Assembly (NCBI RefSeq): GCF_001561955.1 | Contig: NZ_CP014223.1 | Location: forward strand, 62,001 to 126,000 | Reading direction: 5' to 3' | DNA from: Anaerotignum propionicum DSM 1682 | Lineage (GTDB): Bacteria; Bacillota; Clostridia; Lachnospirales; Anaerotignaceae | Length of the DNA stretch: 64,000 nucleotides | Shown here: in pieces, positions 1 through 64,000 of the stretch | Layout of the letters: each line of letters starts with the position of its first letter | How positions within the stretch are numbered: the stretch's first letter is position 1 | Made by a program: the position numbers and the translations under genes | The notes under the pieces: generated by a model | Told to the model about the DNA's origin: nothing | Database searches by the model: none | Seen by the model: only the letters and a program-made list of their open reading frames with translations

Positions 1-1357
1 CACCAATGGACTTGGGGTCTATTTTAACTAGCTCCGCCAAGGGATCTTGAATTCGTCTGCCGATGGAAACAGCACTGCGCAGGGATACGTCATACTGGGG
101 GAATTCCTCAGCACCAAGCTTGGATGCGGAATAAACGGAAGCTCCTGCCTCGTTGGCGATGATATACTGCACCTTTCGGTCTAACCCTTTCAAAGCTTCT
201 GCAACAAACTGCTCCGATTCTCTGGAAGCGGTACCATTGCCGATGGAGATTAAGGAAACTGCATAGGCTTCAATGAGGCGTTTTAGTGTTTTTTCTGCCT
301 CTTCCTTTTTATTTTGGGGTGGTGTAGGATAAATCACCGCTGTTTCCAAAGGTTTTCCTGTTTCATCAATCACTGCCAGCTTACATCCTGTACGAAAAGC
401 TGGATCTAAGGCTAAGACAACCTTGCCTGCAATGGGTGGCTGTAATAAAAGCTGTTTTAAATTTTCACGAAAGACACCCAATGCAGATTCTTCTGCCTTT
501 TCTGTAAAATCGTTACGAAGCTCTCTCTCTAAAGATGGTGCAATGAGGCGCTTATAGCTATCCTCAATGACAGCCTGCAAAATTTCGGCTGTGTGGCTAT
601 TTTTCTTGATGACAACTCGTCCGATTTTTTCAAAAAGACGTTCATCTTCTCCTTGAATTTTTACGGAAAGAAAGCCTTCTTTTTCGCCACGGTTGATAGC
701 TAGAATGCGATGGGATGCAATGGTCTTAAGGGGCTCGCTGTAATCATAATACATTTCATAAACAGAAGGCTCGTCCTTTGCTTTTTGAGAAAGCAAAAGG
801 CCATTTTTCAGCCATTCCTCCCGGAGGAGCTGACGAATGCCGGCATCGTCGGAAAGCTGTTCTGCCAAAATATCCTTTGCGCCTTCTATAGCTTCTTCCA
901 CAGATGAAACGCCTTTTTCTTCATCCACAAAAGCAGCGGCATACTCTGCCAAAGGGGTCAAAAGCACCTGTCCCCAAATCATTTCTGCCAAAGGGGCTAA
1001 GCCCTTTTCCTTAGCAATGGAGGCTCTGGTGCGGCGTTTTGGGCGGTAAGGGCGGTATATATCGTCAATTTCCGTTTGGGTCATTGCTTCCGCCAGTTTT
1101 CTCGCCAATTCCTCGGTAAGCATGCCTTGTTCTTCGATGGAGGAGCGCACTTGCTCTCGTTTTTCCTCAAGATTTCTTAGGGCTGTCAAACGCTCCGCAA
1201 GTTGGCGAATAATTTGGTCGTCTAAGGAGCCCGTCATTTCCTTTCGGTATCTTGCGATAAAAGGCACGGTGTTGCCTTCATCCAAAAGAGCTACCGTGTT
1301 TTCCACTTGAAAAGTCTTTATATTCAGTTCTTCTTGTAATCGTTTTAGAATATCCAT
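1..1357 (-). CDS. tex: Tex, S1-domain RNA-binding transcription accessory protein (3' end cut off)
   Basis: The reading frame opens with MDILKRLQEELNIK and continues without a stop to the window edge, so about 452 N-terminal residues are present and the C-terminal S1 domain lies outside. The N-terminal helical region with PFIARYRKE and IYRPYRPKRRTRA is the hallmark of the Tex family, and the later ALDPAFRTGCKLAVID segment is its YqgF/RNase H-like domain. Tex proteins bind nucleic acid and act in transcription and RNA turnover. The ATG at 1357 follows a GGAAGG ribosome site. No neighbour suggests a special role. Confidence 0.93.
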   Translation of the reverse strand, partial: MDILKRLQEELNIKTFQVENTVALLDEGNTVPFIARYRKEMTGSLDDQIIRQLAERLTALRNLEEKREQVRSSIEEQGMLTEELARKLAEAMTQTEIDDIYRPYRPKRRTRASIAKEKGLAPLAEMIWGQVLLTPLAEYAAAFVDEEKGVSSVEEAIEGAKDILAEQLSDDAGIRQLLREEWLKNGLLLSQKAKDEPSVYEMYYDYSEPLKTIASHRILAINRGEKEGFLSVKIQGEDERLFEKIGRVVIKKNSHTAEILQAVIEDSYKRLIAPSLERELRNDFTEKAEESALGVFRENLKQLLLQPPIAGKVVLALDPAFRTGCKLAVIDETGKPLETAVIYPTPPQNKKEEAEKTLKRLIEAYAVSLISIGNGTASRESEQFVAEALKGLDRKVQYIIANEAGASVYSASKLGAEEFPQYDVSLRSAVSIGRRIQDPLAELVKIDPKSIG

Positions 1358-1429
1358 TCTTACGCCTTCCTTTTTATTTTTGTCCAGAACCCTTAGCTTT
1401 TTACGAAGGGCTATTTCCCAAAGTTGTAT

Positions 1430-2470
1430 TTAAGCATATATTTGCCAGAGTTGGTTCAATTTTTCTTTGCAAGCCTTGCCGCTATCCGTTAAGGAATAGC
1501 TGTAAAAATCACCTTCCGTTTTTTCTACCATGCCTCGTTTGATTAAATAATCCAAATGGGACATGGTTTCACCCACAGCAAACCAACGCTGGGAAAGGGG
1601 AAATTCTTCCCAAGTTTTCCCTCGCATGGACCATTTTAAACAAGACCCGATTTGGGTTGCATGGGCATTGGGGAACTTCTCCAATGCATCAATGGTTTCC
1701 TCCAAGCGAATCAAATGATGATGAATGATTTCTTCAATGCGTACATAAACATCCATTTCATTTTTTCTGTGAGCGGGTAATACTGTTTTCATATCAAAGG
1801 CACGAATTTTTACTAAGCTGTCTAAATAATCTCCCAGAGAATCCTCTATGTTCACCCAAGCCGTGATGTTTGGTGTAATATCAAACAAAATGTGGTCGGC
1901 AGAGAGCATCAATTTTTCCTTGGGTAGATATAAACAGGTTTGCCCCGGTGTATGGCCGGGAACAAATACACACTGAAATGTAAAAGAGCCCACTTTCAAA
2001 TGATCACCGTCACCTACGGTGATGGCATCAAAATAGTAATCAGGTTCAAAGCCTCTGGCAGGGTTTTCTTCCTTCAGCCAATCCAATTGCTCTCTGGTGA
2101 AGCCTTCTTTTCGGTAAATTTCATCGAAGGTATCCCATCGGTTTCCATTTAAAATCCAACCCAGATAGTCATGGTCGTTTTTGCTCATATAGATATTACC
2201 CGGTTTTCCGTGCATCACCGCAGGGGCAAGGCCTGAGTGGTCAGAATGAAGATGGGTAAGGAACATATTTGTTTTTTCCCAGTCCACATTTAGCTCTCGT
2301 AAGCCGTCAAGTAAAGCTTCTTTGCATTCGGGGCGGTTAAAGCCTGTATCAACAATCAGGCTTTCCCCGTTATCCTGCACTACATAGCAATTTAAGTTTT
2401 TCAGGGGATTATTAGGGAGAGGTACATCTATTTTATAAATATTTGGATTCTCATACACTTTTGTAATCAT
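1430..2470 (-). CDS. MBL-fold metallo-hydrolase with C-terminal winged-helix-like region
   Basis: A metallo-beta-lactamase-fold enzyme with the metal-binding signature THLHSDHSG (about residue 80), then the downstream ligands in FVPGHTPGQT, LSADHI and LPAHR. The fold is that of glyoxalase II-like thioesterases and lactonases; the substrate cannot be read from the sequence. The last 60 residues (MVEKTEGDFYSYSLTDSGK) look like a winged-helix tail, as in LACTB2-like members. I chose the ATG at 2470 because AAAGGTGA sits 5 nt upstream; a GTG at 2497 would add nine residues but lacks a good ribosome site. It is divergently transcribed from the XRE gene at 2643. Confidence 0.85.
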   Translation of the reverse strand: MITKVYENPNIYKIDVPLPNNPLKNLNCYVVQDNGESLIVDTGFNRPECKEALLDGLRELNVDWEKTNMFLTHLHSDHSGLAPAVMHGKPGNIYMSKNDHDYLGWILNGNRWDTFDEIYRKEGFTREQLDWLKEENPARGFEPDYYFDAITVGDGDHLKVGSFTFQCVFVPGHTPGQTCLYLPKEKLMLSADHILFDITPNITAWVNIEDSLGDYLDSLVKIRAFDMKTVLPAHRKNEMDVYVRIEEIIHHHLIRLEETIDALEKFPNAHATQIGSCLKWSMRGKTWEEFPLSQRWFAVGETMSHLDYLIKRGMVEKTEGDFYSYSLTDSGKACKEKLNQLWQIYA

Positions 2471-2584
2471 TGGTTTCACCTTTCTTCCTTCGTTCACGTT
2501 TACCTACTATTATAATTGGAAAGGGGTTATAACACAAGTTATGTTGCAAAATGCAATTTATTTTAAATTTTATGTAAAATATAA

Positions 2585-2613
2585 TTGACATTAAGAATAA
2601 TATATTGTATAAC
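2585..2613 (+). promoter_or_regulatory. Sigma-A type promoter for the XRE regulator operon
   Basis: TTGACA (2585-2590), 17 bp, TATAAC (2608-2613), with transcription expected about 30 bp before the regulator's start codon. Confidence 0.7.
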
Positions 2614-2642
2614 AAGAGTATAGCAAGAGAGGAAGTGGTGAA

Positions 2643-2843
2643 ATGAAAAATTTAAAAATCAAGTCTGCCAGAGCGGCTTTAGACCTTTCTCAGGATGAGC
2701 TTGCCCAAAGGGTGGGCGTAACAAGGCAGACCATTGGTATGATTGAAGCGGGAAAATATAATCCTACTATCAATTTATGTATTGCCCTATGCAAGGCACT
2801 GGGTAAAACGTTGGATGATTTGTTTTGGGAAGAAGAAAAATAA
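2643..2843 (+). CDS. Small XRE-family HTH transcriptional regulator
   Basis: A 66-residue protein that is almost entirely one helix-turn-helix: RAALDLSQDELAQRVGVTRQTIGMIEAGKYNP, followed by LGKTLDDLFWEEEK. This is the compact Cro/CI-like family commonly found beside small membrane proteins in Bacillota. GAGAGGAAG lies upstream of the ATG. The two membrane protein genes follow at gaps of 18 and 27 bp, so the three are probably one transcript and the regulator probably controls it. The ligand or signal is unknown. Confidence 0.88.
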   Translation: MKNLKIKSARAALDLSQDELAQRVGVTRQTIGMIEAGKYNPTINLCIALCKALGKTLDDLFWEEEK

Positions 2844-2861
2844 AAAATAGGAGGGGATTTT

Positions 2862-3305
2862 ATGTTAGCCCAAAGAAAATTTGAAGATGAACGTTTGGAG
2901 CGGGTCAAAAACAAAATTTCAACAGAGTGGTTTATCGCAATTTATTACCTTTGCTTTATCTCTGTTATAGCGAAGCTCTTTTATTTTGATATGAATTATC
3001 AACAATGCATTACAGAATTTATTTTTATATTGCTAACGCCTTTGTATTTCAACATTCGCCCAAGGCAATTGGGGATTGCTTTTCCTGATGACAGAAGGCT
3101 AAACAAAAGAATAATGTATAGTTTGTTACTTATGAGCACAATTTTGGTTATTTTAGCAGGCTGGGTTGGAGGCATAGAAAGTGTAATTAATTGGGTTGCA
3201 ACCTTACTGATTTATGGTTTTATTGCTGTTGCCCTTGGGGGCATTATCATTCCGGCGGAAAAGGAAAGAAAAAAGAAGCTGGAAGAACAGTGGAGCGACG
3301 ATTGA
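2862..3305 (+). CDS. Small membrane protein, first of two paralogues (DUF6773-like)
   Basis: A 147-residue protein with four predicted membrane segments (about residues 22-40, 50-62, 85-105 and 110-128) and charged ends. It shares the layout DERxExxKNKI..., QCITEFIF and RPRQLGI with the next gene, so the two are tandem paralogues. The likeness to the DUF6773 family is from memory. GGAGGGG precedes the ATG by a normal distance. Its place directly behind an XRE regulator suggests regulated co-expression; no biochemical role is known. Confidence 0.7.
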   Translation: MLAQRKFEDERLERVKNKISTEWFIAIYYLCFISVIAKLFYFDMNYQQCITEFIFILLTPLYFNIRPRQLGIAFPDDRRLNKRIMYSLLLMSTILVILAGWVGGIESVINWVATLLIYGFIAVALGGIIIPAEKERKKKLEEQWSDD

Positions 3306-3332
3306 AAATTTGAATAATAGGAGGTAATTAAA

Positions 3333-3770
3333 ATGAAGATAAAAGATGAAAGAGTGGAGCAGTCTAAAAATAAGATTTATGGGGAATTATTTCAGTTAGC
3401 ATATCTTTTTGTTGTGGCGGCCTTTTTGGTAAAAGTGTTATTTTTTAAAATGGATTTAACCCAGTGCATTACGGAGTATGTGATTATGATTGTGGCTCCT
3501 ATCTACCAAATGGTGCGCAGTCGTCAATTGGGGGTAGTCCTGGCTACAAATCTTCGCCAGCAGATGAGTCCAAAAAGAAATATTGCAGGAGCCCTTGTGG
3601 GAATTGTGTTTTTCTTTCTGTTTTGGCTGTTTAGCGGCAGACAAGTATCTAAAGAATTCGCAATTTCTTATATTGTTACTTTTTGTGTTGTGTTCTTTCT
3701 GGCCAGAGCCATGTTCGTTCGTTTGGAGGAGCGCAGAATGAAAAAATTGGAACAGGAATATGGAGATTAA
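3333..3770 (+). CDS. Small membrane protein, second of two paralogues (DUF6773-like)
   Basis: A 145-residue membrane protein closely resembling the upstream gene: KDERVEQSKNKI at the N terminus, LTQCITEYVIMIVAPIYQ, then VRSRQLGV, where the paralogue has RPRQLGI. Four hydrophobic segments are evident and the C terminus is basic (RLEERRMKKLEQE). An AGGAGG site precedes the ATG. The pair may form a hetero-oligomer, but that is inference. Function is unknown. Confidence 0.7.
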   Translation: MKIKDERVEQSKNKIYGELFQLAYLFVVAAFLVKVLFFKMDLTQCITEYVIMIVAPIYQMVRSRQLGVVLATNLRQQMSPKRNIAGALVGIVFFFLFWLFSGRQVSKEFAISYIVTFCVVFFLARAMFVRLEERRMKKLEQEYGD

Positions 3771-3811
3771 GCAGAAAAGCCTTCGAAATCATGAGAAAGA
3801 GGAAAAAAAGC

Positions 3812-3840
3812 TTGCACTACCGTGTTTTTTGTGATATTTT
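3812..3840 (+). promoter_or_regulatory. Probable promoter of the rpsF-ssb-rpsR operon
   Basis: TTGCAC (3812-3817), 17 bp, TATTTT (3835-3840). It would start transcription just before the leader hairpin at 3847. Confidence 0.5.
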
Positions 3841-3846
3841 ATTTTA

Positions 3847-3896
3847 GAGTCGGTAATTGTGCCGACTCAAATCCTTGTTCTCCCAATAAGGGGAGA
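3847..3896 (+). promoter_or_regulatory. Structured rpsF leader: two hairpins, possible S6:S18 binding site
   Basis: A 7-bp stem GAGTCGG/CCGACTC (3847-3868, 8-nt loop) is followed by a 6-bp stem TCTCCC/GGGAGA (3879-3896), both ahead of the rpsF ribosome site. The S6:S18 complex is known to bind a leader element carrying a CCG in this operon in many bacteria. A CCG is present here, but the match to that motif is not proven. Neither hairpin is followed by a T tract, so they are not terminators. Confidence 0.4.
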
Positions 3897-3926
3897 GCCA
3901 TATGTCCAAAAGGAGGTGTAACCCAC

Positions 3927-4214
3927 ATGAACAAGTACGAATTAGCTATGGTTTTAAGTCCCGCACTGGACGAAGAAGGCAGAGTAGAAGAAGTAGCGAA
4001 AGTTCAGGCTACTTTGGAAAGATTCGGCGCGAAAATCGAAAAAGTTGATGATTGGGGCAAAAGAAAGCTTGCTTACGAAATTAAAAAAGTAAACGAAGGT
4101 TTCTTAAGCTTCACAACATTCGAAGCTCCCGCTAATGCTCCCGCAGAAGTTGAAGCTCGTATGCGTATTATGGAAAACGTTTTACGTTATCTCATTATCC
4201 GCAAAGAGGCGTAA
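3927..4214 (+). CDS. rpsF: 30S ribosomal protein S6
   Basis: A 95-residue protein with the S6 signature MNKYELAMVLSPALDEE at the N terminus and WGKRKLAYEIKK in the middle, ending RYLIIRKEA. S6 binds 16S rRNA together with S18 on the platform of the small subunit. The ATG at 3927 is 8 nt from AGGAGGTG; an upstream in-frame start at 3822 lies inside the leader and is rejected. The gene begins the conserved rpsF-ssb-rpsR operon. Confidence 0.98.
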   Translation: MNKYELAMVLSPALDEEGRVEEVAKVQATLERFGAKIEKVDDWGKRKLAYEIKKVNEGFLSFTTFEAPANAPAEVEARMRIMENVLRYLIIRKEA

Positions 4215-4229
4215 GAAGGAGGTAATCCT

Positions 4230-4661
4230 ATGAACAAAGTGATTCTTATGGGTCGATTGACCAAGGACCCCGAGGTTAGATATTCTCAGGGAAATGAACC
4301 TTTGGCCGTAGCCAGATACTCTTTGGCGGTGAACCGCCGTTTCAAACGCCAAGGCGAGCCCGACGCTGACTTTATCAATTGTGTTTCCTTTGGTAAAGCA
4401 GGCGAATTCGCGGAAAAATACTTCAAAAAAGGTCAGATGGTTAGCGTTATCGGTAGACTTCAGGTTCGCTCCTGGGACGATAACGAGGGCAAAAAACGCT
4501 GGAGCACAGACGTTGTGGTAGAGGAGCAATACTTTGCCGAAAGCAAAGCATCCTTCGAAGGCCATAAGGCCGATGCCCCCGCTGCACCCAAGCAGACAGC
4601 CCAAGATGATGGCTTTTACCCAATCGATGAAAGCATCGAAGACGACGATCTGCCCTTCTAA
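4230..4661 (+). CDS. ssb: Single-stranded DNA-binding protein
   Basis: A 143-residue SSB. It has an OB-fold N-terminal domain (MNKVILMGRLTKDPEVRY, INCVSFGKAGEFAEKYFKKG, VIGRLQVRSWDD), a flexible linker rich in Ala, Pro and Asp, and the acidic tail EDDDLPF that recruits repair and replication partners. It lies 15 bp after rpsF and 27 bp before rpsR, the usual operon in Bacillota. Confidence 0.98.
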   Translation: MNKVILMGRLTKDPEVRYSQGNEPLAVARYSLAVNRRFKRQGEPDADFINCVSFGKAGEFAEKYFKKGQMVSVIGRLQVRSWDDNEGKKRWSTDVVVEEQYFAESKASFEGHKADAPAAPKQTAQDDGFYPIDESIEDDDLPF

Positions 4662-4688
4662 AATTCAGTAAAGAAGGAGGACTTAGAC

Positions 4689-4919
4689 ATGATTCAGAAA
4701 AAACGTGGTCGTAGAAAAAAACGCGTTTGCCAATGTTGTGCGGATAAAATAACAACCGTAGACTACAAAGATGTAAATAAGCTGAGAAGATATGTTTCTG
4801 AAAGAGGCAAAATCCTTCCCAGAAGAATTACAGGCAACTGCGCTAAGCACCAGAGAGCGTTGACAACTGCTATCAAAAGAGCAAGACACGTAGCCCTGAT
4901 GCCTTATACACAGGATTAA
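4689..4919 (+). CDS. rpsR: 30S ribosomal protein S18
   Basis: A 76-residue basic protein with [34 protein letters not shown] and [25 protein letters not shown]. The three cysteines near the N terminus suggest the zinc-binding (C+) form. It pairs with S6 in the 30S platform. An AGAAGGAGG site lies upstream, and a terminator follows directly. Confidence 0.98.
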
Positions 4920-4928
4920 GAAATGTAA

Positions 4929-4962
4929 AAAGCCCATTGCTTTGCAATAAGGGCTTTTTTTG
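4929..4962 (+). terminator. Intrinsic terminator after rpsR
   Basis: The stem AAAGCCC...GGGCTTT encloses an inner ATTGC/GCAAT pairing and is followed by seven T residues. Confidence 0.85.
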
Positions 4963-5157
4963 TGCACAAAAATCAGGTATGATATATTATATAGTATCTA
5001 AAATAGATGTTTCAAGTAAAATATCTTTAAAAACAGTATAGAAAAAGATTGAAACAATCCCATCTTTTGAATCATTAGAATTACTTTTGTTACTTTACAG
5101 AAACCGTATTCCATGGGTTTGTAATAAGAGATTAAAAAACGAAAGGGAGTGAATGCT

Positions 5158-5334
5158 TTGCTATTATTTATGTTGACAACTGCAGCTAAACAGGGTCAGG
5201 ACATACCCCCGGTGCTGCCTTTGTTTTTAGGATTTTTATTGGCGCTGGTTTTACTAAATTTAGGCTTGAGCTTTTTCAGAAAAAAAGGGGAAGACCAGCG
5301 TAAAAATTCATCGGATGCCCAAGAGAAGAGATAG
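5158..5334 (+). CDS. Small single-pass membrane protein, unknown function
   Basis: About 58 residues: a short N terminus, one strong membrane segment (LPLFLGFLLALVLLNLGLSFF), then a charged tail (RKKGEDQRKNSSDAQEKR). I favour the TTG at 5158 because AAAGGGAG ends 8 nt before it; the GTG at 5149 would overlap that site. It stands alone between rpsR and the FMN riboswitch. I do not recognise the family. Confidence 0.5.
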   Translation: MLLFMLTTAAKQGQDIPPVLPLFLGFLLALVLLNLGLSFFRKKGEDQRKNSSDAQEKR

Positions 5335-5407
5335 CCCAAACCTTAACTTTTCAGGACAAAATTGGCGAAATCTCCATAAGAATGCAGAAAAATCTTGTTA
5401 TTTGGTG

Positions 5408-5436
5408 TTGACTTTCCTTTCTCTTGGATTTATAAT
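5408..5436 (+). promoter_or_regulatory. Promoter of the FMN-riboswitch/ribU transcript
   Basis: TTGACT (5408-5413), 17 bp, TATAAT (5431-5436), placed about 25 bp before the aptamer. Confidence 0.8.
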
Positions 5437-5460
5437 GTGACTGTAATTAAATATATGAAA

Positions 5461-5568
5461 TTCTTCAGGGCAGGGTGAAATTCCCGATCGGCGGTAAAGT
5501 CCGCGAGCGCACTTGCGCAGGATTTGGTGTAACTCCAAAACCGACAGTATAGTCTGGATGGAAGAAGA
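5461..5568 (+). promoter_or_regulatory. FMN riboswitch (RFN element)
   Basis: The conserved RFN blocks are all present: CAGGGCAGGGTGAAATTCCC, CGGCGGTAAAGTCCGCGAGC, CCGACAGTATAGTCTGGATG. The ends pair as TTCTTC/GAAGAA. It binds FMN and, with the terminator at 5646, should switch off the riboflavin transporter gene when FMN is plentiful. Confidence 0.96.
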
Positions 5569-5645
5569 ATAAAAGTTTGATGTTTTTTTGTGGAAAAAAG
5601 TATTTTTTTCTGCGAATTTCCGTCAGCCTTTATTTTGCTTATTTA

Positions 5646-5672
5646 GCCTGAAGATTTTCAGGCTTTTTCTTT
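5646..5672 (+). terminator. Expression-platform terminator of the FMN riboswitch
   Basis: The stem GCCTGAA/TTCAGGC with loop GATT is followed by TTTTTCTTTT. It lies between the aptamer and ribU, so control is likely by transcription attenuation. Confidence 0.8.
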
Positions 5673-5764
5673 TGCTGTGGGATAAAGCCCGTTAGAAAGA
5701 AGAAGTTCGCTTTTATTTCTTGGCGATAACCTGAAAATTTTAGACGAAAATGGAGGAGAAGTAA

Positions 5765-6349
5765 ATGGAAAACGTATCTTCAAAAGTAACAGTAACAAAA
5801 AACAACAAAAAAATGTCCACAAGGGTTATGGTGTCTTTGGCAATGCTAGGGGCTATCTCTATTGTGTTGGTGTCTGCAATTCACTTTCCTTTGATCCCTG
5901 CGGCGGCATTCTTGGAATATGACCCTGCCGATATCCCAATTTTAATTGGTGCTTTTGCCTTTGGTCCCGTTGCAGGCTTATTGCTTGCAATCGTTGTTTC
6001 CATAGTGCAGGGTTTAACGGTGAGTGCAGGCAGTGGGATTATAGGCATCGTAATGCATATTTTTGCAACAGGCGCATGTGCCTTCGTTGCAGGAAGCATT
6101 TATAAGAAAAATAAAACCAGAAAAAACGCAGTTCTTGCTCTAGTGGTTGGTGCTTTAGTGCAGACTGGGGCTATGGTTATCATGAACATGATATTCACAC
6201 CCTTATTCATGAATATGCCTTTAGAAAAAGTTATTCCTATGCTGGTTCCTATCATCATTCCTTTTAACTTGTTAAAGGCGGGTATCAACGGCACTATGAC
6301 GTTTTTATTGTATAAATCCATTTCCCATCTTTTAAAGGGTAATGCTTAA
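5765..6349 (+). CDS. ribU: Riboflavin ECF transporter S component RibU
   Basis: A 194-residue integral membrane protein with about six hydrophobic segments and a short polar N terminus. AMLGAISIVLVSAIHFPLIP, YDPADIPILIGAFAFGPVAGLL and the AGSGIIGIVMHIFATGACAF region match the RibU substrate-binding subunit of energy-coupling factor transporters. It captures riboflavin at the membrane and relies on a shared EcfAA'T module encoded elsewhere. The FMN riboswitch directly upstream supports this substrate. The ATG follows GGAGGAG. Confidence 0.93.
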   Translation: MENVSSKVTVTKNNKKMSTRVMVSLAMLGAISIVLVSAIHFPLIPAAAFLEYDPADIPILIGAFAFGPVAGLLLAIVVSIVQGLTVSAGSGIIGIVMHIFATGACAFVAGSIYKKNKTRKNAVLALVVGALVQTGAMVIMNMIFTPLFMNMPLEKVIPMLVPIIIPFNLLKAGINGTMTFLLYKSISHLLKGNA

Positions 6350-6388
6350 TCCAATGGAAGCATTTGTGGCGAAACAACTTTGATGTGA

Positions 6389-6433
6389 AAGGTCGTTCCT
6401 CTGTTCAACACGGGGGACGACTTGTTTTTTTTG
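6389..6433 (+). terminator. Terminator after ribU
   Basis: The stem AAGGTCGTTCC/GGGGACGACTT has one bulged G and one wobble pair, and is followed by a run of T residues. Confidence 0.75.
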
Positions 6434-6472
6434 CCATGAATAAGCTGAAAAAAGGAATTATCAATTTTTTTA

Positions 6473-6501
6473 TTGTCAGCCAATGATAGATTGCATATAA
6501 T
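6473..6501 (+). promoter_or_regulatory. Promoter of ddl-murI
   Basis: TTGTCA (6473-6478), 17 bp, TATAAT (6496-6501). Confidence 0.75.
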
Positions 6502-6547
6502 GGTACTGATTGGACTCGGCTTTTAGGAGCAGAAAAGAGGTTTGTAT

Positions 6548-7621
6548 ATGAATAGAAAAACTGTAATCGTATTATTCGGCGGACAGTCGTCAGAACACGA
6601 AGTTTCCAGAATGTCTGCAACAACGATGATTAATGAAATAGATAGTAAAAAGTATCAGGTTATCCCAGTCGGTATTACAAAAGAAGGAGAATGGCTTGTT
6701 TATACAGGCCCTACAGAGCATATCAAAACAGGCCAATGGGAGAAATATGCAACCCCCGCAATTATAAGCCCTGATGCTAAGCAAAAAGCCCTTTTGAAAA
6801 TAGTAAACGGACATGTAAAGGTAATTCCTGTGGATGTGGTAATTCCAGCTCTGCATGGTGCATGGGGGGAAGACGGAACCATTCAAGGTCTCTTGGAAAT
6901 GGCATGTATCCCTTATGTAGGCTGCGGTGTTTTATCCTCTGCTGTCTGCATGGATAAGGTTTTTACCAAATTAATTGCAAAAAATGCAGCAGTTCCTCAA
7001 GCGAAATACATCTGGTTTCAAAAAGAGGAGCTGGAAGATATGGATAAATTGGTGGAGCGGGTGGAAAAGAAGCTGGGCTATCCTTGCTTTGTAAAACCCG
7101 CAAATACAGGCTCATCCGTGGGCATTAGCAAGGCTAAAAACAAAGAAACCTTAGTCAATGCAATCAACTTGGCGGCAGAGTATGACCGTAAAATTATTGT
7201 GGAAGAGGCGATTATTGGCAGAGAATTTGAATGCTCTGTTCTTGGCAATGAGGCGCCTGTAGTGAGCGGTGTCGGCGAGGTGTTGCCGGCGGCAGAATTT
7301 TATGATTATGATGCGAAATATAACAATAGCGAGTCCCGTACTGTAATCCCTGCTCCTATTACAGCTGAGGAAGAGAAAACCATACGAAAGATTGCCGCAA
7401 AAATTTATCAGGCGGTAGATGGCAGCGGTTTGTCGCGGGTTGACTTTTTTATGGAGGAGGAAACAGGGCGGGTTTTGTTTAATGAAATCAACACTATGCC
7501 CGGCTTTACTGCTATTAGTATGTATCCTATGCTGTGGGAAACGGCTGGAGTAACAAAAGCAGAACTAATGGATTGCTTGATTGAATTGGCCCTCACCCGT
7601 GATAATGGAATCCGAGGCTGA
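6548..7621 (+). CDS. ddl: D-alanine--D-alanine ligase
   Basis: A 357-residue ATP-grasp enzyme that joins two D-alanines for the peptidoglycan stem peptide. It has the N-terminal IVLFGGQSSEHEVS motif, ALHGAWGEDGTIQG, the ATP-grasp VKPANTGSSVGISK, and the metal-binding FNEINTMPGFT near the C terminus. The ATG at 6548 is preceded by AGAGG; the frame also has a TTG at 6542. murI follows after 18 bp, so both cell-wall precursor genes share a transcript. Confidence 0.96.
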   Translation: MNRKTVIVLFGGQSSEHEVSRMSATTMINEIDSKKYQVIPVGITKEGEWLVYTGPTEHIKTGQWEKYATPAIISPDAKQKALLKIVNGHVKVIPVDVVIPALHGAWGEDGTIQGLLEMACIPYVGCGVLSSAVCMDKVFTKLIAKNAAVPQAKYIWFQKEELEDMDKLVERVEKKLGYPCFVKPANTGSSVGISKAKNKETLVNAINLAAEYDRKIIVEEAIIGREFECSVLGNEAPVVSGVGEVLPAAEFYDYDAKYNNSESRTVIPAPITAEEEKTIRKIAAKIYQAVDGSGLSRVDFFMEEETGRVLFNEINTMPGFTAISMYPMLWETAGVTKAELMDCLIELALTRDNGIRG

Positions 7622-7639
7622 AAAGAAAGAAGGAACCTT

Positions 7640-8443
7640 ATGGATAAAAGACCGATTGGTATATTTGACTCGGGAGTGGGCGGATTGACAGTTGTAAAAC
7701 AGGTCATGAAGGTCATGCCTCATGAAAATATCGTTTATTTTGGCGATACAGCCCGCTTACCCTATGGCAGCAAGTCAAAGGAGGCGGTGACGAAGTTTTC
7801 CAAGCAAAATGTACGCTTTTTGCTTACCAAGGAAGTAAAGGCGATTATTGTTGCCTGCAATACGGCCAGCTCCAATAGCTTGGAAGAGCTGCATAGCGCC
7901 TTCGATGTACCTATTTTTGGGGTGGTGGATGCAGGGGTGGGTGAAGCCCTTCGATCCACCCACAACAAAAAAATCGGTGTAATCGGTACGGCGGCTACAG
8001 TGCGCTCTGGGGCATATGAAAAAATGATTTGCAAAAAAGATGGGGAAATGCAGGTGTTTTCCAGAGCGTGTCCCCTGTTTGTTCCATTGGCTGAGGAAGG
8101 CTGGACGGATAACCAGGTGGCTCGATTGGCAGCGGAAAAATATTTGGAGGATTTGTTGGCAAAGGGCATCGACTCTTTGGTTTTGGGTTGCACCCATTAT
8201 CCCTTGTTGAAGAAATGTATCGGTGGCATTGTGGGGGATGAAGTAAAGCTGGTTGATCCGGCAAAAGCCACGGCAAAACAAGTAAAGCTTTTTTTGCAGG
8301 AAAAGGGCATTGTAAACCTTGAGGAAAAGGCAGGTGAAAGAACCTTTTATCTGAGCGACTATACAGATATGTTTTATTCCATTTGCCAAAAGGCTCTGAA
8401 ACAAGGATATGATCCGGAGATTATAGATATTGAGCAATTTTAA
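7640..8443 (+). CDS. murI: Glutamate racemase
   Basis: A 267-residue enzyme making D-glutamate for peptidoglycan. Both catalytic cysteine motifs are present: IVACNTASS (first Cys) and LGCTHYPLL (second Cys with the partner His). The N-terminal IGIFDSGVGGLTV and VYFGDTARLPYG are family signatures. It lies 18 bp behind ddl with a GAAAGAAGG ribosome site. Confidence 0.97.
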   Translation: MDKRPIGIFDSGVGGLTVVKQVMKVMPHENIVYFGDTARLPYGSKSKEAVTKFSKQNVRFLLTKEVKAIIVACNTASSNSLEELHSAFDVPIFGVVDAGVGEALRSTHNKKIGVIGTAATVRSGAYEKMICKKDGEMQVFSRACPLFVPLAEEGWTDNQVARLAAEKYLEDLLAKGIDSLVLGCTHYPLLKKCIGGIVGDEVKLVDPAKATAKQVKLFLQEKGIVNLEEKAGERTFYLSDYTDMFYSICQKALKQGYDPEIIDIEQF

Positions 8444-8497
8444 TGTAGGAATTTGTTTTTGCATCTAAGAAATCTTTACCCTCTGTTTCCCTTATGT

Positions 8498-8526
8498 TAT
8501 AATTAAAAAGTAAGGTAAAATTTACC
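8498..8526 (+). promoter_or_regulatory. -10 element and adjoining palindrome upstream of the HD-GYP gene
   Basis: TATAAT (8498-8503) has only a weak -35 (TTACCC, 17 bp upstream). Just downstream is the 13-nt palindrome GGTAAAATTTACC (8514-8526), which could be an operator at the start of the transcript. Confidence 0.45.
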
Positions 8527-8550
8527 AATTAATGTGTTAACGGATTTTCG

Positions 8551-8580
8551 GAAAACCCCGCCCACTTTTGCGGGGCTTTC
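8551..8580 (+). terminator. GC-rich hairpin between murI and the HD-GYP gene
   Basis: The stem CCCCGC/GCGGGG has an 8-nt loop and an outer GAAA/TTTC pairing. The T tract is short (CTTTC), so it may be a weak terminator or a leader structure of the downstream gene rather than a strong stop. Confidence 0.5.
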
Positions 8581-8680
8581 GAAATAGTTGAAAGGGGTAC
8601 AAGCTCTTGTTTTATCAAGGGGTAGCCGAAGGGAATCATTTGCGAGTCGTTTGAATAAAAATCTGAAATGGAGGAAAAGC

Positions 8681-9814
8681 ATGGCGGCGAATGAAAGAAG
8701 GGCGATATTGGTAGTAGATGATGTTGAAGTAAACCGTGTAATCCTCCGTGAAATTTTTCAAGATAAGTATACAATTTTGGAGGCTGAAAACGGGATAGAG
8801 GCCCTGGAGGTTATTGATGCTCATGGGGAAATCTTAGCAGCAGTGGTGCTGGATATTATTATGCCGGTAATGGACGGTTTTGGTGTTCTGGAGATTTTGC
8901 ATGAGCGAAACTTCATGGAAAAGGTGCCGGTTTTTTTGATTACGGCAGAGTGCACGGAGGAGTCTACCCTTCGTGGGTATGAATTGGGTGTTATGGACGT
9001 TATAGAACGCCCAATTATTGCCCATATTGTGAAAAAACGGATAGAAAGCATTATGGAGCTTTGTACCATGCGCAATCAATTAAACCAACAGGTACAATTG
9101 CAAGAAATAGAGTTGGATGAGAAAACGAAAGAAATTCAGGGCTTGAACAATGCAATGATTGGGGCATTGGCTACCGCTATTGAATTTCGAGATTGTGAAA
9201 GCGGAGAACATGTCAAACGAATTCATGATTTGACATTATTTTTTCTGCAAAAGACAGCCTTTGGAAAAGGTTTGAAGAAAGCGGAAATAGATAAGATTGC
9301 CACTGCGGCAATTATGCATGATGTGGGAAAAATCGCAATTCCCGACTATATTTTAAATAAGCCGGGCAGGCTTACAGCTGAGGAGTTTTTGATTATGAAA
9401 ACCCATACTGTTAGAGGCTGCGAATTATTAGATCAGATTCCTGCAATTCATCATAATTCTGTTTATCATTATGCTTATGATATATGTAGGCATCATCATG
9501 AACGGTGGGATGGCAGGGGTTATCCTGATGGACTAAAGGGAGACGAAATATCACCATGGTCTCAGATTGTTTCTTTGGCGGATGTGTATGATGCATTAAC
9601 CAGTGAAAGGATTTATAAACAGGCATATTCCCATGAAAAAGCGGTTGAAATGATTATAGGTGGGGAATGCGGTATCTTCAATCCTGCATTGATGGAAGAA
9701 TTTTTGAAACTCTCCCGAGAAATAAAAGAGATGATGCAATCACAGCAAAGTGGGTGTGGATGTGGAAAAATTGGAGAAAGCCAAGCTGACAGTAGCAGGG
9801 GTGAATCTGCATAG
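8681..9814 (+). CDS. Response regulator with HD-GYP phosphodiesterase domain
   Basis: A 377-residue protein. Residues 1-130 are a receiver domain (AILVVDDVEVNR with the acidic pair, VVLDIIMPVMDGFG with the phosphorylated Asp, FLITAE). A short coiled coil follows, then an HD-GYP domain: HDVGKIAIPDYIL, HHHERWDGRGYPDGLKG and SLADVYDALTSERIYK. HD-GYP domains cleave cyclic di-GMP. The C-terminal tail is Gln/Cys rich (SQQSGCGCGK). The ATG at 8681 follows GGAGG; a longer frame from 8588 lacks a site. The HPt gene overlaps its 3' end by 65 bp, implying a phosphorelay. Confidence 0.92.
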   Translation: MAANERRAILVVDDVEVNRVILREIFQDKYTILEAENGIEALEVIDAHGEILAAVVLDIIMPVMDGFGVLEILHERNFMEKVPVFLITAECTEESTLRGYELGVMDVIERPIIAHIVKKRIESIMELCTMRNQLNQQVQLQEIELDEKTKEIQGLNNAMIGALATAIEFRDCESGEHVKRIHDLTLFFLQKTAFGKGLKKAEIDKIATAAIMHDVGKIAIPDYILNKPGRLTAEEFLIMKTHTVRGCELLDQIPAIHHNSVYHYAYDICRHHHERWDGRGYPDGLKGDEISPWSQIVSLADVYDALTSERIYKQAYSHEKAVEMIIGGECGIFNPALMEEFLKLSREIKEMMQSQQSGCGCGKIGESQADSSRGESA

Positions 9815-10109
9815 CGGCATGGAACGATTTATGAATAATGAGGGACTCTATGAGACATTTTTATTAAAATTTCCCAGGGACTTAAATATGGAAAGATTGA
9901 GACAAGCTCTAGCGGAGGAGGAAGCCTCTTTGGCTTTTCGTGTGGCCCATACATTATTAGGAATTGCTGCAAATTTATCCATGGAGTCCCTTTATGAAGT
10001 ATTGCGTCCTGCTACAGAGGCTCTAAGAGAGGGAAATATAGCTTTGGCAAAAAAACTTATGCCTCGGGTTGAAGAGGCGTACCTTTTGATTATAGAAGCT
10101 TTAAAATAA
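9750..10109 (+). CDS. HPt-domain phosphotransfer protein
   Basis: A 119-residue all-helical protein with the HPt fingerprint GVNLHSGMERFMNNEGLYETFLLKF and the phospho-accepting His in VAHTLLGIAANLS. The usual motif is HxLKG; here Leu replaces the Lys. It overlaps the preceding response regulator by 65 bp in another frame. The exact start is uncertain: GTG at 9750, 9756 or 9762 are all possible. It probably passes phosphate to or from the neighbouring receiver domain. Confidence 0.78.
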   Translation: MGVDVEKLEKAKLTVAGVNLHSGMERFMNNEGLYETFLLKFPRDLNMERLRQALAEEEASLAFRVAHTLLGIAANLSMESLYEVLRPATEALREGNIALAKKLMPRVEEAYLLIIEALK

Positions 10110-10113
10110 ATAG

Positions 10114-10163
10114 GAAAAAGGGTACCCTTTCCGTCATTGCGACTGTAAGGATACCCTTTTTTA
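10114..10163 (+). terminator. Terminator after the HPt gene
   Basis: A roughly 15-bp stem (AAAAAGGGTACCCTT paired with AAGGATACCCTTTTT, one mismatch) flanks a 17-nt loop and ends in a T run. Confidence 0.85.
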
Positions 10164-10179
10164 AGGGGAAGAAGTAGAA

Positions 10180-10212
10180 AGAATGTTATTATATGGGGGA
10201 GAATAACATTCT
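10180..10212. repeat. Perfect 11-bp inverted repeat with G-rich loop
   Basis: AGAATGTTATT (10180-10190) and AATAACATTCT (10202-10212) pair exactly around the loop ATATGGGGGAG. No T tract follows. It lies in the 367-bp gap before trxA; the rest of that gap is AT-rich with no gene. Confidence 0.6.
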
Positions 10213-10389
10213 CAATAATCAGTATTACCCTATTCAGAAAGATTTATTCTAATAATAAAAAATAAAGCAATGAATATAATTTAATTTATATATTTATCAC
10301 TGCAAGCTGCAGGAGTAATAAAAGAGTTTTGGCAAGTGTTGAGTTATGTGACTAAGTCAATAAGAACTATTATTATTTAGTAAAAAATA

Positions 10390-10418
10390 TTGATTTATTT
10401 GAATGCCTATGCTATACT
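10390..10418 (+). promoter_or_regulatory. Promoter of trxA
   Basis: TTGATT (10390-10395), 17 bp, TATACT (10413-10418), with an extended TGC ahead of the -10. Confidence 0.75.
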
Positions 10419-10476
10419 CAAATCAAAGAATAGGTTTCGTATTTTTGGAGAAAATCAGAACTAGGAGGAATGAAAA

Positions 10477-10791
10477 ATGTTGCAGATTAAATCAGATAAA
10501 TTTCAAAAAGAAGTACTAGAGAGTAAAGTCCCGGTTTTAGTTGATTTTTCAGCTACATGGTGTGGACCTTGTAAGATGATGGGACCTGTTTTGGAACAGC
10601 TTTCTGCTGAATATGAAGGCAAGGCAAAGGTTTTTAAGGTTGATATTGACGAGTCTATGGATTTGGCACAAAAATATCAGATAATGAGCGTTCCAAATAT
10701 GCTGTTTTTTAAGGATGGTAAACCTGTTGACGCTGTCGTTGGTGTAACCCCTCCAACTGTTTTGAAGCAAAAGCTGGATAGTATTGTATAA
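10477..10791 (+). CDS. trxA: Thioredoxin
   Basis: A 104-residue thioredoxin with the active site ATWCGPCKMMGP, the cis-Pro segment MSVPNMLFFKDGK and the usual VDIDES strand. It reduces disulfides in cytosolic proteins. The ATG follows AGGAGG. It is monocistronic, with its own promoter and terminator; no thioredoxin reductase gene is adjacent. Confidence 0.96.
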   Translation: MLQIKSDKFQKEVLESKVPVLVDFSATWCGPCKMMGPVLEQLSAEYEGKAKVFKVDIDESMDLAQKYQIMSVPNMLFFKDGKPVDAVVGVTPPTVLKQKLDSIV

Positions 10792-10834
10792 AAACCATTG
10801 ATAATACTTCTCCTCATGGATATTTGTTTGTGTG

Positions 10835-10868
10835 AACCCCCTGGGCATCTGCCTGGGGGTGTTTTTGT
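10835..10868 (+). terminator. Terminator after trxA
   Basis: ACCCCC and GGGCA pair with TGCC(T) and GGGGGT across a single bulge, with a 2-nt apical loop, then GTTTTTGT. Confidence 0.85.
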
Positions 10869-11060
10869 ATTTATTTTTGCACATTGGTGTAGAAAAAAAA
10901 TAGGCAATAATGTACACAAAATACATTTAAAAAAATAATTTCGGAATTATGTATGCCAATAAATACATTTAGTTATAAAACATTAGTATTTTTGTCGGTG
11001 CAAAAAATATTTTGTATAAAAAGTTGTACAATTTGTGAAAAACAGGGGAAATGGGCGGCG

Positions 11061-11089
11061 TTGACACCCATAAAAGAAAGTGGTATTGT
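11061..11089 (+). promoter_or_regulatory. Promoter upstream of the small ORF and lactate permease
   Basis: TTGACA (11061-11066), 17 bp, TATTGT (11084-11089). Confidence 0.7.
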
Positions 11090-11131
11090 TTTGCTATTCC
11101 ATTTTTAGAAAGAATAAGGGAGGTATTTCCT

Positions 11132-11272
11132 ATGAATTATGTTGCGTTGTGTACAACTCAATATGGTATTGAGCTGATTATTAGCGCTATCCTTCTGGTC
11201 CTCGTGGTGATTATTATGGGCAAAGAGAAGAATAGTGCTGATTGTCATGTGAGAAATACCTCTATAATATGA
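11132..11272 (+). CDS. Small single-pass membrane protein in the lactate permease leader
   Basis: 46 residues starting MNYVALCTTQYGIE, with one membrane segment (LIISAILLVLVVIIMG) and a polar tail with one Cys. GGGAGG precedes the ATG by 8 nt. A terminator separates it from the permease gene, so it may be an independent small protein, a permease partner, or a translated leader influencing read-through. I do not recognise a family. Confidence 0.5.
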   Translation: MNYVALCTTQYGIELIISAILLVLVVIIMGKEKNSADCHVRNTSII

Positions 11273-11312
11273 GAAGAGACAGGAAAGAACACTCTTAGGC
11301 ATAAAAGAGGAA

Positions 11313-11351
11313 AGGGACTCGTGGCGATCGCCATGAGTCCTTTTATTTTTG
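11313..11351 (+). terminator. Terminator between the small ORF and the lactate permease gene
   Basis: A near-perfect 11-bp stem, GGACTCGTGGC with GCCATGAGTCC, around GATC, followed by TTTTATTTTT. With only one promoter seen upstream, partial read-through or regulated antitermination would be needed to express the permease. Confidence 0.8.
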
Positions 11352-11411
11352 AAAAATGGATTTGCATGAAACAAAGAACATATTGAAAACAGTCAAAAAA
11401 AGGAGATGGTT

Positions 11412-12950
11412 ATGATGGATTTTGTAATGGCACTTAGCCCCTTGGTATTAATTTTGGTGGGAATAGTTGTTCTGAAAAAACCTGCAATGAAGGTCGCACC
11501 GGTAGGGCTAGTGTATATTATTATTCTTGCTTTTACATATTTTAGCCCCGCAGATGCAGTGTTTAAAGATACCGTCACCATGGTAGATGGGCTGTTATGG
11601 AAGGGTATCAAGGAAGGTACAAAAATTGTTATGCTGGTTTTCTCTTCCTTTTTGCTGCTAAACCTGATGCAACGCTCAGGCGCCATGAAGCAAGTGCAAA
11701 ATACTTTGGCAGGGGTTACCGATGACCGTAGAGCACAGCTGATTATTGTTGGGCTTATGGTGCCTATCTTTTTAGAGGGTGCTGCCGGAGCAGGTTCCCC
11801 AGCGGCAATCGCTGCTCCGTTTTTGGTTGGTCTGGGTTTTGATCCAATTGTTGCCATTGTGGTTGCACTGTTGGGGGATGCCACACCATGTTCATGGGGG
11901 GGAGCAGGTCTTACCACCATCACTGGAGGCTCTTATTTGGTGGAGCAGGGTATTAGTACAGCTTCCCTAAATTCTGCCATGGTTGGTAGAATTCATATGT
12001 TTGGTGTTTTTGTGATTCCATTTTTGATTGTAATGATTGCTTTTGGGAAAAAAGGCTTTAAAGGAATTATACCTTATTTATTATTTGCAGGAATCAGCAC
12101 AGGACTCATTATGTTTGGCCTTTCAAACTTTATCGGGCCTGAAATCACCAGTCTTGGAACAGGCTTACTGTCTATTGTATGTTCAATTATTTATTTAAAG
12201 CTGGTAAAAATCAAAACCCCTGAGGAGTTTCGTTATAAAGGAGAAAATGGTTTTAGCGGCAAAGAAAATACGGAGTTGCGCCGTTATTCTTCTTTCCACG
12301 CATTGTCTCCTTATTTGGTATTGGTAGTATTACTCCCCGTGGTACGCTATACGGTACCTTTCTCGATTTTGACGACTTTCGGATACATTGTTTGGGTTGA
12401 CGTTGTGGTGTTTTTGTGTGCCTGCATAGGTTGCGTCATTTTGGGTGTCAGTGCAGAAGGTTTCTTCGATACCATGAAGCAGACGATCATGCGTGTGGTT
12501 CCTGTATTGGTTACCATGGGTTCCTTATTGACGGTTTCTTACATTATGCAAAATAGCCAAACCGGCATGATACAGTTAATTGCTTCCACCATTGCCAATA
12601 CAGCAGGCCCCTTGTATCCTGCGGCGGCAGTTGCCATTGGTTCCGCAGGCTCCTTTATTACAGGCACAGGCCTTGGCTCCAATATTATGTTTGCACCTAT
12701 GCATTTAAATGCGGCAAACATGCTGGGATTAAATCCCATTACAGTTTTTGCGGGGCAGAATGCGGGAGGCTCATTGGGGAATTTAATTTGTCCCAATAAC
12801 GTTGTTGCTGCATGTGCAACGGTAGGGGTGATTGGCAAAGAAGGGGAAGTTTTGAAACGAACCATGGCAGCATTTGCCGTCATTTTAACGATTTATATGA
12901 CGTTGAGTATGATATATACACATATTCTTTTTTCTGGCTTTGGCTTATAA
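11412..12950 (+). CDS. lctP: L-lactate permease (LctP family)
   Basis: A 512-residue integral membrane protein with 12 or more hydrophobic segments. The family signature is in FLEGAAGAGSPAAIAAPFLV and LLGDATPCSWGGAGLTTI. Near the C terminus are SFITGTGLGSNIMFAPMH and AGQNAGGSLGNLICPNN. It imports or exports lactate or related 2-hydroxyacids with protons. AGGAG ends at 11405, so the ATGs at 11412 or 11415 are better starts than 11406. The dehydrogenase gene follows after 54 bp, most likely in the same transcript. Confidence 0.92.
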   Translation: MMDFVMALSPLVLILVGIVVLKKPAMKVAPVGLVYIIILAFTYFSPADAVFKDTVTMVDGLLWKGIKEGTKIVMLVFSSFLLLNLMQRSGAMKQVQNTLAGVTDDRRAQLIIVGLMVPIFLEGAAGAGSPAAIAAPFLVGLGFDPIVAIVVALLGDATPCSWGGAGLTTITGGSYLVEQGISTASLNSAMVGRIHMFGVFVIPFLIVMIAFGKKGFKGIIPYLLFAGISTGLIMFGLSNFIGPEITSLGTGLLSIVCSIIYLKLVKIKTPEEFRYKGENGFSGKENTELRRYSSFHALSPYLVLVVLLPVVRYTVPFSILTTFGYIVWVDVVVFLCACIGCVILGVSAEGFFDTMKQTIMRVVPVLVTMGSLLTVSYIMQNSQTGMIQLIASTIANTAGPLYPAAAVAIGSAGSFITGTGLGSNIMFAPMHLNAANMLGLNPITVFAGQNAGGSLGNLICPNNVVAACATVGVIGKEGEVLKRTMAAFAVILTIYMTLSMIYTHILFSGFGL

Positions 12951-13004
12951 TCATTCCATTTTGGAATATAACAAAATACAATTTCATATTAGGAGGTTTT
13001 TCAA

Positions 13005-13946
13005 ATGAAAACAAGAAGTGTTGGTATTGTCGGAGTCGGTCATGTTGGTGCCCATTGTGCCTATAGCTTAGCGGTACAAGGCATTGTGGATGAATTGGTT
13101 TTAGTAGATATAAATGAACAAAAAGCAATCAGCGAGTGTCAGGATTTAAGGGATAGCGTTGCTTATTTGCCCCATCGGGTAGAGGTACGCACCGGCGGAT
13201 ATGCTGATTTAAAGGATTGTGATGTGGTGGTTGTCAGCGTTGGTGTTATTACTAAGAGTAATAACCGTTTGGATGAATTGAATGTATCCATCGGCATGGT
13301 AAACAGCTTTGTAAAGCAGGTGGTGGATGCAGGGTTTAACGGCATTTTCATTAATATTACAAACCCTTGTGACATTATTGCAAGACAGGTGCATAAGCTT
13401 TCCGGTTTTGATAAATCCCGTGTATTTGGTACAGGCACAGGCTTGGATAGCTCTCGTTTCAAGGCCGTTTTGTCCAGAGAAACTGGCATTGATCATAAAT
13501 CACTGGTGGCATATACCATGGGTGAGCACGGAGATTCCCAAATGGCACCTTGGTCTCATGTGACAGTAAATGGAAAACCTCTTGCAGAGCTTGCTAAAGA
13601 GAATGATAAATACAAAGTGGATCAGGCTGCAGTTTTGGAGGAAGCAACCAAGGGCGGCTGGGTGACTTTCGCTGGGAAAGGCTGCACAGAGTATGGTATT
13701 TCGTCAACCCTTGCACGTTTTGTTTATGCAATTTTCCATGATGAAAAGGTGGTTATGCCTTGCAGTACACAGTTAAACGGTGAATATGGGCAGAATGATA
13801 TTTTTATCAGTACTCCTTGTGTTATTGGGAAAAATGGTGTGGAAGAAGTGTTTGAACTAACCTTAAATGAAGAAGAACTGAAAGCGTTTCAACATTCCTG
13901 TGATGTAATCCGTACCAATATCGGTTATATTAACAAGGAGGCATAA
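13005..13946 (+). CDS. L-2-hydroxyacid (lactate-type) dehydrogenase
   Basis: A 313-residue NAD-dependent dehydrogenase of the LDH/MDH superfamily. It has the Rossmann motif GIVGVGHVGAHCAY, the NAD-selective acidic LVDIN, the active-site Arg in NNRLDELN, GLDSSRF (Asp and Arg) and the catalytic His in MGEHGDSQMAPWS. In the mobile loop the position normally Gln in lactate dehydrogenases appears to be Ile, so larger 2-oxoacids (as in L-2-hydroxyisocaproate dehydrogenase) are possible substrates. It lies directly behind lctP with AGGAGG. Confidence 0.88.
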   Translation: MKTRSVGIVGVGHVGAHCAYSLAVQGIVDELVLVDINEQKAISECQDLRDSVAYLPHRVEVRTGGYADLKDCDVVVVSVGVITKSNNRLDELNVSIGMVNSFVKQVVDAGFNGIFINITNPCDIIARQVHKLSGFDKSRVFGTGTGLDSSRFKAVLSRETGIDHKSLVAYTMGEHGDSQMAPWSHVTVNGKPLAELAKENDKYKVDQAAVLEEATKGGWVTFAGKGCTEYGISSTLARFVYAIFHDEKVVMPCSTQLNGEYGQNDIFISTPCVIGKNGVEEVFELTLNEEELKAFQHSCDVIRTNIGYINKEA

Positions 13947-13969
13947 GGAAAAGTCTTATATAAATCCCT

Positions 13970-14226
13970 GAAAGAGAAGAGCATTGCAGTAAACAGACAT
14001 AATACCGTCATATCAAGGTTTTTTACAAGTCCGCCCTTAGGCGACCGTTCCTTGTGAAGAAGCCATCTATAAATGCTCTTTTCTGCCAGTGATCATATTC
14101 CACTGATTGTTCTTGGAAATAAGCTTAAAAGGCTACCTGTTTTTAAATTAGATTTCTCTTTTGGATGTGGCCTGTGAACGATAAAGGAAGACGTACCTTG
14201 CGTACCTCCCTCCAAACCTTCCTTTT
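13970..14226 (+). ncRNA. Candidate structured RNA downstream of ldh
   Basis: An outer stem AGAGCATT/AATGCTCT (13979-14079) encloses a long arm in which ACAAG pairs CTTGT, extended by T-rich/GAAGAA pairing, capped by CGCC-CTTA-GGCG. A hairpin CAGTG/CACTG follows. A terminator-like stem AAAGGAAG/CTTCCTTT ends at about 14226 with a T run. There is no open reading frame of note. The shape recalls 6S-type RNAs, but I cannot assign a family. Confidence 0.3.
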
Positions 14227-14509
14227 TTGTTGATCAGATTAACTATCCTAATTGAGGGGTTTATTTTGAAAATAGGACTGCAACAGAAAATAGTATATAG
14301 AAAAAATAGTACCAAACCCTCCCTAAGCCTTTGGTTTGATGACGGGGAGATATTGGGTATAAAACACCAGACGGGGTAGGGATAGTGTGTATGCCCAATC
14401 ATTTCTTGGAAATCGATATTTTTTCTGATATTCTGGGTTTTGCTGTAGTACTGAAAAAAATAAGTTTATAGAAAGCAACGGTGGAGAAAATAGCTCTTTA
14501 TCAGGGCAA

Positions 14510-14557
14510 AAGGGTGTTCCTAAGGTCATAATCTGACTTTTGGGAATGCTCTTTTTT
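14510..14557 (+). terminator. Long hairpin terminator in the ldh-VWA gap
   Basis: A 19-bp stem (14510-14528 with 14534-14553, several G-T pairs and one bulge) has a 5-nt loop and is followed by TTTTTT on the plus strand. It would end any plus-strand transcript from the gene-free stretch 13947-14651, whose middle part (14230-14500) shows only a weak hairpin at 14351-14400. Confidence 0.65.
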
Positions 14558-14651
14558 CTTGACTGGAAATTTATGAAGGGGAACAAATCGGCGATTAAAG
14601 AGTTTCTAAGATATAAAAAAGCTGTATCGGTATTTGCCGATACAGCAGAAA

Positions 14652-15851
14652 TTATCTGGAAACCATGAGCTTTTTCAAAGCGACATTCAGTTCCTCTAGG
14701 GATAAGCGATACATATCAAATTCTTTATGAATGATATCATAGGTTTTTGCCCACCAACCGCCCCAAGTAGGACGTTCGGAAGGGTTTAGCCAAACAATGT
14801 GAGGGTACTTATCCTTAAATTTTTGTAGCCATTCCATACCTGTTACCTCGTTTCTTACCCCGAAGGAATAGAAACTGGGGTTTAACAGCTCTGAAGGCTC
14901 CATTTGGGCATCTCCTACGATGATAACTTTATATTCACTGCTGAGGTTGTTTAACACCCATTCAGTGGAAATGGTATCACGAGGACTTAAATCTGCCTCA
15001 GTGTATAATCTAGAATAAATGCAATTGTGAAAATAGTATACCTTTAAATCCTTAAAATGGTTGGATTTGCTTACAGCTTGGAACAGCGCACTGCAAAGCC
15101 TGCTGTAATATTCCATAGAGCCGCCACTATCCATCAATAGCAAAAGCTTTACTGTATTTTTTCGTGGCTTTTCATAAACCACCTTTAGATTCCCTGCATT
15201 ATCGCAAGTTTCACGGATAGTTTCGTCGATGTCAAATTCTGTTCTCGCTTCCTCTGTGCGGGCGGAAAATTGACGAAGCTTACGAAATGCCATTTGAAAC
15301 TGGCGGGTATCTAGGGTATTATCCTGACGGAAGTCACGGAATTTCCGCTCTCCTGCCACCTGAAACGCACGGCGCTGACCGCCTTGACCGCCAACGCGGA
15401 TTCCCCTTGGGCTGAAGCCGCTGTTGCCGAAAACAGAAACACCACCTGTGCCCACCCAATAGCTGCCGCCGTTGTGTTCTTCTTTTTGTTCCTCCAGTCT
15501 CTCAAGAAACATTTTTTGTATTTCGCTCTGAGACAGTTGCTCATTTTCCATGGCACGAGCCATATCAAATTCTTTTCCCGGTTCATCAGCGGGATTTTCC
15601 AACCAATCCAAAAGCTCCTTGGGCAATTCATCGGTGGCAAATTCCATATCTTTAAAGAATTCAAGGAAGGCACCATCGAATTTATCAAAGTCCGTTTCAC
15701 TTTTTACAAGCACACTGCGGCAAAGATAGTAAAAGCCCGTAAAGCTGGAGCCATGAAGGCCCTTGTCCAATGCTTCCACCAGAGACATCCATTCGTTCAG
15801 GGAAACGTTAAGCCCTCTGGCACGAAGCAGATAAAAAAATGAAGTAAACAT
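14652..15851 (-). CDS. VWA-domain protein, CoxE-like
   Basis: A 399-residue protein whose N-terminal half (FYLLRARGLNVSLNEWMSLVEAL) matches the CoxE-like family and whose C-terminal half is a von Willebrand A domain with the metal site LLLMDSGGSMEYY, a slightly altered DxSxS. A glycine-rich linker (GTGGVSVFGNSGFSPRG) joins them. Such proteins partner MoxR AAA+ ATPases in assembling or maturing metalloenzymes or other complexes. It lies 16 bp behind the MoxR gene, in one operon. The client is unknown. Confidence 0.88.
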   Translation of the reverse strand: MFTSFFYLLRARGLNVSLNEWMSLVEALDKGLHGSSFTGFYYLCRSVLVKSETDFDKFDGAFLEFFKDMEFATDELPKELLDWLENPADEPGKEFDMARAMENEQLSQSEIQKMFLERLEEQKEEHNGGSYWVGTGGVSVFGNSGFSPRGIRVGGQGGQRRAFQVAGERKFRDFRQDNTLDTRQFQMAFRKLRQFSARTEEARTEFDIDETIRETCDNAGNLKVVYEKPRKNTVKLLLLMDSGGSMEYYSRLCSALFQAVSKSNHFKDLKVYYFHNCIYSRLYTEADLSPRDTISTEWVLNNLSSEYKVIIVGDAQMEPSELLNPSFYSFGVRNEVTGMEWLQKFKDKYPHIVWLNPSERPTWGGWWAKTYDIIHKEFDMYRLSLEELNVALKKLMVSR

Positions 15852-15867
15852 ATCGGCTCACCTGCTT

Positions 15868-16680
15868 TTACTTTAAATATCTCCTCATGGTGTCAATATC
15901 CTCGTTCTTTTTTAACAATACCCCAGCAAAGGGTACTTTTTCTTTGATTTTATCGGGGTCAATGCCACCCAGAACCAAAGCCTGAATCCAGTCGATTACC
16001 TCTGATGTGCTGGGTTTTTTCTGAATGTTATACAGGTCTCTAATCCAATAGAAGGTTTCCAGAACCTGCTCCAAAAGGTGCTCTTCCACATCGGGATAAT
16101 GCACTTTAATGATTTCTGTCATCTGCTGTTCGTCAGGGAACTCAATATAATGGAAAATGCAGCGACGTAAGAAAGCATCGGGCAATTCCTTTTCAGCGTT
16201 TGACGTAATTATAACAATGGGGCGTTGTGCTGCTTTAACGGTTTCTTTTGTTTCGGGGATATAAAATTCCATTTTATCCAACTCCCAAAGTAAGTCGTTG
16301 GGGAATTCCAAGTCCGCCTTATCAATCTCATCAATCAATAAAATTGCCTGTTTTTCAGCGGTAAAAGCCTCGCCTAATTTTCCAAGCTTTACATATTTCT
16401 GAATATCATCTACGCCTTCGTTGCCGAACTGGCTATCATACAAGCGCTGAACCACGTCATAAACGTAAAGGCCGTCCTGTGCTTTTGTGGTAGACTTAAT
16501 ATTCCAAATAATAAGGTCTTTTCCCAATGCGGTGGAGATTGCTTCTGCCAGCATTGTCTTGCCGGTACCGGGCTCACCCTTGATGAGCAAAGGCTTTTGC
16601 AGGGCAATGGCAATATTGACGGAGCGCATTAATTCGTCACTTGCCACATAATCCTTGCTGCCTTGAAATGTTGTATTCAT
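15868..16680 (-). CDS. MoxR-family AAA+ ATPase
   Basis: A 270-residue AAA+ protein with Walker A GEPGTGKTML, Walker B LLIDEIDKAD, sensor 1 VIITSNAEKELPDAFLRRC including the Arg finger, and a C-terminal helical lid. MoxR ATPases act as chaperones with VWA proteins, and the partner is the next gene. Its likely promoter is at 16726-16755 on the same strand. Confidence 0.93.
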   Translation of the reverse strand: MNTTFQGSKDYVASDELMRSVNIAIALQKPLLIKGEPGTGKTMLAEAISTALGKDLIIWNIKSTTKAQDGLYVYDVVQRLYDSQFGNEGVDDIQKYVKLGKLGEAFTAEKQAILLIDEIDKADLEFPNDLLWELDKMEFYIPETKETVKAAQRPIVIITSNAEKELPDAFLRRCIFHYIEFPDEQQMTEIIKVHYPDVEEHLLEQVLETFYWIRDLYNIQKKPSTSEVIDWIQALVLGGIDPDKIKEKVPFAGVLLKKNEDIDTMRRYLK

Positions 16681-16725
16681 GTCGTTTCCACCCTTCGTTT
16701 GTCAAAATTTAATCATAATAATGTT

Positions 16726-16755
16726 ATTTTATGAGATACAATATAGACTTGTCAA
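16726..16755 (-). promoter_or_regulatory. Promoter of the MoxR-VWA operon
   Basis: Read on the minus strand: TTGACA, 18 bp, TAAAAT. Confidence 0.6.
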
Positions 16756-16829
16756 TAAAAATACCGCTTTTCTTTTTAGAAAAGGGATATAAAATCATAG
16801 GAAGTGGGTTTTTTAGGATTAAATCATAT

Positions 16830-16866
16830 AAAAAACAAAGGATATCGACAAAGTCGATACCCTTTT
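16830..16866 (-). terminator. Terminator after the AbrB-like gene
   Basis: On the minus strand AAAGGGTATCGAC pairs with GTCGATATCCTTT around a TTT loop, then GTTTTTT. Confidence 0.85.
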
Positions 16867-16883
16867 GCTTTTCTTTATACGTT

Positions 16884-17144
16884 TTACTTCAAATCCAAGC
16901 CTGCCAACTTTGCCATTTCCAAAATGGAAGCCTTGGAAACCTTTTTGCCCTTATAGTCAATCAGGTCTTCCATACTGCCGGAAAAAATATCAGCAGGTTC
17001 ATATTTCTTAAGAACAATGGAATCTTCTTCCACAAAAATTTCTAAAGAGTCCTTGATTTCAATTCCCATATTTCTGCGCAGCTCGATTGGCAGCACTACT
17101 CGGCCTAGCTCGTCTACTTTACGAACAATTCCCGTAGATTTCAT
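16884..17144 (-). CDS. AbrB/SpoVT-family transition-state regulator
   Basis: An 86-residue protein with the SpoVT-AbrB DNA-binding fold at the N terminus (STGIVRKVDELGRVVLPIELRRNMGI, DSLEIFVEEDSIVLKKYEP). The C-terminal 35 residues are a short helical oligomerisation region. AbrB-like proteins repress post-exponential genes in endospore formers. It is divergent from the spmAB operon, with a 354-bp AT-rich gap between them that could hold binding sites. Confidence 0.92.
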   Translation of the reverse strand: MKSTGIVRKVDELGRVVLPIELRRNMGIEIKDSLEIFVEEDSIVLKKYEPADIFSGSMEDLIDYKGKKVSKASILEMAKLAGLDLK

Positions 17145-17498
17145 TTAGTTCACCTCTGAATTGTAATTTTCTGTTATAAGTCACTACTTTTAAACAACTT
17201 AGGAAAAGTTTAACACGAAAATCGACAAATTACAACAAAAAATTACTGGTAAGAAAAGGAAAATGTAACCCTCCAAATAGAGAAAATTTATGCATAGCAA
17301 ACAAATCTTTAGAACTTAGATGAAAAAAGGATTAGAAAAAAAGGGAAATTATGAAATATGTTGAAAAATATGCTTATTTTATTCAAATAAACTATCAATT
17401 TTTTTGACGTGTGCAGGTGAAGTTTTTGTGTGGGTCAAGCATGAATGTATGGGGTACAAGCATAGATTAAAGGATAAAGGTACAAGGAGGCGGAAAAT

Positions 17499-18074
17499 AT
17501 GCTGGATGCAATATGGGGATTTTTTATAATCGGAGGGATTTTGACTGCGGCGTTTTTAGGGCGCATGGATATGGTTACAGCAGCAGTTTTAAGCGGCGGT
17601 AAGAGTGCCGTGGAACTGGCAATTACAATGGCAGGTGTGATTGCTATGTGGTCGGGGATATTAAAAATAGCGGAAAAGGGTGGTATGATTGATATTTTGG
17701 CAGAAAAATTAACCCCTGCCATGGATTTTTTATTCCCCTCAGTACCAAGGCATCATAAAGCCAGGCAATACATAGCGGCAAACTTCGCTGCAAATTTTTT
17801 GGGTTTAGGCTGGGCCGCTACGCCGGCGGGGCTGATGGCAATGAAAGAGTTGCAAAAGCTCAATCAGGATAAGGAGCGAGCCACTGGAGCGATGTGTATG
17901 TTTCTAACGGTGAATATGTCCTCCTTACAGCTGGTGACGGTAAATATTTTAGCCTATCGCACAGAGTTTGGTTCCCATGCACCGGCAGAAATTGTGGGGG
18001 TAGGGATTGCCGCCACGTTTTTGACAACCCTCATAGGTATTGTTACAGCAAAAATAATGGACAGGACGGAGTGA
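17499..18074 (+). CDS. spmA: Spore maturation protein A
   Basis: A 191-residue membrane protein of the nucleoside-recognition (Gate) family: GKSAVELAITMAGVIAMWSGILKI at the N-terminal third and LGLGWAATPAGLMAMKELQ in the middle. SpmA and SpmB affect core dehydration of spores. The upstream 354 bp (17145-17498) contain no gene; AGGAGG precedes the ATG. spmB begins 4 bp after the stop. Confidence 0.94.
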   Translation: MLDAIWGFFIIGGILTAAFLGRMDMVTAAVLSGGKSAVELAITMAGVIAMWSGILKIAEKGGMIDILAEKLTPAMDFLFPSVPRHHKARQYIAANFAANFLGLGWAATPAGLMAMKELQKLNQDKERATGAMCMFLTVNMSSLQLVTVNILAYRTEFGSHAPAEIVGVGIAATFLTTLIGIVTAKIMDRTE

Positions 18075-18078
18075 AAAC

Positions 18079-18612
18079 ATGCGGCTGCTATTGGTAATAT
18101 CGGATTATATTATTCCGGCTACGGTGTTGTTTATTGTATGCTTTGGATGTTTGAAAAAGGTAAAGCTTTATGAAGTCTTTTTGGAGGGGGCCACTGAAGG
18201 ATTAAAAACCGTGGTGGATATTTTGCCTACCTTAATCGGATTAATTGTTGCTGTGGAGGTTTTCCGTGCAGGAGGACTCTTGGATATTATGACAAATTTC
18301 ATTCGCCCCATGGCGGAACAGGTAGGATTTCCCGCAGAATTGGCACCCCTAAGCATTATACGTTTGGTTTCTTCTTCGGCGGCAACAGGGCTTTTATTGG
18401 ATATCTTCCAAAATTTCGGGCCGGATTCCTTTTTGGGGCGGGTTTCTTCGGTAATGATGAGCTGTACCGAAACAGTGTTTTATACCATGAGCCTATATTT
18501 TTTGTCCGTAGGAGTTAGGAAGACTCGTTACACCTTGCCATGCGCCTTGATTGCAAATTTTGCAGGGGTGATTGCCGCAGTTATTTTGGTGGAGATGGTC
18601 TTTGGAAAATGA
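18079..18612 (+). CDS. spmB: Spore maturation protein B
   Basis: A 177-residue membrane protein with the second Gate domain: EGATEGLKTVVDILPTLIGL, VFRAGGLLDIM and a closing pattern with SCTETVFYTMSLYFLSVGV. Always paired with spmA, as here. The ATG is 5 nt from the spmA stop, indicating translational coupling. Confidence 0.94.
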   Translation: MRLLLVISDYIIPATVLFIVCFGCLKKVKLYEVFLEGATEGLKTVVDILPTLIGLIVAVEVFRAGGLLDIMTNFIRPMAEQVGFPAELAPLSIIRLVSSSAATGLLLDIFQNFGPDSFLGRVSSVMMSCTETVFYTMSLYFLSVGVRKTRYTLPCALIANFAGVIAAVILVEMVFGK

Positions 18613-18740
18613 ATTTGAAAAATCAGAGGGCTTATTATATAATAGAAGCAAATTGTAAAAGAAACATAATTTATTAAATTGGACTTCATAAATCTTTTTG
18701 GAACAAAAAAGAAGACCAGCCCTTTGAGAGGAATGAGAAT

Positions 18741-20069
18741 ATGAAAAAAGCAATAATGCTGCTCATCGGTGTGTGCTTATTTTGCATGACAGGCTGCAGT
18801 GGGAAAGACGGAGATCAAAGCATAAGCCTGTCACCCGCAGAGCAGGAGGCATATGTGGCGCAAATTGATGCTGTAATGGATGAATTTTATTGGAGCTATG
18901 ATAAGGATAGTCTATCCTTTCACGGCGGCGAAATTCCTCAAGATACCAAAGAAAATGCCCGTTTATTTAACGCCTCTCAGGATGCAGGGTACCCATTAAA
19001 ATCTGTAGTGGGCAGCCAAAGCGTTGTAGCTACGGCGGAGCTTTTGCACTATAACGGGGATACTGCGGGAGAGGTGAATTGCATTTTTGTAAGCAATCAT
19101 CTGGCAGGGGTATATTATATCGGTGGTTATGATGAAGAAGAGTATAGTTTGCGGGAGCGGAATCCTTTTTTGGCCAATGGGGACTTTACTGCCTACGAAA
19201 ATTGGACAGGCATCAATAGTGGATACCGAGAATTGAGCGGCAGTTTGCCTGCGGATGGTTTTGTTGCAAAAAATCGCAGTGGGGTCGTTGCTTCTATTCA
19301 AGATGGCAAGGTGGAGTTGTATCATCTATCCGGCCGAGTTATCAGCAGAATGCGTAAAATAAATCCTGCAAAGGGCGTGGAAGCAGTATCGGCAGTTTTT
19401 TTGGAGAACGGTAAGGAGGATATGCTGGTGGTTCTTTGGGCCGAAATGGCAGAAGAGGCTATCGAAGGTGAAGGAGAAATAAACAGAGCTGAAAAAATTG
19501 TTTTTTATGATTCCAAATTACAGCCTGTCACGGAAGTTCCTTTGGAAAGCGGTGGGGCAACAGCTTTAGGCTCGGAAAAAGGTAAGTTGTTTTTGTTTAC
19601 AGGTCAGGCCATGGAAACCTATGAATCCGGTGGAGAGGGTTGGCACAAAACCCAGCGGGAATCGCTGCGTCATAGGGTAACCCAGTGTCATATTGCAGAT
19701 TTAGATGGAGATGGCACAGCAGAATTTCTTATGACCGATGGCATGGATTTATATATGTATCATCATCTGGAAACAGGTCTATTAAAGCTTTGGAGTACCC
19801 ATTTGGGCGTAGAAAGCTTATATGGAGCTTTATATAGTGGTGATTTAAATGGGGATGGTGTAAAAGAAGTGTATATTTGTGATGCCACAGGGACAGCCAT
19901 CCGCTATATATTAACAGAGAGAGGACTGCGTTCTTCCAATGAGGATATTCAATATGGACAAGCCATATATCCCTGTGACTGGAATGGCGATGGAATAGAT
20001 GATTATTGGAATGTAACAGAAGATGTGACAAGGACGGGCAAGCTTTTTCTTTCCAAGCCTGCATCCTAG
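18741..20069 (+). CDS. Secreted lipoprotein with FG-GAP/VCBS-like repeats, unknown function
   Basis: A 442-residue lipoprotein: the signal peptide KKAIMLLIGVCLFCMTGC has a lipobox ending in the acylated Cys. The mature chain contains calcium-binding-like repeats DLDGDGTAEFL, DLNGDGVKEVY and DWNGDGIDDYW between about residues 320 and 425, as in FG-GAP/VCBS beta-propellers. It sits between spmB and tadA with a GAGAGGAATG region upstream. Role unknown; a cell-envelope or sporulation association is only suggested by position. Confidence 0.75.
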   Translation: MKKAIMLLIGVCLFCMTGCSGKDGDQSISLSPAEQEAYVAQIDAVMDEFYWSYDKDSLSFHGGEIPQDTKENARLFNASQDAGYPLKSVVGSQSVVATAELLHYNGDTAGEVNCIFVSNHLAGVYYIGGYDEEEYSLRERNPFLANGDFTAYENWTGINSGYRELSGSLPADGFVAKNRSGVVASIQDGKVELYHLSGRVISRMRKINPAKGVEAVSAVFLENGKEDMLVVLWAEMAEEAIEGEGEINRAEKIVFYDSKLQPVTEVPLESGGATALGSEKGKLFLFTGQAMETYESGGEGWHKTQRESLRHRVTQCHIADLDGDGTAEFLMTDGMDLYMYHHLETGLLKLWSTHLGVESLYGALYSGDLNGDGVKEVYICDATGTAIRYILTERGLRSSNEDIQYGQAIYPCDWNGDGIDDYWNVTEDVTRTGKLFLSKPAS

Positions 20070-20082
20070 AGAGGGAATGAAA

Positions 20083-20562
20083 ATGACGGATTCGGAACAA
20101 TATATGAAGGAAGCACTGGTGGAGGCTCAGAAGGCATTTGATGCGGGAGAGGTACCTATTGGTGCAGTGATGGTGAGAAACGGAGAAATTATTGCCCGGG
20201 GCTATAATCTGAGAAATACTGCAAAAAATCCTTTGTGCCATGCGGAAATAGACGTGATAAACAAGGCGGCAGGAATCGTTGGGGATTGGCGCTTGGAAGA
20301 CTGCACCCTTTATGTTACTGTGGAGCCCTGCCCTATGTGTGCGGGAGCCATTGTGCAGGCGAGAATCCCTAAGGTAATTTTTGGAACAAGAAATAGTAAG
20401 GCAGGGTGTGCCGGTTCCATCATGAATCTCTTGGATGAGCCAAGGTTCAACCATCAGGTGATTGTGGAGGAAGGCATTTTGCAAGAGGAATGCAGTCAGT
20501 TTATGCGTTTGTTTTTCAAACGGTTTCGTAAAAACGGAGAGGCCATGTTGACAGAGGCGTAA
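20083..20562 (+). CDS. tadA: tRNA-specific adenosine deaminase
   Basis: A 159-residue zinc deaminase converting wobble adenosine to inosine in tRNA-Arg(ACG). The zinc and catalytic motifs are CHAEIDVINKA and VEPCPMCAGAIVQARI. The ATG at 20083 is 7 nt from GAGGG; the one at 20077 is too close to it. tadA next to SRP RNA and dnaX is a conserved gene order in Clostridia and Bacilli. Confidence 0.95.
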   Translation: MTDSEQYMKEALVEAQKAFDAGEVPIGAVMVRNGEIIARGYNLRNTAKNPLCHAEIDVINKAAGIVGDWRLEDCTLYVTVEPCPMCAGAIVQARIPKVIFGTRNSKAGCAGSIMNLLDEPRFNHQVIVEEGILQEECSQFMRLFFKRFRKNGEAMLTEA

Positions 20563-20802
20563 AAAGCGGTTATACTAATAAGGCTATTTCTAAGTGACAA
20601 TCCTCGTGGATGGGTATTAAGGCCTTTCAAATTGATTCTAAAAAATCGAGATGACTATCACTGGGAATACTTTTTGGCTAATTAAGATGTTCTGTGTTTT
20701 AACATTGAACTTCTGCAAGGTTTATAAAGGCATTTTATTTTCATTCTGATAAAGATGCATTTATATGGAAAAACAGCCAATCATATCATTACGGTAATAT
20801 TT

Positions 20803-21066
20803 CCGTGCTAGCCGGGGAGGTAGCGGCGCCCTGTACCCACAATCCGCTATAGTGGGGGTGATGTCTGTTCTCGGTGCAGCGTTTGATAGTCTGCCCATGG
20901 GAAGCGGCGTTGATGCTCGGGTCTTACGCAACAGGAGCCTGTGAATCGTGTCAGGGTCGGAAGGCAGCAGCACTAAGCAGTCTACTTCTGTGTGTTGTGA
21001 GGGTGCCAGAGAGGAGTCGCAGAACATGGTAACGTGTTGGGCGGTGCAACAAAAACAGATGCACGG
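20803..21066 (+). ncRNA. ffs: Signal recognition particle RNA, large form
   Basis: The ends pair (CCGTGC/GCACGG), and the conserved helix-8 core GTCAGGGTCGGAAGGCAGCA is at about 20949, containing the GGAA tetraloop and the asymmetric loop that bind Ffh. The 5' part (GCTAGCCGGGGAGGTAGCGG) forms the Alu-like domain typical of Bacillota. Length is about 264 nt. Position between tadA and dnaX agrees. The 240 bp before it show nothing else I can name. Confidence 0.95.
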
Positions 21067-21129
21067 ATTTCTATAAATAAATGCATTCATAAGGATTTAA
21101 AATTAAGAAATACTAGTTGTAAAAGAAAA

Positions 21130-21195
21130 AAGCCCCATTGCTTCGTACAAGACAATTCTTGTAGAATCCTGCAATGTGGGCTTATATTTTTCACA
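21130..21195 (+). terminator. Bidirectional-looking terminator after SRP RNA
   Basis: AAGCCC plus CATTGC pair with GCAATG(T)GGGCTT across one bulge, with an inner ACAAG/CTTGT stem, then TATATTTTT. The A tract on the other side could also serve the minus strand gene. Confidence 0.7.
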
Positions 21196-21255
21196 TGATG
21201 TAACTCTTTATCAAAGAAGACCTTGGCAGAAATCGGTAACGCGGTGACTGCCTTT

Positions 21256-21591
21256 TTAGATGGTATTTTTTTTATTTTGCCATGACTTTCCTATGAATTT
21301 GGTTCTATCCTCCAACAAAATGTAGGGGGTAACCGATACAGACCACCCAAGAACGGAGAGATAATGAATCGCCTGTTGGCTGGAAGAAAAGGCTATTTTC
21401 TCTCGCAGTAAATAGTTGGCAGCCTCCTCCCATTGGGTTACTGTGAAGGCATCATCGGGAATTGCAGCAATGGCTCTGCTTAATACCAAGAAAGGTGTAT
21501 CATAAAATAGATTTGAGATATAATTGTTTTGGGTTATGACTGTTAAATACTCTAAGAGGTTTTTATTGTAATTTTCCCATTGGCTTTTCAT
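21256..21591 (-). CDS. Hypothetical protein
   Basis: A 111-residue soluble, largely helical protein (MKSQWENYNKNLLEYLTVITQ...). It has no signal peptide or recognisable motif. The ATG at 21591 is 8 nt from AAAGGAG, which supports a real gene. It is isolated between SRP RNA and dnaX on the opposite strand. The 490 bp up to dnaX hold no other convincing gene. Confidence 0.6.
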   Translation of the reverse strand: MKSQWENYNKNLLEYLTVITQNNYISNLFYDTPFLVLSRAIAAIPDDAFTVTQWEEAANYLLREKIAFSSSQQAIHYLSVLGWSVSVTPYILLEDRTKFIGKSWQNKKNTI

Positions 21592-22084
21592 CAATCATGC
21601 TCCTTTGAAAATAGAGTATTTTCCGTTGCAGCATTGAGAATCTTTTCTAAAACAGAGGTGAACTGGGGCATGAAACATTTTTGCGGGGTTTAGAAATAAC
21701 ATGAATATACTTCATATTGATAAAGTTATATAAAAGAAGTTACATTTATCATATCATAAATGTAATAATTTTACAAAAAAATCCGTTTTACATAAAATGT
21801 GAAAAAAAGAACTTTATTTACAATTAAAGTTACAGAGTGTCAATAAAATCGGCACTGAAAAACGCAGTACCTGCAAGCTTATTTCAAGTGAACATAGAAA
21901 AAAGCCCATACTGGGAATTCCACTTGGGAACGTATCCATCTTATAAAATAGGGGTTGTTTGACTGCCTGGATATTAATTGCAAATAAAGCCGCCTTTCTT
22001 TGGATAACGCAGAGTTTAACGGTGCTTTTCATTTTTTGATCCATATGGTATACTGACGTAAGTTATAAAAGAAGGAGGGAGACC

Positions 22085-23677
22085 ATGTCTTATACGGCGC
22101 TATACAGAAAGTTCAGACCCAATACCTTTGGTGGAGTCATTGGGCAGGAGCATATTGTAAAAACCCTGAAAAATCAGATAAAATCAGGGCGGGTTTCCCA
22201 CGCCTATTTGTTTTGCGGCACAAGAGGAACGGGAAAAACCTCCACCGCAAAAATTTTTGCCCGTGCCATTAATTGTTTGTCTCCCACTGAAGATGGGGAG
22301 CCTTGCAATGAATGTGCTCTTTGTAAAGACATATTGGTGGGCAGAAGTGTCAATGTGATTGAAATAGACGCTGCATCAAATAACAGCGTGGATAATATAA
22401 GGGAAATTAGGGAGGAAGTAAAGTATCCCCCCACAGAGGGTTATTATAAGGTCTATATCATTGACGAGGTGCATATGCTGTCCAACAGCGCCTTTAATGC
22501 ATTGCTGAAAACCTTAGAGGAGCCCCCTGCCCATGTGATTTTTATTTTGGCAACCACAGATCCTCAAAAGGTGCCTGCTACCATTCTCTCCCGCTGTCAG
22601 CGGTTTGATTTTCGAAGAATTACCACAGATGATATTACCAATACTTTGATGGGATATTTGGCGGAGGAAGGACAAGATATTACACCTGAGGCGGTGCGCT
22701 ATGTGGCGCAGCTGGGGGACGGCTCCATGCGAGACTCCCTAAGTATTTTGGATCAGTGCCTTGCCTTTTACAGTGGTGAGACGGTAACGCTGGAAATGGT
22801 TTTGGATGTAATGGGTGCTGTGGATCAAACTGTGCTTTTTGAAATGACCCAGGCGTTGGGAAAGAAGGATAGCCGACGGGTGATGGAGTTGGTTGAGGAA
22901 ATGATGCTCTCAGGCAGGGATATCAAGCAGTTTGTCTCTGAATATTTGGCGCATCTGCGGAATTTTCTCATGGTAAGCACCCTTGGGGATACCACAGGCG
23001 TTTTGGATATTTCGGGGGAAAATTTAGAGCGGTTAAAAGGTTGCAGTACATTTTTATCTCCACAAGAGGCAATTTTTCTTATTGAGCGGTTTTCTTATTT
23101 GCAAGGGGATATGCGATACAGTACCAATGAGCGCATTTTATTGGAGGTTGAGCTTTTACGTTTGTGCTCCCCATGGACACAAACAGATATGACAGCTTTA
23201 GCGGCAAGGCTTGCAGGGTTGGAGCGTCAGGTTGCCCAAGGTGTTTCTGTGCAGATTCAGCCGGTGGAGCAAAAAGCGGCAAAAAAAGAGGCACCAAAAC
23301 GCAAGAAAAGGCCCCCTGCCCTGCCCGAGGACAAAAAGAAACTACAGGAAGAATGGCCTTTATTGCGTAATGAGGTTGAAGATGTTATTTTAAAAAGTCA
23401 GCTCAAACAGGTGGAAATTGCTTTCAAAGAGGATGATTTGGTCTATTTGGTTTGTGCTTACGCTGCTTTGACTGATATGCTGCAAAAAAATATGGACAAA
23501 ATCGAATCCTTATTGGACAAAGCAATGGGAAAGTCCTTTTCATTACAAACCATAACCAAAGAAGAGTATGACCGATGGTATGAGGTCACCTATGGTAAAG
23601 CAGAGAATAAGGCGGAAGATGCTGAATTTGAGAGTCTTTTGGGTAGTTATTTCCCGGAGGCGGATTTTGAGGAGTAA
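22085..23677 (+). CDS. dnaX: DNA polymerase III gamma/tau subunit
   Basis: A 530-residue clamp-loader subunit. It has Walker A CGTRGTGKTS, four zinc-binding cysteines (NCLSPTEDGEPC, ECALC), Walker B IIDEVHMLS and the SRC motif ILSRCQRFDFRR, followed by domain III and a variable tau-like C-terminal part after about residue 390. A lysine-rich linker (KKEAPKRKKRPP) separates them. GAAGGAGGGAG precedes the ATG. ybaB and recR follow, the usual order. Confidence 0.97.
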   Translation: MSYTALYRKFRPNTFGGVIGQEHIVKTLKNQIKSGRVSHAYLFCGTRGTGKTSTAKIFARAINCLSPTEDGEPCNECALCKDILVGRSVNVIEIDAASNNSVDNIREIREEVKYPPTEGYYKVYIIDEVHMLSNSAFNALLKTLEEPPAHVIFILATTDPQKVPATILSRCQRFDFRRITTDDITNTLMGYLAEEGQDITPEAVRYVAQLGDGSMRDSLSILDQCLAFYSGETVTLEMVLDVMGAVDQTVLFEMTQALGKKDSRRVMELVEEMMLSGRDIKQFVSEYLAHLRNFLMVSTLGDTTGVLDISGENLERLKGCSTFLSPQEAIFLIERFSYLQGDMRYSTNERILLEVELLRLCSPWTQTDMTALAARLAGLERQVAQGVSVQIQPVEQKAAKKEAPKRKKRPPALPEDKKKLQEEWPLLRNEVEDVILKSQLKQVEIAFKEDDLVYLVCAYAALTDMLQKNMDKIESLLDKAMGKSFSLQTITKEEYDRWYEVTYGKAENKAEDAEFESLLGSYFPEADFEE

Positions 23678-23754
23678 AAGACTTGCATGGAATAGGTATT
23701 TTATTATAAAATAGTACAAATAGAAGAAATTAGAATTTGAGGAGGAATAGAATA

Positions 23755-24090
23755 ATGGCAAAAGGCGGTTTTCCCGGTATGGGCGGGATGAATATGAATA
23801 ATCTGATGAAGCAGGCGCAGAAAATGCAAAAGCAAATGCAGGAAAAGCAAGAAGAGCTGGGCGAAAGAACATTGGAGATGACCAGCGGCGGCGGTGCTGT
23901 TAAGGTGGTTATCACTGGGAAGAAGGAAATTAAGGAATTAAAGTTGAATCCTGATGTAGTTGACCCTGAAGATGTGGAAATGCTGGAGGATTTAATTATG
24001 TCTGCTGTAAACGAAGCAATTCGTCAGGTAGAGGAAATGTATAATAATGAAATGGGCAGAATGACCGGCGGAATGGGCATGGGCTTCTGA
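23755..24090 (+). CDS. YbaB/EbfC nucleoid-associated protein
   Basis: A 111-residue protein beginning with a Gly/Met-rich [16 protein letters not shown], then a coiled helix ([19 protein letters not shown]) and the conserved [21 protein letters not shown]. It binds DNA as a dimer and is almost always found between dnaX and recR. The start at 23755 has GGAGG 8 nt upstream; 23737 would lie before the ribosome site. Confidence 0.94.
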
Positions 24091-24106
24091 TCAAAAGAGG
24101 GATACT

Positions 24107-24703
24107 ATGAATTATTACGGAAATCCCATGACACGCTTGATTGAGGAATTGGCAGCGTTACCGGGAATTGGAAGCAAATCGGCGCAAAGGCTTGCGTTTC
24201 ATATCATTCATATGCCACGAGACGAGGTTGCCGGTTTATCGGGTGCCATTCTTGAGGCAAGAGATAAGGTGCGTTACTGTTCCGTTTGCTGTAATTTGAC
24301 GGAGGAGGAGCTTTGTCCTATCTGTGCAAATTTAAAAAGAGACCACAGTGTGATTATGGTTGTAGAGGATCCACGGGATATGGCGGCTTACGAGCGTACC
24401 AAGGAGTTCCATGGAGTATACCATGTTTTGCATGGAGCAATTTCGCCTATGACAGGGGTGACGCCTCAGGATATCCGCATTAAGGAGCTTGTTACCCGCA
24501 TGGATGATACGGTGAGAGAGGTTATTCTTGCTACAAACCCCAATGTGGAGGGGGAGGCTACTGCCATGTACATCAGCAAGCTTTTAAAGCCTTTAGGCGT
24601 TATGGTTACCAGAATTGCCAACGGCGTACCCGTAGGCGGAGACTTAGAGTATGTTGATGAAATTACCCTATCCCGTGCTTTAGAGGGTAGGCGTGAGTTG
24701 TAA
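24107..24703 (+). CDS. recR: Recombination mediator RecR
   Basis: A 198-residue protein with an N-terminal HhH motif ([16 protein letters not shown]), the C4 zinc finger ([16 protein letters not shown]), a Toprim domain ([12 protein letters not shown]) and the C-terminal Walker-B-like segment. It acts with RecF/RecO in loading RecA at gaps. It lies 16 bp behind ybaB. Confidence 0.97.
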
Positions 24704-24755
24704 GACCTTGGGCTTTGCCCCAAACCCCACTTGCTTTTTGAAAAAAGCAAGACCA
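24704..24755 (+). repeat. Composite 3' hairpin element, copy A (after recR)
   Basis: A GGGCTTTGCCCC hairpin with a CCAAACCCC spacer is followed by a CTTGCTTTTT/AAAAAGCAAG hairpin and GACC. The same order (GGGCTT hairpin, CCCC, second hairpin ending in GACC) is seen at copies B and C. Confidence 0.55.
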
Positions 24756-24767
24756 AAAAGTTTATAA

Positions 24768-24794
24768 AAACCGCATATACATGCGGTTTTTTCT
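24768..24794 (+). terminator. Terminator after recR
   Basis: AACCGCAT and ATGCGGTT pair around ATAC, flanked by A and T runs, so it works in both directions. Confidence 0.9.
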
Positions 24795-24840
24795 TTTTTT
24801 AAAAATAAAGTAATAATATTATTTAATTTTAAAGAACAAA

Positions 24841-24948
24841 AGGGCAGACATCGTCTGCCCCTTAAATAATGGGTCAAGGGTGAAACCCTTGTAGGAGTTC
24901 GAGGGCAAAGCCCTCGGGGTCTTGGCCTTTATATCTTCTGGAAGTTCG
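24841..24948 (-). repeat. Composite 3' hairpin element, copy B (after the ThrE pair), including terminator
   Basis: On the minus strand: GAGGGCTTTGCCCTCG hairpin, AACTCC spacer, ACAAGGGTTTCACCCTTG hairpin with GACC, then GGGCAGACGATGTCTGCCC with TTTTG as the terminator. It matches copy C after the first stalk-domain gene block by block. Confidence 0.65.
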
Positions 24949-24963
24949 AGGTCTTGACCTTAG

Positions 24964-25425
24964 TTATGCCTTGACCTTCTTTTTTCGTCTTGGAATAATC
25001 TCAAAAAAGGAGTAGGGTAGCGCCAAAATTAAGATTGACCCAGCTCCAATGGCTCCCGCCAGCTTTAATCCTAGTAAAATGTTAGAATAGGTTTCCAAAA
25101 TCATACCCCCTAAGGCTGTAGCCATGGTGTTGTAGACCACAGTACCGGGAACCATGGGCATGATCCCTGGAATATGATATAAGGTAGAGGGCGCTTGCCT
25201 GTGATAGGAGGCAAAACGAGAGAACGCCGTAACCAATGCAGAGGAAACCAAGGTGGCCATAGTAGGACTGATGTATACCGATAGGACAGCATAGAAAAAC
25301 CACCCCAGAAAACCTGAGATACCGCAGTAAACCAATTCCTTTTTTGGTGCATTAAAAACAACGGAAAAGGCAACACAAGCGCAAAAGGACATAAAGCTTT
25401 GGAATAATATAATATGAAACGCCAT
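24964..25425 (-). CDS. ThrE-type threonine/serine exporter, C-terminal half (DUF3815 family)
   Basis: A 153-residue membrane protein with five hydrophobic segments and a basic tail (PRRKKKVKA). It contains IPGIMPMVPGTVVYNTMATALGG, the signature repeated in both halves of ThrE transporters. In many Bacillota ThrE is split into a large and a small protein encoded side by side, as here. It probably forms a transporter with the upstream gene, which ends 12 bp away. Confidence 0.85.
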   Translation of the reverse strand: MAFHIILFQSFMSFCACVAFSVVFNAPKKELVYCGISGFLGWFFYAVLSVYISPTMATLVSSALVTAFSRFASYHRQAPSTLYHIPGIMPMVPGTVVYNTMATALGGMILETYSNILLGLKLAGAIGAGSILILALPYSFFEIIPRRKKKVKA

Positions 25426-25437
25426 TTTTTCTCCTCC

Positions 25438-26193
25438 TTAGTGCCCCATTGTGGTGATGCCAAAGCCAACGCCTCCGGCAATGGCGAAGGCAATCAATAA
25501 AGCTTCTGCCATCTTGGAGGTGCCGCTGATATAGTGTCCTTCCATGATGTCCCGAATGCTGTTGGTCATTGTCATGCCGGGCAGCATAGGCATGATGCTG
25601 CCAATAATAATCATATCTGTTCCCGCTGAGGGTACGAATCTTTGAAAAATAACGGAACCCGCCCCGGCAATAAACCCGCCAATGAGACAGGTGAAAAAAC
25701 TGGGCAATTTTGTTTTTCCGCTATGATTGATTAAAATACCAATGAGAATACCAAACAAAAAGGCGGCTAGGGCGTCAATCAATTTGCCATTTAAAACCAG
25801 AGTGAACCCCCCGCAGGCAACACCAGAGCTGATAATACGGGAAATTGGGCGATAGGCAGAGGTATGACTGATTTTTTCTAACCGTTTCGCTGCTTCCTTC
25901 AAGGTAATCTGCCTTGAAACAAAGGCTCTTGAGATTTCATTGACAGAGCAAATTTTTCCAAAGTTTACAGAACGATTATATACCCCTCGGGTTAAGGTAA
26001 GAGAGCCTGATTTTTTACTTGGGATGCTGACAATCAAAAACGTGCTCATTGCCAGAGCCTCCACTCCTGTGGAGTGACTGACCGATAAGATACGATGCAT
26101 AGTATCCTGCACCCGATGGGTCTCGCCACCGCTGGCAAGCATAAGCTCTCCCGCATCCAAAGCAAATTTTAAAAGTAAATTATCATCCATCAT
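25438..26193 (-). CDS. ThrE-type threonine/serine exporter, N-terminal half (DUF1212 family)
   Basis: A 251-residue protein with a cytoplasmic N-terminal domain (LLKFALDAGELMLASGGETHRVQDTM, VEALAMSTFLIVS) and five membrane helices with SIMPMLPGMTMTNSIRDIM. This is the domain-1 part of ThrE/YjjP. Export of threonine or serine is known for ThrE of Corynebacterium; the substrate here is inferred. GAGG precedes the ATG at 26193. Confidence 0.88.
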   Translation of the reverse strand: MMDDNLLLKFALDAGELMLASGGETHRVQDTMHRILSVSHSTGVEALAMSTFLIVSIPSKKSGSLTLTRGVYNRSVNFGKICSVNEISRAFVSRQITLKEAAKRLEKISHTSAYRPISRIISSGVACGGFTLVLNGKLIDALAAFLFGILIGILINHSGKTKLPSFFTCLIGGFIAGAGSVIFQRFVPSAGTDMIIIGSIMPMLPGMTMTNSIRDIMEGHYISGTSKMAEALLIAFAIAGGVGFGITTMGH

Positions 26194-26244
26194 ATAAATA
26201 CCTCTTTTCGTAAAGGGGGAGTAATCTTTTTGTATACAGCCTAA

Positions 26245-26273
26245 AGTATAACGGATTTATATGCAATATTCAA
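26245..26273 (-). promoter_or_regulatory. Promoter of the ThrE pair
   Basis: On the minus strand: TTGAAT, 17 bp, TATACT. Confidence 0.65.
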
Positions 26274-26390
26274 TCGGGCGACGGAAGAAAATAAAAGGCT
26301 TTTTTAGACCAAATTTTCGGCTGTTTTGCAAAATAATAGCTTTTCCAAATCTTTCGTTTTGCTTATTTTTCAAAACCGAAGATAATTTTA

Positions 26391-26419
26391 TTTACAAGAT
26401 TGTAAATTTATACTATACT
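26391..26419 (+). promoter_or_regulatory. Promoter of the TPP-riboswitch operon
   Basis: TTTACA (26391-26396), 17 bp, TATACT (26414-26419), about 25 bp before the aptamer. Confidence 0.7.
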
Positions 26420-26443
26420 GGTACAATACAACTGAATAAATAA

Positions 26444-26532
26444 GGCTGGGGGTGCTTTGATTCGTTGAAGCTGAGAGGAATTCGTTTTCCAACCCTTTGA
26501 ACTTGATGTGGTTAGAACCAACGGAGGGAAGC
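26444..26532 (+). promoter_or_regulatory. TPP riboswitch (THI element)
   Basis: The conserved blocks GGGGGTGC, GCTGAGAG, AACCCTTTGAACTTGATGTG and GGTTAGAACCAACGGAGGGA are present in order. It senses thiamine diphosphate and, with the terminator at 26555, should shut off the tenA-ABC transporter operon when thiamine is plentiful. Confidence 0.97.
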
Positions 26533-26554
26533 AATTTATATTTGAAAGCGCAAG

Positions 26555-26585
26555 GTCTTTCCCAATTGGGGAGAGACTTTTTTTA
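26555..26585 (+). terminator. Expression-platform terminator of the TPP riboswitch
   Basis: GTCTTTCCC pairs with GGGAGAGAC (one wobble) around AATT and is followed by eight T residues. Confidence 0.85.
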
Positions 26586-26754
26586 TTTTGTAAATCGGAG
26601 TCTTTTCATCCAATTGGAGGATGACGGATAATCTCAAACAATGGATAAATTGATTTTTGTAAGCCTTAAGAACCAAGGTAATGCAATGGCAGGGCAGATG
26701 AAAAAGCAAGAATAGGCTTTGCCCTGCAAAAATGAACTAGAAAGGTGGAGGGAA

Positions 26755-27420
26755 ATGAAATTAACAGATAGGTTGTATGAAGAAGTTAAATATATTTGGA
26801 ATGGATATTTGGAACAGCCCTTTGTAAAGGAGTTAGGAGAAGGCACTTTGCGGGAGGACCGTTTCCGCTTTTATATGGTGCAGGATTACCGCTATTTACT
26901 GCAATATGCAAAGGTTTTTGCTTTGGGTGTTGTAAAGGCTGAAGATGAAGGGCTTATGCGCCGTTTTGCCTGTATGGTGCATGACACGCTGGATGGAGAA
27001 ATGGATGTACATAAGATTTATATGAATCGTTTGGGCATTACCGAGGAGGAGGTTGCCAAAACAAAAACGGCATTGGCCAATCAGTCCTATACCTCTTATA
27101 TGCTGGAGGTTGCTTTTAAGGGAGATATTTTGGATGTACTAGCAGCGGTATTATCCTGCGCATGGAGCTATCAAATGATAGGAGAGCATCACAAAAATAT
27201 CCCCGGTGCTATGGAGCATCCCCTTTATGGTGAATGGGTCAGAGGCTATTCATCCGAGGAATACGTTCGTGGTGTGGAAGAAATTATAGACGCTGTGAAT
27301 GAATTTGGAGCAGATATTTCTGCAAAAAAGGAAGCATATTTAAAAGAAATATTTTTAAATTGTTGCCGATACGAAAGAGATTTTTGGGAGATGGCCTACC
27401 ATATGAACATGGGGGACTAA
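26755..27420 (+). CDS. tenA: Thiaminase II / aminopyrimidine aminohydrolase TenA
   Basis: A 221-residue all-helical protein of the TenA family: YEEVKYIWNGYLEQPFVKEL, FRFYMVQDYRYLLQYAKVFA, and the active-site Cys in LSCAWSYQMIG, with ECRY-like region YERDFWEMAY near the end. It hydrolyses base-degraded thiamine (aminopyrimidine) to HMP for salvage. The ATG at 26755 follows GGTGGAGGGA; the frame runs up to 26719. It is the first gene after the TPP riboswitch. Confidence 0.95.
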   Translation: MKLTDRLYEEVKYIWNGYLEQPFVKELGEGTLREDRFRFYMVQDYRYLLQYAKVFALGVVKAEDEGLMRRFACMVHDTLDGEMDVHKIYMNRLGITEEEVAKTKTALANQSYTSYMLEVAFKGDILDVLAAVLSCAWSYQMIGEHHKNIPGAMEHPLYGEWVRGYSSEEYVRGVEEIIDAVNEFGADISAKKEAYLKEIFLNCCRYERDFWEMAYHMNMGD

Positions 27421-27436
27421 AAAGGAGTGTGGCGTG

Positions 27437-28192
27437 ATGCTGCGGTTTGAAGGAGTATCCTTTCGATATCCAGAGGATGAGTTGGGAATGATGGAGAAAT
27501 TGTCTTTCCAAGTGGAAAATGGTGAGTTGGTGGCAATCATCGGCGCCAGTGGATGTGGAAAAAGCACCATTTTTCGTTTGATAAATGGACTAGAAAAACC
27601 CGACGAAGGAAAAATTTTGGTAGACGAAAGACCGATTGAAACCATAAAGAACTATAGTGCCTTTATGCCCCAAAAAGACTTGCTTTTCCCATGGCGCAGT
27701 ATTGAGAAAAATGTCTGCCTTCCCATGGAGCTTGCAAAGGTATCTGTAGAAGAGCAGGGCAGAAGGACAGAGAAGGTTTTGGCTCAGGTTGGGTTGCTGG
27801 AGTATGCCAAAAAATTTCCTAAGGATTTATCGGGGGGAATGAAGCAGAGAGCGGCTTTCGCAAGAACCCTCCTTTCAGGGGCAGATATGCTTTTGTTGGA
27901 TGAGCCCTTTAGCGCGCTGGATTACCTCACAAGAGTAGAAATGCAGGAGTGGTTGTTACAGCAGTGGGTGCATTATCATAAAACGATTTTGTTTATCACC
28001 CATGATGTGGAGGAGGCCATTTTTTTGGCAAAGAGAGTTTATATCATACAGGATTCCAGACCATTTACGGAAATGGAATGCATTGAAGTACCCTTGGACT
28101 ATCCCAGAAATCGTGAGGATTTGAAAAAGGCGGAGATTGTAGAATTAAAAGAAAGTCTCATTGGAAAGCTGAGAAGGAGTGTGAGCTTATGA
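27437..28192 (+). CDS. ABC transporter ATP-binding protein, HMP/thiamine precursor uptake (ThiZ-like)
   Basis: A 251-residue ATPase with Walker A GASGCGKST, Q-loop FMPQKDLLFPW, signature LSGGMKQR, Walker B MLLLDEPFSALD and the switch His in FITHDVEEA. It is closest in style to the SsuB/TauB/ThiZ group. AAAGGAG allows either the GTG at 27434 or the ATG at 27437. The permease overlaps its end by 4 bp. Operon position behind tenA and the TPP riboswitch indicates a thiamine precursor such as HMP or formylaminopyrimidine. Confidence 0.92.
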   Translation: MLRFEGVSFRYPEDELGMMEKLSFQVENGELVAIIGASGCGKSTIFRLINGLEKPDEGKILVDERPIETIKNYSAFMPQKDLLFPWRSIEKNVCLPMELAKVSVEEQGRRTEKVLAQVGLLEYAKKFPKDLSGGMKQRAAFARTLLSGADMLLLDEPFSALDYLTRVEMQEWLLQQWVHYHKTILFITHDVEEAIFLAKRVYIIQDSRPFTEMECIEVPLDYPRNREDLKKAEIVELKESLIGKLRRSVSL

Positions 28193-28932
28193 AAAAAAAC
28201 ATGCCTTCTGCGCTGTTGGTGCTGATTTTATTAATGCTTTGGCAAGGTGTTGCCATGGGAATTGATGCGGCTTACATATTACCCTCGCCTACAGGTATTT
28301 TAGTACGCCTTTGGGAGCTGAGAGTGCCTCTGTTTACGGTGCATTTGCCTGCAACCATGGGAATTACTGCTCTTGGACTTCTAATTTCCGTAGTTCTTGG
28401 GTTATTGCTGGCCATCGCTATGGATTGGAACCCAAAGCTGGAAAAGGCACTATATCCCGTGATTGTGGCGTCCCAGACCATACCCACTACGGCCATCGCA
28501 CCTTTGTTTATCCTATGGTTTGGATATTCTATTTGGAGTAAGGTTTTGGTCACAATTTTAATGACCTTTTTCCCCATCGCCATTACGGTATTTGATGGGT
28601 TTAAGTCTACAAAACGGGAAATGGAGGAGCTCTTGTTCACTTATGGCGCCTCTAAAAAGGATGTTTTTCTAAAACTGAAGCTGCCCACAGCTTTGCCCCA
28701 CTTTTTCTCAGCTATTAAAATGGCAATTCCCCTCAGCGTCATTGGTGCAGCAATTGCCGAATGGCTGGGAGCGCAAAAGGGTTTGGGCTATTTTAGTAAA
28801 AGAATGATGACACAGCTGGACGGTGCGGGGGTATTTGCGCCGGTGGTATTGCTCTCCGTTGTGGCAATGCTGACGGTTTGGGTAATTACAATGATTGAAA
28901 ACAAAACGATAACATGGAGAAAGGAATTATAA
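28189..28932 (+). CDS. ABC transporter permease, HMP/thiamine precursor uptake (ThiX-like)
   Basis: A 247-residue membrane protein with six hydrophobic segments and the EAA loop MEELLFTYGASKKDVFLKLKLPTALP. The ASQTIPTTAIAPLFILWFG segment is typical of the SsuC/TauC/ThiX permeases. It overlaps the ATPase gene (ATGA) and the substrate-binding protein gene (TAATG), so all three are translationally coupled. Confidence 0.92.
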   Translation: MKKNMPSALLVLILLMLWQGVAMGIDAAYILPSPTGILVRLWELRVPLFTVHLPATMGITALGLLISVVLGLLLAIAMDWNPKLEKALYPVIVASQTIPTTAIAPLFILWFGYSIWSKVLVTILMTFFPIAITVFDGFKSTKREMEELLFTYGASKKDVFLKLKLPTALPHFFSAIKMAIPLSVIGAAIAEWLGAQKGLGYFSKRMMTQLDGAGVFAPVVLLSVVAMLTVWVITMIENKTITWRKEL

Positions 28933-29960
28933 TGATGAAAAAAAGAATATTTGCTTTTTTAATGACGGCGGTTATGGCAATTGGTGCAGCAGGCTGTGGC
29001 ACAAACAAGAGTAGTGAAGATGGTAGTGCCCCTAAAGAGGGTGAAAAGAAATTAGAGGATTTTTCAATTGTTTTGGATTGGTATCCTAATGCCATCCATA
29101 GTTTTTTGTATACAGGGATTGAAAAGGGCTATTTTGCAGAGGAAGGCTTAAACTTGGTTATTAATTTTCCTTCTAACGTGAATGATGGTATTTCCATGCC
29201 TGCAGCAGGCAAAGCAGATATCGGACTGTATTATTTGCAGGATGCAATTTTAACAGCTACCGAAGAAAATGTTCCCATTGTTTCCGTAGGTGCGTTGACA
29301 CAAAGCTCTCTCAATGTTGTAGTAGCCTTAAAAGATAGCGGCATTAGCGGTGCGAAAGATTTAAAGGGAAAGAAAATCGGATATTCGGGAACTTCCCTTT
29401 CAGAAGAACAAATTAAGTCTATGCTGGAAAATGTGGGCCTTAGCGCAGAGGATTGCCAATTTATTGACGTTGGCTTTGATTTGATGACTGCTTTAACCAC
29501 GGGACAGGTGGATGCCACAATTGGTAACATGGTAAACCATGAGGTGCCTCAGCTGGAAGAAAACGGCTTTGCCATCAACTACTTCTATCCTACTGAATTT
29601 GGCGTACCGCAGGCTTATGAACTGGTATTTTTAGCAGGCAAGGATGCAGTGGAAAAAAATCCTGAAAAAATTCAGAGATTTTTACGTGCTTGCCAAAAAA
29701 GCTTTGGGGATATGAAGGAGAATCCTGATGAAAGCTTGCAAATTTTATTAGATAATCAAAATGCTGAAAATTTCCCCTTGTCTAAAACAGTGGAACAAAA
29801 GAGCATGGAAACCTTGCTTCCTGTTATGGAAACCCCTGAGGCACCTTTCTTGCACCAAGAAGTGGATGTTTGGCAGAAAAATGCAGATTGGCTTTATGAG
29901 AGGGGCATTCTTTCTCAAAAGACAGACGTTACGCCTTTGGTTGTAAATTTAGTGGATTAA
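28932..29960 (+). CDS. ABC transporter substrate-binding lipoprotein, NMT1/THI5-like (ThiY-like)
   Basis: A 342-residue lipoprotein with signal peptide and lipobox FLMTAVMAIGAAGC. The mature part is an NMT1/THI5-like periplasmic-binding fold: FSIVLDWYPNAIHSFLYTGIEKGYF, then KGKKIGYSGTSLSE and DVGFDLMTALTTGQVDATIGNM. This family binds HMP-type pyrimidines. Start at 28932 overlaps the permease stop. The TPP riboswitch upstream supports the substrate class. Confidence 0.92.
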   Translation: MMKKRIFAFLMTAVMAIGAAGCGTNKSSEDGSAPKEGEKKLEDFSIVLDWYPNAIHSFLYTGIEKGYFAEEGLNLVINFPSNVNDGISMPAAGKADIGLYYLQDAILTATEENVPIVSVGALTQSSLNVVVALKDSGISGAKDLKGKKIGYSGTSLSEEQIKSMLENVGLSAEDCQFIDVGFDLMTALTTGQVDATIGNMVNHEVPQLEENGFAINYFYPTEFGVPQAYELVFLAGKDAVEKNPEKIQRFLRACQKSFGDMKENPDESLQILLDNQNAENFPLSKTVEQKSMETLLPVMETPEAPFLHQEVDVWQKNADWLYERGILSQKTDVTPLVVNLVD

Positions 29961-30050
29961 AGAAAGCAATGAGAATGTTTTAAATTTTGGCATGACATGC
30001 TTGAATTTTAGAAGAAAATTCAAAAGGGGCATTAAAGAAAGTGCTTCCCA

Positions 30051-30112
30051 ACCGCCTAAGGGCAATTTTTCGAAAATTTTTCGAAGGAAAACCCTTGGGC
30101 GCTTTTTATTTT
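30051..30112 (+). terminator. Terminator after the thiamine-precursor operon
   Basis: GCCTAAGGG and CCCTTGGGC pair around an A/T-rich loop that itself contains TTTTTCGAAAA; TTTTTATTTTT follows. The rest of 29961-30322 has only the promoter listed next. Confidence 0.7.
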
Positions 30113-30226
30113 TAGTGTCTTTTAAATCTTGAACGACGTCATTCTTAGGATTTCACTTGCGAAAAAGAAGAGATTTTGATTTTGTTTCTATTGTTCCATA
30201 GCAAAATGGATTATTCTGACATGAAA

Positions 30227-30255
30227 TTGATATTTTTTAAAAATAAAAGTATAAT
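30227..30255 (+). promoter_or_regulatory. Promoter of the short-chain dehydrogenase gene
   Basis: TTGATA (30227-30232), 17 bp, TATAAT (30250-30255). Confidence 0.75.
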
Positions 30256-30322
30256 ACAATAGAATAAATTAGAATAATAAATAAAAAAACTTTGAAATCA
30301 AATAGGATTAGGATGTGAAACA

Positions 30323-31075
30323 ATGAAAGCATTGGTGACAGGAGCATCAGGGGGCATTGGAAGGGATATCGCTCTAATTTTAAGCCGCATGGGTTATGAT
30401 TTGATTTTGGTAAGCAGGGATGCAGAAAAACTTGCCCGAGTGAAAAAGCATTTAAAAACCCATGTGCAGATTATTTCTGCTGATTTGTCTGTGGAGGAAG
30501 AGTGCTTTGCCCTTTATGAGCAGGTCAAGGAGCAAAATATTGATATATTGGTGAATAACGCAGGCTTTGGTACCTTTGGACATTTTTGGGAGGTACCTTT
30601 GGAGCGGGAGCTTAATATGTTGAATTTGAATGTGCGAGCAGTGCATATTCTGACAAAGCTGTTTTTAGAGGATTTTCGCAAGCGGGACAGCGGTTATATT
30701 TTAAATGTTGCCTCTGCGGCAGGTTTTATGCCCGGCCCTTTAATGGCAACCTATTATGCCACAAAAAACTATGTTTTAAGGCTTACGGAGGCGATTTATG
30801 AAGAATTGCGTAGAGACAGAAGCCAAGTGCATATTTCGGCCCTTTGTCCCGGCCCTGTGGATACAGGGTTTAACCAACGAGCAGAAGTAAGCTTTTCCCT
30901 AAGAGGGTTGCGGTCCTTTGATGTGGCTAAGTATGCCATTGAGGAGATGTTTGCGAATAAAGTGGTGATTATACCCGGTATTGCCATGAAGCTTGCCCAG
31001 TTCGGACGAAAATTTCTCGGCGAAAAAGCCCAGTTGAAAGCAGCATATTACTTTCAGCATAAAAAGAAAGGTTGA
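30323..31075 (+). CDS. Short-chain dehydrogenase/reductase
   Basis: A 250-residue SDR with the cofactor loop VTGASGGIGRDIA, NNAGFG, the catalytic Ser in LNVASAAG and YYATKNY (Tyr and Lys). The LVSRDAEKL after the second strand favours NADP. The substrate is unknown; it resembles the YqjQ/DltE-like group. The C terminus is basic. It overlaps or abuts the next gene. Confidence 0.9.
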   Translation: MKALVTGASGGIGRDIALILSRMGYDLILVSRDAEKLARVKKHLKTHVQIISADLSVEEECFALYEQVKEQNIDILVNNAGFGTFGHFWEVPLERELNMLNLNVRAVHILTKLFLEDFRKRDSGYILNVASAAGFMPGPLMATYYATKNYVLRLTEAIYEELRRDRSQVHISALCPGPVDTGFNQRAEVSFSLRGLRSFDVAKYAIEEMFANKVVIIPGIAMKLAQFGRKFLGEKAQLKAAYYFQHKKKG

Positions 31076-31080
31076 AAAGG

Positions 31081-31911
31081 ATGCGGGGCTTGGGTGAAAA
31101 GGCAGACCGCCGTTGGAAACGGGTGATTTTCCATACGTTGGATGGGTATTTTTCCAATGGGATTAGCAAAACAGCGGCGTCCTTAACCTATTATTTTATT
31201 TTTGCAATTTTTCCGTTCTTAATTTTTATTAGTTCCCTTTTGGGTTTTTTGCATTTGCCCATGATTACTGTAGAAGGGGATGCCTCCGCATTACTGCCTG
31301 CGGATGTGGTAGCGTTAATTAATTTAACCATTGCCCATATGACGGAAACCAGCAGCGGTGCATGGTTGACCTTTGGTTTGGTTTTTACCGTTTGGTTTCC
31401 CTTGCGGGCTGTGAGTAGTCTAGTGGGTGCAATCAACGGTATTTATGGGGATGAGAAAATGCTGAAACATACCCTACGCATTATATTCCTTTCCCTTTTA
31501 ATGATAATATTTGTGCCGGTATTGCTTATGGTGCTACTGATTAGCAAAGAAGTGATGGAGTTTATCAGTATTTTTGTGCCCATGGCGGAAACCTTTATTG
31601 ATTTATGGTCTAGGATACGGTTTTTACCCATTTCCCTTGGCGTTTTGTTTTTCATCAGTGGTGTTTATTTTCTTTCACCTAACCAGCGACCACTAAAAAG
31701 ATATGTTTTTCCGGGAGCGATTCTTTCCACGGCGGCATGGATACTTTTTTCTGCAGGGTTTGCCTATTATGTGGATCATGTGGGGAAATACTCTGTGATT
31801 TATGGCTCCATAGGTGCCATTATTGCTTTTTTGGTATGGCTGAATGCCAGTGTTGCGGCTTTGCTCATGGGGGCTGTTTTTAATCAGGCGTTGCGCAGAG
31901 AATTTCAATAA
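31081..31911 (+). CDS. YihY/BrkB family membrane protein
   Basis: A 276-residue protein with six membrane segments: GISKTAASLTYYFIFAIFPFLIF, the GAINGIYGDEK loop and VYGSIGAIIAFLVWLNASVAALLMGAVFNQAL at the end. This is the YihY family, once called RNase BN. The role is not established. I chose ATG 31081, with AAAGG 9 nt upstream, over the TTG at 31072. It probably forms one transcript with the dehydrogenase. Confidence 0.87.
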   Translation: MRGLGEKADRRWKRVIFHTLDGYFSNGISKTAASLTYYFIFAIFPFLIFISSLLGFLHLPMITVEGDASALLPADVVALINLTIAHMTETSSGAWLTFGLVFTVWFPLRAVSSLVGAINGIYGDEKMLKHTLRIIFLSLLMIIFVPVLLMVLLISKEVMEFISIFVPMAETFIDLWSRIRFLPISLGVLFFISGVYFLSPNQRPLKRYVFPGAILSTAAWILFSAGFAYYVDHVGKYSVIYGSIGAIIAFLVWLNASVAALLMGAVFNQALRREFQ

Positions 31912-31913
31912 AA

Positions 31914-31956
31914 AGAGTTCTGATTGGATTTTTCCAATTGGGACTTTTTTTATTGA
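31914..31956 (+). terminator. Terminator after the YihY gene
   Basis: AGTTCTGATTGGA and TCCAATTGGGACT pair with wobble positions around TTTT, followed by seven T residues. Confidence 0.75.
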
Positions 31957-32212
31957 ACAAAAATTGTGTAGGAATCAATGGGAGAGCAAAAACAAAAGGT
32001 TACCATAATATAGAAATATATCAAGTTTTGCAAATAAAGGTGAAGATATTTATAAAATATAAAAAATAGGAATAATGTAGAGTGAATTCCAATAATTAGT
32101 AATAATATATGGTTAAATTTTCATATAAAACCATATACAAGTAAATAATTGCACAAAAATTGCATCAATATTTCACTGCTATTACAATTACATTACAGAT
32201 TGACATAACGTA

Positions 32213-32241
32213 TTGCAAAACAATTTTGGGCTTCGTATAAT
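32213..32241 (+). promoter_or_regulatory. Promoter of the first stalk-domain surface protein gene
   Basis: TTGCAA (32213-32218), 17 bp, TATAAT (32236-32241). It leaves a leader of about 230 nt. The stretch 31957-32210 is AT-rich with no gene. Confidence 0.75.
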
Positions 32242-32247
32242 GAGCAG

Positions 32248-32475
32248 GCAAAGTAAATAACGCTTGCAGAAACTTTGGAGCGTCATGGAGGGAGGCAATC
32301 GGAGAGACAAAGTTTTTTTATGCTGAATGGGTGAAAGAAAAGCGGCGTTTTGAAGACGGCTAAACAATGTGACTGCATCAAAGGGGTCTGGGGAGGAGTT
32401 GAACTGCATTCGTTTTATAATTATGCAACGAACGAAAACGAACAAAGTACATATTTTTAAAGGAGGAATGTAACG
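32248..32475 (+). promoter_or_regulatory. Long leader of the first surface protein gene with a 24-nt inverted repeat
   Basis: TTCGTT (32409-32414) and AACGAA (32427-32432) flank a 12-nt centre with ATAATTAT. The leader of the second gene has the same arms with the same spacing. AAAGGAGGAATGTAACG precedes the start codon in both, and a GTAAAT and GGGAGGCA block is also shared, so the two leaders are related. Confidence 0.6.
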
Positions 32476-34710
32476 ATGAAGAAAGTAATATCTTTCTTGA
32501 TGGCTGCAGCCATGGTTACTTCACTTGTTCCCGCAACAGCGTTTGCGGCAGGCGATGTAACTGCTACAGCTAAAGTAATCGATGCCTTGGAAAGAGGCAA
32601 AGATTTCGACGGTGTGATTGATGCAGCTAACGCACCAGAATTGCAATTGAAGGTTACAAGTGCTGACTATACAACAGGTGGCAGCACACCTACAGTTGAT
32701 GTAACAGTATCTTTGGACGGTGCAGAATTTACTGCAACCGATGCGGCTGGTTTTGAAGGAATGGTAAAAGTAACTAATCCTGCAGCAGTTACCGTAGCAA
32801 CAAAGGAATTTTCAGAAGACGAAGTAACTTACACCTTGACAGGCCAGCTTAAGAAGGACGACGTTGTTGCAATTAACTTGGCTTCCAAAATGACAAAGGT
32901 TTCTGTTGGCAAAACAGCAACTGTATCCGTTGATTCCAAAATGGCAAAAGCTGATGATTTAGTTTATGCTTCCGTTTTGGACAAAGGCATCAAAGCTTCC
33001 GTTAAGAAAACAGTAAGCGTAGCTGTTGACGAAGTAGCAACAATTAATAGCAAGGGCTTAAAAATTGAACCTTCTGTTGATGATTCTTACGCAGTAGGCA
33101 CACAGTTCACATTAAAGCTTTCCAAAGGTTTTGAGTTTGCAAACACAACTGTAACAGGCGCTGCTGATTGGGCAATCGACGGTAGCGAAGCTACTTTCAC
33201 AGCACCTTCCGTTGATGAATTCACTTTGACAGGTATCAAAGTTGAAGCTACATCCGCAAAGGTTGGCGACGTTGCTACAATTAAAGTAACAGCGAAAAAC
33301 GTTGGCACAGCTTCCGTAGAAGTTGCTAAGGTTGTTGATTACAAAGTAGGCGTTTCCGTTGATGCAGACGAAGACGTACCTGTAATCTACAGCGGTACAG
33401 ACGTAAACAACACAGGCTTGACAGATGATTCCGATCACATGACCTTGGAAGTAACAGCAGAGGAAACATTCCCCGGCGCTTGGTCCATGAGACAGGGCTT
33501 CAACTTCACATTGCCTGAAGGCGTATATGTAACAGACGTAGACGTTATTGAAGCAGAAAACTTCTTGCAGGGTAACGTAGCAGTTGGTACAACTGAATGG
33601 GAAGCAGCTTTCAAAGCAGCTTACGATAAAGGCGATTACAATGGCTTCACATTTGCAAAGAGAGTATTTGATGATGTAAATACAAACCTTGCTGCTGATC
33701 CTGCAAGTGTTACCTTTAAGTTACAGCTTGTAGCTGATCCTACTTTCGAAGGCGATGTAAAATTAGGCTTTGAAGGCGCTTTGGTTGATGCACAGGAAGT
33801 AACTGTAGCAAAATTCGTTAAACCTTACACAGTAAAAGCAGAACAGAACGACGTAATCATCGATTACAGAAACACATCTGTTCAGACACCTATCACAATC
33901 ACAGAAGCAGAAGCAGGCTTATGGGCAGCTAACTCTGTATTCACACTTACAGTAGATAGAGGCGACATGATTCAGTTTGAAGATGACGCAACCTTCTCTG
34001 TAAACGATTCCGGCTTGGAATTGAAAGATGAGAAGACAAAAGATGGTCAGCTTGCATTTACTGTAAAGAGCGAATCCGATGAAGCAGCAACTGTAGAAAT
34101 CAAAGATATCGCATTGTTCATGCAGAGAAACGTACCTGCAGGCGCTTATGACCTGAAGGCTGAAACAGCAATGAGCACAGCTTATGACAAACAGGCGATT
34201 TATGCAGCAGATGGTAAAGACAACAACATCATTGATGATGTTGCAGATTACAGCAAAGTTGTAAAAGAAGCATTCATTAATGTAGTAACAAGCGGTAGAG
34301 ACAATGACAACCTGTTCACAACAAAGGTAGTAGTACCTGTTGGCGAAGCTTACTTAATGGCTGGTTCCACAAAGGTTGAATTGGATGTACCCGCTTACAT
34401 CAGCGCAACAAACTACACAATGCTTCCTATTAGAGCAGTATCCAAGGCTCTTGGTGTAAACACAAACAACGTATTGTGGAGTGCAGAAACAAAAACTATC
34501 ACAATCATGTATGCACAGAGAATCATTACAATGGTAGTTGGTCAGAAGACAATCAACGTAAACGGTTCTTCCATCCCCGCATCCGCAGCACCTGAAATCA
34601 CAGGCGACAGAGCATTCTTGCCTATGAGAGATTTGGCTACAGCTTTGGGTGTAACTGATATCACATGGGATGCAGCAACAAGAACAGCTACATTGAACGG
34701 TGGCAAATGA
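32476..34710 (+). CDS. Secreted protein with C-terminal stalk domain, probable surface-layer protein (paralogue 1)
   Basis: A 744-residue exported protein. Signal peptide KVISFLMAAAMVTSLVPATAFA, then a long acidic beta-rich region with few cysteines. The last 120 residues are a stalk domain of the copper amine oxidase N-terminal type: two units YTMLPIRAVSKALGVNTNNVLW and RAFLPMRDLATALGVTDITWD, each ending in a WxxxTxT strand. In Clostridia these domains are common on surface proteins. The codons are strongly biased (ACA, GTA, GCA, GAA), pointing to high expression. It is closely similar to the next gene along the whole length. A structural S-layer role is inference. Confidence 0.8.
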   Translation: MKKVISFLMAAAMVTSLVPATAFAAGDVTATAKVIDALERGKDFDGVIDAANAPELQLKVTSADYTTGGSTPTVDVTVSLDGAEFTATDAAGFEGMVKVTNPAAVTVATKEFSEDEVTYTLTGQLKKDDVVAINLASKMTKVSVGKTATVSVDSKMAKADDLVYASVLDKGIKASVKKTVSVAVDEVATINSKGLKIEPSVDDSYAVGTQFTLKLSKGFEFANTTVTGAADWAIDGSEATFTAPSVDEFTLTGIKVEATSAKVGDVATIKVTAKNVGTASVEVAKVVDYKVGVSVDADEDVPVIYSGTDVNNTGLTDDSDHMTLEVTAEETFPGAWSMRQGFNFTLPEGVYVTDVDVIEAENFLQGNVAVGTTEWEAAFKAAYDKGDYNGFTFAKRVFDDVNTNLAADPASVTFKLQLVADPTFEGDVKLGFEGALVDAQEVTVAKFVKPYTVKAEQNDVIIDYRNTSVQTPITITEAEAGLWAANSVFTLTVDRGDMIQFEDDATFSVNDSGLELKDEKTKDGQLAFTVKSESDEAATVEIKDIALFMQRNVPAGAYDLKAETAMSTAYDKQAIYAADGKDNNIIDDVADYSKVVKEAFINVVTSGRDNDNLFTTKVVVPVGEAYLMAGSTKVELDVPAYISATNYTMLPIRAVSKALGVNTNNVLWSAETKTITIMYAQRIITMVVGQKTINVNGSSIPASAAPEITGDRAFLPMRDLATALGVTDITWDAATRTATLNGGK

Positions 34711-34810
34711 GAAATGCAGGAAATTGAGGGCTTAGTCCTCAAACCCCCACAAGGGATTTTCCCTTGACCTGTTGAGGAGGGGCAGACAAATGGTCTGCCT
34801 CTCTTTTTAT
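34707..34810 (+). repeat. Composite 3' hairpin element, copy C (after paralogue 1), including terminator
   Basis: GAGGGCTTAGTCCTC hairpin, AAACCCCC spacer, ACAAGGGATTTTCCCTTG hairpin with GACC, then GGGGCAGAC/GTCTGCCTC with CTTTTT as the terminator. It is the same arrangement as at copy B after the ThrE genes. Confidence 0.65.
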
Positions 34811-35035
34811 GTTACAAAATGGTTTGTTAGAAATAATTTGAACTTAGGTTAGAAAAGTTTTTTCAAGAACAAATAGGGGCATAGAGTGCCTTTTTTTTGT
34901 TATGCACCCCTATATCTTGGGCATTCAAAGGGACAAACACCAAGGTGTAGAAAACCGCTTTAAGTACTGTAAAACTGGCATATTTACGCAATGTTGCTCC
35001 TATATTACAGTTATGTTACATTTTGCCAATGTCTC

Positions 35036-35064
35036 TTGCCATTTTAAGAATCCCTGCGTATAAT
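35036..35064 (+). promoter_or_regulatory. Promoter of the second stalk-domain surface protein gene
   Basis: TTGCCA (35036-35041), 17 bp, TATAAT (35059-35064). It leaves a leader of about 236 nt, like that of paralogue 1. The gap 34811-35035 holds no gene. Confidence 0.75.
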
Positions 35065-35070
35065 AATCTT

Positions 35071-35306
35071 GCATAGTAAATGGTAATGCTTTCCTATTGA
35101 TGAAACGGATCGGGACGGGAGGCAGAGCTTAGGGACGGCGTTTTGCTCTCTTAAATGGGTGTGAGGGGAGAACAAAGAAACTAAGGTTTGGCAAACGAAG
35201 CGCAAAGGGACGTGAGTAGTAAAGTGGCACAATTGAAAAGCATTCGTTGTATAATTATAAAACGAAACACAACTAAAATTAAAATGTTAAAAGGAGGAAT
35301 TTAACG
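35071..35306 (+). promoter_or_regulatory. Long leader of the second surface protein gene with a 24-nt inverted repeat
   Basis: TTCGTT (35243-35248) and AACGAA (35261-35266) flank GTATAATTATAA; the whole is palindromic except at two symmetric positions. It lies 41 nt before the start codon, against 44 nt in paralogue 1. AAAAGGAGGAATTTAACG is the shared ribosome site region. Confidence 0.6.
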
Positions 35307-38141
35307 ATGAAGAAGTTTATTTCTTTCGTTATGGCTGGCGCTATGGTGGCATCCCTTGTACCTGCAACTGCATTTGCAAAGGGCGATGTTACAGCAACAG
35401 CTAAAATCGTTGACGCTTTAGAAAAAGCTAAAGATTTCAACGGTGTAATTACACAGGCAAATGCGCCTGAACTTCAGTTGAAGGTGACAAATGTAGACTA
35501 CACAGTAACAAATCCTGCATTAGCTACGATGGATGTTGAATTGTCATTGGATAAGGCGGAGTTCAATTTGACATCTGCTCAGTTAAAAGATTTGGTAGCT
35601 GTAATTGATGAGGACGGACTTGACGCTTTGACAGGTAAGTCAACATCTCAGGTGTGGGAAGATTCTGCAACAGGCACAATTTTGAAAAAAGGTACAACTG
35701 AAATAAAAATTGCTGACCTTGCAGATATTGCAGCTGAAGCTGACAATGACAAAGCAGTTCTTGACATTTTGAAAAACTATAGTGGTGCATTGAATGGTAC
35801 AACTGGCAATGATATTAATGAAACAATGACAAAAGGTGTTATGACAGCTGTAATCTATGCAACAGATGGTACTGGCGCTGTGACTACTTCTATAGACAAA
35901 GCAGCTATTGTTGATTTGTTAGAACAAGGTTACACCTTTGCAGCTGGTAGCAATATCACACTGACATCTACTGATAGTAGACTTGGTGGCGCTTATAGCT
36001 CAACTTTAGACGCGGCAGACAGAGATGCAATTGATGTTGATACTCAGATTGCTTGGTATGTTGCTGAAAGCTATGTAAGAGGTGGCTATAAAACGGTAGG
36101 AGAGACAGTTGCTCCTCGTTTGGCTGTATCTGTAAAAGAATTTGACAAAGATAGCGTAACTTATACATTTACTGGCTTCTTCAAGAAAGATGACAAAGTA
36201 ATTATTGACTTGGCTTCCACATTGACAAAAACAAGCGAAGGCACAAAAGCTACAGTATCCGTTAATTCTAAAATGGTAACAGCTGATGACTTGGTTTATG
36301 CTTCCATCCTTGGCAAAGGCTTCAAGGTTTCTGTAAAGAAGACTGTAGACGTAGCTCAAGAGGAAGTTGTAAAATTAAACAGCAATGGCTTAAAGATTGA
36401 ATCTGCTGTTGACAATTTGCCATCTAAAGTAACTTTGAAGATTTCCAATGGCTTTGAATTTACAAAGGATAATAATGGAATTCACGGTACAAACTATGAT
36501 ATCGTTAGAGTAGATGAAAAAGAATTGACAGTAAATGTTACTGGTTCTGTTGATGAAATCACAGTAAAAGACATCGAAATTGAAGCTACATCCGCAAAGT
36601 CTGGCGCTGTTGCAACAATTACAGCTAAGGCTAGCAACAATGACTCTGCTTCTTGCGAAGTAGCTAAAGTTGTTGATTACAAAGTATCTTTTACAGTAGA
36701 CAAAGATGAAGACATCCCTGTAATCTACAGCGGTACTAATGTTGGAAACGCTGGTATCACAGACGATTCCGATCATATGTCTTTGGAAGTAACAGCTAAA
36801 GAAACTTTCCCTGGTGCTTGGTCCATGAGACAAGGCTTTAACTTCAACCTTCCTGAAGGTGTTTATGTAACTGATGTTAAGGTTACAGATGCAGACAACT
36901 TCTACCAGAAGGGTGTAGAAAAAGGTACAGCTGAATGGGATGTAGCTTTCTTTGATGCATACCAGAAGGGCGACCACAAGAACTTTGAATTTGAAAAAAG
37001 AGTATTTGATGATGTTGATACAAAATTAAATTCTGATCCAGCAGAACTTACTTTCCAGTTGGAATTAGTAGCTGATCCTACTTTCGAAGGTGATGTCAAA
37101 TTAACATTCGAAGGCGCTTTGGTTGATAAGCAGGAAGTAACAATTGCTAAATTTGTAAAACCTTACACAGTTAAGGCAGAACAGAACGATGTAATCATCG
37201 ACTACAGAAACACAGAAGTTAAGACTCCTATCGTAATCACAGAAGCTGAAGAAGGTCTGTGGGAGAAGGATGCAACATTCAAATTGAGCATTGAAGATGA
37301 TCTTCTTACATTTGAAAATGACCCTACATTCACAATCGACAAAGATTCCGATCTGAAGTTGAAAGATGACAAGACTACAAAGGGTACAATTCAGTTCGCA
37401 GTGAAAGAAACTTCCGACAAGGCATCAACTGTAACAATTTCCGATATGAAACTGTTCATGAGCAGAAGCATTCCTGCAGGTGCTTATGATTTGGAAATTG
37501 CAACAACAATGAGCGAAGCTTATGACGCACAGTTGCTCTTTGCTCCTGATCAGATTAAAGATCAGGCTAGTGCAACAGATGCAGCATTGAAGGCATTGAA
37601 AGATAAGTGGACAGCAAAAACATCTACAGATAAGCGTCCTTCCGAATCCGATGTTAAGAAAGACAGCTATGTAGATGACGTATGCGATTACAGTGATGTT
37701 GTAAAAGCAGCTTTCATCAATGTAGTAACATCCGGTAGAGACAACGACAACCTGTTCACAACAAAGGTAGTTGTACCTGTTGGCGAAGCTTACTTGCTTG
37801 CTGGCGAAGCAAAAGTTGAATTGGATGCACCTGCTTACATCAGTGCAGCTGGTTACACAATGCTTCCTGTAAGAGCAATCTCCAAGGCTCTTGGCGTTAA
37901 CACAAACAACGTATTGTGGAATGCTGAAACAAGAACAGTAACTGTTATGTATGCTCAGAGAATCATCACTATGACTGTTGGTCAGAAGACAATCTATGTT
38001 AATGGTTCCGCTATCCCTTCATCCGCAGCTCCTGAAATCAAAGACGGCAGAACATTCTTGCCTTTGAGAGATTTGGGTACAGCTTTGGGCGTAACAAACG
38101 TTAACTGGGATGCAGCAACAAAGACAGCTACATTGAACTAA
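35307..38141 (+). CDS. Secreted protein with C-terminal stalk domain, probable surface-layer protein (paralogue 2)
   Basis: A 944-residue exported protein with signal peptide FISFVMAGAMVASLVPATAFA. It aligns with paralogue 1 at both ends and through the middle (DSDHM, FPGAWSMRQGFNF, ADPTFEGDVKL, KPYTVKAEQNDVIIDYRNT, INVVTSGRDNDNLFTTKVVV). It differs by an insert of about 170 residues near 95-265 and one of about 35 residues near 740-780 (SATDAALKALKDKWTAKTS). The C-terminal 110 residues are the stalk domain. Codon use is biased as in paralogue 1. Its insert carries most of the difference and is a candidate for variable surface exposure. Confidence 0.8.
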   Translation: MKKFISFVMAGAMVASLVPATAFAKGDVTATAKIVDALEKAKDFNGVITQANAPELQLKVTNVDYTVTNPALATMDVELSLDKAEFNLTSAQLKDLVAVIDEDGLDALTGKSTSQVWEDSATGTILKKGTTEIKIADLADIAAEADNDKAVLDILKNYSGALNGTTGNDINETMTKGVMTAVIYATDGTGAVTTSIDKAAIVDLLEQGYTFAAGSNITLTSTDSRLGGAYSSTLDAADRDAIDVDTQIAWYVAESYVRGGYKTVGETVAPRLAVSVKEFDKDSVTYTFTGFFKKDDKVIIDLASTLTKTSEGTKATVSVNSKMVTADDLVYASILGKGFKVSVKKTVDVAQEEVVKLNSNGLKIESAVDNLPSKVTLKISNGFEFTKDNNGIHGTNYDIVRVDEKELTVNVTGSVDEITVKDIEIEATSAKSGAVATITAKASNNDSASCEVAKVVDYKVSFTVDKDEDIPVIYSGTNVGNAGITDDSDHMSLEVTAKETFPGAWSMRQGFNFNLPEGVYVTDVKVTDADNFYQKGVEKGTAEWDVAFFDAYQKGDHKNFEFEKRVFDDVDTKLNSDPAELTFQLELVADPTFEGDVKLTFEGALVDKQEVTIAKFVKPYTVKAEQNDVIIDYRNTEVKTPIVITEAEEGLWEKDATFKLSIEDDLLTFENDPTFTIDKDSDLKLKDDKTTKGTIQFAVKETSDKASTVTISDMKLFMSRSIPAGAYDLEIATTMSEAYDAQLLFAPDQIKDQASATDAALKALKDKWTAKTSTDKRPSESDVKKDSYVDDVCDYSDVVKAAFINVVTSGRDNDNLFTTKVVVPVGEAYLLAGEAKVELDAPAYISAAGYTMLPVRAISKALGVNTNNVLWNAETRTVTVMYAQRIITMTVGQKTIYVNGSAIPSSAAPEIKDGRTFLPLRDLGTALGVTNVNWDAATKTATLN

Positions 38142-38159
38142 TCAATTGTAACTGAAATA

Positions 38160-38220
38160 AAATCTTGAAGGCTTACCTTTAAGTAACCCGAAAGGGGCAG
38201 ACATTGTCTGCCCCTTTTTT
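38160..38220 (+). terminator. Terminator after paralogue 2, partial copy D of the composite element
   Basis: GGGGCAGAC and GTCTGCCCC pair around ATT(G) with a TTTTTT tail; the same GGGCAGAC stem ends copies B and C. A weaker AAGGCTTACCTT hairpin lies before it. Confidence 0.85.
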
Positions 38221-38356
38221 GTTGTAAGTTACAGGAAGAACAATAAAATCTACGTAAGAAATGATTAAGATATCCTTAATTCGCTGGCATTTTCGTAAAA
38301 ATATGATATAATTGGTTTTATTATAAAAGTAAATGAACCTTTAAGGAGGAAATACC

Positions 38357-39577
38357 ATGAAAAAAATAATCGGGAACCCCAGAGGTGCTGTGGCACTGGC
38401 TCTGGTGGTAACTCTTTTTGGTACCACTGCATATGCCGCAGAAGTAGCCCCTACAACACAAACTGTTGCGACTCAAGGAGAACAAGCTATTCCTGTTTTA
38501 ACTTTCGAGGAAGCATTGAAAAAGGTAAAAAACAATAGTAAAGACTTAGTTAATTTGCAGAAACAAAGTGATTTTCTTCAGGAAACCAAAGAGGATATCT
38601 GGGACGCAGTAGGTACTTTTTCTACGCCTACCTATGAATATCAGAAATGGGTGGATAGTGGGGTGCATCAGTATACTTCAGCTATTTATTCAACAAATAG
38701 TGGTATGACAAAAAATAAATATCAAACACAATCTGTTAACTTAGCTATGGAGTCAACTTTGAAAGGTACATTTTCCACGATTGTAGAGACTGAAGAGACT
38801 CTGAAATTAATGAAAGAAACCTTGGCGATTAGCAAAACCATTTATGAGCAAGGGCAAACTAAAAATAACTTGGGCATGCTTAGCAAATTTGAATTAAATA
38901 AACTCAAAGCAACCTATGATGCAAATAAAACAAAGGTTTATCAGTTGGAAAAGAACTTGGAACAAAGCTACATTAACTTGAATAATTTGATGGGTGAGTC
39001 ACCTGATAAACAGTATACATTGGATTATAATGTAGAGTTCGAGCCTTATGTTCTGCAAGGTACGATTGAGTTATATATCAATGCTGCGATGAAAAACGAC
39101 ATGGATATTTTGGTGGCGGCACAGGCCGTTGAGGATGCTAAATTTAACAAAAATTTTGTATCAGAAAACACATTGAATACTACCAATAAAGAGAATAAGC
39201 TTACCTATGAAGTTGCACAAAGAGCATATAAAAAGGCAAAAGAAGATAAAGATATTGCTATCCGCAATGCATATATTCAATTGCAGCAATCAGAAGCAAA
39301 TTATAATCAGTTAAAAGCTGATTTGGAACAGGCAAAGGCTACTTTAAAAACTGCTGAAGTAAATTATAGAATCGGAAATACAACAAAGCTTACATTGGAT
39401 CAAGCTCAATTAGCAGTTACCAAAGAAGAGTTTGCTTTGAAGAGTTTTGCAAGAAGTTATGATATGCAAGTATTTGCATTCAAAAATACAAGCTTAATTT
39501 CAGGGGGAAGTGCAGCCGGTAGCGGAAGCGCGAAAACCAGTGGAAGTGCAAGTAGTGATAATGATGAAGGTAAATAA
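38357..39577 (+). CDS. Secreted TolC-fold (outer membrane efflux-like) protein
   Basis: A 406-residue protein with a signal peptide (ALALVVTLFGTTAYA) and two long helical coiled-coil repeats, each ending in the TolC pattern: NNLGMLSKFELNKLKATYDANK and NYRIGNTTKLTLDQAQLAVTKEE. The first follows a VLTFEEALKKVKNNS start. TolC/OEP proteins form trimeric export channels in diderms; in a spore-forming monoderm the role is unclear. The C terminus is a Gly/Ser-rich tail (GGSAAGSGSAKTSGSASS). It has no transport partner here. It follows the surface-protein pair and precedes gerA. Confidence 0.78.
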   Translation: MKKIIGNPRGAVALALVVTLFGTTAYAAEVAPTTQTVATQGEQAIPVLTFEEALKKVKNNSKDLVNLQKQSDFLQETKEDIWDAVGTFSTPTYEYQKWVDSGVHQYTSAIYSTNSGMTKNKYQTQSVNLAMESTLKGTFSTIVETEETLKLMKETLAISKTIYEQGQTKNNLGMLSKFELNKLKATYDANKTKVYQLEKNLEQSYINLNNLMGESPDKQYTLDYNVEFEPYVLQGTIELYINAAMKNDMDILVAAQAVEDAKFNKNFVSENTLNTTNKENKLTYEVAQRAYKKAKEDKDIAIRNAYIQLQQSEANYNQLKADLEQAKATLKTAEVNYRIGNTTKLTLDQAQLAVTKEEFALKSFARSYDMQVFAFKNTSLISGGSAAGSGSAKTSGSASSDNDEGK

Positions 39578-39586
39578 AGAAATGAA

Positions 39587-39622
39587 GAAAACGTCCATGA
39601 AAATATGGGCGTTTTTTTATTT
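39587..39622 (+). terminator. Terminator after the TolC-fold gene
   Basis: AACGTCCAT and ATGGGCGTT pair around GAAAAT, followed by TTTTTTATTTT. Confidence 0.85.
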
Positions 39623-39710
39623 TCTTAAAGTAGGAGAAAAGATGACCATCGTTTAGGTATAGTTTCGAATCTTTTTGGAAAAATAAGCAAAAGGAAAGGC
39701 GGTGGAATTT

Positions 39711-41183
39711 ATGCAGATTTCAAAAAATCTGTCGGAAAATATGATTGCCATCAAGGAGGCCTTCCGCGACTGCGGTGACGTTGTAATGCGGGAGTTTGTT
39801 GTTGGCAGTGGAAAATCCAGAATATTTATGATTTACACAGATAATATTGTAGATAGCCACACAATACATGATTTCATTATGACCAATTTAATGAGTCGCT
39901 ATAAGGAGTGTAATGAAAGCGGCTTGCTAGACGCATTTATGGATGATATTATTGCCGTAGGCGAAGTAGGCAAAATTAATGAGATTCAGCAGGCGTTGGA
40001 CGCAGTTTTGTTGGGGGATACAGTACTTTTTATGGATGGAAATGCTTTTGCCCTTCAAGTTTCCACAAAAGGCTTTCCTTCCCGTGGTGTAAACCAAGCC
40101 CAGACGGAAGTGGTTGTGCTGGGGCCAAAGGATGCTTTTTTGGAGGTAATGGCAACAAATATCGTTTTAATTCGCCGTCGAATTCGGGATAATAGGCTTA
40201 AGCTAAAGCGAAAAAAAATCGGTACACGAAGCAAAACAGACGTTGCGATGATGTACATGGAGGATTTGGTGCGACCAAAAACTCTGGAGATTGTGGAAAA
40301 ACAATTGGATACTATGAATTTAGACGCAATTTTGGATAGTGGTTATGTGGTACAACTTCTGGAGAAGCGTTGGGCATCGCCCTTTCCTCAATTACAGATG
40401 ACAGAAAGACCTGATAAAGCTGCCTCGGCATTATTGGAGGGCAGGGTGGTATTGGTCATTGATAATACACCCGTTGTTGTGATGCTTCCTGTCACCCTAA
40501 ATGTCTTTTTTCAGGCGGCAGAGGATTATTACGACCGCTGGCAGATTATGAGCTTTATTCGGGCCATACGCTATGTAGCGGCGGTGGTTGCCATCTCTCT
40601 ACCGGGGCTTTATATTGCTTTATCGGTGTACCATCCGGAATTGATACCCACTGCCTTAGCAATAAAAATTGCGGCAACTAGGCAGAATATACCCTTTTCT
40701 GTAGTTGGGGAGGTAATTATTATGGAGTTGGCATTTGAGCTTTTGCGAGAGGCGGGCATTCGATTGCCTTCTCCTGTAAGTTCCACCATTGGTATTGTGG
40801 GCGGTATTATTATTGGGTCTGCAGCGGTAGAGGCGGGGATAGTCAGCCCCACGGTTGTGATTATTTCCGCCCTCACGGGGATTTGCTCTTTTGTAATTCC
40901 CAATATAGCTCTAGTTTCCGGATTGCGGCTCAGTAAGTATGTAACCATATTTTTATCGGCGATTTTTGGTTTATTTGGACTTTGGATTGCTTTGTTACTG
41001 ATTTTGGCTCATTTATGCAGTCTGTCCTCCTACGGAATTCCATTTATGTATCCCTTTTGCTCAGCATCAGTCAATGATGACATAGATTGGGAGGATACCA
41101 TCTTACGTTTGCCATTACAAAAAATGAAACGGAGGCCTATCTTCACAAGACCATCAGCCAGGGGGCGGAAAGGGAGATCATAA
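39711..41183 (+). CDS. gerAA: Spore germination protein, GerA family A subunit
   Basis: A 490-residue protein with a cytoplasmic N-terminal domain and a membrane part. It has the GerA signatures LLEKRWASPFPQLQMTERPDKA, EGRVVLVIDNTPVVVMLPV and ELLREAGIRLPSPVSSTIGIVGG. With the B and C subunits it forms a nutrient receptor in the inner membrane of the spore. AAAGGCGGTG precedes the ATG at 39711. The next gene starts 3 bp after the stop. Confidence 0.93.
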   Translation: MQISKNLSENMIAIKEAFRDCGDVVMREFVVGSGKSRIFMIYTDNIVDSHTIHDFIMTNLMSRYKECNESGLLDAFMDDIIAVGEVGKINEIQQALDAVLLGDTVLFMDGNAFALQVSTKGFPSRGVNQAQTEVVVLGPKDAFLEVMATNIVLIRRRIRDNRLKLKRKKIGTRSKTDVAMMYMEDLVRPKTLEIVEKQLDTMNLDAILDSGYVVQLLEKRWASPFPQLQMTERPDKAASALLEGRVVLVIDNTPVVVMLPVTLNVFFQAAEDYYDRWQIMSFIRAIRYVAAVVAISLPGLYIALSVYHPELIPTALAIKIAATRQNIPFSVVGEVIIMELAFELLREAGIRLPSPVSSTIGIVGGIIIGSAAVEAGIVSPTVVIISALTGICSFVIPNIALVSGLRLSKYVTIFLSAIFGLFGLWIALLLILAHLCSLSSYGIPFMYPFCSASVNDDIDWEDTILRLPLQKMKRRPIFTRPSARGRKGRS

Positions 41184-41186
41184 TTC

Positions 41187-42290
41187 ATGTTTGCAGAAAA
41201 TTATAAGATTTCAGTACGGCAGCTAGAGATATTGTTGCTGTTGTATTATTTTGGAACGACAGTTTTATTTCTGCCCAGTGATGCGGCGGTAGTGGCGGGA
41301 AACGCCTGCTGGATTGTTACAATTATATGGGGCGTTTTATCTTCGGTTTTAGCAGTATTTTTGGTATATTGCGGAGAAAGACATCCCTCATATACGGCGG
41401 TGGAGTGGTATAAACACTCCTTTGGACGGGTCATTGGTAAGGCTTTGGCCTTTGGGCTTGGAGGAAAGCTGATTTTTGACGCAGCAATGGAGTTGCGCTT
41501 GTTCTGTGACGTGGTATCTTCCTCTATGCTTCCAAGAACGCCCCAGTGGCTGCTAATTGCCGTAACACTATTTTTGTGCTGTTTGGCAGCCTCCTATGGG
41601 GTAGAATGCACCGCCAGGGTGGGTGAGATATTATTTTTCTTAGTATTTATTCCTCTTATATTTGTGTTGATTTTTGTGGCAATTTCAACAGGCTACAATC
41701 GTATATTACCCATACAATTTCCTGATTTCAAAGAAATGAAAGAAAGTATGCCATCCTTTGCCCCTTTGTTGCAAGGGTTTATCGTATTTTTTTTCATTTT
41801 TCCAAGCCTCGAAAAAAGGAGACATATGAAAAGGCGAATTTGGCTAACTTGTATGTTTGCCACAGCAGTGATAACCGTTTTGGTATTTCTATCTCTTGCA
41901 GTTTATGGAACAGAGGTTTTGGCTGAAAAGCTTATGCCTACCCTACAAATGATGGAAAGAGTAAGCTTTTCCGGCATCTTTTTAGGACGTCAGGATTTAT
42001 TTCTAATCTGGCTATGGATGGTTACTACGTTTTTGTATGTGTCAGGGACGATATTCTTTGGCATCGAGCTTTTCAATCGATTATTTCGAACAAAAAAGAT
42101 AACACGTAATCGTTGGCTTATTTTACTGGTACCGCTACTGTTTATTGTGGCGTTACTACCCCAAGATATGGCTAGTGCTTATTGGCTGAGGGCAGGTGTG
42201 GCACCTTGGCTGAGTGGTATTTTTTTCATACTTCTACCGTTTTTAATGCTTTTAATAGATGTAATCAAAGGGAGGGGTAAACATGAATAA
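41187..42290 (+). CDS. gerAB: Spore germination protein, GerA family B subunit
   Basis: A 367-residue membrane protein with about ten hydrophobic segments, related to amino acid permeases: ISVRQLEILLLLYYFGTTVLFLP at the N terminus and RHPSYTAVEWYKHSFGRVIG. In the receptor it is the ligand-binding subunit. It overlaps gerAC by 8 bp. Confidence 0.93.
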   Translation: MFAENYKISVRQLEILLLLYYFGTTVLFLPSDAAVVAGNACWIVTIIWGVLSSVLAVFLVYCGERHPSYTAVEWYKHSFGRVIGKALAFGLGGKLIFDAAMELRLFCDVVSSSMLPRTPQWLLIAVTLFLCCLAASYGVECTARVGEILFFLVFIPLIFVLIFVAISTGYNRILPIQFPDFKEMKESMPSFAPLLQGFIVFFFIFPSLEKRRHMKRRIWLTCMFATAVITVLVFLSLAVYGTEVLAEKLMPTLQMMERVSFSGIFLGRQDLFLIWLWMVTTFLYVSGTIFFGIELFNRLFRTKKITRNRWLILLVPLLFIVALLPQDMASAYWLRAGVAPWLSGIFFILLPFLMLLIDVIKGRGKHE

Positions 42291-43350
42291 ATGGAAGTGG
42301 ATTCTAATTACAGTGTTGCCCCTTTTTATTACTACGGGCTGTTGGGATAAAAGAGACCCTGAGGATCGAGAATATATGATAACCATGGGGGTAGATAAGG
42401 AAGAAGCAGGATATACCATTTCCTTCGCACCTGCAAAGACGGAGGATCGAGAACCTGAAAAAATGGTATGCCGAGGAAAAACCTTAGCTGATGCCATTGC
42501 CTTTAATGACAGCCGAAACTCACGCAAAACAGAGTTGGGACAATTAAAAATGATTGTTTTTGGGAAAAGCATTTTAGAGGATAAAATAATGCTGAAATCT
42601 TTATTGGAGGAGCTAAAGCGCAGTCAAGATATTTCCAAAAAAGTGACGGTACTGGGAACGGAAGCCACGGCAGAGGCGTGTATAGATGCTATGCTGAAGC
42701 AGGATGATGGAACGGGCCTTTACCTTTGGGAATTTTTTAAAAATACCGCAAAGGAAGTTGGTGTGACAAAAGGTTTGGATATGGACACCTTTTTTACGGA
42801 GCTAAAAGAGCGTAAAGGTTCTTGTGTTCTGCCAAGAATTAAGCCTGAGGAAAAGGGGCTGTATTTGGGCGGTGGCGTTGCTTTGAGCGATACAAAGCTG
42901 CTTACGTTTTTGGATGACAAAGAGGAGCAGGGTTACTTGCTTTTGTTAGGAGAGGCCGAGGGTGCGGTTTTAGATGCCCAGTCAGATGGCAAAATAATTC
43001 CATTGAGAATTGCCCGCAGTCATGTAAAATATGATTTTAATATCCAGCAGAATGGAACAACCACCTGTAACATTCATTTGCGATTATATGGAGAGCTTTT
43101 GGGAAATACCAACACAGATGCTTTTAGCGAAGAAGGCTCCAAGAAAATGGAGAAACTTTTCAACGAAATTATAAAATCTGAGGTAGAAAAAACCCTAGAA
43201 GTCGGCAAAGAGTATAACACATCAGAATTTCTTGGTTTGGCAGTGCGTTTACGTCGAGAAAATCCCCAGTATTCAGGCGATTTTTGGAAGGATGTAACAA
43301 TTACCATTGAGCCGGAGATGAAAATTCGAGATACTGGAAGAATACGTTGA
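42283..43350 (+). CDS. gerAC: Spore germination lipoprotein, GerA family C subunit
   Basis: A 355-residue lipoprotein with lipobox LFITTGC and the family start CWDKRDPEDREYMITMGVDKE. Later motifs include EELKRSQDISKKVTVLGT and the C-terminal domain with IKSEVEKTLEVGKEYNTSEFLGLA. It anchors the receptor at the outer face of the spore inner membrane. It is the last gene of the gerA operon. Confidence 0.93.
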   Translation: MNKWKWILITVLPLFITTGCWDKRDPEDREYMITMGVDKEEAGYTISFAPAKTEDREPEKMVCRGKTLADAIAFNDSRNSRKTELGQLKMIVFGKSILEDKIMLKSLLEELKRSQDISKKVTVLGTEATAEACIDAMLKQDDGTGLYLWEFFKNTAKEVGVTKGLDMDTFFTELKERKGSCVLPRIKPEEKGLYLGGGVALSDTKLLTFLDDKEEQGYLLLLGEAEGAVLDAQSDGKIIPLRIARSHVKYDFNIQQNGTTTCNIHLRLYGELLGNTNTDAFSEEGSKKMEKLFNEIIKSEVEKTLEVGKEYNTSEFLGLAVRLRRENPQYSGDFWKDVTITIEPEMKIRDTGRIR

Positions 43351-43407
43351 TTAAAATATGTAAAAAATGGTAATCATCCTTTTAACGAAGAAAAAAAGGG
43401 TGAGGGT

Positions 43408-44091
43408 ATGGAGAGAATATATCAATTTCGAAAAATAGTGAAGGAGCTTTGGCAAAAAGAGAGGTGGTACTGGTGTGCCGCTGTTGTGATAGGTGTTTGT
43501 TTTAGTGCGGCATTTGGTGCCCATTGGACGAAGGGCTATTCCCAAATGATTCAGGGGGGAATCTCTGCTAAGGTTGTACGTTTTCATGTGCTGGCCAATA
43601 GTGACTCCGATGAGGATCAGGCTCTAAAATTAAAGGTAAGGGATCAGGTATTAAAGGAGTATGGCGAACTTTTATCCACTTGTGAAAGTAAGGAAGAAAC
43701 TTTAGCTGCTTTGAGTGCTGCCAAGGAAGAAATCTGTAAGACAGCACAAAAAGAAGTCATTGCACAGGGTTATAATTATCCGGTAAGGGTATCGTTGGTA
43801 CGGGAAGAGTTTCCTTTTAAACGCTACGATGAGTTGATTTTTCCGGCGGGTGTATATGATGCCTTACGCATCGAAATTGGTGAGGCAGAAGGCCGTAATT
43901 GGTGGTGTGTACTCTATCCGCAAATGTGCTATGTTGATGCCTCTTGGGGTTTTTCCACAGGGGAAAGTCACCAAAGATTGAAAAACACATTAACTGACGA
44001 GGAGTTTTTGGTTGTTTCTGCTATGGAGCAGGAAAAGATAACCCCTAAAATTAAATTCAAAGTTGTGGAATGGTGGCAAGAGCGAGAGTAA
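43408..44091 (+). CDS. spoIIR: Stage II sporulation protein R
   Basis: A 227-residue exported or membrane-anchored protein: hydrophobic segment WCAAVVIGVCFSAAFGAHW near residue 25, then the SpoIIR core RFHVLANSDSDEDQALKLKVRD, LVREEFPFKRYDELIFPAGVYDALRIEIG and WWCVLYPQMCYVD. It is the forespore signal that triggers processing of pro-sigma-E by SpoIIGA. It lies 57 bp after gerAC and has its own ribosome site. Confidence 0.95.
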   Translation: MERIYQFRKIVKELWQKERWYWCAAVVIGVCFSAAFGAHWTKGYSQMIQGGISAKVVRFHVLANSDSDEDQALKLKVRDQVLKEYGELLSTCESKEETLAALSAAKEEICKTAQKEVIAQGYNYPVRVSLVREEFPFKRYDELIFPAGVYDALRIEIGEAEGRNWWCVLYPQMCYVDASWGFSTGESHQRLKNTLTDEEFLVVSAMEQEKITPKIKFKVVEWWQERE

Positions 44092-44127
44092 GTTTTATTT
44101 GATTTTGTGATTCCCTTACAAAATAAA

Positions 44128-44172
44128 GCCCCTAACAAGCCTTATTGAGTGAAATGGTTTGTTAAGGGGTAA
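44128..44172 (+). terminator. Hairpin after spoIIR
   Basis: CCCCTAACAAGCC pairs with GGTTTGTTAAGGGG (one bulged base), with no strong T tract. A second, better terminator follows at 44209. Confidence 0.55.
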
Positions 44173-44208
44173 GAAACTGCTTTTAAATAGATATAAAACC
44201 AAATAAAA

Positions 44209-44257
44209 TAAGCGGATATACTGATATAAAAAAGTATATCCGCTTTTATTTTGCGAT
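44209..44257 (+). terminator. Terminator after spoIIR, convergent with DUF1294 gene
   Basis: AAGCGGATATAC and GTATATCCGCTT form a perfect 12-bp stem followed by TTTATTTTG. Confidence 0.85.
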
Positions 44258-44318
44258 AACGGAATTCTATTAGAACCCTTTCTCTATGAACCGATTTAAA
44301 AGAGCATATGGCAAATCT

Positions 44319-44630
44319 TTAGCCAAAGGTAACCACAAATTTCCCCATAATGAAGAAGATTACAAGGATATGCAGTATTGCCATTAGGGTAAAAACAAAG
44401 ACAAAGTCCATGTGGCGTGTTTTATGACGCTTGAACATCATAGCCAGCAAACCCCCAAGACCGCCACCTAAGATTGCCATGAGATAAAAATTCTTTTCCG
44501 GAACTCTACGCTTATGATTGATGGCAGCTTTTTTATCAAAAGCCATGGTCCCATAGATAATGAGGTTTATCAAAAGATAATAGCCCATCAGTATGGCAAA
44601 GACCGTGCCATTAAAATGCATCTCATTCAT
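44319..44630 (-). CDS. DUF1294 family membrane protein
   Basis: A 103-residue membrane protein with three to four hydrophobic segments and the family pattern NLIIYGTMAFDKKAAINHKRRVPEKNFYLMAILGGGLGGLLAMMFKRHKTRH. Function unknown. It begins 4 bp after mgsA, at the end of the cell-shape operon. Confidence 0.9.
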   Translation of the reverse strand: MNEMHFNGTVFAILMGYYLLINLIIYGTMAFDKKAAINHKRRVPEKNFYLMAILGGGLGGLLAMMFKRHKTRHMDFVFVFTLMAILHILVIFFIMGKFVVTFG

Positions 44631-44634
44631 AAAG

Positions 44635-45030
44635 TTATCTCACCACGTTTCTCCAATCCAAATCGCCTCTATCCAATGCCAATAAGAGCACTTCTGCGGT
44701 TGCCAAATTTGTGGCAACAGGGATATTATGCATATCACACAGACGGAAGATGGAGTTGATTTCAGATTCATAGTCCTGTGGAGAAACAGGATCTCTTAAA
44801 AATATCATAACATCGATATCGTTATTTACTATTTGCGCACCCATCTGCTGCTGTCCGCCTAAACGGCTGGAGAGATACTTATGCACAACCAAATTTGCGG
44901 CCTCCTCAACAAGACGACCGGTGGTGCCTGTTGCATAAATGTCGTGTCTACAAAGAATATGCCTGTAGGCAATACAAAGATTTTCCATCAATTTCTTTTT
45001 ATTATCATGGGCGATCAAACCGATGTTCAT
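44635..45030 (-). CDS. mgsA: Methylglyoxal synthase homologue, two catalytic positions changed
   Basis: A 131-residue protein clearly of the MgsA family: NIGLIAHDNKKKLMENLCIAYRHIL, ATGTTGRL, IPVATNLATAEVL. In active enzymes, GGDQQ holds the catalytic Asp and a later PHDPD holds the His. Here the first reads GGQQQ and the second has Tyr at the equivalent place, while the HD(N)KK and RDP parts are kept. It may be inactive, regulatory, or a distinct subfamily. It overlaps rodA by 4 bp. Confidence 0.85.
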   Translation of the reverse strand: MNIGLIAHDNKKKLMENLCIAYRHILCRHDIYATGTTGRLVEEAANLVVHKYLSSRLGGQQQMGAQIVNNDIDVMIFLRDPVSPQDYESEINSIFRLCDMHNIPVATNLATAEVLLLALDRGDLDWRNVVR

Positions 45031-46175
45031 AACAATCCTCCCTCAAACAATGATTTTGTTTCTTTTTTTCTTATGTTTAAAACCAACCCGACAGCAATCA
45101 TATTCGTCCACATGGAGCTTCCGCCGTAGCTGACAAATGGCAGGGACATACCTGTATTCGGCAAAATACCAAGGGCAACACCGGCGTTTACAAAGGTTTG
45201 AAATGCAAACATTCCGGCGATTCCCGCCACCACTAACTGACTAAATAAATTTCTGGATGATATTGCTATTACTATACAACGAAATACAATAAAAAGCAAG
45301 ACTCCCAAAACAAATATACAGCCGATAAAACCAAATTCTTCACCAATGACAGAAAAAATAAAGTCATTATGGGGCTCGGGCAGATAGCTTAATTGGTTCA
45401 GTGTTCCGTTGAAAAGTCCCTGTCCTGTAAACTGCCCGGAGCCAATGGCACTAATGGATTTTTCCGTCTGATAGTAAAGACTTGCGTCTCTTTTGGGATC
45501 TACGAAAGAGAGAACACGGTTAAACTGATGAGGCTCAAATATTTTATCCATAATCAGCGGATGTTCTCTGGCGACATCCCATAAGATGAATACAATAATG
45601 GGCACTGTAAGAATGGCCACATTTCGTATAAAGGTATAGCTAAGCCCTGCCACGAATAGCTGGATACAAAAAATTGCAATGAGTACCATACTTGCAGAAA
45701 GGGCAGGCTGCTTTTGGATTAATACAATGGGAATCATGATATATGCGAAAAGGAATCCCAAAAAAGGCAGGCTGTTTATCTTATTGTAATTCAATTTAAT
45801 CATTTGCGCCATACAAATAATCATCATTATTTTGGCAAATTCTGAGGGTTGTATGGTCAAGGGGCCAATGGCAATCCATCTTACTGCACCCTTTGCACCT
45901 GTGCCTAATAAAAGTACAGCCAAAAGCAAAAGCAGATTGAAGCAATAAATTGGGATATGAAACTGTGCAAAGTATTCATAGTCAACATTTGCCGCAATGA
46001 GCATCAATACAATACCAATAATAAAAAATGCAGCTTGCTTTATTACAAAGGTAGTGCTTTCCCCCAGGTTTACGTGGGTTGCACTGGATATTGCAATCAA
46101 ACCAAACAATGTTAGAATTGTAATGGCACCCAGAAGGGGTAAATCAAAATTTTGAATATATTTTCTCCATTCCAT
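45027..46175 (-). CDS. rodA: RodA/FtsW-family peptidoglycan polymerase
   Basis: A 382-residue SEDS protein with about ten membrane segments. It has LLGTGAKGAVRWIAIGPLTIQPSEFAK in the first half, DPKRDASLYYQTEKSISAIGSGQFTGQGLFNGT and LPEPHNDFIFSVIGEEFGF near the large loop, and the final MSLPFVSYGGSSMWTNM. It polymerises glycan strands for elongation with the class B PBP upstream. Confidence 0.95.
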   Translation of the reverse strand: MEWRKYIQNFDLPLLGAITILTLFGLIAISSATHVNLGESTTFVIKQAAFFIIGIVLMLIAANVDYEYFAQFHIPIYCFNLLLLLAVLLLGTGAKGAVRWIAIGPLTIQPSEFAKIMMIICMAQMIKLNYNKINSLPFLGFLFAYIMIPIVLIQKQPALSASMVLIAIFCIQLFVAGLSYTFIRNVAILTVPIIVFILWDVAREHPLIMDKIFEPHQFNRVLSFVDPKRDASLYYQTEKSISAIGSGQFTGQGLFNGTLNQLSYLPEPHNDFIFSVIGEEFGFIGCIFVLGVLLFIVFRCIVIAISSRNLFSQLVVAGIAGMFAFQTFVNAGVALGILPNTGMSLPFVSYGGSSMWTNMIAVGLVLNIRKKETKSLFEGGLL

Positions 46176-46225
46176 GAATCAAATTCCTCCAACCGGGAAT
46201 AGCCCCGTATTGCTGAAACAAGGAA

Positions 46226-46268
46226 AGCCGAGGGAATAGGAGGAACGTTGCACTCCTTTCTCGGCTTG
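46226..46268 (-). terminator. Hairpin between minE and rodA
   Basis: On the minus strand AAGCCGAG pairs with CTCGGCTT, with a GGAG/CTCC inner pairing and only a short T tract. It may attenuate rather than stop transcription into rodA. Confidence 0.45.
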
Positions 46269-46277
46269 CTTGTATTT

Positions 46278-46562
46278 TTAATCCTGCATTTTGCGCATGC
46301 TTTTAATGGGAATATTTGCATACAGAACAGGAACGGTTCCGTTATTTTCTTCAGATTGGGTCTGTGTAATCTGGATATCCAGTTCTTCTTCGTCAATTTC
46401 CATATAGTTGGAAATCACCTTTATAATGTCTGTTTTCAACATTTCAAGAACCTGAGAGGAGCAGTTTACCCTATCGTGAACCAGAACAAGTTTCAATCTA
46501 TCTTTTGCAACGCTGCCGGAAGGCGGTGCGTTTTTCTTTTTAAAGAAGCTAAAGAAATCCAT
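46278..46562 (-). CDS. minE: Cell division topological specificity factor MinE
   Basis: A 94-residue protein: N-terminal amphipathic helix MDFFSFFKKK, the MinD-binding helix AKDRLKLVLVHDRVNC, and the C-terminal KVISNYMEIDEEELDIQITQ. It activates MinD ATPase and drives oscillation of MinCD. Lies 33 bp after minD. Confidence 0.95.
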   Translation of the reverse strand: MDFFSFFKKKNAPPSGSVAKDRLKLVLVHDRVNCSSQVLEMLKTDIIKVISNYMEIDEEELDIQITQTQSEENNGTVPVLYANIPIKSMRKMQD

Positions 46563-46595
46563 GGGGACACATCCTTTCGTTTGGATAGTAAGATT

Positions 46596-47393
46596 TTAAT
46601 GGCGGAAAAGGCCTTTGAGCTTTTCCAAAAAGCTTACGGGCTGTTCTTCAAAGGTCATAATGGGAACTTCTTGACCTAAGATTCTTTGAACAATATTCCT
46701 ATAAGCTTGTCCCGCTTTGGATTCCGGATTGGAAACCGCAGGTTCTCCTTTGTTTGTGGCAATGACAATTGCTTCGTCATCGGGCACAACCCCAAGAATA
46801 TCAACAGCCAAAATCTCGGTAACATCCTCGATATTCATCATATCGCCTCTTTGTACCAAATCAATGCGCAAACGGTTGAGAATGAGCATTGGATTATTCA
46901 AACCATTTGCCTCTAACAGACCAATGATACGATCCGCATCGCGCACAGCAGAAACCTCCGGTGTGGTTACCACAACAGCTCTGTCTGCACCGGCAATTGC
47001 ATTTTTGAAACCTTGCTCAATGCCCGCGGGGCAGTCGATGATAACAAAATCAAAGCCTTCCTCCTTTAAGCTTTCGCAAAGCTTTTGCATTTGCTCGGGA
47101 GAAACGGCATCTTTATCTCTTGTTTGGGCTGCCGGCAAAAGAAAAAGTCCATCATAACGCTTGTCCTTAATCAATGCTTGCTTTAGGCGACAGTTCCCCT
47201 CAACAACATCCACTAAGTCATAAACAATTCTATTTTCTAAGCCCATAACAACATCCAGGTTGCGCAGACCAATATCAGCATCAACTAATGCAACTTTTTT
47301 ACCTAATACCGCTAAACCGCAGCCAAGGTTTGCGCTTGTAGTTGTTTTTCCTACACCGCCCTTACCACTGGTGATTACGATTACTTCACTCAT
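46596..47393 (-). CDS. minD: Septum site-determining protein MinD
   Basis: A 265-residue membrane-associated ATPase with the deviant Walker A SGKGGVGKTTTSANL, LVDADIGLRNLDVVMGLENR and the C-terminal amphipathic targeting helix (VSFLEKLKGLFRH). It recruits MinC and MinE to the membrane. Confidence 0.97.
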   Translation of the reverse strand: MSEVIVITSGKGGVGKTTTSANLGCGLAVLGKKVALVDADIGLRNLDVVMGLENRIVYDLVDVVEGNCRLKQALIKDKRYDGLFLLPAAQTRDKDAVSPEQMQKLCESLKEEGFDFVIIDCPAGIEQGFKNAIAGADRAVVVTTPEVSAVRDADRIIGLLEANGLNNPMLILNRLRIDLVQRGDMMNIEDVTEILAVDILGVVPDDEAIVIATNKGEPAVSNPESKAGQAYRNIVQRILGQEVPIMTFEEQPVSFLEKLKGLFRH

Positions 47394-47536
47394 CTATGTT
47401 CCTCCTAATCCAGAAGTCAAATTTTCTTTCTCCCAAAATATTTACGATAGGGAGCTTCGTATATATTACTATATTAACAAAAACTAGCAAGATTTGCATC
47501 CATTTTTTTTAGTAAAAACAGAAAAGATTTCCTATT

Positions 47537-48169
47537 TTACGACAGCGCCATGACGAAAATTTGCCCTTCTTGTACAAATGCGTATTCTGGAGACTTAATT
47601 CCTCGTTTATTCTCATCAGGGAATCGGGTAATGATATCGCCAATTCTCAATTGGACGGGTGCCATATAGACAGCGGCGATAAATGCATCAGACATTCCTT
47701 GGCATCCTGCGTGTGCCATTCCCTTTAATTGACCCAAAACGATTATGTTTCCTGTAGCTTTCAGCTCTGCACCTGGGTTTACGTCACCTATAATGACAAC
47801 ACTTCCGTCAAAATCAATTCTTTGACCATTTCGCAAAGAGCCTTTATGAAATTTTGTTAAATTGTGGGGTGACATTTCCTTTTCCAATAAATTGGTTAAA
47901 TGCAAAAGCTCGTTATTTTCTGTTTTCAAAAATGTAATTTCCATTGTTGTATGCTCTGTTATGATACGTAGCAGTTGCTGCTCCTCCTCATCAGAGAAGG
48001 TGCGGCCTTTAAATGCCAGAGAGGTTTTCACGTTGTCAAAAAATTTACCTGCCTCTTGAACCTTTTTATCTAATTGTTCGCAAAGAACTTCAAACGGTGC
48101 ATCATCGTGAAAAAGTACGGTTACCCCGTCTTTCGTTCCTTTAAATATTACATAGTTTTCTAAATTCAT
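47537..48169 (-). CDS. minC: Septum site-determining protein MinC
   Basis: A 210-residue FtsZ inhibitor. The C-terminal domain is diagnostic: LRNGQRIDFDGSVVIIGDVNPGAELKATGNIIVLGQLKGMAHAG. The N-terminal domain is less conserved. The ATG at 48169 has AGGAGGG 4 nt upstream; the frame up to 48187 overlaps the PBP gene. A 143-bp gap separates it from minD. Confidence 0.93.
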   Translation of the reverse strand: MNLENYVIFKGTKDGVTVLFHDDAPFEVLCEQLDKKVQEAGKFFDNVKTSLAFKGRTFSDEEEQQLLRIITEHTTMEITFLKTENNELLHLTNLLEKEMSPHNLTKFHKGSLRNGQRIDFDGSVVIIGDVNPGAELKATGNIIVLGQLKGMAHAGCQGMSDAFIAAVYMAPVQLRIGDIITRFPDENKRGIKSPEYAFVQEGQIFVMALS

Positions 48170-48183
48170 AATACCCTCCTGTA

Positions 48184-51021
48184 TCATTGTGTCATAACAG
48201 TCTGTAAATTGGTATTTTCGGGAGTATAATCTAACCCTAGATATTTTGTAACAATTGCCTTAACAACCTCCGGTGCCGGTGTACCACTGCCTTCACCAAA
48301 GGGGATTAAAACGGTAATGGCGATTTGAGGGTCTTCGTAAGGGGCAAAGCAAACCAACCAAGTATGGGAACTTCTGGTTTTATCCTCCTCGGCGGTTCCT
48401 GATTTTACGGCAACCTTTACAGGGAAATCGCTAAAAGAGTGGCGCAGAGTACCTCTGGGACCCGATGCAACCAGATTCATGCCTTGATAAACCTTTTTCA
48501 GGTTTGCATCTTGAAAATTCTTCACATTTTCAGCGATTTCATCCGTTTTATAATACAAAGAGCCATCAGGATTCTGCAATTGATTGATCATATGCAAACG
48601 GTACAAGGTTCCTCCGTTGGCAAGGGTTGAAACATACTTTGTGATCTGCGCAGGGGTATAGCTGTTTACCGATTGCCCAATGGCTGCACGGATGGTATCA
48701 CCATCTGTCCAGCGGGTTTGGCTTGTGGTTGCATCGGGGTTAAAGGTTTTTACGATGCGCTCCTTGTAGTAAGGTGAAGCCATTGTAGGGGCATATTCGT
48801 CTAATTCTAAGCCTGTCAAGGAGTTCAAACCGAATGCTGCCATATATTCATTTAAAGTAGTAATACCTGCCTCTGTTGTGCCATCTTTTGCATTGCCCAT
48901 ACGGAAGGCAACTTCGTAGAAAAAGTAGTTACAGGATACTTCCAGAGCGGATGCTACGTCCAAAAGGCCATGGGTTCCTCCGTTGTTGCTGTAAAGCCAG
49001 CAACGAGCGTAAGGTGTTCCGGCGTCCTTAAAGATACCTCCATCTCGAATATGTGTATTGGGGGTGATTACTCCTGTTTCCAATGCCGCTAAGGCTGTTA
49101 CCATTTTAAAGGTAGAGCCGGGGGCCTTTTTCTGCTTTAACGGACGATTTACCAAAGGGGTATTTCCGTCCTGCAAAAGGTCGTTATAGTAGGAATTATT
49201 GAAGTTGTTTACTAACTCGTTGTTATCATAGGAAGGATAGGATACGCTAGCTAAAACCTCACCAGTGCCTACCCTGGTCACAAAAACAGCACCTGTACAA
49301 GGATCCAAGGCTGTATCTGCAGGACTAAATTCACCGCTGTTTAATTTATTCAATACCATGGTTAAGGGAGAAATATGTCCGTTTTGAAGGGCGGATTTTT
49401 CTTCCTCTGTGGCAGTTAAAGTGCCTTGTTCAATGGCCACCAGAAGTGCCTCTCTTGCAGAGAAAGTGCCTCGAGCTACGCTATCCAGCAAATAGGCCTG
49501 CACTCTGGAGATGGCGTCTTCATCCTCCTTGGAGAAATCGGGGTTTGCTGCCATAAAACGGTCAAAGACCTGTTTTTGCACGCCATCAGTAGAGCGCATA
49601 AGCTTTGCGGCTGAAATATGATTTGCCTTAATCATAGCAATATACATATCGATGATGGAAACGGAATTTTTGCCTGAGTGGGTCAGGTTGCCGATGATGG
49701 ATTTGCGTAACTGCGCCTCTAATGTATCGTAAGCGACTTTTTGCAGCTCACTATCCAACGTTAAAAAGATATCCTTGCCCGGAGTGGGGTCGGTAGAATC
49801 AATCATGCTCATTCTGCGCCCTTGGTTATCCACTTCTATGGAGACCTTACCATCGGTACCGTTTAGCTGACGTTCATAAAGCTTCTCCATGCCCGTTTGA
49901 CCTACGATATCCGTCTGCGTATAAATGGGGTTTCCATCTGCGTCTAAATCATTTTTATACAATGCATAATCGGCTTCCGTCATTTGGCGGATATAACCTA
50001 AAATATGAGCGAAGTACGGCCCATTGGTATACTCTCGCAAGGAGACGGTATCCACAAGAACATTGGGGAAAATATCTTGATTTTCTTCCACATAAGCCAA
50101 GGTTTTTTCACTGATATTTGTAGCAACAGTAACGGATTTATACTGCTGATACCGTTGCAAGTACAGAGAATAGCGGATGCCCAAGGTGTCTCTTACAATA
50201 TCCGTAGGTAAGCCTTCCGGCAGTCCGAAGTAATCCCGCAGGTAGTCAAGCGTTTGAAGCGAGTCGTAGCGAAGCTCTTCATCCTTCATACCCATACTTT
50301 CTTTCCAGTTATCTTCTCTGGTTTGATTTTCGTTAAACTGTAACGTATAGGGATATTCCCTTGCTAAAGGAAGTTCGTCAGAAGGGGTTTCACCGTTTTC
50401 TGCTAATTTCAATGCCAAGGTTAAAGCCATGATGTTTTTGTCACTTAAAGAAATACAGTATGAGACATATGCTCTTTTCTGCGCCACTGTGTAGGCAGCA
50501 GGAGCATGATATTTTTCAAATAAAAAATTAAGGACTGCGCCGGCGTCATCATCCTTTATTGTATCGGGAAGTTTTTGAGATTCCTTCCAGGATTTCTCTG
50601 CTTTTTTCTGTTCCCGTTCCGTGCCTTCAAAGATAAAGCTGTATGGCGCAGAGGAGGAGATTGGCAACGTATCAAAGGGAGTGGCTCCCTTTTCCCACAA
50701 TTTCTTAGTTAGCTCAAGAATCAAATTTTCTTTATAAGCTGTCAAATCAAGGGTGATACTATCGTCAATTTGAACGGAATATGCCACGGTATTGGTTGCC
50801 AAAGGCCTGCCGTAGCGGTCGTAAATATTTCCTCTAGGGGCAGGGACATTTACGGTTTTGGATACGCTGGCAGTAATGGAAGCATCATATTCCTCTCCAT
50901 GGATGATTTGCAAAGAGAATAAACGCAATAACAATATGAAAAAAAGCAAAAAAATTCCGCAGAGTAATACGAAAATTCTGCTTTTACATAGTTCACGAAA
51001 ATGGTCTAAATAATGTCTCAT
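48184..51021 (-). CDS. mrdA: Penicillin-binding protein 2, elongation-type transpeptidase (large form)
   Basis: A 945-residue class B PBP. Short cytoplasmic tail and TM (LLCGIFLLFFILLLRLFSLQI), dimerisation domain, then the transpeptidase with STFKMV (active Ser), SCN and KSGTAEE. It is longer than typical PBP2 (about 600-700): extra helical sequence at about residues 120-260 and 445-600, the latter inserted between TLDSELQKVAYDTL and GAVFVTRVGTGEVLASVSYPSYD. It should work with RodA in side-wall synthesis. Confidence 0.93.
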   Translation of the reverse strand: MRHYLDHFRELCKSRIFVLLCGIFLLFFILLLRLFSLQIIHGEEYDASITASVSKTVNVPAPRGNIYDRYGRPLATNTVAYSVQIDDSITLDLTAYKENLILELTKKLWEKGATPFDTLPISSSAPYSFIFEGTEREQKKAEKSWKESQKLPDTIKDDDAGAVLNFLFEKYHAPAAYTVAQKRAYVSYCISLSDKNIMALTLALKLAENGETPSDELPLAREYPYTLQFNENQTREDNWKESMGMKDEELRYDSLQTLDYLRDYFGLPEGLPTDIVRDTLGIRYSLYLQRYQQYKSVTVATNISEKTLAYVEENQDIFPNVLVDTVSLREYTNGPYFAHILGYIRQMTEADYALYKNDLDADGNPIYTQTDIVGQTGMEKLYERQLNGTDGKVSIEVDNQGRRMSMIDSTDPTPGKDIFLTLDSELQKVAYDTLEAQLRKSIIGNLTHSGKNSVSIIDMYIAMIKANHISAAKLMRSTDGVQKQVFDRFMAANPDFSKEDEDAISRVQAYLLDSVARGTFSAREALLVAIEQGTLTATEEEKSALQNGHISPLTMVLNKLNSGEFSPADTALDPCTGAVFVTRVGTGEVLASVSYPSYDNNELVNNFNNSYYNDLLQDGNTPLVNRPLKQKKAPGSTFKMVTALAALETGVITPNTHIRDGGIFKDAGTPYARCWLYSNNGGTHGLLDVASALEVSCNYFFYEVAFRMGNAKDGTTEAGITTLNEYMAAFGLNSLTGLELDEYAPTMASPYYKERIVKTFNPDATTSQTRWTDGDTIRAAIGQSVNSYTPAQITKYVSTLANGGTLYRLHMINQLQNPDGSLYYKTDEIAENVKNFQDANLKKVYQGMNLVASGPRGTLRHSFSDFPVKVAVKSGTAEEDKTRSSHTWLVCFAPYEDPQIAITVLIPFGEGSGTPAPEVVKAIVTKYLGLDYTPENTNLQTVMTQ

Positions 51022-51035
51022 CGGTTCCTCCTATT

Positions 51036-51104
51036 GAAACAGACGATTGTTCAGGAATTATTTATCGTTGGTGTATAATACACCGAAGAGAGGTATCCTG
51101 TTTC
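51036..51104. repeat. Nested inverted repeats in the mreD-PBP2 gap
   Basis: GAAACAG (51036-51042) pairs with CTGTTTC (51098-51104) around a 15-nt palindrome GGTGTATAATACACC (51070-51084). It may be an RNA element within the operon transcript. Confidence 0.45.
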
Positions 51105-51117
51105 AAGATTTTTATGC

Positions 51118-51630
51118 CTAGAATAGGCGGTATCTGTACTTTTCTTTCAGCTCCAACCACTCGTTGATGCCAAATAAAACCCGATAAATGGGCACTGTAA
51201 CAATTGCGTTGTAAACAATGGTAGGAAGAAAAACTTTTAGTATAAAAAATAAAAGATTTCCGTCCTTTCTTAATATCAGTTCTGTGGAAAAGTGAATAAA
51301 TTCATACGCCCCCGCAGCAATGGTGCAAAAAATAATGGGCAGGAGATAGTTCTCTCTATAGAAGTTCTTTTGGCTTTTTCCAATAAAATAGCTAATCCCG
51401 AGAAATAAAAGGAAGTAGTAACCTTTGGTTGTACCAAAAAAAATATCAAAGAGCAGCCCTGTACAGATGCCTGTGATACAGCCCTCTTTACTGCCCCGCA
51501 AAAGGGCGTAAGAAACAACAATAATCAATGCGGTATTGGGAAAGATTCCCTGAATGGCAAGATGTTGAAATAGAGTTGTCTGCAATATGAAATTAATCAA
51601 TATCGTAAGGGCTGTAACAAGGATTCTCAA
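51118..51630 (-). CDS. mreD: Rod shape-determining protein MreD
   Basis: A 170-residue membrane protein with five to six segments: ILVTALTILINFILQTTLFQHL at the N terminus and the family pattern EGCITGICTGLLFDIFFGTTKGYYFLLF. It is part of the elongasome. The start overlaps mreC's stop. Confidence 0.92.
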   Translation of the reverse strand: MRILVTALTILINFILQTTLFQHLAIQGIFPNTALIIVVSYALLRGSKEGCITGICTGLLFDIFFGTTKGYYFLLFLGISYFIGKSQKNFYRENYLLPIIFCTIAAGAYEFIHFSTELILRKDGNLLFFILKVFLPTIVYNAIVTVPIYRVLFGINEWLELKEKYRYRLF

Positions 51631-52490
51631 GGGTTTTCCTCCGTTGTATTTTTATCAATGACTAAAAGGGTGCCCAAATGCTTTAAATCCACAAAGGGTT
51701 CGATGATTGCATACTTTGTCAAACCATTGGCGTCGGTTTCAATTTTTGTTACTTTGCCAATGGAGAGCCCCTCGGGATAAACCTCGGAAAGCTGTGAAGT
51801 TACAATCTCATCCCCCACTGCAATTTGGGCTTCGCCGTCGATATATTCCATTTTACATAGACCGTTGTTCATCAGGGTGTAATCACCTTTTACAACGCCT
51901 AAATCGCCGGTACGCAGGCTCATAGCAGGCACGGCACTTCTACTGTCTAATATAGATTGGGCTTTGGAATAATTTTTCCCACTTTCCAAAATTTTACCAA
52001 CCACGCCACCGGGAGCAATGAGGATCATATTTGCTGATACACCATCTGTTGTGCCCTTGTCAGTGGTAAAAGTGTTATACCAAACACCGGGATTTTTTGC
52101 AATAATCTTTGTTCCTGTGCTTTTGTAGTCAGGATATTTCTGAGCAATCTTCAGCAAAGCGGATAATCGTATGTTTTCTTTTTCATACTGCTCTAAACGC
52201 TTGCTTTCATCCTGTAGTTTTGCCAAATCTTTTTTTAACTGAGCATTTTCCTCTAAAAGAGCGGTTTTATCTTTCGCAGAGTCTGAAGTGCTTTCCACCC
52301 AATTTCCGATACCCGTTGTGATATCCTGAAAGGGCGTAACAACAAAGCCAACAACGCTTTCCAGCAAAGTGGCATTCATGTTCTTTCCGCCTGCAAATAA
52401 TGCAATGACAGTTATTATGATGATAAAACCAGCAATAATTTTCTTTTTATGTTCTTCCCAAAATTGAATCAAAGTGAAACGCTCCTTCAA
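51627..52490 (-). CDS. mreC: Rod shape-determining protein MreC
   Basis: A 287-residue protein with one N-terminal membrane segment (IIAGFIIIITVIALFAGG), a coiled coil (LLEENAQLKKDLAKLQDESKRLEQ), then the beta-barrel domain with KNPGVWYNTFTTDKG and SRSAVPAMSLRTGDLGVVKGD. It scaffolds PBPs around MreB. Confidence 0.95.
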   Translation of the reverse strand: MKERFTLIQFWEEHKKKIIAGFIIIITVIALFAGGKNMNATLLESVVGFVVTPFQDITTGIGNWVESTSDSAKDKTALLEENAQLKKDLAKLQDESKRLEQYEKENIRLSALLKIAQKYPDYKSTGTKIIAKNPGVWYNTFTTDKGTTDGVSANMILIAPGGVVGKILESGKNYSKAQSILDSRSAVPAMSLRTGDLGVVKGDYTLMNNGLCKMEYIDGEAQIAVGDEIVTSQLSEVYPEGLSIGKVTKIETDANGLTKYAIIEPFVDLKHLGTLLVIDKNTTEENP

Positions 52491-52518
52491 GGCTAGGGGA
52501 TACCCTCATATTTTTGGA

Positions 52519-53547
52519 TTAAAAGAGTGCTTTTCTGGGAGAGATCAGCACGGATTTCAATTTGTCAATGTGCTCCAAAACAAGACCTGTACCCATTGCA
52601 ACACAATTAAGTGGTTCATTGGCAATATGAACGGGCATTCCGGTTTCGGAAGAAATTAATCTATCCAGTCCTCTCAGTAGGGCGCCGCCTCCTGTTAAGG
52701 TGATTCCCAATTCCATAATATCAGCAGCCAATTCTGGCGGGGTTGCTTCCAGTGTTTGCTTTATGGTCTCTATAACGGAGTTAACCGGTTCGGTTAATGC
52801 TTCACGAATGTGAATAGAGGTAATTTCAATGGTTTTTGGCAAACCGCTGATTAAATCCCGACCGCGAATTTCCATTAATTCTTCTTTTTCCAAAGGATAG
52901 GCAGAACCGATGGTGATTTTGATTTCCTCCGCTGTACGGTCACCAATGGCTAGGTTAAATTCTCTTTTAATAAAGTTGACAATGGCATTGTCCAAGGCGT
53001 CTCCGGCTACCCGCAAGGAAGTGCTGGTAACGATACCGCCAAGGGAAATTACGGCTACCTCGCTTGTACCACCGCCGATGTCAACAACCATACTGCCGGT
53101 GGGGTCAGCAATGGGAAGCCCTGCACCGATGGATGCAGCCATGGGTTCTTCAATCAAATAAGTATCTTTATCCTTAGAGCCTGCGGCAATGGCAGCCTCT
53201 AATACGGCTCTCTTTTCCACTTCTGTAACACCGGAAGGCACGCAAATAACAATGCGTGGTCTTGGACCAAACATGGAGCGAACGTATGCTTTATTGATAA
53301 AATAGCGCAACATTGCCTGCGTTACATCAAAATCTGCAATGACACCATCCTTCATGGGGCGAATGGCAACAATATTGCCAGGAGTACGGCCGATCATATC
53401 TTTTGCCTCATTTCCAACGGCAAGAACCTCTTTTGTTTGTGTGTTGATGGCAACAACAGAAGGTTCATTTACAATGATGCCTTTTTCTTTCATATATACC
53501 AGTGTATTAGCGGTACCCAAGTCGATACCCATATCCTTAGAAAACAT
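52519..53547 (-). CDS. mreB: Rod shape-determining protein MreB
   Basis: A 342-residue actin homologue with the phosphate loops [12 protein letters not shown] and [19 protein letters not shown], and [17 protein letters not shown]. It organises side-wall synthesis. It heads the mreB-mreC-mreD-PBP2-minCDE-rodA run; the 200 bp before it hold the terminator of the previous gene. Confidence 0.97.
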
Positions 53548-53730
53548 TTTTAAAGCCCCTTTCCTATAAGAGAACCTGTTTAAATACAGATTTCATTGTT
53601 GGCATAAGTAATATTTCTATAAAAAGCCTTATATTCTATCATAACTCTTTTTATCAATCTTTTCAATAAAAATTGACTTCCATTTTTATTGAAAAGAGCT
53701 GTTTTTCCACTCTGTAAAAATGACAGAAAA

Positions 53731-53747
53731 AAAGCCGCCAGGCGGCT
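53731..53747 (-). terminator. Terminator after the DUF4321 gene
   Basis: On the minus strand AGCCGCC and GGCGGCT form a compact stem followed by seven T residues. Confidence 0.75.
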
Positions 53748-53754
53748 ATGATAA

Positions 53755-54012
53755 TTACAGCTTACGGTATACCATGAATGCAACGAAAATGCCAATAATT
53801 CCCGCGATGGTAAATCGAATGGTAATGGCAAACTGTAGGGTAAGCACGCCGATATCAAGAACCAGCGGAGAGGTAAGACCAAACTTGTTGCCATAGGTCA
53901 GCCAACTTAGCGCAGGTACATCTGCAAAAAGGCTTCCGATAAATCCTCCAAGAACAACGCCGGCTAAAAGAAATAAAACCAGCACCCAAACATTTTTTGT
54001 TTGCCCCTTCAA
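53755..54012 (-). CDS. DUF4321 family membrane protein
   Basis: An 85-residue protein with two to three hydrophobic segments: VWVLVLFLLAGVVLGGFIGSLFAD near the start and the final IAGIIGIFVAFMVYRKL. The PLVLDIGVLTLQFAITIRFTIAG segment is typical of DUF4321, which usually lies near mreB in Clostridia. Function unknown. Confidence 0.88.
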   Translation of the reverse strand: MKGQTKNVWVLVLFLLAGVVLGGFIGSLFADVPALSWLTYGNKFGLTSPLVLDIGVLTLQFAITIRFTIAGIIGIFVAFMVYRKL

Positions 54013-54156
54013 AATTGTCGCCCCCTAACTTCTTCTGAGCAAAAATGCAACAGTACCGTAGAACAGTATATTTCAATCTGCTACTTATTGCAAGATATTA
54101 TACCATATTTACAAAATAGGGTAAAGGGAACAAAAAATAAAAATCTATGAAAAAGA

Positions 54157-54192
54157 GAGGGTGCCATAAACTTATCGTTTTATGTCACCCTC
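54157..54192. terminator. Hairpin in the DUF4321-rnfB gap
   Basis: GAGGGTG/CACCCTC with an inner CATAAA/TTTATG pairing. Together with the rnfB terminator it occupies a 561-bp, AT-rich, gene-free gap (54013-54573). Confidence 0.5.
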
Positions 54193-54517
54193 AATTATTA
54201 CACATTCAATTCATATTTCCAGAAAAAGCGAGCATATTTTCTTTCTGCTCACCCCAAATAATGGCATCTATTTTGGAAATCTGACTTAAGCCAATCTATT
54301 TACTTGTTTCTTGGTTTTTTAAATAGTCAGTGAACTCTTGAAAAACAATTTTGTTCTTGATATAAAATACTCGGAATTTTCTTCTGAAAAATTTTATTGG
54401 CAAAAATACGGGCAGTCAATTATAATTCCGAATGTTATTAAAATTTATTTAATGTTACAATATTTAAAAAATATTTAGTATGATAATTAAATGGTATTGT
54501 TTTAAATAATTAAGAGA

Positions 54518-54557
54518 AGCCCCTTTCTATAAGTTTTTCAACTTGCAAAAAGGGGCT
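54518..54557 (-). terminator. Terminator of the rnf operon
   Basis: On the minus strand AGCCCCTTT pairs with AAAGGGGCT, with an inner AAGTTG/CAACTT pairing, then TTCTCTTAATT. Confidence 0.7.
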
Positions 54558-54573
54558 ATCTGATACGGATTAA

Positions 54574-55470
54574 TTATTCAGCTTTTGCTTCTTCCTTAGC
54601 AGGTGCTTCCTCTTTGGGGGCTTCTGTTTTAGGAGCCTCAGCCTTAGGAGCAGCCTGAGCGGGAGGCACAGGTTTTTTTCCTGTAATCGTACCCTTCGGA
54701 CACTTGTTTGCACAAATGCCGCAGGCTTTACACTTATCATAGTCAATGACTGCCAGGTTATCAATTACATGAATTGCGTCGAAAGGACAATTCTTTTCGC
54801 AAATTTTACATGCAATACAACCAACGGAGCAAACCTGCATAACGTTTTTGCCAATGTCCTTGGAGGAACACTGAACTTTAATTTTGTTTTTTGCAGGAAG
54901 CATCTCAATGATATGCTTAGGGCATGTGGATACACATTTACCACAAGCAACACATTTGTCTTTATCAATCACAGCAATACCATCTTGAATCTCGATTGCG
55001 TCAAAAGCACAAGCTTTTTTGCAGCTTCCAAGACCTAAGCAGGCATAAGAGCAGCTTCTTGCACCACCGGAAGCCAGCTGAACCGCCATGTTACAATCGT
55101 CAATACCGAAGTATTCATATTTATCTTTTGCTTTTTCGCATGTGCCGCCGCATTTAACGAAAGCAGCAATGGGTACGGAAGTGGAAGCCTCAACACCCAT
55201 AATTGCACCTACTTTTTCAGCAACAGCAGCACCACCAACGGGACAACCGTTTACAGGTGCGTTTCCAGCAGCAATTGCACTTGCAAGACCGCCACAGCCG
55301 GGGAACCCACAGCCGCCACAGTTTGCGCCGGGGAGAACCTCTAAAATTTGAGTGATTTTAGGATCCTCTTCTACTTTGAAAACCTCACCGGCGATGCCAA
55401 GGCCTGCGCCAAAAACTACACCAAGTCCACCGATACTAAGGACCGGATACATAATATTTAATATGTCCAT
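54574..55470 (-). CDS. rnfB: Rnf complex subunit RnfB (iron-sulfur protein)
   Basis: A 298-residue protein: one membrane segment, then a four-Cys Fe-S domain (CGGCGFPGCGG, NGCPVGG) and three ferredoxin-type clusters (CKKACAFDAI, CVACGKCVSTCPKHI, CKICEKNCPFDAI, CKACGICANKCPKGTI). The C-terminal tail is Pro/Ala/Glu/Lys repeats (PKAEAPKTEAPKEEAP). It is the likely ferredoxin entry point of Rnf. The ATG at 55470 has GGAGGG upstream. Confidence 0.96.
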   Translation of the reverse strand: MDILNIMYPVLSIGGLGVVFGAGLGIAGEVFKVEEDPKITQILEVLPGANCGGCGFPGCGGLASAIAAGNAPVNGCPVGGAAVAEKVGAIMGVEASTSVPIAAFVKCGGTCEKAKDKYEYFGIDDCNMAVQLASGGARSCSYACLGLGSCKKACAFDAIEIQDGIAVIDKDKCVACGKCVSTCPKHIIEMLPAKNKIKVQCSSKDIGKNVMQVCSVGCIACKICEKNCPFDAIHVIDNLAVIDYDKCKACGICANKCPKGTITGKKPVPPAQAAPKAEAPKTEAPKEEAPAKEEAKAE

Positions 55471-55489
55471 TTTTGTCACCCTCCCTGCA

Positions 55490-56068
55490 TTAAAGTTTGA
55501 TCAAGCCGGAGAAGCCTAAGAATGCAATGGACATAAGGCCTGCTGTAAGCAGTGCCAAAGGGAATCCATCAAAGGCCTTCGGTGTATCATTGTCTGCGAT
55601 TCTTTCACGAATACCTGCAAACAGAACAATCGCCAAAGCGAAGCCTGTTGCACCACCAAAACCGTTTAATACGGATTCGATGAAGTTATAATTCTTCTGC
55701 ATGTTCAAAACGGCAACACCCAATACTGCACAGTTTGTTGTAATCAAAGGAAGGAATACGCCCAGTGCTTGATACAGCGCAGGTGCAGCTTTCTTTAAGA
55801 ACATTTCAACGAACTGTACTAAGGATGCGATAACCAAAATGAACGCAATGTTATACAAATATGTGATGTTCAAAGGCACCAAAATCAGGGCATAAACAAG
55901 CCATGCTGCTGCTGCTGCCAAGGACATAACGAAGATAACGGCTACACCCATGCCTACTGCTGTTTCAATTTTTCTAGAAACACCGAGGAAGGGGCAGATA
56001 CCTAAGAATTGAGATAATACGTAGTTGTTTACGAAAATCCCGGCTAAAACTAATAATACTAGATTCAT
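55490..56068 (-). CDS. rnfA: Rnf complex subunit RnfA
   Basis: A 192-residue membrane protein with six segments: [20 protein letters not shown] near the start and [17 protein letters not shown] in the middle, which hold the cysteines of the intramembrane Fe-S cluster shared with RnfE. It belongs to the ion-translocating core. Confidence 0.96.
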
Positions 56069-56085
56069 TTAATTTCCCCTCCTTC

Positions 56086-56685
56086 TCAAGCTTTTTTCTT
56101 GTTTCTGAAATGATTTAAAGCAGCCATCAGACAGCCCAATGTAAAGAAAGCACCGGGAGCCATAACGAACAGTAATGTTCTGGGGAATGCTGCGGGAAGT
56201 ACAGTGTAATCAAATAATGTGCCTGCACCGATGAATTCACGAACCAAGCCCAAAACACCTAAAGCAACTGTGAAACCAAGACCCATACCGATACCATCAA
56301 AGATAGCGGAAACCGGACCATTTTTGAAAGCAAATGCTTCTGCTCTTGCCAAGATGAGGCAGTTAACTACGATCAGAGGGATATAGAGACCCAAGGATGC
56401 GTTAAGGGCAGGAAGGTAAGCTTTCAGTAAGAACTCAATGATTGTAACGAATGTAGCGATAACTACGATAAAGCATGGAATTCTAACTTTATCGGGAATA
56501 ATCTTTCTCAACAGAGAGATAAAAAGGTTTGCGAAAATCAAAACCGCTGCAGTGGAAAGACCCATACCGATACCGTTAATAGCAGAGCTAGTTACAGCCA
56601 AAGTAGGACACATACCGATAACCTGCACAAAGGTAGGGTTTTCGTCAATCAAACCATTTTTAATTAATTTCAATGGGTTAGCCAT
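56086..56685 (-). CDS. rnfE: Rnf complex subunit RnfE
   Basis: A 199-residue membrane protein homologous to RnfA: NPTFVQVIGMCPTLAVTSSAING and YIPLIVVNCLILARAEAFA carry the paired cysteine motifs. The ATG at 56685 overlaps the rnfG stop (TAATG) and has GGAGGTG upstream; the frame extends to 56715 but without a good site. Confidence 0.96.
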   Translation of the reverse strand: MANPLKLIKNGLIDENPTFVQVIGMCPTLAVTSSAINGIGMGLSTAAVLIFANLFISLLRKIIPDKVRIPCFIVVIATFVTIIEFLLKAYLPALNASLGLYIPLIVVNCLILARAEAFAFKNGPVSAIFDGIGMGLGFTVALGVLGLVREFIGAGTLFDYTVLPAAFPRTLLFVMAPGAFFTLGCLMAALNHFRNKKKA

Positions 56686-57224
56686 TAATAAGCACCTCCG
56701 TTCGCAGCAAACCATTCCAAAGCGTCATTTGCACCGCTTGTAACGGCTCTGGAAGTGATTGTGGAGCTAGTAATAGGAACAACTTCGCCGCCATCCTTTG
56801 TTACAGCTAGTGTACCGGACATACCTGTAAACTGCTCATAGAAGGAAGGATCGGTTGATTTTGCACCTAAACCGGGTGTTTCGGCATGTTTTGTAACACG
56901 CAGACCGGTGATTACGCCGTCTGCATCAATACCAACCATTGTATTTACAGCACCGCCAAAGCCGCCAGGCTCAGTAGTGATAACAAAGCCGCCGTTGTCT
57001 GCTTTATATACAGCAGTCAAGGAACCTGTTAATTCTGCATCTTCAATTTGCTCAAAAGAGCTTGCATCGGGCATAACTGCCTTCATGGAAGCTGCTCTTG
57101 TTTGTTCTTCCTGCAATCTGATGGGTTCTGCAGTAATGGACTGAACCGCACCCAAAGCTGCCGCTGCAACGCCGGCGATAATCAGCAATACTATAGCAGG
57201 TCTTATGATCTCTTTTCCGTTCAT
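56685..57224 (-). CDS. rnfG: Rnf complex subunit RnfG (FMN-binding)
   Basis: A 179-residue protein with an N-terminal membrane anchor (PAIVLLIIAGVAAAALGAVQS) and an FMN-binding domain (GGFGGAVNTMVGIDADGVITGLRVTKHAETPGLGAK). The covalent flavin site is normally SGAT; here it reads SSTITSRAV, with the Thr kept and Gly/Ala replaced by Ser. It overlaps rnfD by 4 bp. Confidence 0.93.
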   Translation of the reverse strand: MNGKEIIRPAIVLLIIAGVAAAALGAVQSITAEPIRLQEEQTRAASMKAVMPDASSFEQIEDAELTGSLTAVYKADNGGFVITTEPGGFGGAVNTMVGIDADGVITGLRVTKHAETPGLGAKSTDPSFYEQFTGMSGTLAVTKDGGEVVPITSSTITSRAVTSGANDALEWFAANGGAY

Positions 57225-58183
57225 GCTTTTTTCGCCTCCTTTACTTTAGGCAGTGCACCAAAGATAGTAGGCTCTGTAAGTCTTTCAATCAGGGGCACAG
57301 TAAGGTTCATAATCAGGATCGAGTAGGATACACCTTCAGGGTAACCGCCAAAAATTCTGATTAATGTTGTCAACAAACCACAGCCAAGGGCGAATATAAT
57401 CTGTCCCCTAGATGTTACAGGAGAGGATGCATAATCGGTTGCCATAAAGAATGCACCTAACATCAAACCGCCTGCAAAAATTTCGTAAACAGGAACACGC
57501 AGACCTTTTCTGCCGATTAATGCGGTCAGAACAAAAACGGTTGCGATATAAATTACAGGAACTTTCCAGTTGATTACATGCTTTGCAATCAGATAAACAC
57601 CACCGATAATCAAAGCGATGGCACAGGTTTCACCCAGACAGCCGCCTACGTTACCAACCAATACATCTGTAAAGCTTGCATCGGGCATTACGCCGCCCTT
57701 CAGCTGCGCTAAAGGTGTTGCAACTGCAACAGCATCTACACCGAAGTTACCGGAGGATGTCCAAGAGGTCATTTCGGTAGGGTAGGATGCCAATAAGAAA
57801 GCTCTGCCGGCAAGGGCAGGGTTAATAAAGTTCTGCCCCAAACCACCGAAAAGCTGTTTTGCAAAGATAATTGCAAATGCACTACCAACAATAGCAACCC
57901 AAACAGGTGCAGCTGCGGGTAAGTTCATTGCCAAAAGTAAACCTGTTACAACAGCACTCAAATCGCTGATTGTAATGGGTTTTTTCATTAATTTTTGATA
58001 AAGCCATTCAAAGAAAACAGCAGATACAATGGCAGCAACCATCAGCATCAGTGCTCTCAAACCGAAATAATAAATGCCCATCACGGAAGCAGGAACCAAA
58101 GCAATGATTACATCACGCATGATGCTCTGGATAGATTCCTTAGAACGTACGTGAGGGGTACCGGATACTACAAAATTAGCCAT
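57221..58183 (-). CDS. rnfD: Rnf complex subunit RnfD
   Basis: A 320-residue membrane protein with about nine segments. It has the N-terminal SGTPHVRSKESIQSIMRDVI pattern, the flavin-attachment region VDAVAVATPLAQLKGG and the later ATDYASSPVT. It carries an FMN and part of the Na+ or H+ path. Confidence 0.95.
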   Translation of the reverse strand: MANFVVSGTPHVRSKESIQSIMRDVIIALVPASVMGIYYFGLRALMLMVAAIVSAVFFEWLYQKLMKKPITISDLSAVVTGLLLAMNLPAAAPVWVAIVGSAFAIIFAKQLFGGLGQNFINPALAGRAFLLASYPTEMTSWTSSGNFGVDAVAVATPLAQLKGGVMPDASFTDVLVGNVGGCLGETCAIALIIGGVYLIAKHVINWKVPVIYIATVFVLTALIGRKGLRVPVYEIFAGGLMLGAFFMATDYASSPVTSRGQIIFALGCGLLTTLIRIFGGYPEGVSYSILIMNLTVPLIERLTEPTIFGALPKVKEAKKA

Positions 58184-58201
58184 GTTTTATTCTCCCCCTT
58201 C

Positions 58202-59593
58202 TCAGTTCTTTTCAGCTTTCGCTTTTGCCTCTGCTTCAGCTTTCGCTCTTGCAGCTGCAGCCGCGGCCGCTTTTTTACCTGCTTCAATTTTCTTCACTGC
58301 ACGAATGGACTGGGCAAGCTGACGCTTTGCAGGGCATTCATAGGAGCAGCTGCCGCACTCGATACAATCCAAGCCGTGGTGGGCAACAAAAGCGTCGCCG
58401 TCACCCTTGAGCGCCAAGAAATTCAGCATGAAGGGCATAAGTCCCATTGGACAGTGGTCAACACACTTACCGCAGCGAATGCAGTTTCTTTCTTCGGGAA
58501 TGAATGCTTCTTCTTTTGTGAAGCAAAGCAAACCTGAAGTTGTTTTTACGGATGCTACATCTAAAGTATAAAGAGAAGGACCCATCATAGGACCACCGGC
58601 AATCAGCTTTACAGGAGGGTTTTCCTCGTTAAAGCCACCAATTGCATCAACTAAATCACGCAGAGTCATACCAATACGGATTTTGTAGTTGCCTGGGTTT
58701 TTGATACCTTGTCCGGAAACGGTTACCACTCTTCTCATCAAAGGTCTACCTTTTACGATAGCTCTTTCAATTGCAAGAACGGTGTCCACGTTATCAACGA
58801 TACAGCCTGCACTTGCGGGCAGAGCACCGGATTTTACTTCTCTTTTTGTAATGGCATAAATCAAGTGTTTTTCAGAACCCTGAGGGAACTTTGTTACCAA
58901 GGGTTGAACAACAATATTGCTAATGCCTTCGCAAGCCTTTGTCATAATTTCAATTGCCTTAGGCTTGTTCATTTCAATGCCGATTACGCCCTTTGCATTG
59001 GGATGCAGTTTCAGCATAATCTGCAGACCTTTCACAATACGTTCTGGTTCTTCCACCATTAAACGATAATCGCATGTGAGGTATGGCTCACATTCTGCCG
59101 CATTGATTAAGATATAATCAATGGGATTATCCTTGGGTGGATTCAGTTTTACATGGGTAGGGAAACCAGCACCACCCAAACCAACAACGCCTGCGTCCTT
59201 AATTGCCGCAAGAATTTCGTCGTTTGTCATTTTGGTGTAGTCTCTGCCTTGATTCAAGCCTTCGATTTCTTCCATTTTGCCGTCGTTTTTCACAACGATG
59301 GATTTTACCATTACGCCGCCGGGAACAAGCATAGGACGGATGTCCACAACTTCACCGGATACGCTAGCGAAAATTGGAGAAGACATGAATGCGGGTGACT
59401 CTGCGATTTTCTGACCAACTTTTACATGATCACCAACAGCAACAAGTGGCTCACAAGGAGCGCCGATGTGCTGGCTCATGGGGTAGAACAACTCAGAGTT
59501 TTCCTTTGGGAGTATCACCTGAATAGGCTGCTCTGCGGACAGAGCTTTTCCATCAGGCGGATGAACTCCACGTTTGAACGTTAAAGCTTGCAT
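58202..59593 (-). CDS. rnfC: Rnf complex subunit RnfC
   Basis: A 463-residue peripheral subunit with an NADH/FMN-binding domain (VGLGGAGFPTHVKL, NAAECEPYLTCDYRLM), a SLBB domain and two 4Fe-4S motifs (CIRCGKCVDHCPMGL, CIECGSCSYECPAKR). The C-terminal tail is Ala/Lys/Glu rich. It is the NAD site of the complex. The ATG at 59593 follows GAGGGGG; it is the first gene of rnfCDGEAB. Confidence 0.96.
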   Translation of the reverse strand: MQALTFKRGVHPPDGKALSAEQPIQVILPKENSELFYPMSQHIGAPCEPLVAVGDHVKVGQKIAESPAFMSSPIFASVSGEVVDIRPMLVPGGVMVKSIVVKNDGKMEEIEGLNQGRDYTKMTNDEILAAIKDAGVVGLGGAGFPTHVKLNPPKDNPIDYILINAAECEPYLTCDYRLMVEEPERIVKGLQIMLKLHPNAKGVIGIEMNKPKAIEIMTKACEGISNIVVQPLVTKFPQGSEKHLIYAITKREVKSGALPASAGCIVDNVDTVLAIERAIVKGRPLMRRVVTVSGQGIKNPGNYKIRIGMTLRDLVDAIGGFNEENPPVKLIAGGPMMGPSLYTLDVASVKTTSGLLCFTKEEAFIPEERNCIRCGKCVDHCPMGLMPFMLNFLALKGDGDAFVAHHGLDCIECGSCSYECPAKRQLAQSIRAVKKIEAGKKAAAAAAARAKAEAEAKAKAEKN

Positions 59594-59687
59594 ATTATCC
59601 CCCTCTGTCAAGTGTTTTGTGCGCTTGGGAAGCGCGAAGATTAGTTATACCTTCAAGAAATGATAGAACTATACGTACAACAGCAGT

Positions 59688-59716
59688 ATTTTAATACAAA
59701 AATGAAGTTTTCACAA
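59688..59716 (-). promoter_or_regulatory. Probable promoter of the rnf operon
   Basis: On the minus strand: TTGTGA, 17 bp, TAAAAT, about 95 bp before rnfC. The rest of the divergent 497-bp gap with rpoN is AT-rich with no gene. Confidence 0.5.
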
Positions 59717-60090
59717 CATATTTGTAAAAAAAACTGCAAAAGCTATCGTTTGTGAAAAAAGGTTTTGACAAAATTCTTTCGTAAAACCTGAGTTTAACTT
59801 ATTTTGTACGCATAGAAAGACATACAATCAATTTGTATGCTAAATATTAAGACCTACTTTAGTTTACTATTATTATGTAAAATTGTAAATGATAATATAT
59901 TACCATAATTGGTGGGGTTTTTCCCCTAGTTTTTTAAGGCAATTAGACAAAAACAAAGTACGGAAAATAGTAAACTCTTTACAACATGGCAGAAATGTAG
60001 CTTTTTTTTAGTGTAAACTGTGATAAAATGAAAAAAGTGCCAAAGACGAGAGAAACTTATTGTTAAAATATAAGTGAAGAGGGTGATACC

Positions 60091-61452
60091 GTGGATTTGT
60101 CCCTGCAGTTAGCACAAAAGCAAATTTTATCTCAAAGAATGCAGCAATCTGTTGAGATTTTACAGATGAATACAATTATGCTTACAGAGTATATTCACGA
60201 GCTGACACAGGAGAATCCCCTCTTAGAATGGCAGGAGGTTTCTGATGAGCAGGCTGTGAAAGAGGATAAGCTGCTGCGCAAGCTGGAATGGCTGGAAGAG
60301 GCAGATGAGCAAAATCGCAGTATGTATCGTGTGGAGCAAGAAGATGAGCGGGATGAAAGAGATTCCATCGGCAAGCGGGAGCGTGAGAGCCTGCGGGAAT
60401 ATCTTTTATTCCAAATCAATATATTAAATGTGGATGAAGGGGTTAAATGTGTTTTGCGCTTTTTGGCGGAAAGTACGGAGGAAAGTGGTTACTTAGAAAA
60501 GGGCGCATTGGAAGCTGCGGAGAAAAAGTACCATTTAAAAGGTAATTGCAGCGAAGATATCATGGGACTTCTTCAGTCCCTAGACCCTCCCGGAGTCGGA
60601 GCCAGAAGCTTGCAGGAATGCCTTTTGATTCAACTTAAGCAAAAAAATGCATCTCCTATTGCCATTATTATGGTAGAAAAATATTTGTCTGATCTGGCAA
60701 AAAATAGGATGAGCTATGTTGCGAAGCAGATGCGTGTGACTCTTGAGGTAGCACAGGATGCTTTTGAGGAAATAAAAAACTGTGAGCCGAAGCCCGGTCG
60801 TGGATTTTTAAGTGAAAGACCCGTTGAGTATATTTTACCGGACGTTTTTGTACAAAAGCAAGAAGGAGAGCTGCTGGTCACGGTGAATAGCTCCTCCTCC
60901 CCTAGATTATTTATCAGTCAATCTTATTTGAAAATGCTGCGAGAGGGTGCATCCGACGAGGCCAAAGAGTTTATTTCTAATAAATTAAGGCAAGCAGAAT
61001 GGGCAATTCAGTGTATTTCAAAAAGAGAAAGCACTTTGCTTGAAACGGCAAAATGCATTGTGAATCATCAAGAAGAATTTTTTATACGGCCTGACGGCCA
61101 GATTAGGCCATTACGTTTAGCAGACATTGCCGAGTGCATGCAGGTGCATGAGTCTACGGTGAGCCGAGCGGTAAGGGATAAATATCTGCAATGCGACAGA
61201 GGGATTTTTCCACTGAGTTCCTTTTTTTCCAAGGCGCTATCTTCGGAAGAAACAGGTACCATTTCCGCCGATAGCATTCAACAGAAAATACGGTTGATGA
61301 TTGAAAGAGAAAACAAAATGAAGCCTTACAGCGATAGAGAGCTGACAGAAGCACTGCAAAAGGAAGGCATACAGATTTCCCGCAGAACTGTCGCAAAATA
61401 TCGTGAGGGCATGGGCATTGCAGGGGCGTCGGGCAGAAAACGCTATGAGTAA
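60091..61452 (+). CDS. rpoN: RNA polymerase sigma-54 factor
   Basis: A 453-residue protein with region I (LSQRMQQSVEILQMNTIMLTEYIHELTQENPLLEW), the core-binding part, the HTH that reads the -12 element (ADIAECMQVHESTVSRAVRDKYLQ) and the RpoN box SRRTVAKYREG. The start is GTG with GAGGGTG upstream. Sigma-54 needs an enhancer-binding activator, but none is encoded in this window. Confidence 0.95.
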   Translation: MDLSLQLAQKQILSQRMQQSVEILQMNTIMLTEYIHELTQENPLLEWQEVSDEQAVKEDKLLRKLEWLEEADEQNRSMYRVEQEDERDERDSIGKRERESLREYLLFQINILNVDEGVKCVLRFLAESTEESGYLEKGALEAAEKKYHLKGNCSEDIMGLLQSLDPPGVGARSLQECLLIQLKQKNASPIAIIMVEKYLSDLAKNRMSYVAKQMRVTLEVAQDAFEEIKNCEPKPGRGFLSERPVEYILPDVFVQKQEGELLVTVNSSSSPRLFISQSYLKMLREGASDEAKEFISNKLRQAEWAIQCISKRESTLLETAKCIVNHQEEFFIRPDGQIRPLRLADIAECMQVHESTVSRAVRDKYLQCDRGIFPLSSFFSKALSSEETGTISADSIQQKIRLMIERENKMKPYSDRELTEALQKEGIQISRRTVAKYREGMGIAGASGRKRYE

Positions 61453-61481
61453 TATGAGTAAGTTGTTAAGGGAGAGATTTT

Positions 61482-62918
61482 ATGTCGGATACTATTTTTC
61501 ACATAAAATTAAATAAAGAGGGGCAGACCCCCTTATATCAGCAATTGGCTGATGGACTTGGCAGACTGATTTCCCAAGGGAGCCTTGCGCCAGACAGCAA
61601 ATTGCCGCCGATACGAAAAATGGCAGAGGCGTACGGCGTAAACAATGTTACGGTGGTTACGGCATATAAGCATTTGGAAAGCAAACAGATGGTTTATTCC
61701 AGAAAAGGTAGCGGAACCTTTGTATCCCCTTTGCCAGTTGAGGCAATACCATCGCCGGTTGCCAAGGGGAATCTTCATAGCTTTGAAGTGGGAATTTCTT
61801 TTGAAAAGGCAATTAATTTTGCAAATACATCATTGCCCCACGAGTTGTTTCCCGTAGATGCCTTCAAGAAAGCCTTTGATGAGGTTCTGGAGAGGGAAAA
61901 GGGCGGTGCCTTCCGTTATATGGACAGTATGGGGTATCAACCTCTACGTGAACAGCTTTGCAGCTACATAGAAGCGTATGGTATTAAAACAGCACCGGAT
62001 AGCGTACAGATCATTTCAGGTGCCCAGCAGGGCATTGACGTAATTTCCAAGGCCATGATTCATTTCGGAGATGTGGTTTTTGTGGAAAGCCCCACCTTTT
62101 ATGGTGCGGCGGGGGCATTTTTATCCAGAGGGGCAAAGCTGATTGAAATTCCCATGGAAAACGATGGTATGAAAATGTCGGTTTTAGAAGATTATTTGAA
62201 GCTGTATCGCCCAAGGTTTATCTATATGATGGCGTATTTTCAAACGCCTACGGGAATTTCTTATTCTTTGGAAAAAAAGCGCCGCATTCTGGAATTGGCA
62301 GAAAGATATGATACTTATATCATAGAAGAGGATGATTTCTACGACTTTTATTATAGCAAAGAAGCACCGGTGCCTTTAAAAGCATTGGATTATAAGAATA
62401 GAGTGGTTTATATTAAAAGTTTTTCAAAAATATTAATGCCAGGCCTTCGTATGGGTCTTATGGTTTTGCCCAAAAAGATTCATCAAGGGGTTATGGAAGC
62501 AAAATATACTACGGATATTTCAACCTCAGGCTTTATTCAAAAAGCCATGGAGCAATATTTTAAGGAAAATGGCTGGGAGGAGCATGCAAAGACTATGCGT
62601 GGTTTCGGCGGGGAAAAATACCGTCACACCCTTTCTTTTGCCAAAAAATATTTGGCAGGCAGAGCCACCTTTTCTTTGCCAAATGGTGGTGTTAGCCTTT
62701 GGATTCAATTACCTGAAGGAATAAGTGCTGAGGCCTTTTGCAGCCGTATGCTGGAGAAGAATGTGATTCTGACTCCAGGAAGCCAATTTGAAATCAGCGG
62801 CAGAGACAGTGGTCATGTCCGTCTGAGCTTTTGCGGTTTGGAGGATGGGAAGATTGAAGTAGGGCTAAAACGTATGAGTGAAACCATTGATAATATGGCG
62901 ATGAACAAAATGTTTTAG
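61482..62918 (+). CDS. MocR-type GntR/aminotransferase-like transcriptional regulator
   Basis: A 478-residue fusion: a GntR-type winged helix (residues 10-80, LYQQLADGLGRLISQGSLAPDSKLPPIRKMAEAYGVNNVTVVTAYKHLESK) joined to a fold-type I aminotransferase domain. The PLP lysine is in VYIKSFSKILMPGLRMG, and the EEDDFYDFYY segment holds the usual Asp and Tyr. MocR proteins regulate amino acid, GABA or vitamin B6 genes; the target here is unknown. It starts 29 bp after rpoN. Confidence 0.92.
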   Translation: MSDTIFHIKLNKEGQTPLYQQLADGLGRLISQGSLAPDSKLPPIRKMAEAYGVNNVTVVTAYKHLESKQMVYSRKGSGTFVSPLPVEAIPSPVAKGNLHSFEVGISFEKAINFANTSLPHELFPVDAFKKAFDEVLEREKGGAFRYMDSMGYQPLREQLCSYIEAYGIKTAPDSVQIISGAQQGIDVISKAMIHFGDVVFVESPTFYGAAGAFLSRGAKLIEIPMENDGMKMSVLEDYLKLYRPRFIYMMAYFQTPTGISYSLEKKRRILELAERYDTYIIEEDDFYDFYYSKEAPVPLKALDYKNRVVYIKSFSKILMPGLRMGLMVLPKKIHQGVMEAKYTTDISTSGFIQKAMEQYFKENGWEEHAKTMRGFGGEKYRHTLSFAKKYLAGRATFSLPNGGVSLWIQLPEGISAEAFCSRMLEKNVILTPGSQFEISGRDSGHVRLSFCGLEDGKIEVGLKRMSETIDNMAMNKMF

Positions 62919-63072
62919 AAATAGGGATACTTTTGATTGAAGTTTGTTTTGGAAAGACCATGTAACTTGTCATGTATTGTCGAAAGGAAACCCATGCAAT
63001 AACCATCCCTTTGTGGTAGATTGTTTAATGTAGTGAGGTCCAAACAAGGGTTATGGGAGGTTTGAAAACCAA

Positions 63073-63288
63073 ATGAATAAAAGCAATATCGTTACAGCGG
63101 AGTTTATCGTTATTTTTATTTCTGTGTATTGTTTTTTTAGACCTGATATTTTATGTTCCTTTGGATATGGTCTGTCGGTGGATGGTACTGTAATTGCAAG
63201 AACTTTCTGCCTGCTTTTTGCTTTATATAGATTCGTAAAACTAATATACTTTTTAAATTCGGGGGACAAGAATGGGTCTATAGAATAA
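63073..63288 (+). CDS. Small membrane protein, unknown function
   Basis: A 71-residue protein with two hydrophobic segments (EFIVIFISVYCFF and TFCLLFALYRFVKLIYFL). GGGAGG lies 12 nt before the ATG, a little far. No family recognised. Confidence 0.45.
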   Translation: MNKSNIVTAEFIVIFISVYCFFRPDILCSFGYGLSVDGTVIARTFCLLFALYRFVKLIYFLNSGDKNGSIE

Positions 63289-63309
63289 AAAAGTTATAAT
63301 GTTTTTGGT

Positions 63310-63356
63310 GCAGTTTCGTTAGAACGGTAGAGAGACATATATATAGAATGCACCTC
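63310..63356 (+). terminator. Possible terminator before the alaS leader
   Basis: GGTGCA and TGCACC pair around about 31 nt, followed by TCTTTT. Confidence 0.5.
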
Positions 63357-63436
63357 TTTTAGAATACATATTTTTCAATGTTTCGAAAATATTAAGCACT
63401 ATGCATGTATTTTCCATGATGAAATATGCCTTTCTC

Positions 63437-63465
63437 TTGACAAACGAAAAGGGACTTACTATAAT
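63437..63465 (+). promoter_or_regulatory. Promoter of the T-box/alaS transcript
   Basis: TTGACA (63437-63442), 17 bp, TATAAT (63460-63465): consensus hexamers at consensus spacing. Confidence 0.9.
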
Positions 63466-63472
63466 CTTCTTA

Positions 63473-63738
63473 ACTGAATGAATTGAAAAAAGCCATAAAA
63501 AGAAGGAGTATTTAGCGGCAGGCCTTTACAGAGAGAAAACCATTGGTGGAAGGTTTTCGGGAGCCCGTTGAAGAAGCAGTCTTTTTGGATATTCACAGCT
63601 CTGCGGCGGAATTTGAAGTATGCTGCGGCGCAGGCCGGCGTTAACGGCATGAAAGCGACGGCGTTTTGCCGTAAGCAGGGTGGTACCACGGTTTAATCGT
63701 CCCTGATCCTTAGTGATCGGGGGCTTATTTTTTTCCAA
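63473..63738 (+). promoter_or_regulatory. T-box leader of alaS
   Basis: The T-box sequence AGGGTGGTACCACGG is at 63677-63691. A long structured Stem I region comes before it, and the terminator CCCTGATC/GATCGGGG with a T run is at 63701-63734. Uncharged tRNA-Ala should pair with the T-box and allow read-through into alaS. I did not assign the specifier codon, but the downstream gene makes Ala the expected one. Confidence 0.93.
63701..63734 (+). terminator. T-box terminator before alaS
   Basis: CCCTGATC and GATCGGGG pair (one wobble) around CTTAGT, then a run of T residues; it competes with the antiterminator formed by the T-box sequence. Confidence 0.85.
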
Positions 63739-63774
63739 AAAACAAATGAGATGAAATGATTAGGAGGAAATACA

Positions 63775-64000
63775 ATGAAATACATGGGTGTAAATGAAGT
63801 AAGAGAGGCTTTCCTTTCCTTTTTTGAAAGTAAAGAACATTTGCGTTTGCAAAGCTTTCCCCTGGTACCCCACAATGACAAGAGCTTACTGCTGATTAAT
63901 TCAGGTATGGCGCCAATGAAGGCGTATTTTACTGGTCAGGAAATTCCCCCCAGCAAAAGGGTAACCACTTGTCAGAAGTGTATCCGTACAGGTGACATTG
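63775..64000 (+). CDS. alaS: Alanyl-tRNA synthetase, N-terminal part
   Basis: The first 75 residues of a class II synthetase: [19 protein letters not shown], then [14 protein letters not shown] and [14 protein letters not shown], typical of the AlaRS catalytic domain. The rest lies beyond the window. AGGAGG is 7 nt upstream of the ATG, and the T-box leader controls it. Confidence 0.97.

Follow-up and report, generated by a model that had tools for sequence, protein, structure and literature searches.

Tandem genes for probable S-layer proteins in Anaerotignum propionicum, with a species-specific segment in one copy and a palindromic element in both leaders

A hexagonal or grid-like surface layer has been described for Anaerotignum propionicum and Anaerotignum neopropionicum, its subunits measuring 16-19 nm in the former and 4-7 nm in the latter (PMC10053330). 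The S-layer of A. propionicum was seen there by electron microscopy, and its gene is not named in the available part of that report (PMC10053330). An Anaerotignum S-layer gene was also not named in the open-licence literature searched, which is no proof of its absence in print. The question of which genes encode this layer is raised by two adjacent genes in a 64,000 nt stretch of the A. propionicum DSM 1682 genome (referred to here as the window), for which an initial annotation had proposed a duplicated S-layer-type gene. The analysis supports this as the best reading on the basis of codon bias, a C-terminal PF07833 domain and a tree of the protein cores, and it is likely (probability about 0.7) that the two genes, copy 1 and copy 2, encode S-layer proteins of A. 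propionicum.

The genome is a single 3.12 Mb replicon carrying 7 small-subunit rRNA genes, in agreement with the published account of A. propionicum DSM 1682 (PMC4832176). Its G+C content was 39% in 141 kb of stretches examined and 41% in the window, which does not match the 44.08% given for A. propionicum DSM 1682 (PMC4832176). The window also carries an L-LDH-type gene at 13005-13946 (75.0 kb in the genome), about where one would expect CPRO_00680 of A. propionicum, which is named as LdhB in the accessible text of PMC10053330.

Copy 1 (coordinates 32476 to 34710, forward strand) encodes an exported-looking protein of 744 amino acids (aa) with an Ig-like body and a C-terminal PF07833 domain, and copy 2 (35307 to 38141, forward strand) encodes a 944 aa paralogue with two inserts. 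The N-terminus of each contains a signal-peptide-like stretch ending in AFA, as judged by eye. The two proteins shared 57% identity over 794 columns and 70% identity over residues 1-91 in a BLASTP comparison, and 66% identity in a MAFFT alignment. Both methods placed the extra residues of copy 2 at 92-262 (insert 1, about 171 residues; coordinates 35580 to 36092, forward strand), a segment unlike that in other species, and at 751-783 (insert 2, 33 residues; 37557 to 37655, forward strand), in a linker preceding the C-terminal domain, the linker being modelled with low confidence. The ORFs, both alignments and the AFA stretch thus agree with the initial description of adjacent exported proteins of these lengths that align throughout, and the two inserts had first been placed near residues 95-265 and 740-780.

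The PF07833 domain (copper amine oxidase N, or 'stalk'), which is the proposed wall anchor, occupies residues 632-739 of 744 in copy 1 (34369 to 34692, forward strand) and 835-942 of 944 in copy 2 (37809 to 38132, forward strand), so that both proteins have a long body followed by a C-terminal PF07833. Neither includes an SLH domain (PF00395) or a CWB2 domain (PF04122) at E<=1, and CWB2 was not found in the genome at E<=0.001. A catalytic domain was not found in either protein using Pfam or NCBIfam; the NCBIfam search returned nothing above cut-off, and the Pfam matches below cut-off were weak ones to DUF5013, Zona_CL2, NOMO_5th, DUF1454 and hGDE_central. Insert 1 had no Pfam match at E<=1. 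In the whole genome there are 18 PF07833 matches, and the only full-length relatives of copy 1 and copy 2 are each other, the remaining matches of copy 1 being confined to its C-terminal domain. Elsewhere in the genome, five of the seven proteins scanned combine PF07833, on their N-terminal side, with a second domain, which is PdaC (2), trypsin-like, lactamase-like or amidase_3. As PF07833 also occurs in other exported proteins of the genome, it is not an S-layer marker, and the domains to which it is joined suggest that it is a wall-side module. According to the part of PMC4137172 that was available, Desulfotomaculum reducens has PF07833 proteins among those of its surface proteome.

Structure prediction of both proteins, which the initial annotation had proposed as a check, was informative for the body and not for insert 1. 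The AlphaFold models were of middling quality (pLDDT 72 and pTM 0.46 for copy 1; pLDDT 62 and pTM 0.38 for copy 2), and residues 114-267 of copy 2 scored under 50, leaving the insert 1 region without a confident model. The bodies were predicted to form a chain of Ig-like beta domains, and insert 1 would fall in the first domain, between the strands that span residues 73-81 and 105-112 in copy 1. Foldseek gave matches to Ig-like domains of surface proteins, including AgI/II and integrins, with PrgB at E 3.5e-12 (TM 0.17) and the S-layer protein SbsB at rank 48, all matches having a low whole-chain TM. Pilins and PrgB were found in a second structure comparison at Z 8-9, a range that is commonly reached. 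These matches indicate a type of fold and not a function, and no family is settled by them. When solved structures were searched by sequence, there was no match for copy 1 at E<=1 and none for profile A3 at E<=0.1.

Measured against the S10/spc region, codon adaptation, which is a proxy for expression only, was 0.799 for copy 1 and 0.785 for copy 2. These values are the top two of 45 window ORFs and lie inside the ribosomal-protein range, bearing out the biased codons reported initially. The S10/spc reference included some non-ribosomal ORFs, and a stricter reference (20 ORFs of the ribosomal stretch) gave 0.796 and 0.768. Insert 1 scored lower (0.70 vs 0.78); however, a low score was also found in the first 150 residues of copy 1, hence insert 1 is not necessarily recent.

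Each gene was found to have its own promoter-like and terminator-like sites, all on the forward strand. Promoter-like site 1 (TTGCAA-17-TATAAT; coordinates 32213 to 32241) matches 10 of 12 consensus positions, and promoter-like site 2 (TTGCCA-17-TATAAT; 35036 to 35064) matches 11 of 12, the highest score among the 19 in the region. Upstream of each is a pair of TTACA direct repeats (32182 to 32197 and 35005 to 35020) that lie 11 nt apart and are kept in the genus alignment. Taken to begin directly after the -10 box, the leaders extend from 32242 to 32475 for copy 1 and from 35065 to 35306 for copy 2, and terminator-like hairpins follow the genes at 34774 to 34806 and 38190 to 38218, respectively. 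The stem sequence GGGGCAGAC is common to the two hairpins.

The 19 promoter-like sites are not above the 15.5 (sd 4.1) found in shuffles, and support for the two promoters therefore comes from their conserved place in the genus. The control region, reaching from the start codon back to ~60 nt upstream of the -35 box, could be aligned among seven copy 1 and six copy 2 genes of the genus, the aligned parts being the two TTACA repeats, the -35 and -10 boxes, the leader and a 24-nt element (S). Leader length to the ATG was 222-249 nt in 24 genes of several genera, the -10 box in G017 and G027 having been placed by eye. The conserved sites and leaders of ~230 nt are in keeping with the promoters and long leaders that had been recorded for the pair. 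A structured leader RNA was considered and rejected, as folding resembled that of shuffles, only the 24-nt element is kept across genera and no Rfam family was found. Whole-leader folding was little better than in shuffles (z -1.6 and -0.9), and the five Rfam matches on 29000-40000 were all under their gathering scores. Folds built from the genus only had two-sided changes in 6 of 51 pairs for copy 2 and in 17 of 61 pairs for copy 1, many of the latter being broken in other rows, and when the 24 leaders of several genera were used only the 24-nt element remained, with eight pairs and no two-sided changes.

The pair was compared with its counterparts in seven other same-genus genomes, each representing one species. 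Six of these (G001-G005 and G007) carry a counterpart of copy 1 with 79-84% identity, and the counterpart in G006 is 50% identical. Copy 1 is constant, at 743-744 aa and without the insert, in seven of the eight same-genus genomes (own included), the eighth, G006, having a different arrangement. The gene order SDR, YihY-like, copy 1, copy 2, TolC-like, GerA, GerB-like, GerC-like was found in G001, G002, G004 and G007, with a 250 aa reverse ORF between copy 1 and copy 2 in G004 and the TolC-like frame broken into two ORFs in G001. G003 and G005 are cut off by a contig end within or close to copy 2. The TolC-like (PF02321) protein encoded directly after copy 2 (window 38357-39577) has counterparts near genes of the copy 1/copy 2 family in many of the relatives inspected, despite the described Gram-positive wall. 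A scan of named genomes identified at least 13 loci, only some of which are full relatives, one locus (L053) being from Anaerotignum sp. MSJ-24. In a search of the class, among the matches listed those to the body from beyond Anaerotignaceae were in G050 and G235.

Identity between copy 1 proteins (15 pairs) was 0.76-0.83 in the core and 0.83-0.93 in the C-terminal part, compared with 0.61-0.70 and 0.81-0.94 between copy 2 proteins (10 pairs), and 0.58-0.63 and 0.76-0.88 between copy 1 and copy 2 of one genome (5 pairs). The C-terminal part is thus the best conserved, at 76-94% in all pairs compared. The inserts of copy 2 aligned poorly, with an identity of 0.15-0.33 (10 pairs), and that stretch comprises 41-201 residues in the five complete copy 2 proteins. 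Similarity at E<0.01 was detected in one of the ten species pairs (G001-G002, E 5e-14) and none was detectable in the other nine; the initial annotation had named invariance of the insert among relatives as evidence against its reading, and the opposite was found. In 59 other genomes, nothing matched insert 1 of copy 2 at E<=0.001 (best 0.008), and the insert's one match at E<=1 in its own genome was itself. The N-terminal stretch of a partial copy 2 in G003 (L031:5-1102) is similar to those of G027, UC5.1-1D10 and G017 and is closer to other genera than to its own, which hints at insert exchange.

In a tree of the core, for which 19 of 28 rows were used, copy 1 (7 rows, support 90/97) and copy 2 (6 rows, support 98/97, one long row belonging to another genus) formed separate clades. 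The partial sequence G003_c2p was left out, as were G013_a, G013_c, G017_a, G031_a, G031_b, G027_a, UC51_b and G015_a, in which the cutting motif was not found. The mean end branch within the genus was 0.29 for copy 2 and 0.11 for copy 1 (about 2.7 times longer). From this tree, copy 1 and copy 2 are old paralogues that fall in separate clades over the genus, and a recent duplication is rejected. A tree of the C-terminal part was mostly unresolved and is compatible with or without exchange between the copies. As copy 2 varies at the insert site in all five species in which it is complete, this is a standing variable site and not the product of a single gain. Hence, of the earlier view that one copy had gained exposed segments, the insert itself is present in copy 2, but the gain gives way to a standing variable site in an old paralogue, and the segment is presumably exposed.

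Each leader contains an imperfect 24-nt palindrome, S1 (TTCGTTTTATAATTATGCAACGAA; coordinates 32409 to 32432, forward strand) for copy 1 and S2 (TTCGTTGTATAATTATAAAACGAA; 35243 to 35266, forward strand) for copy 2. A search allowing <=2 mismatches gave 18 occurrences of S, spread over 10 of 36 genomes (own included), and a single match in total to a reversed control pattern. With <=1 mismatch, it was found at 33 places in 18 of 58 same-family genomes (own included), the control pattern being absent from the matches listed. All 33 sites are followed, 28-51 nt downstream, by the start of a copy 1/copy 2 family gene. The search left only positions 7, 17 and 18 free, and invariance at the other positions is therefore partly by choice. 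Judged from these searches, S appears to be a new element that is found only before genes of this family. It is present with <=1 mismatch in 22 of the 42 family genes inspected. G013_b carries S, G006_e has 2 mismatches, G013_c has 3 and G006_c has 4, and 5 or more were counted in G009, G015, G021, G036, G058, L051-L054, L060, G028_a and G006_a, b and d.

S may act as an RNA hairpin, an operator or a recombination site. An RNA hairpin is favoured by positions 8-17, which are T-A (19) or T-G (14) in the 33 sites, and by positions 7-18, which fail to pair in all 33, the pattern expected of a stem with a one-by-one internal loop. However, folding of S is weak (z -0.5 for S1 and -1.8 for S2) and there are no two-sided changes in S among 24 leaders, both of which count against a hairpin. 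A DNA dyad is favoured by G006_e, in which the centre has changed from AATT to CATG with symmetry retained, and by G013_c, in which pair 9-16 has changed from A-T to G-C and pair 12-13 is broken. A recombination site is favoured by S1 and S2 matching each other best in inverted orientation (23 of 24 positions).

The last of these roles bears on the proposal, made in the initial annotation, that the pair supports phase or host-dependent switching, with recombination between the copies, or at S1/S2, changing the surface protein made. Campylobacter fetus sap and Lactobacillus acidophilus slp are S-layer loci that switch, and the inversion site of slp is a short site in the 5' region. The pair resembles them in being tandem paralogues with like ends, an unlike stretch and a short repeated upstream site, and copy 1 sites (T7..C18) and most copy 2-type sites (G7..A18) are reverse complements. 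However, in contrast to sap and slp, both genes have promoters and the same orientation, and no spare variable part was found. From the map, an inversion between S1 and S2 would separate both genes from their promoters and silence them, and the core of S (AT) is symmetric and would not fix a direction. Insert 1 is present once in the genome (E<=1), and switching by spare cassettes was thus rejected for this genome. The longest exact run common to copy 1 and copy 2 is 26 bp, the arrangement is the same in G001, G002, G004 and G007, and leader type matches gene type in 13 of 13 genes. These features speak against the proposal, and switching at this locus is very improbable. Some evidence in its favour comes from G006, where five family copies are present on both strands at C1 348-407 kb (L033-L035). 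Copies b and e are unlike in the middle and nearly identical at their ends, sharing 94.6% of the first 111 nt and 96.7% of the last 426 nt; e has a promoter match, and none was seen at the corresponding place in b and c. Any switching in the genus would best be sought in the five-copy region of G006. This region also includes a serine-recombinase-like ORF (L034:12471-13370). No serine recombinase was found in the window, the nearest being about 35 kb from copy 2, and three to four large serine-recombinase ORFs were seen at each of 1856-1862 kb and 1927-1931 kb in the A. propionicum genome (G000:C1).

A different explanation is that copy 1 and copy 2 are abundant surface adhesins or wall-stalk proteins lying over an S-layer made by an SLH protein. 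About 16 SLH loci in the genome could build or share a layer, and Ig-like adhesins and pilins account for most of the structural matches. SLH-anchored S-layer proteins, such as SbsB, resemble copy 1 and copy 2 in being exported and having Ig-like parts, and differ in their SLH domain. As a rule, the S-layer protein is the most abundant protein. However, the codon adaptation of 14 SLH ORFs (from 14 of the 16 loci, seven of these ORFs being incomplete at stretch ends) was 0.52-0.68 vs 0.80 and 0.79 for copy 1 and copy 2. SlpA and the CWP family of Clostridioides difficile have one variable and one conserved wall-binding part, as is proposed for copy 1 and copy 2, but they have CWB2 domains, which is absent from both proteins and from the genome at the thresholds given above. 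A closer parallel is Swol_0133 of Syntrophomonas wolfei, a predicted S-layer protein of 78 kDa with a PF07833-type domain at its C-terminal end, and it is likened to copy 1 and copy 2 by layout and description (long body, C-terminal PF07833 and size). In the accessible text of the respective reports, it ranks first in abundance in the membrane fraction (PMC3582634), is among the most abundant S. wolfei proteins (PMC4324140) and is the product of the highest expressed gene (PMC11087674). Its combination of the same layout with high abundance, taken with the codon values, makes an overlying adhesin or stalk unlikely, though less so than switching. In the part of PMC3582634 available, Swol_0133 is not described as belonging to a constant and variable pair, unlike copy 1 and copy 2. 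The Pfam name of the C-terminal domain, copper amine oxidase, could further suggest that the two are secreted enzymes or their inhibitors and not a notable surface pair; however, both lack a detectable catalytic domain and PF07833 proteins without an amine oxidase domain are reported in the available part of PMC4137172, so that this can be given almost no weight.

If copy 1 and copy 2 are S-layer proteins, both would be made at a high level, side by side, and exported as rods of Ig-like beta domains, with the C-terminal PF07833 domain attaching them to the wall. Copy 1 would be the constant lattice protein packed in the layer, and copy 2 an old paralogue expressed beside it, in or on the same layer, which may display its species-specific segment from an N-terminal, wall-distal domain. 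Variety would then arise between species via replacement of the segment and not by switching inside a cell, and phages, hosts or neighbours may exert the pressure behind the diversity of the copy 2 face.

The pair provides named candidate genes for the S-layer seen by microscopy in A. propionicum, and may bear on the difference in subunit size between this species (16-19 nm) and A. neopropionicum (4-7 nm). An S-layer type with a long body and a C-terminal PF07833 has until now rested on one predicted case, Swol_0133. A constant and a variable partner would also offer a test of whether lattice geometry can be kept while one partner diversifies. There is perhaps an even chance that some Anaerotignaceae control their S-layer genes via a dedicated cis element, TTCGTTNTATAATTATNNAACGAA, that is nearly invariant at 28-51 nt from the start codon and is used by no other gene, serving either as a hairpin in the mRNA or as an operator for its own regulator, atop a two-protein coat with one constant and one species-specific component. 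The 24-nt element would in that case be a handle on how the cell adjusts production of its most abundant protein.
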